Source: Nitrospinota bacterium (GTDB taxonomy: Bacteria > Nitrospinota > Nitrospinia > Nitrospinales > VA-1). From it: DNA of 43,704 nt. Of the stretch, positions 1 to 43,704 are shown one piece after another. The notes beneath the pieces are model-generated. The model was not told the origin of the DNA and did not search any database. It saw only the letters and a list, made by a program, of their open reading frames with translations. Every line of letters begins with the position of its first letter. Within the stretch, counting starts at the first letter, position 1. The stretch covers positions 1 through 43,704 of the forward strand of contig JACNKA010000083.1 in NCBI GenBank assembly GCA_014382285.1. The letters run 5' to 3'. The position numbers were made by a program, and so were the translations under genes.

Positions 1-142
1 AAACACTCTGGAATGAAAATCTCATCTCCAATGCTTGACATTTAACACAGTTGCTTCGGGGCATGAGGGCTGAGGAAGAATATCACACGCGGAAAAAATG
101 TTAACGGATTATAGTAAGAAGATAAATAATGCTCGCGGGTGT

Positions 143-568
143 CTACCCCTCAACAAGAATTTGGGCTCCTGCTTCGGCAACGGCGTGATCGTTTTCCACG
201 GAAGAACCTGATACACCAATCGCACCCACGATATTGCCTTCTTTATCTTTCAGAGGAACTCCGCCGGGGAAGGTGATCAGTCCATCGTTAGAATGTTCGA
301 TGTTAAAGAGCGGACCACCGGGTTGACTGAGTTTGCCAATTTCTCCAGTGGGCATATCAAAGTAGCGTGCGGTTTTGGCTTTTTTAATGGAAATATCGAT
401 GCTACCCAACCAGGCACCTTCCATTCTAAAAAATGCTTTCAGGTTGGAGCCGGCATCGACAATGGCAACATTCATCTTGCAATCGATATCGCGCGATTTT
501 TCAGTCGCTGCTCGCAAAACTTTTCTTGCACCTTCATCAGAAATATCTTTAGTTGAAACCTGTTCCAT
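143..568 (-). CDS. DUF336 / GlcG-HbpS family haem-binding-type protein
   Basis: This 141-residue protein has the full length of the DUF336 family (GlcG, HbpS). The family signature is visible: a central [17 protein letters not shown] segment (about residues 33-49) and a Gly-rich [18 protein letters not shown] strand-turn near residues 100-120. There is no signal peptide, so it is probably cytoplasmic. Known members bind haem or cobalamin-like ligands or accompany glycolate and diol metabolism, but no such partner genes lie beside it. A GGAG ribosome site lies about 11 bases before the ATG. The family call is firm; the ligand is not known. Confidence 0.85.
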
Positions 569-640
569 TTTCTATTTTCTCCGTGTTGAAAGTTTGATTT
601 TTAAATTCGCAAGCCAGTTCCATAAGCAAGGAGAATAACA

Positions 641-675
641 CAAACCCCCTCAATCCCCCTCATCAGGGAGGGCTT
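641..675. repeat. C-rich dispersed repeat (family B), copy 1
   Basis: A run of the form CAAACCCCCTCAATCCCC followed by ATCAGGG matches 29685-29716 at about 29 of 32 positions. The C-run and the following G-run can fold into a small hairpin. It lies in the gene-free stretch 569-920 between two minus-strand genes. Confidence 0.6.
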
Positions 676-715
676 TGCATAACCCATCAATTGCTGGCTC
701 CATACGCCCGAATGA

Positions 716-833
716 CAAAAACCACAATATTCGTTGTCGCGAGCGACTGAAAGGAGCGTGGCGATCCAGGTGTTTGTTTTGTGCGACCTGGAACCTGGAT
801 TGCTTCGTCACTATCGTTCCTCGCAAAGACGAC
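716..833. repeat. Imperfect inverted repeat (family C)
   Basis: The left arm (TCGCGAGCGACTG...GCGATCCAGGT) is an imperfect reverse complement of the right arm (ACCTGGATTGC...CCTCGCAAAGAC). This resembles the dispersed intergenic hairpins with GGATTGC and CTCGCAATGAC cores seen in many bacterial genomes. A partial copy lies at 29551-29586. Together with the family B copy it fills most of the gene-free stretch 569-920, where I see no supported gene. Confidence 0.6.
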
Positions 834-920
834 TTACGCAAAGGTCTCCTTATCCGGGGGAGGTTGCTATGGGTAATTGTAAAAGGGGCAATGAAACCTG
901 TTAGCTTGATGGGTATAGAC

Positions 921-1706
921 TCAGTGGCTACGCGGCCCTCCGCGTTTAGCATCCTGCCAATGCTTTTCCAGTACTTCAAGAGGAGTGTCCTTCAGTGCTT
1001 TGCCGCTCTTGGCGACTTGCTCTTCGATGTATTGGAAACGTTGGATGAATTTGTTGTTGGTGGTGCGGAGGGCCTCTTCAGCGTCTATCTTTTTGAATTT
1101 GGCGATATTGACCAGCACGAACAAGATGTCTCCCAGTTCTCCTTCGATATCGGCTTCTTTCCCTGAAAGTACGGCTTCTTTGAACTCGGCGACTTCTTCG
1201 TCGAGTTTGTCGAAGACGGCGGTGATTTCATCCCAGTCGAACCCGTGTTTGGCGGCTTTTTTCTGTAACTTTTGCGCGCGCAGGAGTCCGGGCAGGTTTT
1301 TGGGGACACCATCCAGCACTGATTTTCTGTGCGCGCTGCTTTTTTCCTGCTTTTTAATTTCTTCCCATTGTGTGACCACCTGCTCCGGGGTTTCGAGGTT
1401 GCCATCTTTAAAGACATGCGGGTGACGGCGCACCATTTTTTCGCTGATGGTTTGCACCACATCTTTTATATTGAACTCGCCTCTGTTCTCAGAAATTTTA
1501 GCGTGGAATAGAATCTGGTAGAGCAGGTCTCCCAGTTCATCTTTGATTTCTTCGGGATTATTACCATCCAGAGCTTCCAGTGTTTCGTAGACTTCTTCGA
1601 CCAGATAAGGTTTTAAACTTTCACGGGTCTGGACTTTATCCCAGGGGCAGCCGTTTTCGCTCATCAGGGTATCGACAATTTCGGTTAGTTTTTTGAAGTC
1701 GGTCAT
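921..1706 (-). CDS. mazG: Nucleoside triphosphate pyrophosphohydrolase MazG
   Basis: MazG hydrolyses NTPs and dNTPs to monophosphates and pyrophosphate in the cytoplasm, clearing non-canonical nucleotides and affecting (p)ppGpp. At 261 residues the length matches the two-domain E. coli-type enzyme. The N-terminal domain carries the ENGCPWDKVQT motif (17-27) and the EExxE metal motif (37-41). The C-terminal domain carries a second EEVAEFKEA metal helix (about 170-178) and the ELGD segment. hemW lies immediately upstream on the same strand with only 5 bases between, so the two are probably co-transcribed. Confidence 0.95.
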   Translation of the reverse strand: MTDFKKLTEIVDTLMSENGCPWDKVQTRESLKPYLVEEVYETLEALDGNNPEEIKDELGDLLYQILFHAKISENRGEFNIKDVVQTISEKMVRRHPHVFKDGNLETPEQVVTQWEEIKKQEKSSAHRKSVLDGVPKNLPGLLRAQKLQKKAAKHGFDWDEITAVFDKLDEEVAEFKEAVLSGKEADIEGELGDILFVLVNIAKFKKIDAEEALRTTNNKFIQRFQYIEEQVAKSGKALKDTPLEVLEKHWQDAKRGGPRSH

Positions 1707-1711
1707 TTTTT

Positions 1712-2848
1712 TCAGGCTAGAAATTTTAAGATGACTGAGTCGGCGAGATAGAGTCCTTTGCGCGACAGGGCCATGTGGTTTTGCTTGAGTGTGATCAATC
1801 CTTCGTTGAGCAGAGGGTCGATCACTTTGCCGTAAACTTTTTTAAAGGATATCTGGAAGCGGTTTTCAAAATCTTCAATGGCAATGCCCTTGAGACGGCG
1901 AAGGCCCAGCATAATGGTTTCGCCCATGGCGTGCAAGGGCGTAAGTGTTTCGGTGGATTCCACTGCCGCTCCTTCGGCCTGCACTTCGCGGATATAGCGG
2001 GAAGGCAGATTGGTGTTCTTGAAACGCTCTCCGTTTAAATAGGAGGAGGCACCGGCACCGAGACCGAGGTATTCGCCGTTATCCCAATAATTGAGATTGT
2101 GTCGGCTCTCGAATCCCGGTCGGGCATAATTGGAGATTTCATATTGTTCGTAACCCGCCGATTGCAAAGTTTCAATTGTTAGCTGAAACATTTCCAGTTG
2201 GGTATCTTCGGGGGGCAATTCGAGAAGGCCGCGGTCCTGTAATTTGAAGAAGGAGGTTGCGGGTTCGATAGTCAAACTGTAGGCAGAAATATGGTCGGGT
2301 TTCTTTTCCAGTGCCTGGTGTAAATGTGATTTCCATTTTTCCGGGGACTGACCGGGGAGGCCGAACATTAAATCGAGAGAGAGGTTGTCGAATCCGGCCA
2401 GGCGTGCCCGATCTATAGTGGTGTGGATTTCCTCCTCATTGTGCACACGTTCCAGAAGTTTCAGTTCGTCGGCATCAAAAGATTGCACACCTATGCTGAT
2501 GCGGTTGAATCCGGCGGAGCGGATCTGTGCCAGAGTCTCCTGTTTAACGGTTGCCGGGTTGGCCTCGATGGTGATTTCGCAATCTAAACGGAGGTTGAAA
2601 TGATTCTTCACCCTGCCGAGAATTTTATCCAGGCTTGCTGGAGGCAGAAGGGTGGGGGTGCCACCACCGAAAAACACGGTGGAGACCGTTTCTCCTGCCA
2701 GTCGCGGCGCATAGTGATCGATCTCTGACAACAGGGCTGAAACATAAATTTCCGACTCTTCCCGGTTTTCTGGGTGAGAATTGAAATCGCAGTAGCCACA
2801 TTTATGCAGGCAGTACGGAATGTGAAGGTAGATTCCCAGAGCGGACAT
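1712..2848 (-). CDS. hemW: HemW-type radical SAM haem chaperone
   Basis: This 378-residue protein belongs to the HemW family, long annotated as oxygen-independent coproporphyrinogen oxidase but now regarded as a haem chaperone for respiratory cytochromes. The radical SAM cluster motif CLHKCGYC (residues 13-20, CxxxCxxC) follows the usual GIYLHIPYC start, then GGGTPTLL and the HemN C-terminal domain. The tight Cys spacing and length favour HemW over true HemN. It precedes mazG on the minus strand and is divergent from era. No strong ribosome site is seen before the ATG. Confidence 0.92.
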   Translation of the reverse strand: MSALGIYLHIPYCLHKCGYCDFNSHPENREESEIYVSALLSEIDHYAPRLAGETVSTVFFGGGTPTLLPPASLDKILGRVKNHFNLRLDCEITIEANPATVKQETLAQIRSAGFNRISIGVQSFDADELKLLERVHNEEEIHTTIDRARLAGFDNLSLDLMFGLPGQSPEKWKSHLHQALEKKPDHISAYSLTIEPATSFFKLQDRGLLELPPEDTQLEMFQLTIETLQSAGYEQYEISNYARPGFESRHNLNYWDNGEYLGLGAGASSYLNGERFKNTNLPSRYIREVQAEGAAVESTETLTPLHAMGETIMLGLRRLKGIAIEDFENRFQISFKKVYGKVIDPLLNEGLITLKQNHMALSRKGLYLADSVILKFLA

Positions 2849-2963
2849 GGTATTATTAATGGGTGAAAAGTGTTCGAAACCATTTTTAACCGATTTTAGC
2901 TCACAGCGTGGAATTTTTGCGAACTTTATTGATAGTCAATCCCACCTTAACCGACAGATAACT

Positions 2964-3866
2964 ATGACAGATCCTTTCAAGTCGGGTTATGCCAGCATTG
3001 TTGGCAGACCCAATGTGGGTAAATCCACGCTTTTGAATTGTTTGATGGCTCAAAAGGTCGCGGTGACTTCTAACCGACCTCAGACCACCCGGAACAAGAT
3101 CACAGGAGTTTTGCACCTTCCCGGTGCGCAGATCATATTAGTCGATACGCCGGGAATTCATCAGTCCGACCGGACCCTGAACGAAATGATGGTGCGGGCC
3201 AGTGTCAGCACTTTTTCGGATGTGGATCTGATTCTGGTTATGTTGTCTGCAGATGCAGGATTTTGCGCTGACGATGAGTTTGTTTTGAATTCCATGCGGG
3301 GCGTTAAAACAAAAAAGGTGCTGGTGATCAATAAGATTGATCTGGTTGAAAAGTCCACTCTTCTTGCGTTGATAAATGAGATGAATCAGAAGTCGTTATT
3401 TGAAGAGATCATCCCCATATCGGCGTTGAAGGAAGATGGGCTGGATCAGTTAAAAAGCCTGATCTTGAATTATCTGCCTGAGGGCCCGGAATATTTTCCA
3501 AAAGAAATGGTGACGGATTGTCCGGAAACCTTCCTTTTTGGTGAGATCATTCGTGAGAAAATTTTAAAGCTCACCCGGTACGAGGTGCCGCATTCGGTAG
3601 CAGTGGTGGTTGAAGATATGTATGAGCAGGATAATGGCGTGGTGCAGATCGATGCCACGATTTATGCGGAGAAGGACTCTCAGAAAAAAATCCTGATCGG
3701 CGAGGGCGGAAGCATGTTAAAAAACATCGGACGACAGGCGCGCCAGGAAATAGAAAAACGTCTGGGTGCCAAACTATTTTTGAAACTGTTTATTAAAGTC
3801 AAAGCCAACTGGAGAGACCAGAAGCAGGCAATAAAGGAGTTCGGTTATACCCATGATTCATTTTAA
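2964..3866 (+). CDS. era: GTPase Era
   Basis: Era is a GTPase that binds the 3' end of 16S rRNA and helps 30S subunit maturation. I start it at the ATG at 2964, which gives 300 residues, the normal Era length. The longer reading frame from 2847 would overlap the hemW start and adds an unrelated leader. The G1 loop GRPNVGKST is at 14-22, DTPG at 61-64 and NKID near 125. The C-terminal KH domain carries the IGEGGSMLKNIGRQAR loop near 235-250. It overlaps map by 14 bases, so the two genes are co-transcribed. Confidence 0.96.
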   Translation: MTDPFKSGYASIVGRPNVGKSTLLNCLMAQKVAVTSNRPQTTRNKITGVLHLPGAQIILVDTPGIHQSDRTLNEMMVRASVSTFSDVDLILVMLSADAGFCADDEFVLNSMRGVKTKKVLVINKIDLVEKSTLLALINEMNQKSLFEEIIPISALKEDGLDQLKSLILNYLPEGPEYFPKEMVTDCPETFLFGEIIREKILKLTRYEVPHSVAVVVEDMYEQDNGVVQIDATIYAEKDSQKKILIGEGGSMLKNIGRQARQEIEKRLGAKLFLKLFIKVKANWRDQKQAIKEFGYTHDSF

Positions 3867-4617
3867 AACCGATGAAGAAATAAATACCATGAAGGAAAGC
3901 TGTCGGCTTGCGGCAGAAGTCCTTATCATGATTGAACCCTATGTGAAGCCCGGAGTGACCACCGAAAAGTTGGATCAGGTTTGCCACGATTACATCGTGT
4001 CCCACGGAGCGGTTCCCTCACCGCTCAACTATCGAGGGTTCCCCAAAAGCATTTGCTCTTCAGTTAATGAAGAAATTTGCCACGGTATTCCTTCGAGTCG
4101 AAAACTGCGTAATGGAGACATTGTCAATCTGGATATCACCACTTACTTGAAAGGTTTTCATGGGGATACCAGTCGCACGTTTTTTGTCGGTTCACCGCGT
4201 AAACAAGCGGAGAAATTAGTAGATGTTTGTAAGGAAGCATTGCAAAAAGGTATTGAATGCGTCAAGCCCGGTGCTCGACTGGGTGACATTGGTGCAACGA
4301 TCCAGCAACTAGCTGAAGGCCACGGCTATTCTGTAGTGCGCGAGTTCTGTGGGCATGGCATCGGGAGTAATTTCCATGAAGAACCACAGGTTTTGCATTA
4401 TGGAGATTTTGGCGAAGGTCTGGAAATTAAAAAGGGCATGGTGTTCACCATCGAACCCATGATCAACCTGGGTAAGCCAGATTTGAAAATCCTTTCCGAT
4501 AAATGGACCGCTGTGACCCAGGATGGCAGTCTCTCCGCGCAGTTTGAACACACCCTTTGTGTTACCGATACCGGCGTAGAAGTCATGACCCGCCTTGATG
4601 GCCGGACCGGGTTCTGA
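3853..4617 (+). CDS. map: Methionine aminopeptidase, type I
   Basis: Removes the initiator methionine from nascent proteins. The 254-residue length is typical of bacterial type I enzymes. All five metal ligands are recognisable: Asp in NLDITTYLKG, Asp in GFHGDTSRTF, His in GHGIGSNFHEEP, Glu in FTIEPMI and Glu in QFEHTLCVT. The start lies inside the end of era (14-base overlap), with an AAAGGAG ribosome site about 12 bases upstream, so expression is probably coupled to era. Confidence 0.97.
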   Translation: MIHFKTDEEINTMKESCRLAAEVLIMIEPYVKPGVTTEKLDQVCHDYIVSHGAVPSPLNYRGFPKSICSSVNEEICHGIPSSRKLRNGDIVNLDITTYLKGFHGDTSRTFFVGSPRKQAEKLVDVCKEALQKGIECVKPGARLGDIGATIQQLAEGHGYSVVREFCGHGIGSNFHEEPQVLHYGDFGEGLEIKKGMVFTIEPMINLGKPDLKILSDKWTAVTQDGSLSAQFEHTLCVTDTGVEVMTRLDGRTGF

Positions 4618-4696
4618 CTTTTTTCTTCTTTGCAGTCGTTAAATTTTAAAAATAAATATTTGTATTGAATCCTGAATAGGTTTTTAAGGCCGACAC

Positions 4697-6877
4697 ATGA
4701 CTCAACCCCAGCGCGGACATTTGCTCCTCATAATCTTGTGCGCCACCGTTGTACGTGTTGTCTATTTTATTCAATTTCAGGATAATCCTTTTTTTGACCA
4801 TGTCCTCCGATACTCGGATCAGGAGATTTATTACGAGGGTGGCCTTGCCTTTGCTCGAGGGGACCTCATGGCAGTGGCTCCGGGGTTCGACAACCATTTC
4901 TCTCCTGCGTATCAATATTTTCTGGGGATATTGTTTCTACTGTTTGGTAGCAAACTGGAGGTTGTCTGGATTGCTCAATTTTTGCTTGGAATATTTTCCA
5001 CTCTCTTGGTGTACTCAATTGCCTGTAAGTGTGCTTCTAGAAAAACTGCGTTAGTCTCGGCACTTCTTTTTACATTTTATTCTCCCAACTGGTTGTACGA
5101 AGGTTCTCTTTATCGTGCTTCGTTAATCGTCTTTCTTGAATTGGCGGCATTTCGACTTTTGCTGGCTGTGCAGAAACGACCCGACCTCTTTCTTCTTCTT
5201 TCAAGTGCTGTGGTGTTGGGTTTATTCATGCAGGTTCGTTCTAATAATGTGCTGATTTTGCCAGTAGCTCTTTACTATTTGTGGAAACAAATAGAAATGG
5301 AAGGGCAGAGTAAATGGTTTGTTCTTGGTGGTTATGTTCTGGTGATTTCGATGGTGTGCGCTCCGGGACTTCTTTGGGTCAAGGAGGTGCGGGGACAATG
5401 GGGTCTTTATGATAAAAGTGGCCCGGAAAATCTTTTACTATCAAACACCATTGATCACCCTGTCCGGACGTACGAGCATAATGAAACTTATAGAGAAGTT
5501 TTAGAGTCTTTGCCGCTGGAAACAGGCCCCATACTTAAATATATTGTTAATTCCTTTTTACATCATCCGCTTGACTTTGCTTTTCTTTACCTCAAAAAAA
5601 CATACTATTACTTCAATAATTATGAGATACCGGTCACCGTAAATTTTTATTTGTCTCAGGAATTTTCCCCAATTCTTGGGTGGGGAATTCCCTTTGTCGT
5701 CATTAGTGCAATGGGTCTTTGCGGTGCAGTATTGATGTGGCGGAGGAGAGGGTGGACCTCTTTGCACTCATTCTTTCTGGTAGCATTTTTGATGTTTATT
5801 CCATTCCTGGTTCTGTCGAGATACCGACTGTACTCAGTTCCATTTCTATGTATATTCTCGGGTTATTTTCTAGTCACTTTTAAAGAGTGGTTCGGTGAAA
5901 GAAGATGGAAAGCGGTGGCCTCTTCTTTAGTTTGTGTGATGGGGTTGGGCCTGTTGTTTAAAACGAGTCCTCTACCTGAAGGAGAAATTCGCATAGACGA
6001 CTTGGCGAATATAGGGTCTGCTTACCTGAATAACGACCAGCTTGAAGACGATTTCATGAGTTATATCTATTACCGAAGAGCTAATGAATTGTCGCAGTCT
6101 CTCGAAATCAGTCAACAAAAACCCAAAAAAATACGCAGGTTATTTCACGATTACCAACTTTTTCAGGCTAGAAAGTTTATTCAAGGTGATGAAGGAGAAA
6201 AAGCATTGGACTCTTTGGAAAGGGCGCTGGCTTATGATTATAGCGTATCAAACACTCATCATGTTTATGCCAGAGAACTTTTCAAACATGAGATACTGGG
6301 TGGGGCTTTAATAGAGGCACTTAAGGCCTTAGAGCTTCGTGGAGACTCAAAAGAAACCCATTTACTTCTTGGAGCTATTTACAGCAAACTTCCCTATTCA
6401 CCCTATTGGTTAGTATTCCACTGGGAAGAGGTGTTGGAGCAATTGCAAGGTTCAGAATATGAGACTTTAAGTAAATCTCTCACTCAGATCCGAAATCAAT
6501 TGGGCTTGTCCGATTCTCTGGAATCGTTTTCCGGGGCTGAACATAAAAATGAAATTCTTCATCTGTTGAGTCCGACCCTTTCTCCAATTATAGAAGTTTC
6601 TTTGGATCCTGTTATATCTTCGGACGTGGATCAACAATCTCCACAGGAAAGTTTGAGTTATATGATTATGTTGTATCAACGTTTGTTGTTGTTTCCTGAT
6701 GCGCGAAAGGCAGATATTCATTACCAGTTGGGGATGTTTTACTGGAAAAAAGAAAACCGACTTTCTGCTGCAGTGTATCATCTGGAAAAAGCCTGGGATA
6801 TGGGAAGGCAATCTCCTCATCTTCCCGAGCTGATTGCACTTGACGCGAAAAGCCTTACCTTTGATGACTCAAGGTAA
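4697..6877 (+). CDS. GT39/PMT-like membrane glycosyltransferase with C-terminal TPR region
   Basis: This is a 726-residue protein. The first roughly 435 residues contain about ten hydrophobic segments. After the first there is an acidic loop with YSDQEIYYEGG, the position of the catalytic Asp in GT-C enzymes of the PMT/ArnT type that use polyprenyl-phosphate sugars. The remaining 290 residues are soluble and helical with TPR-like features (KALDSLERALAYDY, HYQLGMFYWKK). Membrane topology and the GT-C fold are well supported. The sugar and acceptor are unknown. The AT content is somewhat higher than that of era and map. A hairpin overlaps the stop codon. Confidence 0.75.
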   Translation: MTQPQRGHLLLIILCATVVRVVYFIQFQDNPFFDHVLRYSDQEIYYEGGLAFARGDLMAVAPGFDNHFSPAYQYFLGILFLLFGSKLEVVWIAQFLLGIFSTLLVYSIACKCASRKTALVSALLFTFYSPNWLYEGSLYRASLIVFLELAAFRLLLAVQKRPDLFLLLSSAVVLGLFMQVRSNNVLILPVALYYLWKQIEMEGQSKWFVLGGYVLVISMVCAPGLLWVKEVRGQWGLYDKSGPENLLLSNTIDHPVRTYEHNETYREVLESLPLETGPILKYIVNSFLHHPLDFAFLYLKKTYYYFNNYEIPVTVNFYLSQEFSPILGWGIPFVVISAMGLCGAVLMWRRRGWTSLHSFFLVAFLMFIPFLVLSRYRLYSVPFLCIFSGYFLVTFKEWFGERRWKAVASSLVCVMGLGLLFKTSPLPEGEIRIDDLANIGSAYLNNDQLEDDFMSYIYYRRANELSQSLEISQQKPKKIRRLFHDYQLFQARKFIQGDEGEKALDSLERALAYDYSVSNTHHVYARELFKHEILGGALIEALKALELRGDSKETHLLLGAIYSKLPYSPYWLVFHWEEVLEQLQGSEYETLSKSLTQIRNQLGLSDSLESFSGAEHKNEILHLLSPTLSPIIEVSLDPVISSDVDQQSPQESLSYMIMLYQRLLLFPDARKADIHYQLGMFYWKKENRLSAAVYHLEKAWDMGRQSPHLPELIALDAKSLTFDDSR

Positions 6878-6878
6878 G
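6854..6878 (+). terminator. Hairpin overlapping the stop codon of the GT39-like gene
   Basis: CTTACCTT (6854-6861) and AAGGTAAG (6871-6878) form a perfect 8-bp stem with a 9-base loop, and the TAA stop lies in the right arm. An A/T-rich stretch follows but there is no true U-run, so it may be a weak terminator or an mRNA 3' end. Confidence 0.45.
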
Positions 6879-6914
6879 AGAATAAAAATTAAATATTTTG
6901 ATTTTATTTTATAA

Positions 6915-6931
6915 TTGATAGGTCTTATCAA
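6915..6931. promoter_or_regulatory. Fur-box-like palindrome upstream of bfr (distal)
   Basis: TTGATA-N5-TATCAA is a perfect 6-bp inverted repeat. It differs by one pair from the TTGATAA-N3-TTATCAA sites at 8063, 8226 and 8553. It lies about 150 bases upstream of the bfr -35 box. Confidence 0.4.
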
Positions 6932-7028
6932 CTCAAATAAGATTCTGGTGATTTTACAAACGTTTACCTTTGTTTAATTTGTCATTACTTAAGGTTGATT
7001 ATAGGCGCATCTTAATAATTATATTTTA

Positions 7029-7045
7029 TTGATATGAATTATCAT
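7029..7045. promoter_or_regulatory. Fur-box-like site upstream of bfr (proximal)
   Basis: TTGATATGAATTATCAT is an imperfect version of the local TTGATAA-N3-TTATCAA palindrome. It is 38 bases upstream of the bfr -35 element, a position more suited to activation than to blocking RNA polymerase. Confidence 0.35.
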
Positions 7046-7082
7046 TCTTGAAATTATTTCTAACTCGTTGCAAATAAATAAA

Positions 7083-7110
7083 TTGACATGCATTGCTGGT
7101 TTGCTATTAT
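7083..7110 (+). promoter_or_regulatory. Sigma-70 promoter of bfr
   Basis: TTGACA (7083-7088), a 16-base spacer and TATTAT (7105-7110) make a near-consensus promoter. It would give a 5' leader of about 45 bases before the bfr start. Confidence 0.65.
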
Positions 7111-7163
7111 TGAATCAGAAAAAACAATTTATAAAATCCGGTTAAATATTCTGGAGGGACTCG

Positions 7164-7643
7164 ATGAAGGGTGATAAAGCGGTAATCAGTGCTTTGAACG
7201 ATGTGTTGATGGCGGAATTGACGGCGATCAACATTTATTACATTCATTACAAAATGCAGATGGACTGGGGTTATGAAAAACTCGCGGCTCATTCCCGGGA
7301 AGAGTCCATGGGAGAGATGAAGCATACGGATCTGATGATTGACCGGATTCTTTTTTTGGATGGGGTTCCGAACATGCAGAAATACGATACGGTCCTTGTG
7401 GGAGATAATGTTGAAGCGCAATTGAAAAACCAATATAAAATCGAACTCGCCCATGTGACCCGCGTTCGCAAACATATCAAAACGTGTTTTGATAAAACTG
7501 ATTTTGTCTCCAAAGAAATTCTGGATGGTATTCTTGAAGATACAGAAGAAAGTGTGGACTGGTTGGAAACCCAGTTCACCCGCATAAAGGATATGGGTAC
7601 TCAGAATTATCTGGCTGAAAACATGAATAAAGAGGGTAATTAG
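7164..7643 (+). CDS. bfr: Bacterioferritin with a degenerate ferroxidase site
   Basis: The protein has 159 residues and aligns without gaps to E. coli bacterioferritin, a 24-subunit haem-containing iron store. Conserved are Glu18, Tyr25, Glu51, the haem ligand Met52, His54 and Glu94. At the positions of the bridging ligand Glu127 and of His130 it has Thr127 and Ser130 (the segment reads EDTEESVDWLE). It therefore probably binds haem but lacks a normal diiron ferroxidase centre. Two-subunit bacterioferritins are known in which one partner lacks such residues; no second bfr is in this window. A GGAGGGA ribosome site lies 6 bases before the ATG, and a terminator follows. Confidence 0.93.
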   Translation: MKGDKAVISALNDVLMAELTAINIYYIHYKMQMDWGYEKLAAHSREESMGEMKHTDLMIDRILFLDGVPNMQKYDTVLVGDNVEAQLKNQYKIELAHVTRVRKHIKTCFDKTDFVSKEILDGILEDTEESVDWLETQFTRIKDMGTQNYLAENMNKEGN

Positions 7644-7672
7644 AAATTAATGGGTGTCAGCCGTTATAAGGC

Positions 7673-7714
7673 AACCTGCTTCATTCTTTTAGAAGATTGG
7701 AGCAGGTTTTTTTT
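7673..7714 (+). terminator. Rho-independent terminator after bfr
   Basis: AACCTGCT (7673-7680) pairs with AGCAGGTT (7701-7708), and the T-run continues to 7714. It closes the bfr transcript and separates it from the downstream Fur-controlled genes. Confidence 0.85.
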
Positions 7715-7761
7715 CGTAATTTTCACAAACACCCCCCTTGTCGTGACTCTTTAATGTTGAG

Positions 7762-7960
7762 TCCACTTCTTCGCGGAGGGCGAACTTCTCCAGAATAGAC
7801 AGTGTTTTCTGGTTTTGGTTCGAACTTTTTCTACAACTCTCCACCACTCCGCGTGGGGCGAGTTTTTCGTCTCCGGCCAAAGATTTTTTGGCTTGGGTTC
7901 GAACTTTATCTCCGACCCTCCACGCTTCGCAGATTTCGATTTGAACATGTCTGTCAAAGG
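7762..7960. repeat. Degenerate tandem repeat of 78-79 bp, about 2.5 copies
   Basis: Units beginning TCCAC start at 7762, 7840 and 7919. Each contains a CGCG..GGGGCGA-like part and, in the first two, a GGTTCGAACTTT part. The open frames across it on the minus strand have no recognisable protein and no good ribosome site. I read it as non-coding. It occupies the gene-free stretch 7715-8198 together with a Fur-type site at 8063. Confidence 0.6.
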
Positions 7961-8062
7961 ATAAAAAAATAACCGGCATCATTTTAATCTGTGGAAGCCA
8001 ACGAAACTTTTGCTGATAGAAGGAAGTTTTTTTGAGGTTAAACGCGTCTTATATTTTTGTTA

Positions 8063-8079
8063 TTGATAAGGATTATCAA
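8063..8079. promoter_or_regulatory. Perfect Fur-type palindrome (upstream site)
   Basis: TTGATAA-GGA-TTATCAA is a perfect 7-3-7 inverted repeat, close to the classical Fur box half-site pattern. A TATAAT at 8102-8107 lies downstream, so an additional upstream start site controlled by this box is possible, although its -35 match is poor. Confidence 0.65.
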
Positions 8080-8198
8080 GTTCATTTTTTTGCAAGAACG
8101 CTATAATTAGAGCATAAAAACTTGCTTGCCTCGCGCCTAAATCACATAACTATTTATAAATAAAAGGTTTATCGTATTTAAAAATATGTCTGTAAGTG

Positions 8199-8227
8199 TT
8201 GACAGTCTGGGTTTTATGCGCTATATT
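8199..8227 (+). promoter_or_regulatory. Sigma-70 promoter of the [2Fe-2S] protein gene
   Basis: TTGACA (8199-8204), exactly 17 bases, then TATATT (8222-8227). A perfect Fur-type palindrome begins inside the -10 element at 8226, the classic arrangement for iron-dependent repression. Confidence 0.75.
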
Positions 8228-8242
8228 GATAATAGTTATCAA
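8226..8242. promoter_or_regulatory. Perfect Fur-type operator overlapping the -10 box
   Basis: TTGATAA-TAG-TTATCAA is a perfect 7-3-7 inverted repeat (8-3-8 if the flanking A/T pair is included). It overlaps the -10 hexamer of the promoter at 8199-8227 and ends 17 bases before the start codon at 8259. Confidence 0.75.
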
Positions 8243-8258
8243 TACCAAGGAGAGGTCA

Positions 8259-8525
8259 ATGCGAGAACAAAGCGTAAAAATTTGTAAGGGGCCGGGTTGC
8301 AGAGCATGGTCTTCTGACCGCATCGCTCGTGAGTTGCGCGAAATTGGTGAAGCCCTGGATCTGGAGGGTGTGAAGGTTTGTCGTGTCCCTTGTATGAAAG
8401 TTTGCGGGGGTGGTGCTTCTGTCCGCGTTGATTCACAGCCTGGAATTGTAAAGTTGAGGGACGTTGAAGATGCGCTGACGGTCTTGGGGATCAGCGAAGC
8501 GGTGGCAGTTGCTCAGTTGGCATAA
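8259..8525 (+). CDS. Thioredoxin-like [2Fe-2S] ferredoxin-domain protein
   Basis: I start this 88-residue protein at the ATG at 8259, which has an AAGGAGAGG ribosome site 3-11 bases upstream. The longer frame from 8196 would run through the promoter and Fur site. Cysteines occur as CKGPGC (CxxxxC) near residues 8-13 and CRVPCMKVC (CxxxCxxxC) in the middle. This is the spacing of thioredoxin-fold [2Fe-2S] domains related to NuoE and to the (2Fe-2S) ferredoxin family. It is small, soluble and has no fused partner. The Fur-type operator implies induction in iron shortage, which is odd for an iron-sulfur protein. An electron-transfer or iron-handling role is inference. Confidence 0.75.
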   Translation: MREQSVKICKGPGCRAWSSDRIARELREIGEALDLEGVKVCRVPCMKVCGGGASVRVDSQPGIVKLRDVEDALTVLGISEAVAVAQLA

Positions 8526-8552
8526 GCTGAAAAAAATTTACTTTTTTTAAAA

Positions 8553-8569
8553 TTGATAATGGTTATCAA
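8553..8569. promoter_or_regulatory. Perfect Fur-type palindrome upstream of the DUF2325 gene
   Basis: TTGATAA-TGG-TTATCAA is a third perfect 7-3-7 site, in the 94-base gap before the DUF2325 gene. It includes a GATAAT that could act as a -10 element, but no convincing -35 is seen. Confidence 0.65.
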
Positions 8570-8619
8570 GAAAATATAGACAGCCTTTTTTATAAGGCTT
8601 TAAGATAAGGGAGCTAGTT

Positions 8620-8916
8620 ATGAGTGTGGCGATTGTGGGCGGTTTAGATCGATTAAGAAGGTCCTATGAGAAGAAGTGCAGGGATATGGGTCATCAGGGT
8701 AAAGTATTCAGCAAGCGAATCCCTAAGCTGGCCAGCCGGATGACAGGTGTTGGCGGAATTGTCATTTTTACTGGCACGGTTGCCCACCCCATGGTTGAAG
8801 AAGCAACACGGGTGGCGAGGATGTGGGGCATTCCTATTGAGCGTAGTCACTCCAGCGGTGTTTCCGCTTTAAAGCGTTGTCTGGAAGGTTTTTCCAGGAA
8901 TGAAGTGGGTGCATGA
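8620..8916 (+). CDS. DUF2325 domain protein
   Basis: This 98-residue protein is a free-standing DUF2325 domain. It has the N-terminal VAIVGGLDRL strand-loop, a central IVIFTGTVAHPMVEEA segment and the family C-terminal motif HSSGVSALKRCLEGF. The fold resembles a small Rossmann-like unit; no molecular function is established for the family. It has a GGGAG ribosome site 8 bases before the ATG. A perfect Fur-type site upstream and the ExbB/TonB genes downstream suggest it belongs to the iron-starvation response. Confidence 0.8.
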   Translation: MSVAIVGGLDRLRRSYEKKCRDMGHQGKVFSKRIPKLASRMTGVGGIVIFTGTVAHPMVEEATRVARMWGIPIERSHSSGVSALKRCLEGFSRNEVGA

Positions 8917-8965
8917 GTATTTTTTCCGAGAGAAAAATGACTATTGATGGAGAAAATAATAATCA

Positions 8966-8994
8966 TTGACTTAAACCTTGAAATCTCGTATCAT
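8966..8994 (+). promoter_or_regulatory. Sigma-70 promoter of the exbB-exbD-exbD-tonB operon
   Basis: TTGACT (8966-8971), a 17-base spacer and TATCAT (8989-8994). A perfect 9-3-9 palindrome starts on the next base, covering the expected transcription start. Confidence 0.65.
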
Positions 8995-9015
8995 TTTTGA
9001 AAATCATTTTCAAAA
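8995..9015. promoter_or_regulatory. Fur-type operator of the TonB operon
   Basis: TTTTGAAAA-TCA-TTTTCAAAA is a perfect 9-3-9 inverted repeat directly after the -10 box. Its half-site TGAAAAT differs from the TTGATAAT sites upstream, but it keeps the A/T-rich Fur pattern. A partial site (ATAATAATCATT) overlaps the -35 box. Confidence 0.65.
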
Positions 9016-9126
9016 TAATAAGGGAGTGGCTAAATACTTTCCTGGATAGCAGAGCGAATAGCCCGCACCAATTTTCAGGCAGGCTGTATCCGCTCGTAAA
9101 CCAAAGGGCCTAAATCGGGTAAAAAT

Positions 9127-9828
9127 ATGATTGATACGTTTATCTCTGGCATTGAATTGATGGGAAAAGGGGGCGTCATGATGTACCCCATATTCCTGGC
9201 TTCTGTCATTGCTGTTGCCATTATTATTGAGAGGTTGATGTTCTTTAAGAAGTGCAACGAAAATCCGGATGATATATTCACGGCTATCAAAGATTTAGTG
9301 CGCGATGACAAGCAAGTTGGTGCGGTGGGTTCATCTGAATCCACGGAGGGTCCGGTCTCGCGGATGTTGAAGGTGGGGTTGCTGGCGCGAAAAGAACCCC
9401 TGTGGAAACTTGAAGAGAAATTAACGGTCAATGGTCAGGAAGAAATTCATGGGCTGAGGAAAAACCTCAGGGGTTTGGAAGTGATCGCCACCATTTCTCC
9501 CCTTATGGGGCTATTGGGAACGGTACTCGGAATGGTAAAAGCATTCAACAAGGTTGCCCAATATAAGGGGCAGGTTGATCCGAGTCTTCTGGCGGGCGGC
9601 ATTTGGGAGGCACTCTTGACGACTGCGGCGGGTCTTGCTGTCGCCATTCCTGTTGTCATCATGCTCAATTATTTTGAAAGAAAGGTGGAGGCTATTTCCT
9701 TCCTGCTGGAAAAATACGGGCAATATCTGGTTCACCACCTCCATGAAGAACGAGACAAGCCGGCTAATGGCAATGACTGCGATACCGCCAAGCCAGGTCA
9801 ATCCGAATTAACTGGACATAGGTTGTAA
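9127..9828 (+). CDS. exbB: ExbB/TolQ/MotA-family proton channel protein
   Basis: ExbB forms the pentameric inner-membrane channel that uses the proton gradient to energise TonB. The 233-residue protein has a first membrane segment at about 17-38, then a cytoplasmic loop. Two more membrane segments lie at about 120-145 and 155-180, with family motifs ISPLMGLLGTVLGMVKAF and GGIWEALLTTAAGLAVAIP. It is followed by two exbD genes and tonB. The downstream tonB and receptor make ExbB a better name than TolQ. Confidence 0.92.
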   Translation: MIDTFISGIELMGKGGVMMYPIFLASVIAVAIIIERLMFFKKCNENPDDIFTAIKDLVRDDKQVGAVGSSESTEGPVSRMLKVGLLARKEPLWKLEEKLTVNGQEEIHGLRKNLRGLEVIATISPLMGLLGTVLGMVKAFNKVAQYKGQVDPSLLAGGIWEALLTTAAGLAVAIPVVIMLNYFERKVEAISFLLEKYGQYLVHHLHEERDKPANGNDCDTAKPGQSELTGHRL

Positions 9829-9845
9829 AAGGAAATGCTACGGCT

Positions 9846-10238
9846 ATGATTGATTTATCCCCCTCTCATAGAAAACGCTTCGAGATTGATATGGCACCGC
9901 TGATCGATGTGGTGTTCCTGCTTTTGATTTTTTTCATGCTCACCTTTGCGATTCAAGGCCAGGGGCTGGCTATCAGTCTGCCCGAGGGCGAGGAAACGGC
10001 ACAGGAAAAAGAGGTGAAGGACATCATTGTCAAAATCGACCAAAATAACAATATCCATTTGAACGACCTGCAAATCCAGGTTGATTCTCTCAAGGATGCT
10101 TTAGGCAAAGAATTGTCAAACCGGCCAGACAAGCTAGTGGTGATTGATGCCGCGCCCAAGGTGAAGTACGGACTGTTTGCCCGGGTTCTGGATATTTCAC
10201 GCGAAGCTGGCGCGGAAAATTTTTCAATTATAAAATAA
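9846..10238 (+). CDS. exbD: ExbD/TolR-family protein, paralogue 1
   Basis: A 130-residue ExbD with one membrane segment near residues 20-40 and a periplasmic domain. The protonatable membrane Asp equivalent to ExbD Asp25 is present as Asp21 (PLIDVVFLLLIFFML). Its stop overlaps the start of the second exbD by one base (TAATG), so the two are translated together. An AAGGA ribosome site lies about 12 bases upstream. Confidence 0.93.
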   Translation: MIDLSPSHRKRFEIDMAPLIDVVFLLLIFFMLTFAIQGQGLAISLPEGEETAQEKEVKDIIVKIDQNNNIHLNDLQIQVDSLKDALGKELSNRPDKLVVIDAAPKVKYGLFARVLDISREAGAENFSIIK

Positions 10239-10657
10239 TGATAAAATTTCCATATAAACAGAAAAAGTCGTTCAGGCTCGACATGATCCCGATGATCAAT
10301 GTCGTGTTCCTGTTGTTGATCTTTTTCATGTTAACGGCCACCACCCCAACCAAGAAAAATACGAAAATAGAGCTGCCCGAAGCCAAGACCGCCGAGAAAA
10401 ATAGCAAGCAGTTTCTCATTATGACAATTGATAAAAATGGCTCCCTGCAACTGGATGGCAGGGCGATCACCCTCGATGAGTTGCCGGGCCAACTGGAAAA
10501 GAAAATCAGTGAAAAAAAGAATACGGTGATTTCCATCCACGCGGACAAGGTCATCGAATTCGAGCTTTTCGGTAATATAATCGCGATTGCCAAGCAAGCT
10601 GGTGCCGAAGACTTCATGTTAGCTACCGGGCAGACAGAACCCGGAAATGATTTCTAA
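10238..10657 (+). CDS. exbD: ExbD/TolR-family protein, paralogue 2, lacking the membrane Asp
   Basis: This is a 139-residue ExbD paralogue with the same layout: basic N-terminus, one membrane helix near residues 18-40 and a periplasmic domain. The residue aligned with the essential membrane Asp is Asn21 (PMINVVFLLLIFFML; codon AAT at 10298-10300). Because ExbD acts as a dimer inside the ExbB pentamer, a mixed Asp/Asn dimer with paralogue 1 is possible. TAATG junctions join it to exbD 1 and to tonB. Confidence 0.92.
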   Translation: MIKFPYKQKKSFRLDMIPMINVVFLLLIFFMLTATTPTKKNTKIELPEAKTAEKNSKQFLIMTIDKNGSLQLDGRAITLDELPGQLEKKISEKKNTVISIHADKVIEFELFGNIIAIAKQAGAEDFMLATGQTEPGNDF

Positions 10658-11607
10658 TGCTGAGTAAAACTATGTTCAAGGAAAATTCTATAGTGTATTC
10701 GGTAGTTGGCTCCCTGGGGGTTCATCTGTTGTTCACCTTGGGCGCGGGAAGTTTCCTGTTGAATATTAATAACAGCATCACTTCGCAAAAAACTTATAAA
10801 CTGGAATTTGTCAAAAGGAAAGCTCCGCCCCCGGTCAAGAAGGAGGTAATTCAAAAAGAACCCGTTCGTCAGGAAATTAAAGTGGCGAGCCTGCAACCCA
10901 AGGCCGTTCCGGTGATGCAACCGAAGACGATTGTCCGGCAAACCAACGTGGTGCGATCCGTTGTCTCCGTTCCGAAATCCGTAGCAATGCGAGTTCAAAG
11001 GCAAAAGGCCCCTGTGATGCAATCGGCAGTTATTCACAACTCCCGCACAACAATGACCAGGCGGGCGACAAACATCCCCAAGGCCAGGTCCTTCACGCCT
11101 GCGAAGACCACATCAGGAAAAGGCAGTACTAGAATGGCCATGGTTCAGGGGGCGAGCCATTTCATACCCCGCAGCTTGCCTGAACGCATTACCCCGTCAG
11201 GCAGTTCATCGCCTTCCCGGTCAACTCAGGGCCGAGTGACTCCGATACAAACCGGAGTGAAGCTGGCATCTTTATCCTTGCCTAATGCACGTGAGGTTCC
11301 GAATATTGTCGATAGAGGTGCTTTAAAGGGTTATATTGGCCGGATACAGCGCAGTATCGAAGGCGCGAAGCGATACCCCGAGGCCTCGCGTAAGGCCGGA
11401 CGGGAGGGTAAGGTGAAAATTCAGTTTACCATTTTAAGAAACGGGGAAGTGGATGACATTAAATTGCTCACTCGAACCCCCTACGAAAACCTGAATCAGG
11501 AAGCCATGGCCGCGGTTCAAAGAGCCGCCCCTTTTTCTGGCTTTCCTGATGGCATGCTGGAAGAATCATTGCGGGTCATTTTGCCTTTCAGGTTTGAGTT
11601 AAATTGA
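10657..11607 (+). CDS. tonB: TonB energy-transducing protein
   Basis: This 316-residue protein spans the periplasm and passes energy from ExbB/ExbD to outer-membrane receptors. The N-terminal membrane helix (about 12-35) carries the SxxxH motif as SLGVH. The middle 190 residues are basic, with Pro, Ser, Thr and Val rather than the usual Pro-Lys/Pro-Glu repeats. The C-terminal domain (about 225-316) has the TonB motif RYPEASRKAGREGKV and ends in FRFELN. The start overlaps the stop of the second exbD. It is the last core gene before the secreted repeat protein. Confidence 0.9.
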   Translation: MLSKTMFKENSIVYSVVGSLGVHLLFTLGAGSFLLNINNSITSQKTYKLEFVKRKAPPPVKKEVIQKEPVRQEIKVASLQPKAVPVMQPKTIVRQTNVVRSVVSVPKSVAMRVQRQKAPVMQSAVIHNSRTTMTRRATNIPKARSFTPAKTTSGKGSTRMAMVQGASHFIPRSLPERITPSGSSSPSRSTQGRVTPIQTGVKLASLSLPNAREVPNIVDRGALKGYIGRIQRSIEGAKRYPEASRKAGREGKVKIQFTILRNGEVDDIKLLTRTPYENLNQEAMAAVQRAAPFSGFPDGMLEESLRVILPFRFELN

Positions 11608-11705
11608 TGTTTGGCTCGTCAAGACAAAATATATTGCCCCTCCCTTTATCCATAAGCATAAAGGGGAAACGTAAATTTTTAATTGGTTATCGAGGTGGAG
11701 TTCCC

Positions 11706-12434
11706 ATGATACGCAGAAACATGTTAGCCATAGTTATGCTGGTCTTTTTTGCTTTCGCCCTTCCCTGTATGGCTGAAGTGAATGAAGTTGATTCCAATTT
11801 TGACGGTAAAATCGATCAATGGCAGTATGTCGATGCCCAGGGAAAAGTCGTGAAAATCGAACACGATGGAGATTTTGACGGCAAAGTGGACCAGGTAGAA
11901 TATTTTAAAGACAATAAAATTTTGGAGCGTGTTGAATTCGACCGCAATAAAGACGGGGAAATGGATCATATCCAGTACTACGAAAACAACGGTAAGCTTT
12001 CCCGGGTGAAAAAATCAAACAAGTATGACGGCAATTTCGATTGGGTGGAATATTTCAACGCCAGCGAAAAATTGACTCATATTGCCATTGATGAAAGTGG
12101 CGATGGGAAAGCTGACACCACCCAGTTTTATGATTCCTCGGATAAACTTGTACGACTAGAGAGCGATTCAAGCCATAACGGGAAGGTCGATAGGTGGAGT
12201 TATTTTCGGGATAATGCAATATTGGATCGCACGGCCTTCGATACCAGTGGCGATGGAAAGCCGGATCAGTGGCAGTTTTATTACGATGATCAAATTTTGA
12301 AAAAATCTGAGTATGATACCAACGGAGATGGGAATGCCGACCGGTGGGAACACTTTAATTCTGCCGGAAAACTTGTGAAAACTGAAATAGACCGGAATTT
12401 CGACGGTAAGGTCGATATGACCCAGAAAAAGTAA
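11706..12434 (+). CDS. Secreted protein with nine EF-hand-like DxNxDGxxD repeats
   Basis: I start this 242-residue protein at the ATG at 11706, which has a GAGGTGGAG ribosome site 5 bases upstream and opens with a signal peptide (cleavage near residue 23). The frame open from 11604 has no such features. The mature part is nine units of about 25 residues. Each has a Ca-loop-like motif such as DSNFDGKID, DTSGDGKPD or DTNGDGNAD, then an aromatic strand and a turn (QWQYVDAQGKVVKIEHD). One unit has NGK and one NKYDGN, so they are degenerate. It lies between tonB and the receptor gene. Calcium binding and a periplasmic or surface site are inferred. Confidence 0.75.
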   Translation: MIRRNMLAIVMLVFFAFALPCMAEVNEVDSNFDGKIDQWQYVDAQGKVVKIEHDGDFDGKVDQVEYFKDNKILERVEFDRNKDGEMDHIQYYENNGKLSRVKKSNKYDGNFDWVEYFNASEKLTHIAIDESGDGKADTTQFYDSSDKLVRLESDSSHNGKVDRWSYFRDNAILDRTAFDTSGDGKPDQWQFYYDDQILKKSEYDTNGDGNADRWEHFNSAGKLVKTEIDRNFDGKVDMTQKK

Positions 12435-12500
12435 ACCCTATTTAAAGGGGTTGATGAGGGCTGACGGGGTTCTAATTTTTTCCCGCTATTTTGATAATGG

Positions 12501-12530
12501 GACTCATAGTTATTATTAATTTTGATTTGA
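12501..12530. promoter_or_regulatory. Weak Fur-like sequence upstream of the TonB-dependent receptor
   Basis: The stretch has a GATAATGG half-site and a TCATAGTTATTATT continuation that partly match the Fur consensus. It lacks the perfect symmetry of the 8063, 8226 and 8553 sites. Its position just upstream of the receptor gene is suggestive only. Confidence 0.3.
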
Positions 12531-12561
12531 TTAAAATATTATTTCCAAAGGAGAAAGTCTA

Positions 12562-14880
12562 ATGAAATTAAGTTTTTTTAAGGGCGGGTTGGGGGCTTTA
12601 GTTTTGCTGTTGTCTCTTTCCGTCGGCTTAGCCTCTGCTGAAGACCAAAAATCCTCTGAGGCTCCAACAACCATTGAAATCGTCGATGACACAGAGACGA
12701 CTCGACAGCAGCTTTTAATGGAAGAAATATCGATCATTGGTTCTAAGTTTAAAATAACAGATATTGCGGGTTCTGCCGCCTATCTGGATGTGCAGGATAT
12801 ACGTCAACACGGCATAGACGATGTGAACCGAATATTGAGAAGGGTTCCCGGGGTCAACCTGCGGCAGGAAGACGGGTTTGGTTTGTTCCCCAATATTTCC
12901 CTGCGTGGTGTGGACTCCGCAAGAAGCTCGAAGGTGACGATCATGGAGGATGGTGTTTTAATGGCACCTGCCCCTTATTCTGCACCTTCCGCCTATTATT
13001 CACCCACGAGCGGCCGGATGTCGGGAATTGAAGTGCTCAAGGGTTCAAGTCAGGTAAAGTATGGACCGCACACAACGGGTGGTGCCATTAATTTCCTTTC
13101 CACGCCAATTCCTACAACTGAAAAATATTATTCAAAAGCTTCTTTCGGAAGTTTTAACGAAGTGCGCAATCACTCATACTTCGGTAATACAACTCATACC
13201 GATGCAGGAAAGTTGGGCTACGTGATTGAATATTTTGCAAGAAGCAATAGCGGTTTTAAAGAACTGGACACCAACACGGCTGACCTTAGAGGTGAGGCAG
13301 ATACCGGGTTTAGAAAACAGGAACCCATGATCAAAATGTTTTATGAACCAAAATCATCATTGTATCAGAGGTTTGAGGCAAAGTTTGGTTACACCAATCT
13401 CGATGCAAACGAATCTTACCTTGGACTTAGCACGGGTGACTTCATTAACAATCCCTTGCGCCGATATTCGGCATCCCGGTTCGATGAAATCGAGTCCACT
13501 CACTTTCGTAGCTCTTTACGCCATTTCCTTGAGATTGATTCAGATACCAGCCTGGTCACCACGGTATATGGAAACACCTTCAATCGAAACTGGCAGAAAC
13601 TCGACAAAGTAAACGGTAATAACCTGAGCGTTGCCTTGGCTGGTGGCAGTGACCTGTCTGTTCTAAAAGGAGAAGCGGCAGGAACCTTGTCACTACGCAA
13701 TAACAACCGCACCTATTACTCGTATGGAGTAGATAGTAACCTGACTCACAATGCCGAAGTGGGCGAAACCAAGCACAAGATCGAACTTGGCCTTCGTTAT
13801 CATTATGATCAGGTTCGACGCAACCAATGGGATGAAACCTATACCCAGGATGCCAACGGATCTATAACTGCAGTCTCTGTAGGTGGTAGAGGGAGTCAAG
13901 GGAACCGTTTGCAGGGAACCCACGCCACGACCATGAATGTTCAGGATGCGATCAAATGGAAAAAGTTCACATTCACTCCTGGTGTCCGGTTCGAGTACAT
14001 TTCAGCATCTTATAATGACTTTACCGCAGGCACGACATCAATTATCAATGATGGGGACCGTGACTACCTGGTAGCTGTTGGAGGCGGGAGCTTGAAGTAC
14101 GACCTGTTTGACTCCAATGGGCAAGATCTTGACCTGTTCACTGGAGTCCATCGAGGGTTCTCTCCCCCAAGTCCCCGTAGCGGAATCCAAAATGGGCTCA
14201 GGGAGGAAACCAGCGTCGGTTATGAAATAGGCGCTCGATATAAAGACGCCCCCAGAGCATTTTCAACTGAAGCCATTTTCTTCTTGACCGATATCGACAA
14301 TCTGATTGTCAATAGTTCGGTCGGTGGCACTGGAAGCGGCAGCACCGTAAACGGTGGGAAGGTGCGAAACCTGGGCCTTGAACTCCAGGCAAGTTATGAT
14401 CATGGCTTGGCCAAGAACTGGATCGTACAAACTCCGACCTATATTGCATTCACCTACACCGATGCAACTTTCAGGGAAGATGTCAGCTCCACGGATCAGG
14501 AATCCATATTTGCCGGGGCAAAGAAAGGCAACAATCTTCCATATATTCCTGAATATGTAGTCAGTTTTGGCTTCGGTCTGATTTATAAAAAATTCGCGGT
14601 CAATTTTGATGCCAATTACACTGATGAGGCTTTTGCTGACGGCTCGAACCTGGGTGTTCAAAGCAACCCCGAGACGGCTCAAGCGGATGAGCGGTTCGGA
14701 AATATCGATGAACAGTTTGTCGTTGATGCCGCAGTGGGTTACCAGATCAACAACAAAGTACGACTGTTCTCGAATTTTAAAAATATCACCAATTCGAGTT
14801 ACATGGTATCCCGGCAACCCCATGGCCCACGGCCGGGACTGCCGTTCTCGATGATGGCGGGGTTAGAGGTCAGTTTTTAA
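12562..14880 (+). CDS. TonB-dependent outer-membrane receptor, FecA-like
   Basis: This 772-residue protein has a signal peptide (1-26) and a TonB-box-like EEISIIG segment near residue 54. The plug domain (about 65-185) contains FPNISLRGVD, EDGVLMAPAPYSAPSAYY and KYGPHTTGGAINF. A 22-strand-type barrel follows, ending in the terminal Phe that outer-membrane proteins use for assembly (GLEVSF). The APAPYSAPSAYY segment is typical of FecA-type ferric citrate receptors. The substrate is inferred as a ferric chelate from this and the Fur context; no fecI/fecR genes are present. The AAAGGAG ribosome site is clear. Confidence 0.88.
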   Translation: MKLSFFKGGLGALVLLLSLSVGLASAEDQKSSEAPTTIEIVDDTETTRQQLLMEEISIIGSKFKITDIAGSAAYLDVQDIRQHGIDDVNRILRRVPGVNLRQEDGFGLFPNISLRGVDSARSSKVTIMEDGVLMAPAPYSAPSAYYSPTSGRMSGIEVLKGSSQVKYGPHTTGGAINFLSTPIPTTEKYYSKASFGSFNEVRNHSYFGNTTHTDAGKLGYVIEYFARSNSGFKELDTNTADLRGEADTGFRKQEPMIKMFYEPKSSLYQRFEAKFGYTNLDANESYLGLSTGDFINNPLRRYSASRFDEIESTHFRSSLRHFLEIDSDTSLVTTVYGNTFNRNWQKLDKVNGNNLSVALAGGSDLSVLKGEAAGTLSLRNNNRTYYSYGVDSNLTHNAEVGETKHKIELGLRYHYDQVRRNQWDETYTQDANGSITAVSVGGRGSQGNRLQGTHATTMNVQDAIKWKKFTFTPGVRFEYISASYNDFTAGTTSIINDGDRDYLVAVGGGSLKYDLFDSNGQDLDLFTGVHRGFSPPSPRSGIQNGLREETSVGYEIGARYKDAPRAFSTEAIFFLTDIDNLIVNSSVGGTGSGSTVNGGKVRNLGLELQASYDHGLAKNWIVQTPTYIAFTYTDATFREDVSSTDQESIFAGAKKGNNLPYIPEYVVSFGFGLIYKKFAVNFDANYTDEAFADGSNLGVQSNPETAQADERFGNIDEQFVVDAAVGYQINNKVRLFSNFKNITNSSYMVSRQPHGPRPGLPFSMMAGLEVSF

Positions 14881-14915
14881 TTCAGACCCCCCTCCAGAAC
14901 TGATATTCTCATAAC

Positions 14916-14969
14916 ATGGGAGGAACCGAATCGGGCCTGGGCTTTTGTCCACGGCCCGATTCTTCCCAT
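14916..14969. terminator. Long hairpin after the receptor gene
   Basis: GAATCGGGCC (14928-14937) pairs perfectly with GGCCCGATTC (14953-14962), and the outer arms ATGGGA and TCCCAT extend the stem. No U-run follows, so it may be an mRNA 3' end structure. Apart from it I see nothing in the 299-base gap 14881-15179. Confidence 0.55.
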
Positions 14970-15179
14970 CCTCTTTCACATATATAATTTTTTCTTATTG
15001 AGAAAATTTCCGCTTCTCTCGCAAAAGTAGTAGTCCAGGTCATCACATCCCATCAATCCCCCGTTTTTTTTTAACCAACCCAAGGTGATACGTCCCGGCC
15101 CTATGAAGTCGTGACAATCTTTAAGTTTCCCTTGCAGGTCGAGTCAGCCATAGTAAAATGAAAAACAAAAAATTGTAAA

Positions 15180-15986
15180 ATGCTGAAAATTCACACCCCA
15201 AAGACTTTTATGACAGTTCGACACTCTTGTATCAGGAAAATAATTTTCCTTTTTCTGGTTTGCTTCATCACATCTTGTGCTGTGCTTAAGGAAGAAAGGA
15301 CCTTTTCCAAGAGCGGTCTGACGGTTACTTTCCGTAGCCTCAATTTTTTGGACGATGTTCAGAATGTTGAATTTCGATATCCCATCATTCTTTCGGAAGA
15401 ACAGGTGCGCAATCACCTTCTTTCTCTTTGGCATCGAAATATAGTTTCACCCGAGAAACCCAAGCCAGTATTTTCTTTTGACGAAGTCACCGAACTGGCG
15501 CCCCTTTTTAAAACTGTTCTGAAAAAGGTAGCGCCGGGAAAATACCTTCATTTCATATTTCAAGCATCGGGAGGTCTCACCGAGGGGCAAGTTTTCGCTG
15601 CCAGCAATAAAATCCACTGGCGCTTTTTAAGAATCAACAACACAATTTATTCCAACGATCCTTTAAGACTTCGTAAACCCACATGGGAACTGGTTCGGAT
15701 GCATGGTCAGGCGTATCAAAAGCTTCAAACCGGGGGTTTCAAAAAAAGCATAAAAAATTGGATCATCGCCGATACCAATCTGCCTTTTCCAAAGCAACGG
15801 TCTCAACCCCTGTCACCGACTAAAACGTCTCCCGGAAGTTTGACACAATCCAAAACCGAAAAACCCGAATTGAAACATAAGCTGGATACTCTGCAAAAAC
15901 TTTTAGATGCGGGACTGATTGACGAAGGTGAGCACAGGAAAAAACAAGAAGCCCTGCTGAATCAATATTTCGAGGTTCATGATTAG
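15180..15986 (+). CDS. Putative lipoprotein with C-terminal SHOCT-like helix pair
   Basis: This 268-residue protein has a basic N-terminus, a hydrophobic stretch and a lipobox-like ITSC near residue 31, so it is probably lipid-anchored. The body (about 35-215) is not recognisable. The last 35 residues (KLDTLQKLLDAGLIDEGEHRKKQEALL) match the SHOCT short C-terminal helical pattern. The start is uncertain: ATG at 15180 or 15210, neither with a good ribosome site. It sits alone on the plus strand between the receptor and the SYLF gene. Confidence 0.6.
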   Translation: MLKIHTPKTFMTVRHSCIRKIIFLFLVCFITSCAVLKEERTFSKSGLTVTFRSLNFLDDVQNVEFRYPIILSEEQVRNHLLSLWHRNIVSPEKPKPVFSFDEVTELAPLFKTVLKKVAPGKYLHFIFQASGGLTEGQVFAASNKIHWRFLRINNTIYSNDPLRLRKPTWELVRMHGQAYQKLQTGGFKKSIKNWIIADTNLPFPKQRSQPLSPTKTSPGSLTQSKTEKPELKHKLDTLQKLLDAGLIDEGEHRKKQEALLNQYFEVHD

Positions 15987-16124
15987 CGGGCTGTCAGACT
16001 TGGCGCATTGTGGCGTATGAAATATTCTATCTGTCCGGAAACCCTTGAGTTCTATCCTTCTTCCCTTGCTAGCTGTTAAAGGTTATACTTTCCTTTGTTA
16101 TTTTACTCTTCCATCTGAGGACTC

Positions 16125-16829
16125 ATGAAAAACGTAATTTTCGTTTTTGTCTTGCTGGTTTCAGCCTGTGCTTCTTCCCCGTTTAGTGGATCGAATCCCT
16201 TTGAGCATACTGAGCTTCTTTTGGAGGCAGAGGAAGCCCTTGGTGGGGTGATCAGTGATTCGGGGATTCCGCAAGCGCTTTTGGCGCAGACCAAGGCCAT
16301 TGTCGTGTTTCCAAACCTGGTGAAGGCGGCGGTGATCGCCGGGGCTCGCGTTGGGAGAGGGGTGGTGATCGTTCGTTCTCCGAAGACGGGGGAATGGAAT
16401 CCCCCGGCTTTTATCAAATCCCGGCAGGCCAGTTGGGGAATCCAGGCCGGAATTCAGCAGGCAGAGTTGGTGCTTTTAGTTGTGACGAACAAAGGACTCA
16501 AACAATTATTTAAGAGGCAGTACAGCCTGACAGAAGGTCCGCAGATTGCTGTCGGGCCGGTGGGGAAAACTCTGGATCTGAACCTGGACAAGCTTCTCAA
16601 TGAAAATGATATTTTAGCCTATTCCCGTATCAAGGGATTGTTCGCGGGGCTTTCCTTTGAGGGGACGGTTATTTCTTCGGACAAGAACGCCAATTACGAG
16701 TATTACCAGCAAGCGGTATCCAACCGCAGTCTGCTTAGCGGGCAGGAAGACATTGAGATCCCCGAATCAGGTCAAGCGTTTCTAAAAAGAATGAACCGGC
16801 TGGCAACGCCAGCTGGTAATGAGCAATGA
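16125..16829 (+). CDS. SYLF (Ysc84-like) domain lipoprotein
   Basis: The protein is 234 residues long. A signal peptide with a lipobox-like VSAC (residues 12-15) is followed by a SYLF domain from about 35 to 200. Its signatures are AKAIVVFPNLVKAAVIAGARVGRG, the PPAFIKSRQASWGIQAG core and the AYSRIKGLFAGLSFEG motif. SYLF domains bind phosphoinositides in eukaryotes; the bacterial role is unclear. The last ten codons run into a stem-loop repeat at 16800-16812, so the native C-terminus may have been altered by repeat insertion. Confidence 0.85.
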   Translation: MKNVIFVFVLLVSACASSPFSGSNPFEHTELLLEAEEALGGVISDSGIPQALLAQTKAIVVFPNLVKAAVIAGARVGRGVVIVRSPKTGEWNPPAFIKSRQASWGIQAGIQQAELVLLVVTNKGLKQLFKRQYSLTEGPQIAVGPVGKTLDLNLDKLLNENDILAYSRIKGLFAGLSFEGTVISSDKNANYEYYQQAVSNRSLLSGQEDIEIPESGQAFLKRMNRLATPAGNEQ

Positions 16830-16910
16830 CTCTAGTTGGCGAGTACCGGGCAACACCCGGTGGTAATGGGCTCTTTCTAGCGAGCAAGAAACTATCTTGG
16901 CTTGACGAAC
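16800..16910 (+). repeat. 3'-end stem-loop repeat (family A), two tandem units
   Basis: Unit 1 has the stem CTGGC-AAC-GCCAG (16800-16812) followed by GGTAATG. Unit 2 has the stem ACCGGG-N5-CCCGGT (16845-16861) followed by GGTAATGGG and the tail GCGAGCAAGAAAC...GGCTTGACGA. The SYLF gene stop (16827-16829) lies inside unit 1. The tail matches copies at 17901, 20022 and 32900. Confidence 0.65.
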
Positions 16911-16916
16911 CTTTGT

Positions 16917-17885
16917 TCAGTTGCCTCCCCTGCAAAGGGCTTCTATAGCGTCCGCTACTCTTTTTAATCCTTTTCCATCAATCAATTTTTTGCCAGCCTG
17001 GCTCATTTTTTCGCGAGTCTCAGCGCCAGATTGCAGGATTTCCGGCAGCCGGTTTTCGTCCCAGGAGTCGGCCATGCCAAGGTTCATGGCGGCGCCGTGT
17101 TTTTCGGCACGGTCTGTTTTTATTGCCTGATGAGCTACCTGGTTGATGACAAAAGCGGGAGTGCCCACAGCCATGGCTTCATGCAGGGTGATACCTCCGC
17201 CACAGAATACGGCATCATGAGTGAACAGGGTTTGCGCCATTTCTGATGTGGACTCCAACAGTTTTACTTTTTCATTTTTGCTTGCCAGATCTTTCAAGGC
17301 AGAGATGTTTTTGCTTCCCGGGCCTGCAAGAAGGGTTATGGAAAGATTGGGCTGAACCCGCAAAAGTTTTTTGGCAAGTGCTGGTGTCAGGCCATGCGGG
17401 TCAGTGCCTCCAAAAGTGATCAAAACCGATTCTATAGACTTTTTGAATGCGCGTTTTTTAGAGTGACAGGTTTCAAACTCTTCAGCGAGGACGGCATAGT
17501 TGTGACCAAAAAGGGCAGGTAATCCCGTTGATTTTTCTTTATCCAGATTGCAGTCGATCAGCAGGTCAACGTGGTTACGACCTTCTCCCAGGTCTTCAAA
17601 ACTAACCACTGCGTTTTTGTTTTGCCGGAGCTTTTTGATAAAGGCAGTTGTGGTGTCCTGCATATCCAGAATAACAATATCTCCACTTATTTCTTCTGCA
17701 TCGTTTGAAGTTTGGTGCGGAAGTCCATACCGATCCAGCCAGATTTGGGCTGGTGAGTAATCGGGTATGAAAAAAGAGATGTCGTTTCCCCGGTCCCGCA
17801 GAGTTTTTGCGATATGAGACTGGCGGACCAAATGGCCCATGCCGTGGGAGAAAGAAGCCTTACAGAAAATCGCGATTTTTGCCAT
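16917..17885 (-). CDS. PseG/SpsG-like sugar-nucleotide hydrolase or glycosyltransferase
   Basis: I start this 322-residue protein at the ATG at 17885. The frame is open for 30 more codons upstream, but those codons are a translated copy of the family A repeat. It has a GT-B, MurG-like fold: an N-terminal GMGHLVRQSHIAKTL motif, LITFGGTDPHGL at the domain junction and HEAMAVGTPAFVINQ in the donor site. This pattern is typical of PseG and SpsG, which act in pseudaminic acid or spore-coat-type glycan synthesis. No other pseudaminate genes lie in the window. It follows two glycosyltransferase genes on the same strand. Confidence 0.78.
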   Translation of the reverse strand: MAKIAIFCKASFSHGMGHLVRQSHIAKTLRDRGNDISFFIPDYSPAQIWLDRYGLPHQTSNDAEEISGDIVILDMQDTTTAFIKKLRQNKNAVVSFEDLGEGRNHVDLLIDCNLDKEKSTGLPALFGHNYAVLAEEFETCHSKKRAFKKSIESVLITFGGTDPHGLTPALAKKLLRVQPNLSITLLAGPGSKNISALKDLASKNEKVKLLESTSEMAQTLFTHDAVFCGGGITLHEAMAVGTPAFVINQVAHQAIKTDRAEKHGAAMNLGMADSWDENRLPEILQSGAETREKMSQAGKKLIDGKGLKRVADAIEALCRGGN

Positions 17886-17900
17886 AAGAGTTTGTTGTGC

Positions 17901-17985
17901 TACCGGAGCCAGCAGGCTCTTTGAGCCGAGATAACTATTTGCCAGCCAATGAAAGTTATTGCTAGTTGGCCCCACGCCTAGTGGC
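17901..17985 (-). repeat. 3'-end stem-loop repeat (family A), minus-strand copy
   Basis: Read on the minus strand it contains CCAC-TAGGC-GTGG, GCAATAACTTTCATTGGC and AGTTATCTCGGCTC, then a second stem GAGCC-TGCT-GGCTC (17906-17919). The TAG of the upstream GT2 gene (17978-17980) is the loop of the first stem. Confidence 0.6.
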
Positions 17986-18916
17986 GGTTGATTCTTTGTA
18001 GTATTTCCTGGTCGCTAAAAATAACATCCAGTTTCTCCTGCCTTCGTGCCTTGAGAGCTTTTGGAAGACGTTTTAGAGCCATATAAAAGGCGACCCAGAA
18101 CCGGCTCTTCATGCGAAAGAGATCACGGATCAGGAAAAGCGGAATATAAAACAGGAACTGATAGGTCAATGACGGATCCAGAATATTCTTCCAGACAAAA
18201 AGATAATTGTTGCGTGCTGAAATCAACCCGATCTGCCTCTTCTTTTCCTGACGGGTGATGGTGGATTGTACCTTATGGTAGGCGACAGATTTAGGTTCAT
18301 AGAGTACTTTCCAGCCTCTTTTAAGAGCGCGGTAAGAGAGGTCAATCTCCTCATAATACAGAGGGTGATAAATAGGGTCGAATCCCCCCAGCTTTAAGTA
18401 GCCTTCCCGGTCGACCATGAAGGCACCGCCACAGGCAAACAGGGTTTGGCTGGAGTCATCCGGCGCTTTTTCGTAAAGATAAAAATGTCCGTTGCGAAAA
18501 TAACCTCCACGGTTGCCATAGAGAAATGTGGTCCCATCAAAGGCGTAGAATTTTCCGCTGACAGAAAAGGTGTCTTTATCATCCTCAAAATGTTCTGCCA
18601 GATGATAGAGGGCATCTTCATCGAGTTTTATATCGTTGTTCATCGGCATGATGAGGCGGGACCGGGACAAGCTGGCACCGAAATTATTGGCGCCATGAAA
18701 CCCGTAATTGACGGGAGTTTTTTCTGCTCGTATGGTGGGAAATTCCCGGGCCAGAATTTCCAGGCTATCATCGGAACTGCAATCGTCCACCACCATGATT
18801 TCGTAGAACCGTTTTTTATCGTAGGCAACGGACTTGAGAACGCTGGGTAAACATTCGCGCAAAAGTTCTCTGCCGTTCCAATTGGTGATGATCAAGGTGA
18901 TATCAGGAATATTCAT
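17978..18916 (-). CDS. Family 2 glycosyltransferase
   Basis: This 312-residue GT2 enzyme has an N-terminal GT-A domain. Motifs are LIITNWNGRELLRECLPSVL near residue 7, VVDDCSSDDSLEI near 42 and the DxD-like MNNDIKLDEDALYHL near 93. The acceptor-side segment FDPIYHPLYYEEIDLSYRAL contains the ED-type catalytic motif. A hydrophobic stretch near 245-265 suggests membrane association. It resembles rhamnosyl-type transferases of polysaccharide clusters. Its start overlaps the upstream gene by 4 bases (ATGA), so translation is coupled. Its stop lies in a stem-loop repeat. Confidence 0.88.
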   Translation of the reverse strand: MNIPDITLIITNWNGRELLRECLPSVLKSVAYDKKRFYEIMVVDDCSSDDSLEILAREFPTIRAEKTPVNYGFHGANNFGASLSRSRLIMPMNNDIKLDEDALYHLAEHFEDDKDTFSVSGKFYAFDGTTFLYGNRGGYFRNGHFYLYEKAPDDSSQTLFACGGAFMVDREGYLKLGGFDPIYHPLYYEEIDLSYRALKRGWKVLYEPKSVAYHKVQSTITRQEKKRQIGLISARNNYLFVWKNILDPSLTYQFLFYIPLFLIRDLFRMKSRFWVAFYMALKRLPKALKARRQEKLDVIFSDQEILQRINRH

Positions 18917-19971
18917 GAAAGCATCTGGTGCACAATTTTTAATATTTCGATCTCCCCGTTTAAGGGGACTTTATCCTTAACGGTTAAACTCAGCGCTGTC
19001 TTAATGGCTCCTTGCCAGTGGCCTTGATAAAAATCATCATCTGTAATGATAACCCCTGTCTGGGTTTTTAGTAAATATTCACGAATGGCCTCAAATTCAT
19101 AAAAATCGTGGCGTTCGCAGGTGATGACAGGTTTGTGGCTGGCGAAAGCCGAGCCCAGGGTGGAATAGCCGCCTTTGGTGCACACCACATCAACACTGGC
19201 TATGAGATCAGGGAAATCGAACTGGTCGTCTAATATATAGAGTCCGGGCACCGCCTGCTCAATCGGGTCACGAGTCAGATACAGGCAGTCTTTATTTTGT
19301 GGCAGGTTTTCCCATAACACGGAATGAGTGCCTAGCAACCCGAGATAAATGAAGACCAGGGTTTTGCCGGCAAAAGAGGTGTCCAGATACCGCTCAAGAT
19401 CTTTGCGGATGTCCTGCCCTTTTTGAGCCAGGAACCCGACTTCCTTACTTTTTTCGATCTGCAAGGTTGGTAAATGACATTGTGGAAGTATGTGCAGGTC
19501 GGCGCAACGATACTCTTCTTCCAAAACTTGCAATAAATGTTTGTGCTCTTCAGCGCCGGGGAGGTGGGTGTAAATATCATGCCAGGTAAAATTCCCGATC
19601 AGAATTGATGGGATGCCAAGATCATGCGCTGCCTTGACCGGCATGCTGGCTACATCAGAGATAACCATATCCACATGGTTGTCGCGCAACCAGTTTTTTT
19701 CTGTATCTATCACCGAACGGTCTTGGAAGTTTTTAAAAATTCTGAAGGTCTCTTCAGAATCAACTTCTAATGAATTGGAATGTCGGCATCCCGTATCCAC
19801 AGACTGCGGCCAGTATTTGAAATCACCTTTGAGAAATTTTGTGAACAAATCTTGCGGGATCTCTGATTTTACGTGTACGTTAAAATCAGAAACGAGTTTG
19901 TTGAGAACCGGTATGGAGCGGGCGTAATGTCCGTATCCATGACCGCTGATGTAGTAGGCGAGGTTTTTCAC
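18913..19971 (-). CDS. GT28/MurG-like glycosyltransferase
   Basis: The 352-residue protein begins at a GTG with a GGAGGGG ribosome site 8 bases upstream, which decides the start. It has the GT-B opening YISGHGYGHYARSIPVLNKL (about 7-26). A C-terminal TKGGYSTLGSAFASHKPVI donor-site motif follows, with an acidic patch. Close relatives are annotated as glycosyltransferases related to the N-terminal part of L-arabinokinase-type proteins. It is first of a three-gene minus-strand set with GT2 and the PseG-like gene. The product is probably a surface glycan; the sugar is not known. Confidence 0.72.
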   Translation of the reverse strand: MKNLAYYISGHGYGHYARSIPVLNKLVSDFNVHVKSEIPQDLFTKFLKGDFKYWPQSVDTGCRHSNSLEVDSEETFRIFKNFQDRSVIDTEKNWLRDNHVDMVISDVASMPVKAAHDLGIPSILIGNFTWHDIYTHLPGAEEHKHLLQVLEEEYRCADLHILPQCHLPTLQIEKSKEVGFLAQKGQDIRKDLERYLDTSFAGKTLVFIYLGLLGTHSVLWENLPQNKDCLYLTRDPIEQAVPGLYILDDQFDFPDLIASVDVVCTKGGYSTLGSAFASHKPVITCERHDFYEFEAIREYLLKTQTGVIITDDDFYQGHWQGAIKTALSLTVKDKVPLNGEIEILKIVHQMLS

Positions 19972-20021
19972 TAGGCGTACCCCTCCGGGGCATGAAGGCT
20001 AAGGTGGGGGTACAACATGGA

Positions 20022-20091
20022 CCAGTGTGACGCTGGACTCAATTTGCAATGGCCTTCATTGGCGAGCAAAGAGTTGTCACGGCTTGACGAG
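20022..20091 (+). repeat. 3'-end stem-loop repeat (family A)
   Basis: Stem CCAGTGT-G-ACGCTGG (20022-20036, with one G-U pair). It is followed by TTGCAATGGCCTTCATTGGC, then GAGCAAAGAGTTGTC and ACGGCTTGACGAG. Just upstream, TCCGGGGCATGAAGGCTAAGG (19984-20004) resembles TTCGGGGCATGAGGGCTGAGG at 54-74. Confidence 0.6.
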
Positions 20092-20123
20092 TGATTGCCC
20101 AGTCCCCTTCCACGGGAGTGGGG

Positions 20124-20768
20124 CTATTTATCTTTTTTCGGTTTGTAATCGAATTGGCAAATTTGACCCAACTGCGCAAACAGGTTGCTCAATTTTAGAT
20201 CGACATAATCCTGTCGGGCTTCAAAGGGGATTTTGTCAAAAGCGCAGGCTGTCTGAATATAGTCGGTTCTGCCGAAGCGAATGAAAAACTCAGCAAACCA
20301 GCATTTTTTCATTTTATAGACCCAGTTTTTTTCGTCGGCTTTTTTATGTTCCAGTAGAAAATGTTTCCAGACATGGGTTTCATCCACTTCGGGCTGGTGA
20401 TTTTCGATAAAGGTTTTAAACGGATTTTCAGACGCCTTCTCCTTCTCGATCAATTTGTCGCGCTGAGGTTGTTTCCATGCGGCAAGTGCTGCGGTGATTG
20501 CCAACCTGGCTTTATCCATTCGTATATTGGCATCATCCAATACATTATGCGCATTGTAGATGAAAGCCGCAACGGTGGTGAGGTATTGCTCTTCCTCATC
20601 CAGGTCGTTGCCATTTTCGTATTCCCAGATATCTATAAATCTTTTGCGAATGAGTGCCTTGTCGACTTCTGCGTCTTCAACCTGCAGGTGTTCAAGAATG
20701 GGATCAACGCGTTGTCCGACACTTTCGGTATCGGGACTGGCCTGACTTGCTTCTGTTTTTTCGTTCAT
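20124..20768 (-). CDS. Uncharacterised 214-residue cytoplasmic protein
   Basis: I do not recognise this protein with confidence. It is acidic and Glu/Asp-rich at the N-terminus and has no signal peptide or membrane segment. It ends in a Cys-containing region: KKCWFAEFFIRFGRTDYI, then TACAFDKIPFEA and GQICQFDYKPK. The spacing of Cys, small residues and Asp is faintly like the C-terminus of L-2-amino-thiazoline-4-carboxylic acid hydrolase-type proteins, but the rest does not match what I know. It stands alone between the glycosyltransferase set and the thiO operon. Confidence 0.55.
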   Translation of the reverse strand: MNEKTEASQASPDTESVGQRVDPILEHLQVEDAEVDKALIRKRFIDIWEYENGNDLDEEEQYLTTVAAFIYNAHNVLDDANIRMDKARLAITAALAAWKQPQRDKLIEKEKASENPFKTFIENHQPEVDETHVWKHFLLEHKKADEKNWVYKMKKCWFAEFFIRFGRTDYIQTACAFDKIPFEARQDYVDLKLSNLFAQLGQICQFDYKPKKDK

Positions 20769-20822
20769 AATGGCTTTCAGGGAAAAACCCGTCGTGTTTT
20801 GAATTAGGATGAATAATTTGAT

Positions 20823-20850
20823 TTGCCAATTTCTTTTCCTAAACTATCAT
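20823..20850 (+). promoter_or_regulatory. Candidate sigma-70 promoter of thiO-bioA
   Basis: TTGCCA (20823-20828), a 16-base spacer and TATCAT (20845-20850) lie 83 bases upstream of the thiO start. No riboswitch-like fold is evident in the short leader. Confidence 0.4.
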
Positions 20851-20932
20851 AGTCGGGTTTGAAGTGGCAAGGGGCTTGATGCTATAAGGCAGGGTTGATT
20901 TGTGCCCGGATTGGAGTGAAAGGACTGGATAT

Positions 20933-22045
20933 ATGGATAATGGGAATTTTGATGTTGTAGTTATTGGCTCTGGAGTCATCGGCCATAGCATTGCCTTTCG
21001 CCTTAAACAGGATGCACCACACCTGAAAATCGCGGTTTTGGGCGATCCTGTTAACTCCCTTCAGGCGTCTCGGGCTGCGGCAGGGATGTTGGCCCCTTTT
21101 TGCGAGTGCGACAAGGCCGACCGGTTTTTCAGGTTTTGCCGGGATTCTCTGGATAAGTTTCCCCTGTTTTTAGCAGAGTTGGTTTCGGTCAGTGAGGTTC
21201 CTGTCCATTTTTCGGCTGCGGGTTCTTTGATGCCCGCCTCGAATTATCGAGACACCTGGGAAGAACGGAAGGCATTTTTTCTCCGTGAAAACATCCCACA
21301 TGAAATATGGAGTATGGAAAAGGTTCGCCAGAAGGCACCTTATTTAGCGGAAGACTGTGGCGAGGTGATGTGGGTTGGGGAGGGACAGGTCAATAACCGA
21401 CAAATGCACGACTCGCTCATGCAGGCTTCCAGAAAGCTGGGAATTCATGTTCTGGAAGCAAATGTTTCGGGTTTTATCCGTAAAGATTCGACCCTCGCAT
21501 CGGCGGTGACGGATTCAGGGAATATTTCCGGAGAGAAGTTTGTTCTGGCTTCGGGGAGTTGGTCTTCGCAGTTGGCCCGCGTGCTGGAGGTATCTATCCC
21601 TCTAAAACCGATTAAAGGGCAAATGTGTCGGGTGCAGTTGGACGATCACTTCATGGACTATACCCTGCATGGACGGCTGACTTATATTGCCCCCTGGAGG
21701 GAAGGTAATGGATTTGTGATTGGCTCGACCATGGAAGACCGGGGTTTTGACCCATCTATAGAAGATGAAGTGATCGACAGGTTGATTGACAAGGCTGCTG
21801 AAATTCTCCCAGCTCTTAAAACAGCTCCCTTGATTGAATCTTGGGCGGGATTGCGTCCTGCCGCTGAGGACCTGATGCCCATAATGGGAAAAAGCGCAAA
21901 GTATGAAAATCTGTTTTACTCTTCCGGTCATTATCGCAATGGAATTTTAATGACTCCGAATCAGGCTGACTATATGTCTGGCGTGATCAGGGGTACTCTG
22001 AGTGATGAAATTCTGGAGTTCTCTCCCACTCGCTATAATTTGTGA
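20933..22045 (+). CDS. thiO: Glycine oxidase ThiO (FAD-dependent)
   Basis: ThiO oxidises glycine to iminoacetate for the thiazole moiety of thiamine. I start it at the ATG at 20933, giving 370 residues with an AAGGA ribosome site. The FAD-binding VVVIGSGVIGHSIAFRL motif then lies at residues 6-22. ASRAAAGMLAPFCE follows, as in the glycine oxidase/DAO family, and near the C-terminus SWAGLRPAAEDLMPIMG and GHYRNGILMTP. It is 12 bases from bioA. No other thi genes are nearby. Confidence 0.87.
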   Translation: MDNGNFDVVVIGSGVIGHSIAFRLKQDAPHLKIAVLGDPVNSLQASRAAAGMLAPFCECDKADRFFRFCRDSLDKFPLFLAELVSVSEVPVHFSAAGSLMPASNYRDTWEERKAFFLRENIPHEIWSMEKVRQKAPYLAEDCGEVMWVGEGQVNNRQMHDSLMQASRKLGIHVLEANVSGFIRKDSTLASAVTDSGNISGEKFVLASGSWSSQLARVLEVSIPLKPIKGQMCRVQLDDHFMDYTLHGRLTYIAPWREGNGFVIGSTMEDRGFDPSIEDEVIDRLIDKAAEILPALKTAPLIESWAGLRPAAEDLMPIMGKSAKYENLFYSSGHYRNGILMTPNQADYMSGVIRGTLSDEILEFSPTRYNL

Positions 22046-22057
22046 TGAAGGTTTTTT

Positions 22058-23398
22058 ATGAGTCCTGAAATTAAATCCGACCTGGTTCGTGACTTGCATC
22101 ATGTCTGGCACCCTTGCACCCAGCATAAGGACACCACTCCGCCGATACTGGTAGAGAGGGCGGAAGGCATCTATCTTTATGATCGGGAAGGCAATCGGTA
22201 TATGGATGTGATTTCTTCCTGGTGGGTCAACCTGTTCGGCCATAATCATCCTCGACTCAACGCAGCTTTGACCCGGCAATTGAAAAAAATGGCGCATGTG
22301 ATGTTTGCCGGTATCACGCACCAGCCGGCTATAGATTTGGCAGAAACTCTGGTGAACTTGTCACCTGCGGGACTGGAGAAAGTATTTTTTTCTGACAATG
22401 GTTCCACATCGGTGGAAGTGGCTCTGAAAATGAGTCTGCAATACTGGCAGGAGAAAGGGCAGCCGCAAAAGACGCGGTTTGCTTATCTCAAGGGGGGATA
22501 TCATGGCGAAACTCTAGGGGCTCTTTCTGTATGCGGCCTGGAAATTTTCAGAACAAAGTTTGAAAAGGTTCTTCCCGAGCAATTGCCGGTACAGGGGCCG
22601 GACTGTTTTCGCTGTCCCTATGGGTTACAAAGAGAAACTTGTAGCGCTGAATGCTTCGAGCCGATGGAAAAAGCGTTGACTGAGAATTCCGATACTGTTG
22701 CCGGGGTGATTGTAGAACCTTTGGTGCAAGGGGCTGCGGGGATGATGATGTATCCGCCGGTCTATTTGAAGAAATTGCAATCGACCTGTGAGTCGCTTGG
22801 AATTCATATGATTTTTGATGAAATTGCCGTGGCTTTCGGGCGCACCGGTTCTCTTTTTGTTTGTGGGCAACACGACCTTAAACCAACTTTTTTGTGTTTA
22901 TCAAAAGGGATCACCTCAGGTTACCTTCCGTTGTCTGCCACACTGACCACCGATGAAATCTATTCAGCTTTTTACGGCGAGCACCAGGATCTTAAAATGT
23001 TCATCCATAGCCATAGCTATTCGGCGAATCCACTGGCCTGTGCAGTGGCTAACGAAACCCTGAGTATGTTGACTGAAAACAATTTTCTCGAAACACTGAA
23101 ACCCAAAATCGCAGCAATGAGCGAATGTGGCAAACAGTTTGATGGAATGGAAGGCGAGTTTCGGCAGACAGGCATGATCGCGGCGTTGGAATTGCTCGGA
23201 AAGAATAAAGAACGCTTTGCTTTTGAAAAGCGTATCGGCTATCAGGTCTATCTCGAAGGTTTAAAGCGAGGCGTTTTCATGCGCCCTCTGGGAGACGTGG
23301 TGTACTTCATCCCGCCTCTGGTCATCAGCGAGGAAGAGATAGAAGTCATGCTGAATACGGCCCATGAATGCATCAATGCGGTTTTAAAACCAGCGTGA
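22058..23398 (+). CDS. bioA: Adenosylmethionine-8-amino-7-oxononanoate aminotransferase
   Basis: BioA makes 7,8-diaminononanoate in biotin synthesis using S-adenosylmethionine as amino donor. The 446-residue protein has the BioA-specific HPCTQ (about 18-22) and SSWWVNLFGHNHP motifs. It also has the PLP-class FSDNGSTSVEVALKM, the GGYHGETLGA loop, FDEIAVAFGRTG and the PLP lysine in LSKGITSGYLPLSAT. A Cys-rich insert (CFRCPYGLQRETCSAEC) near residue 190 occurs in some relatives. Its TGA stop forms the centre of a stem-loop repeat (23390-23404). Confidence 0.94.
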   Translation: MSPEIKSDLVRDLHHVWHPCTQHKDTTPPILVERAEGIYLYDREGNRYMDVISSWWVNLFGHNHPRLNAALTRQLKKMAHVMFAGITHQPAIDLAETLVNLSPAGLEKVFFSDNGSTSVEVALKMSLQYWQEKGQPQKTRFAYLKGGYHGETLGALSVCGLEIFRTKFEKVLPEQLPVQGPDCFRCPYGLQRETCSAECFEPMEKALTENSDTVAGVIVEPLVQGAAGMMMYPPVYLKKLQSTCESLGIHMIFDEIAVAFGRTGSLFVCGQHDLKPTFLCLSKGITSGYLPLSATLTTDEIYSAFYGEHQDLKMFIHSHSYSANPLACAVANETLSMLTENNFLETLKPKIAAMSECGKQFDGMEGEFRQTGMIAALELLGKNKERFAFEKRIGYQVYLEGLKRGVFMRPLGDVVYFIPPLVISEEEIEVMLNTAHECINAVLKPA

Positions 23399-23404
23399 CG
23401 CTGG
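23390..23404 (+). repeat. 3'-end stem-loop repeat (family A) containing the bioA stop
   Basis: CCAGCGT-G-ACGCTGG is a perfect 7-bp stem with a one-base centre. The bioA stop TGA occupies 23396-23398. The sequence CAATATGTCACCG after it matches the copy at 20022 only partly. Confidence 0.6.
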
Positions 23405-23485
23405 ACCCAATATGTCACCGCTGTAAAGGTTAGGTGATTCGTTGACAAGAATGGTTATGTTTTTTACAAAACTCAGGAGTCAAAT

Positions 23486-23857
23486 ATGTACGAGGTAAAT
23501 GTTAAGACCGGGTTTTCCGCCGCTCACCAGCTCAGGCTTTATGATGGTAAATACGAAAACCTTCACGGCCATAACTGGTCGGCCCAAGTCACGGTTGAGG
23601 CCGATGAGTTGGACGCTATGGGAGTCGGTATCGATTTTGTGAAATTGAAACAGATGGTGGAAAAAATTCTGGACAAGCTGGACTATCAAAACATCAACGA
23701 AATACCTCCCTTCGATGAGTTGAACCCCTCGGCAGAAAACATTGCCCGCTGGTTGTTCCTCAAGCTCAAGGAGCAAGTCAGTTCACAAACTACTCGTGTG
23801 AAACGGGTGGAGATCTGTGAAATGGAAGGCTGTGGTGCCAGCTATTTTGAACCTTAA
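23486..23857 (+). CDS. 6-pyruvoyl-tetrahydropterin synthase family protein, PTPS-III type
   Basis: This 123-residue pterin enzyme has the zinc ligands His14, His27 and His29 (AAHQL and LHGH). The Cys that starts the CxxxHGH motif of QueD and PTPS-II is replaced by Tyr23, while Glu24 gives ExxHGH (YENLHGHNW). In the PTPS-III subfamily this pattern marks enzymes that cleave dihydroneopterin triphosphate and bypass FolB in folate synthesis. The C-terminal VEICEMEGCGASYFEP keeps the family Glu. Folate synthesis is therefore more likely than queuosine, although many databases would call it QueD. It follows the biotin gene bioA. Confidence 0.8.
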   Translation: MYEVNVKTGFSAAHQLRLYDGKYENLHGHNWSAQVTVEADELDAMGVGIDFVKLKQMVEKILDKLDYQNINEIPPFDELNPSAENIARWLFLKLKEQVSSQTTRVKRVEICEMEGCGASYFEP

Positions 23858-23898
23858 ACGGATTGTGTTCTAGGGGTTGACCTCATCTTTGCCCCTAT

Positions 23899-23926
23899 AA
23901 GACTATTATCTACTTGAAATAGTCTT
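23899..23926. terminator. Hairpin after the pterin gene
   Basis: AAGACTATT (23899-23907) pairs perfectly with AATAGTCTT (23918-23926) around a 10-base loop. There is no U-run of note. I see no supported gene in the rest of the gap 23858-24393, which otherwise holds the promoter and leader described at 24150. Confidence 0.5.
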
Positions 23927-24149
23927 GCTTCTGTCCGTCAAGCTATACCCCCCTCTCTCTTATACACAAGCCTAAATTGGCTGTTATTTCCTATTCCCTC
24001 CCGCCAGATGTTTTAACTTATTAAAAAACAATTAGTTGTGGTTGTTGCGACTTAATTTTTAGAGGCTGCCGGCGATTCCATAACCTCCTATTAAATAAGG
24101 GATAATAGTATTTCAAGACAAATATGGAATAAATTTATTTAGAAAGTTA

Positions 24150-24178
24150 TTGACAAAAGTAATTGATTTATTTATAGT
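24150..24178 (+). promoter_or_regulatory. Strong sigma-70 promoter of a 76-residue protein gene
   Basis: TTGACA (24150-24155), exactly 17 bases, then TATAGT (24173-24178). The start would be near 24185, leaving a leader of about 209 bases. The leader carries a small hairpin (about 24336-24354). Confidence 0.7.
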
Positions 24179-24393
24179 TATTGCATTCTTGAAAAACTAG
24201 TTGGAGTTTTCGGTTGCATTTGCGGGGTTTGGTTTTCCTGGAAGTTTCAGGGCTGACCCTCAATCCATCTTGAATCCTGAATTGGGCCAGATTGGGCTGA
24301 AGATTCCTTTTTAATTGCCGATAGGTTAGTGGAGTAAAGTTTTTCCTTTGGAAAACTGTATTTTCGTAACCATTTTTTAGGGGGAATCGGATC

Positions 24394-24624
24394 ATGAAAG
24401 ACCCGGTAGCCAATTTTTGGGGAAACATTGAAGGTGCGTTGGATCAGGGAGGATTTCAGTATATTCTCGAGGATCTGGTGGTTAAGGTTCGGGCCGAATT
24501 GGATGATTCTTCCATGACAGCCCAGTCTATTGATCGACACGACTCTTATTCAAATATGGCAACCATTGCACAGAAGGACGGGTTGGAGGATTTCGCCCTC
24601 GCTCTTCGTTTTGCTAATGACTGA
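24394..24624 (+). CDS. Uncharacterised 76-residue acidic protein
   Basis: I do not recognise this protein. It begins MKDPVANFWGNIEGALDQ, is acidic, and is predicted to be soluble and mostly helical (EDLVVKVRAELDDS, KDGLEDFALALRF). No signal peptide, Cys motif or DNA-binding motif is seen. A near-consensus promoter lies 216 bases upstream, an AGGGGGA site precedes the start, and a rho-independent terminator lies 73 bases downstream. This suggests a real, strongly expressed single-gene unit. Confidence 0.65.
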   Translation: MKDPVANFWGNIEGALDQGGFQYILEDLVVKVRAELDDSSMTAQSIDRHDSYSNMATIAQKDGLEDFALALRFAND

Positions 24625-24697
24625 GAATTAAATTCCAAGGCATTTTTTCGGGAGACGTCCAGAATCCCGTTTGTTTGACCTCTGCTTCATTTGAAAA

Positions 24698-24725
24698 CCC
24701 CTGTTCCTGTCAGGAGGAATAGGGG
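24698..24725 (+). terminator. Rho-independent terminator of the 76-residue gene
   Basis: CCCCTGTTCC (24698-24707) pairs with GGAATAGGGG (24716-24725), with one G-U pair. The loop CTGTCAGGA-like region can add inner pairs, and a T-rich CTTTCTATTT follows. Confidence 0.7.
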
Positions 24726-24910
24726 CTTTCTATTTCCTGATATCATTTCTTTCCTTATCTGAAGCACCGGTATAATATTGAAGTGGGTTTTGTTCAGCTA
24801 GGCGGAAGCCTCTGCGAACAAATATCGGTGTTTTTGTTTTCTTGACTTAACAAGTAGCTGTCATTTTCCTCCATGGCTAGTAGTCATATTTTTCATCTTC
24901 GGGCGATTTC

Positions 24911-26902
24911 ATGGTCCATTTAATTGAAGATTTAGCTGTACTCCTGTTGGTATCCCTTCCGATCAACTTGTTTTTCCATAAAATCAAACTGCCTTCGGTC
25001 ATGGGCTACCTCCTGGCCGGAGTTTTGATCGGTCCGTATGGTTTAAAACTGATCTCTGATGTTGCTACGGTAAAAGAACTGGCTGAGCTAGGGGTGATCC
25101 TGCTTCTATTCGTTATTGGGCTGGAGTTTTCTTTAGGCCGTCTGCTCAAAAACCTGGCTTCGGTTTTAGGCGTGGGTGGTCTGCAATTGGGGCTGACTAC
25201 GGCCTTCGTCTGGTTCGTTTTCAGAGAGATGGGGTTTCAACAAAATCAGAGCATTGCTTTCGGTTTGATTATAGCTTTAAGCAGTACGGCCATTGTTCTG
25301 AAAATGATCACCGACCGGGCCGAGATAGATACCTTGCACGGAAAGCTTTGTATTGGCACTCTCCTGTTTCAGGATTTATGTGTGGTTCCCATCATGCTTC
25401 TTTTGCCTCTTCTTGCCCAGTCGGGAGTCAACTCTGGTGCTGACTTTGCGTTTGCCATGGTCAAGTCGCTGGCAGCGGTGGCGGCGATTTTCTTTCTATC
25501 CAAATTGATCGTTCCCAAGACTCTGGCCTGGATTTCCAGGGTTGGCAATAAGGAGCATCTCACACTGTCGGTATTGTTTATCATTCTTGCTACCGGTTGG
25601 GTGTCGCAGAAAATGGGTTTGACCCTGGCAATGGGTGCTTTGATCGCCGGAATGATTATTTCGGAGTCCGAGTACAACCATCAGATCATTCTCGATATTC
25701 TGCCACTGCGGGATTATTTCAGCAGTATCTTTTTCATTTCGGTCGGCATGCTTTTGCAGACGCAGGTGTTGGCGGACTCTGTCTGGACTTGCCTGGGACT
25801 TTTTGTTCTGGTGGTTCTGGTTAAAGGAGGGCTAGCCGGTCTGGCCTGTTTGCTGGTGCGGGTGCCTATGCGGATTTCGTTTGTGGTGGGCATGCGGTTG
25901 GCACAAGTGGGGGAGTTCTCCTTGATACTCTCTGCGATGGCACTGGATCAAGGCTTGTTCGATTCCCATCAATATCAGTTGTTGCTCATTGTTTCTATTC
26001 TTTCAATGCTTTTCGCACCTTTGCTGATACAAGCTTCCTCGGCGCTCTCTATGAAATTATTTTCCCGATGGAAATTGGCAGAAACCGATTCGAGCCAAAA
26101 ACCGGCACTTAAAGGCCATGTCATCATTGTGGGATACAGCCTTGGCGGCCGAACTCTGGCTCAGGTGCTTCTTGAAACGCAGATTCCTTTCATGGTTCTG
26201 GATCTGAATGGTGAACAGGTGAAGCGGGCTTTAACGGAAGGAATCAGCACTCATTATGGCGATTGTGCTCAGGAAGAAACTTTGCGGCGGGCGGGTTTGA
26301 AGGAAGCAAAAATGATCGTTTTTTCTATTCCGGATTACACAGTGACGGAGAAATCCGTGCGCCTTGCCCGAAAGATCAATCCCGAAGTCAAGATCATGGT
26401 TCGAACCCGGTTGACGGCTCAGGTTGAGGAACTTAAAACTGCCGGGGCGGATGAAGTGATACCGGAAGAGTTTGAAACTTCCATAGAAATATTTTCGCGA
26501 GTTTTGCGCGACTACCACATTCCTAACAATATCATTGAGCAACAGGTGGAGTTGATCCGGCTGGAAGGTTATAGTATGTTCCGTGGATTGTCTTTAAACA
26601 GCGAGAGCCTGAAAAAGTTTTCTACCTATCTCACGGCTACACTTACTGAGTCTTATTTGGTTTTGCAAGAAAGTTGGGCGCGTGAGAAGCTGTTGGGGCA
26701 TATAAATATTACCGACCGAACCGGAGCGGTGGTCATTGCGGTGGTTCGGAAAAACAAACCTCACCCTAACCCAGGTTCTGAGTTTGCCATATTGTCTGGA
26801 GATATTCTTATACTTTTCGGTAGTCATCAGCAATTAGACCGGTCGATTACTTATTTGAAGTCCGGTCAGGAACCTAATCTTTCCGTGAATATAATCGAAT
26901 GA
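24911..26902 (+). CDS. CPA2-family cation:proton antiporter, Kef type
   Basis: The 663-residue protein has three parts. Residues 1-385 form about 12-13 membrane helices of the Na+/H+ exchanger fold, with GVILLLFVIGLEFSLGRL and ALSSTAIVLKMITDR. A cytosolic TrkA-N (RCK) domain runs from about 400 to 520, with the nucleotide-binding GHVIIVGYSLGGRTLAQVLL motif. A TrkA-C domain occupies about 570-655. It probably exports K+ or Na+ under control of the bound nucleotide. The last codon overlaps the start of the next gene (ATGA), so translation is coupled. No KefF/KefG partner is nearby. Confidence 0.87.
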   Translation: MVHLIEDLAVLLLVSLPINLFFHKIKLPSVMGYLLAGVLIGPYGLKLISDVATVKELAELGVILLLFVIGLEFSLGRLLKNLASVLGVGGLQLGLTTAFVWFVFREMGFQQNQSIAFGLIIALSSTAIVLKMITDRAEIDTLHGKLCIGTLLFQDLCVVPIMLLLPLLAQSGVNSGADFAFAMVKSLAAVAAIFFLSKLIVPKTLAWISRVGNKEHLTLSVLFIILATGWVSQKMGLTLAMGALIAGMIISESEYNHQIILDILPLRDYFSSIFFISVGMLLQTQVLADSVWTCLGLFVLVVLVKGGLAGLACLLVRVPMRISFVVGMRLAQVGEFSLILSAMALDQGLFDSHQYQLLLIVSILSMLFAPLLIQASSALSMKLFSRWKLAETDSSQKPALKGHVIIVGYSLGGRTLAQVLLETQIPFMVLDLNGEQVKRALTEGISTHYGDCAQEETLRRAGLKEAKMIVFSIPDYTVTEKSVRLARKINPEVKIMVRTRLTAQVEELKTAGADEVIPEEFETSIEIFSRVLRDYHIPNNIIEQQVELIRLEGYSMFRGLSLNSESLKKFSTYLTATLTESYLVLQESWAREKLLGHINITDRTGAVVIAVVRKNKPHPNPGSEFAILSGDILILFGSHQQLDRSITYLKSGQEPNLSVNIIE

Positions 26903-27618
26903 ATCAAGTTATCTCTAAAGCAGTTATCCTCGCAGCAGGAATGGGGTTGCGGTTAAAGGAATTGGGCAAGGATATGCCTAAAGGCTTCATCCGTCTTGGC
27001 GATAGGCCTATCATTGAACATTCTTTAAGGTCTCTGATCGCCTGCGGGATTCGAGATATCATGATCGTCACCGGTCATAAGGGTGAGTATTATGAGAACC
27101 TCAAGGAAACATATCCCGAAATCAGCACCGTTGAAAATTCTAAATTCGCCGAGACCGGTACCATGTGCTCGCTCGGGTGTGCCCGGGGTTTTGTCGATGC
27201 GGATTTTATTCTGCTGGAGTCGGATTTGATTTACGATCCGGTAGCGATCACTGGACTTTTAAACGCGCCTCACAACGACTGCTTATTATTGTCGGGAACA
27301 ACAAATGCAGGAGATGAGGTTTATGTCGGGGCTGTCGAAAACCGCATGACCGGGATCTCAAAAAATAGAGACCATATCAAGAATTCTATCGGTGAGTATG
27401 TCGGCATCGCTAAAATTTCCAAACAACTGTATGACAGGCTGTTACAAGTTGCAGACCCGAACCTCAAGCTCAGTTACGACATGGAATGCATGGCTCAGAT
27501 TGCCAGCGAACACCCCATTTATCTTTTAAGGATGGAGGGTTTGCATTGGGCCGAAATCGATGATCTCGCACAACTGACTCGGGCTCAGAAAGTTTGGGAG
27601 CGGATAAAAGCCACTTGA
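26899..27618 (+). CDS. Sugar or phospholipid-headgroup nucleotidyltransferase
   Basis: This 239-residue NTP-transferase fold protein opens with the nucleotide-binding AVILAAGMGLRLKELGKDMPKGF (G-rich loop plus KDMPK). The metal site ESDLIYDP lies near residue 105. It has the size of LicC-like CTP:phosphocholine or 2-aminoethylphosphonate cytidylyltransferases and of short sugar nucleotidyltransferases, so the substrate is unclear. Its start overlaps the antiporter stop by 4 bases, an unusual partner for a Kef-type transporter. Confidence 0.75.
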   Translation: MNQVISKAVILAAGMGLRLKELGKDMPKGFIRLGDRPIIEHSLRSLIACGIRDIMIVTGHKGEYYENLKETYPEISTVENSKFAETGTMCSLGCARGFVDADFILLESDLIYDPVAITGLLNAPHNDCLLLSGTTNAGDEVYVGAVENRMTGISKNRDHIKNSIGEYVGIAKISKQLYDRLLQVADPNLKLSYDMECMAQIASEHPIYLLRMEGLHWAEIDDLAQLTRAQKVWERIKAT

Positions 27619-27654
27619 CCATAAACCCTCCCGAACCCCCCTCACCCTGTCTCT

Positions 27655-28056
27655 TTACATATTGCTCATGAACTCCGGTTCAACGAGATTCCTGATGATA
27701 TCCCCACGGGAAACCACTCCAACGAGTTTTTCATCTTTGCAGACAGGAAGCCGGATGATATGGAAATCTTCCATCATTTTAATCATTTCAGTTATGGGTG
27801 TTTCCGGCTTCACTGTTACGACCTCCGGGGTCATGATGTCACCGGCGGTAACTCGTGCCAGTTCATGTCCTTCGTTGACAGCTCTCAGGATATCGAGTTC
27901 CGTAACAATACCGATGACCGTGCCATCGGCCTCGGTGACAGGCATTCCACTATACTGCTCTGATATAAATTGAAGGGCGATATCTCTGGCAGAAGCGTTT
28001 TTCTTGGCTGAGATTGCCGGGCGTGTCATGATTTCAGCAGCGGTTCTGTCTTCCAT
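27655..28056 (-). CDS. CBS-domain pair protein
   Basis: This 133-residue protein consists almost entirely of two CBS domains (about 8-60 and 70-128). Typical motifs are GMPVTEADGTVIGIVTELDIL and IIRLPVCKDEKLVGVVSRGDIIR. Such proteins usually bind adenosyl nucleotides and regulate a partner. It has no fused partner domain. An AAAGGA ribosome site lies about 11 bases before the start. The stop is close to the convergent nucleotidyltransferase gene. Confidence 0.9.
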   Translation of the reverse strand: MEDRTAAEIMTRPAISAKKNASARDIALQFISEQYSGMPVTEADGTVIGIVTELDILRAVNEGHELARVTAGDIMTPEVVTVKPETPITEMIKMMEDFHIIRLPVCKDEKLVGVVSRGDIIRNLVEPEFMSNM

Positions 28057-28194
28057 GATTGATCACATCCTTTCCTGTTGTGCAGGTGGCGGCGAATGCC
28101 CGGCACCTGAAATTATTTGCTTGTCTATATTAGTAGATACGCAAAGAAGGACTTTAATTCCCGAAATTAGATCATGGGAAACCGGGCGGGGAAA

Positions 28195-28854
28195 TCAATC
28201 AAACTCGTATTCTGTGTCTGAAATCCATTTGAGGCGCAGAGTGTCGGGTAAAAGGGTTTCTCGGGTGATGAATGTGGTTTCTATCTGGTCGCAGGTGAGG
28301 TTTTTTGCCTGCTTGAGGTTGGCTCCAGAAAGATCGGCGTGATTCAAATAGGTGTTATCAAAATTGGCACCGGTGAGGTCGGTGTTTGTCAGGTCCGCGG
28401 CTATGAGATCGGCGTTGGTGAAATTGGCATCGGAAAGGTCGGCGTTGGATAAAAAAACGCCTGTCATATTAGTATCGCTGAGATTGGCGTTTTTAAATTT
28501 GGCATTTTTCAGGTCGGCTCCTTCAATATCCGATTCACTCAGATTCGCATGGCTGAAATCTGTGCCAATGAGGTTGGCCTCGACCAGATTGGCCTGGGTC
28601 AGGGTGGCCCCGGTGAAATTGGCATTCCGACCTCGGCATCGGTGTAGCAGAGTTCGGTGAAGTCGGGCACCCTCAAAGTTGGCGGAACTGATATCGGCAT
28701 CGCAGAGGTCCGCTTCGCTAAGGTCGACACCTTTTAAGCACGCTTCAATCAGAACCCCGGAACTTAGATCGGCTTCCTTTAAATCGGCATCGGTGAAGTC
28801 TGCATTATGCAGGTTCTTTTTTGAGTTTTCGGCTCTGGATTTTTCTGCACTCAT
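28195..28854 (-). CDS. Pentapeptide-repeat protein
   Basis: The 219-residue protein has about 30 A(D/N)LXX-type pentapeptides (NADFTDADLKEADLS, ADLSDANFTNADLIAADL) from residue 15 to 180. These form a right-handed quadrilateral beta-helix. It has no signal peptide. The C-terminal QIETTFITRETLLPDTLRLKW is a recurring tail of such proteins. The function is unknown; some relatives mimic DNA and bind gyrase, but nothing here shows that. Confidence 0.85.
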   Translation of the reverse strand: MSAEKSRAENSKKNLHNADFTDADLKEADLSSGVLIEACLKGVDLSEADLCDADISSANFEGARLHRTLLHRCRGRNANFTGATLTQANLVEANLIGTDFSHANLSESDIEGADLKNAKFKNANLSDTNMTGVFLSNADLSDANFTNADLIAADLTNTDLTGANFDNTYLNHADLSGANLKQAKNLTCDQIETTFITRETLLPDTLRLKWISDTEYEFD

Positions 28855-29010
28855 AACAAGGCTTAGATAGAGAATAAAGGGGTAAAGTTATCAGGCTAAT
28901 CGCTGATTGCCGTTTCGTCAAGATACTAAAGCCCAGAATTCGGGTGTCAGCAGCTCATGTAAATGATACCATCGAGAAAAAATATGAATTCTGAAAAGGT
29001 GGGTTTATTT

Positions 29011-29532
29011 ATGGGCGGGATGAAGATCAAAATACGGTTAGCATGTGCGCTGTTTCTTTTTCTGGTAATTTTTTCTGGTCCGGTTTTTGCGGAAACCCAA
29101 AAGGCTACAGATATCCGTAAACTGCTCAAAGTTTCGGGGATTTTTGACCAGTTGACTTATATGCAGGACACCCTGCTGAACAACATTTCGATGATGGTAA
29201 CGGGGTCATTCCCTAATGTTCCTGATGCGTTCTGGCGAGAATTCAATCAATTGGTTGGGGAGAAGGAAATGGATGACTTGGTAGACCGGGTGATCCCGGT
29301 TTATGACAAGCATATGTCACACGAGACGGTGAAGAAACTCATTGCCATGTTCGAGACACCATTCTGGAATGACTGGAAGGAAAAAATGCCGATCATCAGT
29401 CGTGAAGCAGGGGTGATAGGAAGTGAGTGGGGCAGGGAGCACACTCAGTCGGCAGCATTCAATATGAGGCTGGATGGCCTGGTCGAAAAATATGAACTGA
29501 AAAAGCTCAACCCACCACCCGATAAAAAATAG
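29011..29532 (+). CDS. DUF2059 secreted protein
   Basis: The frame is open from 28963, but the ATG at 29011 has the best ribosome site (AAGGTGGG, 7 bases upstream) and gives 173 residues beginning with a signal peptide. The mature part carries the DUF2059 segment: the helix SGIFDQLTYMQDTLLNNI, the LVDRVIPVYDKHMSHE motif and TVKKLIAMFETPFWNDWKEKM. The family is periplasmic and of unknown function. It converges on the cytochrome c gene, with several hairpin repeats between. Confidence 0.75.
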   Translation: MGGMKIKIRLACALFLFLVIFSGPVFAETQKATDIRKLLKVSGIFDQLTYMQDTLLNNISMMVTGSFPNVPDAFWREFNQLVGEKEMDDLVDRVIPVYDKHMSHETVKKLIAMFETPFWNDWKEKMPIISREAGVIGSEWGREHTQSAAFNMRLDGLVEKYELKKLNPPPDKK

Positions 29533-29550
29533 ATCATTCAGAAAGATACT

Positions 29551-29586
29551 GGATTGCCACGCCACTTCCAGTGACTCGTAACGACG
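29551..29586. repeat. Partial copy of the family C repeat
   Basis: GGATTGC, CCACTT and CTCGTAACGAC match the right half of the 716-833 element (GGATTGC, TCACTAT, CTCGCAAAGAC) in order and spacing. Confidence 0.45.
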
Positions 29587-29640
29587 TTCAATGATGGCTT
29601 AGGCCGCCGTGATCCTCTTTCTATCAGGGAGAGGACGCTG

Positions 29641-29680
29641 AACATGGGTTCGCCCCCTTGGCAGTGGACGAACCCATGTT
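29641..29680. terminator. Perfect 12-bp hairpin between convergent genes
   Basis: AACATGGGTTCG (29641-29652) pairs perfectly with CGAACCCATGTT (29669-29680) around a 16-base loop. It lies between the DUF2059 gene and the convergent cytochrome c gene and could act as a bidirectional terminator. It is AT-flanked, but no U-run is present. Confidence 0.5.
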
Positions 29681-29684
29681 TGAA

Positions 29685-29716
29685 ACAAACCCCCTCAATC
29701 CCCCTTATCAGGGGGA
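29685..29716. repeat. C-rich dispersed repeat (family B), copy 2
   Basis: Nearly identical to 641-675 (CAAACCCCCTCAATCCCC then ATCAGGG). The C-run and the G-run can pair. Confidence 0.6.
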
Positions 29717-29756
29717 AGATATTAGAGTATTCTGCTTGATGATGTTGCTTGCTCAA

Positions 29757-29800
29757 CGTGCTATTGCAAGTCGGCCCCACGCCGAGTGGCTAGTGCACCC
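29757..29800 (-). repeat. 3'-end stem-loop repeat (family A), copy at the cytochrome c stop
   Basis: On the minus strand it reads CCACTCGGCGTGGGGCC then TTGCAATAGCACG, matching the 17901-17985 copy. The TAG stop of the cytochrome gene (29790-29792) abuts the CCAC-N5-GTGG stem. Confidence 0.55.
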
Positions 29801-30218
29801 AGCTTTGGCGGATGTATTTCACCACGTCCCAGATTTCCTTATCCTTCAGACTTTTTTTATGTGCCGTCATTCCGGTGCCGGCTGAACCGTTTTTGATGAC
29901 CCAGAACATTTGTCCGGCAGAGACATCTTTCATGGTGTCGCTACAGGTGAAGTTGCGCGGATTGGGTTTGAGCGCTTTGCCCAGTTTGCCCATGCCATCG
30001 CCTTTTTTCCCGTGACACATTTTACAGGCCAGGGGTTTGGCGGCTTTTTCGTAAATCTTTTTGCCATTTTCTGCGTTTGCTTTGGCGGTCTTGTCCAGGG
30101 ATGCGATGTTGGACGGAGCCGTTTTGGTTTTCCTGGGTTGTGGGCAGTTACTGGCTGCCCAGGAGGATGTTGCGAATAACAGCAGGCTGATTGTGGTCAG
30201 TACCAGTATTTTTTTCAT
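29790..30218 (-). CDS. Class I-type mono-haem cytochrome c
   Basis: This is a 142-residue secreted protein. It has a signal peptide to about residue 21 (AWA), a single haem motif CKMCH near residue 65 followed by GKKGDGMGKL, and a likely Met ligand in GTGMTAHKKSL. A family motif WDVVKYIRQSW closes it. It should carry electrons in the periplasm. The GAGGAGAAAC ribosome site resembles that of the upstream cupredoxin-like gene, so the two may form one operon interrupted by a C-rich repeat (30242-30352). No oxidase is nearby to name its partner. Confidence 0.9.
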   Translation of the reverse strand: MKKILVLTTISLLLFATSSWAASNCPQPRKTKTAPSNIASLDKTAKANAENGKKIYEKAAKPLACKMCHGKKGDGMGKLGKALKPNPRNFTCSDTMKDVSAGQMFWVIKNGSAGTGMTAHKKSLKDKEIWDVVKYIRQSWVH

Positions 30219-30241
30219 TTTAGTTTCTCCTCAGGTTGTTC

Positions 30242-30352
30242 TTTAAATTATCCTCCCCTCTCATGAGGGGAGGTCTGGAGGGGTGTGGATTTTTTATGAA
30301 TTCGTAATCCAACCCTCCCCTATCCCCTCCCTATGAAGGGAGGGGAAACATT
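30242..30352. repeat. C/G-rich doublet hairpin element (family B related)
   Basis: Two hairpins, CCTCCCCTC-TCAT-GAGGGGAGG (30252-30273) and CCCCTCCC-N6-GGGAGGGG (30324-30345), flank a GGATT...AATCC stem. The halves are inverted copies of each other, giving one long palindrome of the paired-REP type. The element sits between the cupredoxin and cytochrome genes. Confidence 0.6.
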
Positions 30353-30391
30353 CCAACAATGACCCTGCAATATGCAGGATGAGTTGAAAAA

Positions 30392-31198
30392 TTATGGGTT
30401 TGCTAATTCAAAATTGGTGCTGGTTTTTGCTTCACCTGCCACCGTGATCTCCTGAGTCACTTCTCCAACATAAGGATGCCATGCGGTGACTTTATATTTT
30501 CCGGCTGGAATATTGTCCAGCGTGAAGGAACCGTCTTTGGCACTTACTGTGTAATAAGGGTTCCAGACAATGCGTGCATCGGCTTCCATATAGTTGTGCT
30601 GATCGCATTGGAGGAAGAAATGAGAATCCTTTTTCGGTTTAAAGCGTTTGAGAGATTTTGTGACATCGGCTTCAGAACCTTTAGAAGGCAATGGTTTGTT
30701 GAACAAGGTTTTTCTGTTGGCTCCTTTAACAGAATAACCATGTGGATTATGCAGCGTGTTCTCATCCTGATTGGTCACTTTCACCAAACCCTCTTCCTGG
30801 TCTTTGGGGGTTTTGCGAATGACCGTAACTTTGGGGAAAATATCGCAGTGGCGGAAATCGAAATTAACAGTTTCTTTTGACCATGCTTTGCCTTTGTCGA
30901 TGTTTTCGATCAACACCACTGCGTTTTCAAGCTTCCCATCTTGAACCACCACTTTTTGTCGTGGACGAATTCCACCTTCTTTAGTATCGGGATGAGTGGC
31001 GCAGAATTCGGAATTTTTGCCTTTGCTCAAATCTTCCATGATGGGTGCGGGGGCAGTGCCCTTAAACATGACGTTGCCTGAAATGGAACCTCCATTTGCA
31101 ACCTGTGTTTCTTCATAGTTTGACTTTTTTGCTTGTACATTACTGGCTAAGGCCAGTGCCATTACAGTTGTGATTGCCATTAAGTTGGTTTTTTTCAT
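30392..31198 (-). CDS. Secreted cupredoxin-like protein with carboxypeptidase-regulatory-type tail
   Basis: I start this 268-residue protein at the ATG at 31198, which has a GAGGAGAAAC ribosome site and a signal peptide (to about 22). The upstream 30 codons lack such features. Likely copper ligands are visible: a His in TLHNPHGY and Cys, His and Met in CDQHNYM (CxxHxxM), the type I copper pattern. The last 55 residues (GSFTLDNIPAGKYKVTAWHP) form a beta-sandwich tail of the carboxypeptidase-regulatory type. Relatives are often annotated as methylamine-utilisation-type proteins. It is upstream of a cytochrome c, so periplasmic electron transfer is plausible. Confidence 0.72.
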   Translation of the reverse strand: MKKTNLMAITTVMALALASNVQAKKSNYEETQVANGGSISGNVMFKGTAPAPIMEDLSKGKNSEFCATHPDTKEGGIRPRQKVVVQDGKLENAVVLIENIDKGKAWSKETVNFDFRHCDIFPKVTVIRKTPKDQEEGLVKVTNQDENTLHNPHGYSVKGANRKTLFNKPLPSKGSEADVTKSLKRFKPKKDSHFFLQCDQHNYMEADARIVWNPYYTVSAKDGSFTLDNIPAGKYKVTAWHPYVGEVTQEITVAGEAKTSTNFELANP

Positions 31199-31510
31199 GA
31201 TGGTTTCTCCTCTATATTGCTTGATAAGTATTTCTCCCGTTGGGGGGAGGGACCGGGAAAAGGAGGTCACTCCCGGCCCCACCTGCATCCAGCAGGGAAG
31301 GCTCCACTGGATGCATGCATTCTTAACTTTATAGAGAGCAAGGGCTGTGCCGGAAGTGCAGAAAAAATAAATAAATTTATAAACGTTGATTTAACAATGA
31401 ATTTAGAGACGGAGGTTCAGGGTAGTGGCAGGAACGTTGGGCCAGCAGATGTCATTTCGGGACGGGGCCGTCCCATTATGGGATCCTGTCAGGACCAGAA
31501 TGGGATGGTG

Positions 31511-32875
31511 TCAGTTCAATTGATATTTTTTTAGCATGCGGTAAAACGTGCTGCGGCTGATGCCCAAAGCTTTGGCCGCGCCGGGGATGTTGCCACTGGT
31601 TTGTTCCAGGGCTTGCTTTAGCGTTTGCTTGACCACATCATGGAAGAGAGTTGTGGAATCGTTGGAAACTTTTTCGCTTATTTTTTCATAGGCAGGAGTG
31701 GAAGGGTCGCAGACCCCTTCTGGCAAACAGTCGGCGTCTATGGTGTCGTAGGAAGTGACGATCATGGCCTGATAAATTGTGTTTTCCAACTGGCGGATGT
31801 TACCCGGCCAGGAATAGTCCTGTAAAATCTGCATGGCTTCATCGCTGACCGATAGAATTTCCTTGCCAATATCTTCCTGATACTTTTTAAGAAAGTGAGT
31901 GCACAGGAGAGGAAGGTCTTCAACCCGGTCACGAAGAGCCGGAACCTCGATGGGGAAAACGGCGATTCGATAATAAAGGTCTTCGCGAAAGCTGCCTTGT
32001 TCGATTAAAGTTTTGAGATCTTTATTGGTCGCACAGACCACCCGGGTATCGACCTGAATTTTCTGATTGTCTCCAACGCGTTCAAAACTTTTTTCCTGTA
32101 GAAAGCGTAGCAGTTTTGCCTGTGTAGCAAGACTCATTTCGGCCACTTCATCAAGAAACAGAGTGCCTCCATCCGCCAGTTCCAGTTTTCCGGAGCGGGT
32201 TTCGGTGGCACCGGTGAAAGCGCCTTTTTTGTGGCCGAACAATTCGCTCTCCTGAAGCGTTTCAGGAATGGCTCCGCAATTGATATCGATGAAAGGTCCG
32301 GCGGCGTAGGAACTATTGCGGTGCACAGCGCGGGCGATGAGTTCTTTACCGGTTCCGGTTTCTCCAAGGATGAGGACACTGGCTTTGCTGGCAGAAACCT
32401 GATGAACTTTTTTCAGAGTCTCATCCAGGGCCTTGCTTTTGCCGATGATGCCATCTTTGCCGGATAGGCGGTCCACTTCGTTTTGCAGATGGCGTACTTT
32501 GCGTACAAGGTTTCTTTGCTCAAAAGCTTTATCGAGGCAGGTGAACAGGCGGGCTTCATCGACGGGCTTGAGTAAATAATCGTAAGCGCCTTGCTTGATA
32601 ACTTCGACCGCAGTTTCCACCTTGTCAACGCTTGTCAGCATAATGACCGGTAGGTCGGGGTGTGCGGCCTTGACTTGTTTCAAGGTTGCCAAACCATCAA
32701 GTCCAGGCATCATCACATCAAGCAGAATCAGGGCGGGGCTATCGTCCAGAGCCTCAAGCAGGGCATTGCCGCTTTCAAAAACCTGCACCGCATGGCCCTG
32801 GTTTTCAAGAAGGGCTTTCATCAGGCGTCTCAGAGGTGCATCGTCATCGACGACATATATTAATTCATTGGCCAT
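31511..32875 (-). CDS. Sigma-54-dependent response regulator, NtrC family
   Basis: This 454-residue regulator has a receiver domain (about 5-120, with LILLDVMMPGLDG carrying the phospho-Asp near 53). An AAA+ domain (about 140-370) has Walker A GETGTGKE, ELFGHKKGAFTGA that contacts sigma-54, and the Walker B FLDEVAEM. A C-terminal Fis-type HTH has GAAKALGISRSTFYRMLKKY. A GTG 9 bases upstream (32884) is an alternative start. It is divergent from a CHASE histidine kinase 160-170 bases away, a likely partner. Downstream are the cupredoxin-like gene and cytochrome c, possible but unproven targets. Confidence 0.9.
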   Translation of the reverse strand: MANELIYVVDDDAPLRRLMKALLENQGHAVQVFESGNALLEALDDSPALILLDVMMPGLDGLATLKQVKAAHPDLPVIMLTSVDKVETAVEVIKQGAYDYLLKPVDEARLFTCLDKAFEQRNLVRKVRHLQNEVDRLSGKDGIIGKSKALDETLKKVHQVSASKASVLILGETGTGKELIARAVHRNSSYAAGPFIDINCGAIPETLQESELFGHKKGAFTGATETRSGKLELADGGTLFLDEVAEMSLATQAKLLRFLQEKSFERVGDNQKIQVDTRVVCATNKDLKTLIEQGSFREDLYYRIAVFPIEVPALRDRVEDLPLLCTHFLKKYQEDIGKEILSVSDEAMQILQDYSWPGNIRQLENTIYQAMIVTSYDTIDADCLPEGVCDPSTPAYEKISEKVSNDSTTLFHDVVKQTLKQALEQTSGNIPGAAKALGISRSTFYRMLKKYQLN

Positions 32876-32899
32876 AGTGCTCACTACTCACAAGGAATT

Positions 32900-32965
32900 T
32901 CTCAGCCGAGATAACTATTTGTTAGTCAAACAAAGTACTGATCATTACCAACGGCGGTTCGTTGC
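32900..32965 (-). repeat. 3'-end stem-loop repeat (family A), divergent intergenic copy
   Basis: On the minus strand it shows AACG-N6-CGTT, then GGTAATGATC, GTTTGACTAACAAATAGTTA and TCTCGGCTGAG. It matches the 17901-17985 copy over 20 bases. It fills much of the 160-base space between the regulator and kinase genes. Confidence 0.55.
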
Positions 32966-33045
32966 ATTGTAGCTCACTCCGTTAATTTCAAGAAAAAAAT
33001 GATAAACTAAGTGTGTGCATAATTTTAAAGGGTGAAATTTTTTAA

Positions 33046-34785
33046 ATGGGATCACTGGCAAGCCAGACTAAAGGCGTACTGATAGCAGGGTTGATTTTGG
33101 CTGTCGTGAGCTGGGGCATTGTTCGGGACCGGGCTCAGAAAGTCTGGTTCGATGAGTTGGAACAGGAGGTTCTGGAAGACACGCTTATTTTAACGGGTGA
33201 ACTCGAAGTGGTGAAAAGAGAGTTGGGGGGCATCGTTTCTCTTTATCAGTCTTCAGAGTTTGTGAGTCGGGAAGAATTTGGAGTTTATGTTCAGCCGCTT
33301 TTGGGAAACCATCCTTTCATCCAGGCGTTTGAGTGGGTTCCGCGTATTAGCCACTCTGAAAGGGAAGGGTTTGAGAGCATCACCCGTTCTATGGGCTATG
33401 CCGAGTTTCATGTTTTCACATCTTCTGGCCCTGCAGAGGCGCAGCAGGAATATTTCCCCGTGCATTATTCGGAACCACTTCCTGATAATGAAGGGACGCT
33501 GGGGTTTGACCTGTCTTCTGACCCACAATTGTTGAGCCTTGCTAATACTGCCAGGGATACGGGTAGGGCGGTTGCGGGCTCGCGGTTTGGAGTGGTCCCC
33601 AATGCTCGCTCGAAATCGGATCTCATTATTCTGGCTCCTCTCTATAACGACAGGGCGGAACGCACTGAAGAAAGACGGGAGCACTTAAAAGGTTTTGTGC
33701 TGGGGATATACCGGGTGCACGACATGATTGACCAAATGGTCAGTCCCTATATTCCCAAAGGGATGAACCTAACCGTTTATGAAGAAGGCGAATTGGTTGA
33801 GGAAAATCTGCTTTACGGTAAACCGTTAAAGAACCCGGCAATGAAGATCACCAACGTGGTCAATGTCTCCAATCGGCGATGGTTTCTGGTTTGGCAGGCT
33901 ACCGATGAGTTTCGCGGTGGGGCGCAAACATTGAACGCATTCTGGGTGGGGGTAGCTATTTTTTCGGCAGCCCTGTTCCTTTCTATTATCATTGAGATAA
34001 TGGCATCGCGGACACGTGTTGTGGAGAATGAGGTTCGGGTTCGTACAGAAGAACTAACCCTGGCGAACCAGAAACTTGTTGAGTTGAATGATTTGAAAAA
34101 TAAATTTTTGGGAATCGCATCGCACGATCTCAGGAATCCTCTTGCTTCCATCCGCGGGTACTCCAAGTTTCTTTTGGATAAGGGAACGCAAGTCAAGGAA
34201 GATACCCGACAGGAGTTTTTAACAACCATTAAAAATGTTAGTGGAAATATGCTGGAGTTGATCAGCAATCTGCTGGACATCTCGGTGATTGAAAGCGGCC
34301 AGCTGAAACTGAACCCCGCACTGTCATCCATGAAAAAACTCGTTGAAGAAAAAATCCATCTACAGCAGATATTAGCCGACAAAAAACATATTACACTCCA
34401 TGCAGATATGGAGAGTGTTCCTGAATTTTATTTTGATTCAAACCGAATGGGGCAGGTGGTGGATAATCTTCTCAGTAACGCGGTCAAGTACTCGTCACCA
34501 GAAAAAGGGGTTTATGTCAAGCTGGTGTCTGATGACGAAACCATGACCTTAAGCGTTAAGGATGAAGGCCCGGGGATTTCTACTGATGAACAGGGACAGC
34601 TATTCCAGCACTTTCAAAAATTAAGTGCCCGGCCCACCGGAGGTGAAAGCAGTTCCGGGTTGGGGCTGGCCATTGCTCAGAGAATTGTTGAAGAACATCA
34701 GGGAAGTATCTGGGTCGATAGCCAGTTTGGTCAAGGGGCCACGTTTTACTTCAGCCTGCCTATGGAAAATCCTCACCAAAAATAA
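33046..34785 (+). CDS. CHASE-domain sensor histidine kinase
   Basis: The 579-residue membrane kinase has TM1 (about 13-28) and a periplasmic CHASE domain (about 75-215) that should sense a small ligand. TM2 lies at about 304-325, followed by a coiled coil, HisKA with SHDLRNPLASIRGY (phospho-His near 360) and HATPase with an N-box NLLSNAVKY near 475. The G1 motif DEGPGIS and G2 SSGLGLAIAQ are intact. The ligand is unknown; CHASE proteins sense cytokinin-like compounds or other organic molecules. The divergent NtrC-type regulator is the probable partner. Confidence 0.9.
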   Translation: MGSLASQTKGVLIAGLILAVVSWGIVRDRAQKVWFDELEQEVLEDTLILTGELEVVKRELGGIVSLYQSSEFVSREEFGVYVQPLLGNHPFIQAFEWVPRISHSEREGFESITRSMGYAEFHVFTSSGPAEAQQEYFPVHYSEPLPDNEGTLGFDLSSDPQLLSLANTARDTGRAVAGSRFGVVPNARSKSDLIILAPLYNDRAERTEERREHLKGFVLGIYRVHDMIDQMVSPYIPKGMNLTVYEEGELVEENLLYGKPLKNPAMKITNVVNVSNRRWFLVWQATDEFRGGAQTLNAFWVGVAIFSAALFLSIIIEIMASRTRVVENEVRVRTEELTLANQKLVELNDLKNKFLGIASHDLRNPLASIRGYSKFLLDKGTQVKEDTRQEFLTTIKNVSGNMLELISNLLDISVIESGQLKLNPALSSMKKLVEEKIHLQQILADKKHITLHADMESVPEFYFDSNRMGQVVDNLLSNAVKYSSPEKGVYVKLVSDDETMTLSVKDEGPGISTDEQGQLFQHFQKLSARPTGGESSSGLGLAIAQRIVEEHQGSIWVDSQFGQGATFYFSLPMENPHQK

Positions 34786-34965
34786 AATTCGGGGACGTTA
34801 TGAACGGGTGATTTGAATCTGTACTCCGTCCCGATGCTAGGATAAACACCTACCGCTTGAATGGTGTTGTCCTATGTTATTTAGCGTGTATCGCTGATAT
34901 TCGGTGCCTCTCCCTTCCCGCTATACTCTTTGGGTTTAGAGTCATTTTAATACACGGGGCAAAAT

Positions 34966-35313
34966 ATGCGCACTATCTTTTTTTGTTTGTTGCTGGTATT
35001 GGGGATTTTTGTGAGCTTTGGACAGGCAAAACCCAGAATGATATCCTTGGATCTTTCGGGGCAGAGTCCTCTGACTATATATCAAAATTCCGAGATCAAA
35101 GTGAGTAATACCTTTCAGACCAATTTATACGATTTGACTATAACCAAGCCCCCTCTCCCCAAAGAGATCCTTGCCGTATCCGAATTCATTTCCGGGCAAT
35201 CCTTTATCCTTGCTTTTTCGGGGGTAGGAACCTATGAGATTTGTTTTTCTAAAGAAAAAAATGCGGTGCAAACCTGCCTGAATCTGGATGTCCTGAAAAG
35301 AATAGCTGCCTGA
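34966..35313 (+). CDS. Small secreted protein, unknown function
   Basis: A 115-residue protein beginning with a signal peptide (MRTIFFCLLLVLGIFVSF, cleavage near 22). The rest is a beta-rich sequence of about 90 residues (ISLDLSGQSPLTIYQNSEIK, GVGTYEICFSKE) with two Cys that could form a disulphide. It resembles a cupredoxin-like fold without obvious copper ligands, but I do not recognise a family. It is alone between the kinase gene and the minus-strand EgtD-like gene. Confidence 0.55.
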   Translation: MRTIFFCLLLVLGIFVSFGQAKPRMISLDLSGQSPLTIYQNSEIKVSNTFQTNLYDLTITKPPLPKEILAVSEFISGQSFILAFSGVGTYEICFSKEKNAVQTCLNLDVLKRIAA

Positions 35314-35375
35314 AACCCTCCCTGGTAAAACCGAATAGTTGCCCATACCGCCGGTGTGTGATGGTGTGGACCGCC

Positions 35376-36365
35376 TCAGCGGGCAACCTTCCAAACTGAA
35401 TCCACAAAATATTTTTTTGAGTCGAACAAATGCTCGACGATTTCAAATCCGTTTTCAAGGGCCAGGGTTTCCATTTCTTCAAGCGTGTATTTGAAGGATT
35501 GCTCAGTCTGCATTGCTTCCCAGGCTCTGAAATGAAAGTCCTTGTTTAAAGCCTTGATGTGTACGGCCTGATTCTGTGTGCTGTAAAGATAACTTTCCAC
35601 GGCGCGGGTATTGGGGTTGTAGTGGCCCTGCTGCACAAAGTTTTCTTTATTAAAGTTTGCGCCGAGTTCCTGATTGATGCGGTCCAACAGGTGCAGGTTG
35701 AATTTTTCAAAAAGCCCATTATTGTAGGCAGAATAAAGCAGTTTCGGATTTTTCATGAGATCAAATCCGGTCAGTAAATAATCTTCTGGTCCCAGCGACT
35801 CTTTCAAATTTTTAAGAAAAGACCGGGCTGTATCTGAATCCATATTGTTCAGGGTGACTCCCAGAAAGAGGACGAGATTTTGTTTTGAGTCATTCCGGGT
35901 AATAGTTTTTAATCCCTCAAAATAGTCTCCGGTTAGACCCGTCACCTTCAGGGGCGTACTCGTATGACTGTTTTCTAACGACCGAACCAGATTTGTAATC
36001 GCTCCGTTGGAAATATCAATGGGGAAGTAGTGGAAATTTAATTTCTTATCCAGAAAGTGCTCAATGAGAATTTTGGTCTTGCAACCATCACCTGCGCCCA
36101 ACTCGATAAGGTTAAATGTGTTGCCGGTAATGAGTCTGGAAATGTCATTTTTATGATTGTGAATGATTTCAAACTCACATGCGGCGGGAAGGTATTCTGC
36201 TAGTTCCGTTATTTTTTTGAAGAGTTCACTTCCAGCGTTATCAAAAATCAGCCATGATGGCAAACGCTTGTTTTGAAGGGAAAGGCCCTCGTTGACTGTG
36301 CTGGCAAACTGTCCTTCAGGAGAAAATGCCTCCGGCCCAGATTTTAGTATTTTTGTTTCAAACAA
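35376..36365 (-). CDS. EgtD-like SAM-dependent amino acid N-methyltransferase
   Basis: I choose a TTG start at 36365, with AAAGGAG ending 8 bases before it. This gives 329 residues, close to EgtD (about 321); the ATG at 36494 would add 43 residues without a family match. EgtD-type motifs are present: FDNAGSELF, ELGAGDGCKT (SAM glycine loop), YFPIDISNG, LVLFLGVTLNN, LLYSAYNN and QTEQSFKY with the substrate-binding Glu and Ser. The usual LPEYYPTR reads LAEYLPAACE, so the substrate may not be histidine. No EgtB is nearby. It is divergent from a haem-oxygenase-like diiron protein and may act with it. Confidence 0.78.
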   Translation of the reverse strand: MFETKILKSGPEAFSPEGQFASTVNEGLSLQNKRLPSWLIFDNAGSELFKKITELAEYLPAACEFEIIHNHKNDISRLITGNTFNLIELGAGDGCKTKILIEHFLDKKLNFHYFPIDISNGAITNLVRSLENSHTSTPLKVTGLTGDYFEGLKTITRNDSKQNLVLFLGVTLNNMDSDTARSFLKNLKESLGPEDYLLTGFDLMKNPKLLYSAYNNGLFEKFNLHLLDRINQELGANFNKENFVQQGHYNPNTRAVESYLYSTQNQAVHIKALNKDFHFRAWEAMQTEQSFKYTLEEMETLALENGFEIVEHLFDSKKYFVDSVWKVAR

Positions 36366-36570
36366 GAGTATGGCTCCTTTCGCTGCGCGGTGAATTTGAC
36401 CTTGTTGGTTGTGTTTGTTATAGTACCTAGCATAATTCCTTTTTACATCACTATTTATTGTCTTTGACAATTGCTGCGGGACGTAGCTTTCCACAGTGGG
36501 GATGTTTGTCGGGTTCTAACTTTTCGCAAAATTAACGAACCCTAATTCTAATTTTATACTCCTAAAAACT

Positions 36571-37632
36571 ATGAATTTTAATTCGCAAACGGACTCAACA
36601 GCCCTTGATTTTGCATATCAGGAATTGGAGGAAGAGTTTTTAGAACTATTGGGGTTAGATAATCTGGATCGAGTTATTTCTAAACATCCTGAGAGGGCTG
36701 AAAATTTCAAATCGGAACTTAAAGTATCTTTGTCTGCTGCTTTTAGAAATGAAACTGGGTGCCCTCAGGCGCACCTGTTTTTGCAAAGAATTCTTTATCG
36801 TATAAACCGTTTAAAGCTGTTTTGGTATGACGGGTTGGAGAATTATGTCAATGAGGATTCTGCTTTTCTGTTTTCCTTGCGTTTGGAAATTGAAGATGCA
36901 TGGCAGGATTGGGAGGAGAGCAATACCGTTCGTCGGAGTTCCGGCACCCTGAGTGCTGTTCTGCGTGATCGTGTGCAAGAGGACTTGCAACCGGAACCAT
37001 CTCCTGATGGATTGTTCATTCGCAATGAAATTTCAAAATCCGGGTACCAGTGTTTGCTTGCTATCACTTCTCTGGATGGTCTGGTGGAAGCCAGCCAGCT
37101 TTCTCGTATGCTGGGGGGTGTAGGAAACGAGGTGCAGATGATGCTGACCAGAATTTTATGGGAAGAGTATGGCAGTGGAAAATTTTCCCGAAAGCATTCC
37201 ACTCATTTTGCAACCATGTTGGAAGAATGTGATATGGACTCCAGGCCGGAAACTTATTTCGATCTTGTGCCGTGGGAAGTTCTGGCAAACATCAACCATA
37301 ACTTTTATCTTTCAGAGCGTAAGAAAAACTTTTTGCGCTATATCGGCGGATTGTTGTATACGGAGGTTTCTGTTCCCGCCGCGTTTGAGAATATTAAAAT
37401 GGCTGGGGAACGCCTGAAGATGGGTGATAAGGGCGTCAGCTATTGGGATCTTCACATTCGGGAAGATATTCGCCATGGGCAATGGATGCTGGATGATGTG
37501 ACCCTTCCCCTGATTGAAAAATATCCTGAACAGGGCTGGGATATGGTCAAGGGATATGACCAGCAAAAATTTATCAGCTTTCGTTCTACTGCCGCCATCG
37601 TTGAGACGATTCGTCGGTTTGAATTTTTCTAA
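36571..37632 (+). CDS. Haem-oxygenase-like diiron (HDO) family protein
   Basis: The 353-residue protein has an N-terminal helical domain of about 165 residues that I do not recognise. The C-terminal domain belongs to the iron-containing redox enzyme family, related to UndA and CADD. The metal-ligand set is recognisable as Glu199 with His209 (WEEYGSGKFSRKHSTHF), Glu265 (LLYTEVSVP), and His295, Asp299 and His302 (HxxxDxxH). Such enzymes oxidise fatty acids, amino acids or pterin-type substrates using O2. It has no signal peptide. The divergent neighbour is an EgtD-like methyltransferase; a joint small-molecule pathway is inference. Confidence 0.82.
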   Translation: MNFNSQTDSTALDFAYQELEEEFLELLGLDNLDRVISKHPERAENFKSELKVSLSAAFRNETGCPQAHLFLQRILYRINRLKLFWYDGLENYVNEDSAFLFSLRLEIEDAWQDWEESNTVRRSSGTLSAVLRDRVQEDLQPEPSPDGLFIRNEISKSGYQCLLAITSLDGLVEASQLSRMLGGVGNEVQMMLTRILWEEYGSGKFSRKHSTHFATMLEECDMDSRPETYFDLVPWEVLANINHNFYLSERKKNFLRYIGGLLYTEVSVPAAFENIKMAGERLKMGDKGVSYWDLHIREDIRHGQWMLDDVTLPLIEKYPEQGWDMVKGYDQQKFISFRSTAAIVETIRRFEFF

Positions 37633-37914
37633 ACCACCCCGTTTTACTTTCCTGCGAGTTTAGCCGTTTACCCAATTGATGGTCGGGTCTCAAGCAGGGT
37701 CTGCTTTAAATCTCCTGCATTGTCATATTTTTTCAAATTATCTCAGTAATTCCCTGAAAAAACTCTTTGATGGAAAAAATCCGCACAGTTTGCGAAATAC
37801 CTTCTTTCTTCTAATTGTGTGGAGGGAGTGCCCGGTGCTATTCCGTTAAATTTTTTATAATGGGCCAGTGGGGCGAGAAAAAGTAAAAGTGTTTTGAGGA
37901 AGAACGGCTTGCAA

Positions 37915-37939
37915 GAGGAGTGAGCTGTTTTCACTCCTC
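37915..37939. terminator. Hairpin between convergent genes
   Basis: GAGGAGTGA (37915-37923) pairs perfectly with TCACTCCTC (37931-37939) over a 7-base loop. It lies between the HDO gene and the convergent regulator gene and could serve both. The gap 37633-37972 holds no gene that I can support. Confidence 0.5.
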
Positions 37940-37972
37940 CCTTTAGGTTTGCTGGCGATTATATTGGTGCGG

Positions 37973-39346
37973 TTAAATGAAATCTTTGCGTTTAAGCTCC
38001 AAGGCGTTGAGGCGATTGTATAGAGTTTGCCGAGAAAGGCCTAGATTGGTATAGGTTTTTTTTATGTCACCTCTGTTGCGAGTCAACTCCTGAGCAATGA
38101 GGCTTCTTTCTATTGCAGCTAACTGGTTATTCAATCCGGTTGGAGGATTCTTAAGTGTTTGCTGGATAGAAATCTGGATATCGTTACTCGCGCCTGAATC
38201 AGTTGTTTGGGGCAGGCCGAGGACAAACTTGTCGACTTCATTCTTTAGTTCGCGAATGTTCCCTTCCCAACGGCGGGTTTGTAGTTCCTGAATGTATTCC
38301 GCAGAGGGGACGGGTGGGGTTTTCTGATGATAACGTGAACAGGCGTCCGTAACCAGATGCTGAAACAACAAGGGAATATCTTCGGCCCTTTCGCGCAGGG
38401 GAGGCAGAACGATTTGTACTACATTGAGCCGGTAATACAGGTCCTCGCGGAATAGATTTTTCTCGCTAGCTAATTTTAAATCGGTTTTTGTCGCAGCAAT
38501 AATACGGATATCAAGGGGTATGGTTTCGTTGGACCCGACTCTTTCGACGACTTTTTCCTGAATCACGCGGAGAAGTTTCACTTGGAGGTGCAGAGGCATG
38601 CTTTCGATTTCATCGAGAAAGACCGTGCCTTTGTTGGCGTACTCAAACTTCCCGATTCTTTTTCGATCTGCTCCAGTGAAGGCCCCGGCTTCATGGCCGA
38701 ACAACTCGCTTTCGATGATATTTTCTGGCATGGCACCACAATTGATAGCGATGAAATTATGATTTCTTCTTTTACTACCTTGATGGATGTTTTGTGCAAC
38801 GAGGTCTTTTCCTGTTCCCGTTTCTCCAAGAATCAGGATGTCGGCATCGGCATCGGCAACATTGGCGATAACCTGACGAAGCCGTTCGATAGAAGGGGCT
38901 TTGCCGATAAGGGTATTTTGGGTTTCGCTTTGAAGGAGAATTTTGGACTGAAGCCTCCTCACTTCCATAACGAGGCGGCGTTTTTCCATAGCACGTTTTA
39001 CGGCATCTATAAATGCCTCTGTGGCAAAAGGTTTTTCCAGGAAGTCATACGCCCCGTTTTGAATAGCCTGGACAGCCATAGGAATGTTCCCCTGGCCTGT
39101 AATGAGAATGACCGGAATTTCCGGATCCACTTCCTTGACTTTTTCCATGAGGGTCAGACCGTTCATTTTAGGCATCATGACATCACTCACCAGTACGCCT
39201 GGCCAATCTTCTGAGATGAGCGCAAGAGCATCTTTTGCCGATTCAAAATCTTCCACCGCATAGTTTTTGTTTTGAAGTTCTCTTTTGAGGGATAGCCGAA
39301 CAACTTTTTCGTCATCCACTAAAAAAATTTTTTCTTCAGAAGTCAT
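37973..39346 (-). CDS. Sigma-54-dependent response regulator, DctD/NtrC type
   Basis: This 457-residue regulator has a receiver domain (5-120; VLVSDVMMPKMNGLTL with the phospho-Asp). The AAA+ domain has GETGTGKD, the sigma-54 contact ELFGHEAGAFTGA, Walker B FLDEIESM and an arginine-finger region FREDLYYRLN. A Fis-type C-terminal HTH reads IKKTYTNLGLSRQTLYNRLN. The DctD-like receiver wording (QAIQNGAYDFLEKPF) fits a C4-dicarboxylate-type regulator, but no transporter is near. It lies 42 bases after a REC-kinase hybrid on the same strand, clearly one operon. Confidence 0.92.
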   Translation of the reverse strand: MTSEEKIFLVDDEKVVRLSLKRELQNKNYAVEDFESAKDALALISEDWPGVLVSDVMMPKMNGLTLMEKVKEVDPEIPVILITGQGNIPMAVQAIQNGAYDFLEKPFATEAFIDAVKRAMEKRRLVMEVRRLQSKILLQSETQNTLIGKAPSIERLRQVIANVADADADILILGETGTGKDLVAQNIHQGSKRRNHNFIAINCGAMPENIIESELFGHEAGAFTGADRKRIGKFEYANKGTVFLDEIESMPLHLQVKLLRVIQEKVVERVGSNETIPLDIRIIAATKTDLKLASEKNLFREDLYYRLNVVQIVLPPLRERAEDIPLLFQHLVTDACSRYHQKTPPVPSAEYIQELQTRRWEGNIRELKNEVDKFVLGLPQTTDSGASNDIQISIQQTLKNPPTGLNNQLAAIERSLIAQELTRNRGDIKKTYTNLGLSRQTLYNRLNALELKRKDFI

Positions 39347-39388
39347 CTTAATTATTCTCGAAATTCATGGTTTCTAAAAAGCTTATTT

Positions 39389-40630
39389 TCAAGTTGGATC
39401 TTGCCCATTTTCTTTGAAAGGCAGGGTGATTGTGAATTTGGATCCTTTTCCCTTGTTGCTGCTTACGTTTATATCCCCTCCATGCCTTTTAATGATTCCA
39501 TAACTGACCGATAGGCCCAGACCGGTGCCTTTAACTTCGCCCTTGGTTGTGAAGAAGGGGTCAAAAATTTTTTCCATGTATTCCTGTTGTATTCCTTGCC
39601 CGGTATCTTCAATTTCCACTTCAACGGCGGAGTCCAAGTTCCTGGTGCGGATGGTGAGTGCTCCCCCTCTTGGGCATGCTTCATTGGCGTTCTGCAAGAG
39701 GTTTAAGATAACCTGTTTGATCTGGTCTTCCACCACGCTCACATCGGGTAAACAATTCGAATATTCCTTTATCACCTGTATGTTTTCTTTGTTGAACTCG
39801 TTTTTCTTGAGCATGAGCATGTCATCAATGGCGTGATGAAGGTTCAAGGGGTGACGGGTGCCTGATGAGGGACGATAAAAATCCTTAAGTTGTAGAGCCA
39901 GGTTCATGACGCGATTGCTTTCGTTAATGGAAAGCTCAACCAGTTCTGCCAGAGAGTCTTCAAGGTGAGTTCCCCGCTGAACCTGCTCCAGGGTATTACG
40001 AATTCCCATAAGCGGATTGTTGAACTCATGTGCGATGCTTGCGGCCAGTTGGCCCAGGGCCGAAAGTTTTTCGGCGTGTAAAAGTTGTTGATTTACTTTT
40101 TGTAATTCTTCTTCCGAACGTTTTCGTTCTGCGATTTCTTTTTTAAGTTGTTGATTGGCTTGTCTTAAATCGATGGTTCTTTGATGAACCCTCTGCTCAA
40201 TAAAATCTTTTTGAGCTTCAAGACTTTTATTCAGCAAATGCACTTCAAGAATATTTCGAATTCTGCAAAGCACTTCCGACAGATCAAGAGGTTTGGATAG
40301 AAAATCCCGCGCACCGACTTGCAGGGCCTTTAGACGGATGGCGGGGTCAGATTCTGCGGTCAATACCAGAATGGGCGCATAAGACTCTCCTTCGATATGC
40401 TTGATTTGCTCAATCACCTCAAAACCATCAAAGTGCGGCATTCTCAAATCGAGTAGAACAATATCCGGCCGCAATTCCTGATATAAAAAGGCGACTTCTC
40501 TGGGGTCCGTTGTGCTGGTGACCGAGGTGTATTTGGCCTGTTTTAACGCCGTCTCCAGAACCATGATATTTGAGCTTTCGTCATCCACTATCAGGATCTT
40601 GGCTTTTAAAATATCACTTTTATCTAGCAT
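39389..40630 (-). CDS. Cytoplasmic hybrid: receiver-histidine kinase
   Basis: This 413-residue protein has an N-terminal receiver domain (about 10-125; IVLLDLRMPHFDG with the phospho-Asp), then a long coiled coil (about 140-190). The DHp domain has SIAHEFNNPLMGIR (phospho-His near 201). The HATPase has N-box NLLQNANEA, DTGQGI and KGTGLGLSVS. It lacks membrane segments, so it probably receives phosphate from another kinase or senses an internal signal. The sigma-54 regulator follows it in one operon. The receiver-first order is that of hybrids that couple upstream phosphotransfer to output. Confidence 0.88.
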   Translation of the reverse strand: MLDKSDILKAKILIVDDESSNIMVLETALKQAKYTSVTSTTDPREVAFLYQELRPDIVLLDLRMPHFDGFEVIEQIKHIEGESYAPILVLTAESDPAIRLKALQVGARDFLSKPLDLSEVLCRIRNILEVHLLNKSLEAQKDFIEQRVHQRTIDLRQANQQLKKEIAERKRSEEELQKVNQQLLHAEKLSALGQLAASIAHEFNNPLMGIRNTLEQVQRGTHLEDSLAELVELSINESNRVMNLALQLKDFYRPSSGTRHPLNLHHAIDDMLMLKKNEFNKENIQVIKEYSNCLPDVSVVEDQIKQVILNLLQNANEACPRGGALTIRTRNLDSAVEVEIEDTGQGIQQEYMEKIFDPFFTTKGEVKGTGLGLSVSYGIIKRHGGDINVSSNKGKGSKFTITLPFKENGQDPT

Positions 40631-40858
40631 CGAACGCTCGCAGTGTGGTTAATTCAGCCATTCAGGTTTTTGAGTTTTAACCCAAGGCTCGAAATGTTTG
40701 AAGTAATAGAAGTCCTTAAATGAGCCCTGTAGTATTTATAGAGCAAAATGGATGCCACAAATTATAAATAAAGGGATGGTAAATTTATGCTCATAAGGGA
40801 CGCTTTATAACTATTTAAAAAAAAACAAGTTATGCTGATATTTTGGTGTTGTTGAAAA

Positions 40859-40878
40859 GCCAGGATGAGAATCCTGGC
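40859..40878 (-). terminator. Hairpin, probable terminator of the pentapeptide gene
   Basis: GCCAGGAT-GAGA-ATCCTGGC is a perfect 8-bp stem with a 4-base loop. Read on the minus strand it is followed by TTTTC, downstream of the 41076-41588 gene. A second stem, GACGCG...CGCGTC, is at 40967-40989. I see no supported gene in 40631-41075. Confidence 0.55.
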
Positions 40879-41075
40879 CTATGAGTAACGCGAGCTTTAT
40901 CGAATAATTGTAGCCATATTTTTACTTTCCGCGAATAACCTGTAAATAAATATATGCATTTATAAGGACGCGAAAGCTCTGGCCGCGTCAAGTGTTTGGA
41001 GGCTGGTTGGTTTTGTAGTTCCTTGGGCTTATGAATCGTTGACCGACAAGTTTGCTGGAGTTCGTCTGTAGATAT

Positions 41076-41588
41076 TTAAAATTGCAGGAGGAAGTCATCG
41101 TCCATTTCTTCTTCGAGATAATCGGGCAAACGCGTTTGTTTATCTGTGAGAGCCTGGCTTAATTGGGCAGAGCTCAAGCCGGTTGCCGAGGTGAGGTTGG
41201 CACCATTAAGATTGGTTTGATTGAACAGGGTGTCTTCATTAAACTGGGCACCTTCAAGGTTGGCATTTTCAAGGTCGGCATATTGAAGGTTGGATTCCAG
41301 CATCCCTGCTCCTGACAGGTCACAGTTTTTCATATGAGTGCTTTGCAGGCAGGCCTCTTGTAATTTGGCCTTGGTCAGGTTTGCCCCTTCCAGATTGGCT
41401 CCCGTTAAGTTTGAAAACTGGAGTTTGCATTCCTTGAGATTGCTGCTACCGAGATTGATTTTTTGTAGTGTGGCTCCTCTTAAATCAGCCTGGGATAAAT
41501 CCGGGTGTATCTCAGGGGTTCTTTCCCGCCATTCATTCCAATTGTTAATCCCTTCTTTAACGAGTTTAAGGTGCTCTTCGTTTGCCAT
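41076..41588 (-). CDS. Pentapeptide-repeat protein, small
   Basis: The 170-residue protein has about 18 pentapeptide units between residues 30 and 145 (DLSQADLRGATLQKINLGSS, LTGANLEGANLTKAKLQEA). The N-terminus is a helix (HLKLVKEGINNWNEWRERTP) of a kind often seen before such repeats, and the C-terminus is acidic (LEEEMDDDFLLQF). The function is unknown. It is unrelated in detail to the pentapeptide protein at 28195-28854. Confidence 0.82.
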   Translation of the reverse strand: MANEEHLKLVKEGINNWNEWRERTPEIHPDLSQADLRGATLQKINLGSSNLKECKLQFSNLTGANLEGANLTKAKLQEACLQSTHMKNCDLSGAGMLESNLQYADLENANLEGAQFNEDTLFNQTNLNGANLTSATGLSSAQLSQALTDKQTRLPDYLEEEMDDDFLLQF

Positions 41589-41783
41589 GGTTTATCTTTA
41601 GGTTTGATTGTTTTTGTTAAAAGGATAAAATACTCATGTGCTTTATTCTGGATATGGATTTCTGGACAGATTAAAATATTCAAGGGTTTCCAGTCTCGCC
41701 CAGATACACGCCTCTGAGAATGTATTCTAAAAACAACAAGTTTCAATGGGTTTTAGCAGTGGATCTGATTTCAGAATTGGAGC

Positions 41784-41912
41784 CTACATAAAAAACTCCA
41801 TGTAGACCATCCATCCAATCATGGAAAGAACGAGAACCACATAACCGGTATGGACCCAAATCGTGAAAATAGGGTTTTCTTTTCGTTTTTCCGGTTCCTC
41901 TTTTTCTTTCAT
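41784..41912 (-). CDS. 42-residue single-pass membrane protein
   Basis: This small gene reads MKEKEEPEKRKENPIFTIWV..., then a hydrophobic stretch of about 20 residues (TGYVVLVLSMIGWMVYM), and ends in MEFFM. It has a perfect ribosome site (GAGGAAACC, immediately before the ATG). It begins with charged residues and has one transmembrane helix, so the N-terminus is probably cytoplasmic. I do not recognise a family. It is divergent from the Sel1 gene and upstream of a pentapeptide gene. A longer frame that covers it in another phase is a shadow. Confidence 0.7.
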   Translation of the reverse strand: MKEKEEPEKRKENPIFTIWVHTGYVVLVLSMIGWMVYMEFFM

Positions 41913-42002
41913 GGTTTCCTCGAATTAGTCCGAAATGAATAATACTATGGAAACAAAAATAAACCCAATAGCAATCCGGCATTTTTTCCTGCTGATTCAC
42001 AA

Positions 42003-43169
42003 ATGAAGAAATTTTTCATAGCCTTTATTGTCTTAATTCTCGCTCAGTTTGCTGTCCCTGTATTTGCCGATGACTTTCAGGATGGCCTGGATGCCGCCAC
42101 CCGGGGAGATTTTGCAACAGCCTTTGACAAATGGGAACCTTTGGCAAAAAGAGGAAGTGCCCTGGCTCAATTTAATCTGGGGCTGATGTATGACAAGGGT
42201 GAAGGGGTTAAACGCAATTATAAAAAAGCAGTGAAGTGGTACAAGCTTGCTGCCAAACAGGGAGTTGCCTCAGCCCAGTTTAATTTGGGAGCACTTTATA
42301 GCAAGGGCAAGGGGGTTCGGCAGAGCTTTAAAAGGGCTTTAATGTTTTATGTTCGGGCCGCCAAGCAGGGCAACGTCTCAGCCCAGCTTAACCTGGGGCT
42401 GATGTATGATATTGGGGAGGGTGTGACGCCTGACTACAAAAGAGCGATCAAATGGTACCGTTTGGCCGCGCAGCAAAATAACGCTCAGGCCCAATTCAAC
42501 CTTGGTCAATTGTACGAGTCTGGAGAAAGGGTTACTCAGGATTTTAAAAAAGCTGTGCGGTGGTATAAGCTCGCGGCAAAAAATGACAATGCGTTAGCGC
42601 AGTTTAGGCTTGGCAACCTGTTTGAAAAAGGCAGAGGCGTTACAAAAAGCCCCAAGGAAGCTGTGAAGTGGTACAAACTCGCGGCCGACCAGGGTAACGA
42701 AACCGCCCAGTTTAATTTGGGCTACATGTATAGCCGAGGCATTGGGGTCGAGCAGAGCTATCGTGATGCTGTTAAATGGTACCGGCTCGCTGCGGGGCAG
42801 GGCAATGTTCTGGCGCAGTTTAATCTGGGAGTGTTTTATAGTGAAGGAAGAGGGGCTCACCAAAGTTACTCTAAAGCTGCCAGTTGGTTCCGGTTGGCTG
42901 CCAAAAAAGGTGATGCTGAAGCTCAGTTCCGCTTAGGTATGATGTATGAAGAAGGGGATGGTGTCGAAAAAGATGTGGAAAAAGCGGCCAAGCTCTATCG
43001 GTTTGCGGCAGATCAGGGGCACGCCATGGCTCAGGGAAGCCTGGGGTGGATGTATGTCAATGGCAACGGTGTTGAGGAAGATCTGGACGAGGCGGCGAAA
43101 TGGTACCGACGGTCTGAGCAGTCCCGCAAAGCCGGAAATGAGAAGAGCCCTCTTTCTTCTCTGCGTTAA
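42003..43169 (+). CDS. Secreted Sel1-like repeat protein
   Basis: The 388-residue protein has a signal peptide (MKKFFIAFIVLILAQFAVPV, cleavage near 22). It then has nine 36-residue Sel1 repeats of the form AQFNLGLMYDKGEGV...AVKWYKLAAKQG. Sel1 repeats form alpha/alpha superhelices that scaffold protein complexes, and secreted ones often act in the periplasm. The stop is followed by a minus-strand 52-residue gene. No partner is visible in the window. Confidence 0.88.
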   Translation: MKKFFIAFIVLILAQFAVPVFADDFQDGLDAATRGDFATAFDKWEPLAKRGSALAQFNLGLMYDKGEGVKRNYKKAVKWYKLAAKQGVASAQFNLGALYSKGKGVRQSFKRALMFYVRAAKQGNVSAQLNLGLMYDIGEGVTPDYKRAIKWYRLAAQQNNAQAQFNLGQLYESGERVTQDFKKAVRWYKLAAKNDNALAQFRLGNLFEKGRGVTKSPKEAVKWYKLAADQGNETAQFNLGYMYSRGIGVEQSYRDAVKWYRLAAGQGNVLAQFNLGVFYSEGRGAHQSYSKAASWFRLAAKKGDAEAQFRLGMMYEEGDGVEKDVEKAAKLYRFAADQGHAMAQGSLGWMYVNGNGVEEDLDEAAKWYRRSEQSRKAGNEKSPLSSLR

Positions 43170-43210
43170 CTATTGTGTCATTTCTGCCACCACGAATTAA
43201 CGGCGAGTTT

Positions 43211-43369
43211 TTACCGTGTCAGAATGCCAATTTTCTTCAGATACTCTTCACCGTAAATTTCAAGGATAGTATTGATATTTTGCCTTTTTAACTCATCTTC
43301 AAAACTAAACTCTGAATGATCCTCAGCCTGAGGTTTGGTTGTTTCTTGAGTGTATGCTATATCTTCCAT
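43211..43369 (-). CDS. 52-residue acidic protein
   Basis: A short frame beginning MEDIAYTQETTKPQAEDHSE and ending with LEIYGEEYLKKIGILTR. An AGGAGAGATATC ribosome site precedes the ATG at the right spacing. The C-terminus is helical and amphipathic. I do not recognise it. It converges on the Sel1 gene with 41 bases between. Confidence 0.6.
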   Translation of the reverse strand: MEDIAYTQETTKPQAEDHSEFSFEDELKRQNINTILEIYGEEYLKKIGILTR

Positions 43370-43560
43370 GATATCTCTCCTGTCAAAAACCTGTCAATGC
43401 TTACCTTATCGGTCAATAAGAGCAAGACCTGTACCAATTTCTGAGCTTGATTGAAATACGAGAGAAATGTGTCAAGTTGGTTAATAAAAGCTGTTATGGG
43501 TAGTAGTCGTTAAAAAATGGCGCTAAACTTGTATATTATAGTGAAGGGATTGTTTAAGAC

Positions 43561-43579
43561 AAATGAGTTATGCTCATTT
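43561..43579. other. Small perfect hairpin upstream of the transposase start
   Basis: AAATGAG-TTATG-CTCATTT (43561-43579) is a 7-bp palindrome in the non-coding stretch before the partial transposase gene. Confidence 0.35.
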
Positions 43580-43599
43580 CTGGTGTATGAGGAATGAGG

Positions 43600-43704
43600 A
43601 GGCGGCGTCCCCTTTGTTGTAAAATTGTTTTCTGTGAAAAAAGCAATTCAAACAAAGGAGGCACCACCATGAGTAAGGATAATGTTATTTCTCTTGAGAA
43701 TCCA
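43600..43704 (+). mobile_element. Left end of a probable IS256-type insertion sequence
   Basis: The first residues of the truncated frame (MSKDNVISLENP) and the GAGGCGGCGTCCCC segment near 43600 are like the left end of IS256-family elements, whose transposases open with similar words. The rest lies outside the window, so the terminal repeat cannot be confirmed. Confidence 0.4.
43669..43704 (+). CDS. Partial transposase, probable IS256 family (N-terminus only)
   Basis: Only 12 codons are present before the window ends. An AAAGGAGG ribosome site precedes the ATG by about 8 bases. The opening MSKDNVISLENP resembles IS256-type transposases. With so few residues the family assignment is tentative. 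Confidence 0.45.
   Translation, partial: MSKDNVISLENP

Follow-up and report, generated by a model that had tools for sequence, protein, structure and literature searches.

Gene content of the locus

The window, by which we mean the whole stretch of 43,704 nucleotides analysed here, is contig 186 of a Nitrospinota genome (assembly of 2.97 Mb in 197 contigs) whose named near relatives are Nitrospina sp. and Nitrospinaceae MAGs. It contains a divergent pair of genes, an EgtD-like methyltransferase and a haem-oxygenase-like diiron oxidase/oxygenase (HDO), both lying where the original prediction had placed them and both confirmed by matches to their Pfam families:

35376..36365, minus strand: EgtD-family (Methyltransf_33) SAM-dependent amino acid N-methyltransferase, 329 aa (PF10017, 283 bits, E 3.3e-84; start placed via relatives)
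36374..36380, minus strand: putative ribosome-binding site AAAGGAG of the methyltransferase (read directly)
36396..36424, plus strand: promoter-like element TTGACC-17-TATAGT, directed towards the HDO (intergenic alignment of 14 relatives)
36571..37632, plus strand: HDO, 353 aa (Haem_oxygenas_2, PF14518, 97 bits, E 1.3e-27, cut-off 28.9; SznF alignment)

Comparison with relatives places the start of the methyltransferase at TTG 36365, which is preceded by AAAGGAG in the window and occupies a position common to most relatives (the genus using TTG, several others ATG), so that the protein comprises 329 residues. The upstream GTG 36494 was considered as a start and rejected, as were the first 43 residues of the long open reading frame as coding sequence, because this stretch is interrupted by stop codons in relatives. 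The HDO starts at ATG 36571, which is kept in the genus, as is the core of the promoter-like element. The two genes are the only Methyltransf_33 and the only Haem_oxygenas_2 genes of the genome. The pair is flanked by genes for a CHASE-domain histidine kinase, an NtrC-type sigma-54 response regulator and a receiver-kinase hybrid (33046-34785, 37973-39346 and 39389-40630), and related kinase and regulator genes are found near the pair again in some relatives only.

The oxidase carries a seven-ligand diiron site

By alignment to SznF, the HDO has seven candidate metal ligands (three His and four carboxylates, 3H/4C), E173, E199, H209, E265, H295, D299 and H302, corresponding in order to E189, E215, H225, E281, H311, D315 and H318 of SznF. 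All seven are invariant across 30 distinct Nitrospinota loci (the alignment has 31 rows, with the window present twice) and 31 cyanobacterial loci. The last six are the positions at which alanine mutants of SznF lose activity (PMC11705231), and they are the six that the original prediction had listed; all of these are indeed present, but the site has a seventh member, Glu173, which had been missed. This residue lies on auxiliary helix 2 and is the equivalent of SznF E189, which, like RohS E93, is an auxiliary-helix ligand of Fe1 that is absent from AetD (PMC11611611); such an extra glutamate marks the minority 3H/4C type of HDO (PMC13108848).

A profile built from the Nitrospinota and cyanobacterial HDOs finds RohS (8e-18) and SznF (3e-16) at the top, followed by HrmI, all of which are N-oxygenases. 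The match between SznF and the window HDO is confined to the HDO core (E 8.5e-12), the 353-residue protein ends soon after this core, and a profile search of it gave no match to a cupin domain. An AlphaFold2 model of the HDO, built with four close homologues, had a pLDDT of 41. The number of ligands does not by itself fix the reaction, since six ligands are enough for HrmI to oxidise nitrogen, and only a very small number of HDOs have been characterised, with known reactions for about a dozen among more than 10,000 sequences (PMC13108848). Taken together, the ligand set and the nearest relatives of the protein nevertheless favour N-oxygenation, as far as this can be read from sequence.

The methyltransferase has an altered histidine pocket

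The nearest solved structure to the methyltransferase is mycobacterial EgtD (8.5e-35). Against the NCBIfam EgtD equivalog TIGR03438 the window enzyme scores 251.9 bits, under the curated cut-off of 290.9 bits. The Nitrospinota methyltransferases form one clade with an SH-aLRT support of 100 and a long stem. In EgtD, Tyr56, Tyr206 and Ser284 grip the carboxylate of the substrate, Asn166 holds the amine, and Thr213 places a water molecule on the imidazole (PMC8593015). We compared these positions between 30 Nitrospinota proteins and 42 other EgtDs, namely M. smegmatis EgtD, 11 plasmid proteins (nine encoded near egtB) and 30 cyanobacterial ones. The clamp around the amino acid backbone is conserved in the Nitrospinota proteins, with Asn166, Tyr206 and Ser284 found in 30 of 30 and Tyr56 in 29 of 30. 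The pocket for the histidine side chain (Thr213, Tyr39 and Glu282) is not, and only Glu282, the residue turned towards the imidazole in EgtD, is kept, being invariant in all 30. The position of Thr213 (Phe219 of the 329-residue protein, Phe262 of the long open reading frame) is Phe in every Nitrospinota protein, against Thr, or once Ser, in all 42 others; the position of Tyr39 is Phe in 27 of 30, against Tyr in the 42. The position of His239 is Gln in 30 of 30. The earlier claim of altered substrate-side residues stands for Thr213 and Tyr39. A change of Met252 to Ser seemed diagnostic against M. smegmatis EgtD and was dropped when it turned out to be present in EgtB-linked EgtDs.

The absence of an EgtB-type sulfoxide synthase, also part of the original prediction, holds throughout the phylum sample: none of 77 Nitrospinota genomes has an EgtB match over the cut-off, the window genome showing partial matches only. 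They fall in about 20 regions of that genome (G000; for example C174:2692-3150), each covering the C-terminal, FGE-type portion of the EgtB model but not its N-terminal portion; the genome's set of FGE-type proteins is unusually large. Histidine is unlikely as the substrate in view of the altered pocket, the single long-stem clade and the lack of EgtB in Nitrospinota, although the conserved Glu282 would still be in keeping with it. From sequence, the substrate is probably an amino acid other than histidine.

Linkage of the pair in Nitrospinota

Recurrence of the pair in other genomes, on which the original prediction depended, was found. Among the 77 Nitrospinota genomes, 34 hold both genes, eight the HDO only (one of them a fragment) and one the methyltransferase only, the last at a contig edge. 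The co-occurrence gives a Fisher value of 4e-13, which is uncorrected for shared ancestry and does not count independent events. Larger regions taken from 20 other genomes show the divergent arrangement in every case where the methyltransferase is present, with flanking genes that differ between genera.

The tested genomes with the HDO only have no other Methyltransf_33 gene, and none in the flanks of the HDO, and the seven ligands are complete in those of their HDOs included in the alignment. Since genome completeness varies, such absences are weak evidence in incomplete genomes; the eight genomes with an HDO and no methyltransferase mean that the pair need not form one pathway everywhere. 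In two Nitrospinota without Methyltransf_33, a formyltransferase-like gene (PF00551) lies directly downstream of the HDO (L076:9797-10576 and L077:10098-10913).

A different methyltransferase accompanies the oxidase in cyanobacteria

Among 387 sampled genomes, mostly outside Nitrospinota, there was one clear homologue of the HDO outside the phylum, with 51% identity. The order to which it belongs is cyanobacterial, as two genomes of that order share 97% and 89% DNA identity with the egtB-egtD region of Picosynechococcus. In this order the HDO is present in 84 of 293 genomes, at about 50% identity to the Nitrospinota protein. A second HDO paralogue, more distant at 38-41% identity to the window protein, is present in three cyanobacterial genomes (G430:C1:94164, G470:C1:3348759 and G487:C9:44798).

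None of the 31 cyanobacterial loci examined has a Methyltransf_33 gene as the neighbour of the HDO. Instead, 26 of them (including L111, L124 and L141) have an adjoining gene, convergent or in line, for an uncharacterised methyltransferase of about 240 residues with an NPPY motif, which bears a distant likeness to HemK/PrmC and is unrelated to the EgtD-like enzyme. Across the 293 genomes, 79 hold the HDO and the NPPY methyltransferase, five the HDO alone and one the methyltransferase alone (counts uncorrected for ancestry), and the two co-occur also when they are not adjacent, as in G402. At locus L139, what appears from sequence to be another class I methyltransferase lies downstream of the HDO, and a Methyltransf_25-type gene is found near the HDO in five cyanobacterial loci. 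The NPPY enzyme was also considered as a stand-in in those Nitrospinota that lack the EgtD-like gene; this fails, with no match in any of the 77 genomes. Searches of viral contigs gave no relative, and plasmids contained distant HDOs only, with no Methyltransf_33 gene in either of the two regions read.

A proposed pathway and its alternatives

On balance, and with a slight preference, we read the pair as a short pathway to an N-oxidised, N-methylated amino acid derivative, made by a methyltransferase and an N-oxygenase. The HDO would bind two irons in a seven-ligand site of the SznF/RohS type and, as its ligands suggest, act with O2 on a nitrogen of an amino acid or of a derived amine, hydroxylating it or taking its oxidation further. 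The EgtD-like enzyme would transfer methyl groups from SAM to an amino acid's alpha-amine, the amino acid probably not being histidine, as the intact carboxylate and amine clamp and the Phe in the imidazole pocket would suggest. By analogy with the substrates of SznF and HrmI, one could, with less assurance, guess at a dibasic amino acid (Lys, Orn, Arg or similar), whose side-chain nitrogen would be oxidised by the HDO and whose alpha nitrogen would be the site of action of the methyltransferase. In the pathway as a whole, the HDO step would be the constant core and the methyltransferase exchangeable, EgtD-like in Nitrospinota and of the NPPY type in cyanobacteria. Precedents for coupling a methyltransferase to an HDO exist in both orders, SznE acting before SznF, and FlcE/FlcD before FlcA; the existence of genomes with the HDO only favours an HDO that acts first, alone or on an unmethylated substrate.

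The original prediction placed methylation first and cleavage or oxidation by the oxidase second; neither this order nor cleavage by the oxidase is supported by our analysis. A methyltransferase that makes an amino acid betaine, which the HDO then cleaves or oxidises, would agree with the conserved divergent pair, with the absence of EgtB and with the order of SznE and SznF, and a betaine product is what one would infer from homology to EgtD. We nevertheless consider this route unlikely. The HDO is retained, with its seven ligands, in genomes without Methyltransf_33, it is accompanied by a different methyltransferase in cyanobacteria, and it shares its ligand set with the N-oxygenases SznF and RohS, not with an HDO of the kind that cleaves C-C bonds or catalyses a rearrangement. 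Since a trimethylated nitrogen cannot be N-hydroxylated, a betaine would also have to offer another nitrogen, or a carbon, as the target.

That the methyltransferase makes hercynine, for its own sake or for ergothioneine by a route other than EgtB (such as a rhodanese-type EanB), beside an HDO that is an unrelated neighbour, is quite unlikely in our estimation: membership of the EgtD family, the conserved Glu282 and the backbone clamp speak for it, but against it stand the Phe at position 213 in 30 of 30 proteins where 42 of 42 EgtDs have Thr or Ser, an adjacency to the HDO that outlasts the rearrangement of its surroundings, and a methyltransferase seen without the HDO just once, at the edge of a contig. 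An HDO with a protective or regulatory role, which the methyltransferases serve or merely adjoin, could be modelled on DtpC of Acinetobacter, an HDO-like protein that limits oxidative stress (PMC13232832), or on the self-sacrificing CADD. Retention of the HDO without a methyltransferase in some genomes would suit such a role, but the strict linkage to two unrelated methyltransferase families, the seven-ligand site and the fact that the nearest solved relatives are RohS and SznF, not CADD, make it improbable.

Relation to known systems and significance

Our literature search found no paper joining EgtD with 'heme oxygenase-like', nor Nitrospina with ergothioneine. The streptozotocin enzymes SznF/StzF and SznE/StzE resemble the pair in combining a seven-ligand HDO with a SAM-dependent N-methyltransferase acting on an amino acid; SznF, however, has a C-terminal cupin domain that the window HDO lacks, and SznE is described as a methyltransferase of the arginine guanidino group, whereas the window enzyme is of the EgtD-fold, alpha-amine type. 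RohS, from the azomycin pathway, is likewise a single HDO with the extra glutamate on the auxiliary helix and the best profile match among solved structures, but it acts on 2-aminoimidazole, and the window HDO has a conserved N-terminal region outside the RohS match, which begins at profile position 125. Fluopsin C biosynthesis (FlcE/FlcD and FlcA) shares the oxidation of an amino acid derivative by an HDO with a later SAM-dependent N-methylation; it differs in using two HDOs, of which FlcD lacks two of the usual ligands, together with lyases, no constant genes for which lie beside our pair. EgtD itself, the L-histidine N-alpha-methyltransferase, is of the same family as the window enzyme and both have the amino acid backbone clamp intact, the window enzyme being set apart by its score under the equivalog cut-off, the exchange of Thr213 for Phe, the lack of EgtB and its HDO partner.

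An uncharacterised HDO subfamily that is tied to methyltransferases in two phyla means that a substrate class can be guessed and tested, and as marine nitrite oxidisers and many cyanobacteria have the HDO, its product may be widespread in nature. We put forward tentatively, as a possibility falling somewhat short of an even chance, that a two-enzyme pathway present in about half of the sampled Nitrospinota and a quarter of the cyanobacterial order makes an undescribed N-oxygenated, N-methylated amino acid, with the HDO conserved and the methyltransferase family specific to each phylum, that of Nitrospinota being a repurposed ergothioneine-type enzyme. The conserved pairing in both phyla points to an undescribed small molecule, and in the EgtD-like partner one would have a clear example of an ergothioneine enzyme whose EgtB has been lost and whose substrate has changed.
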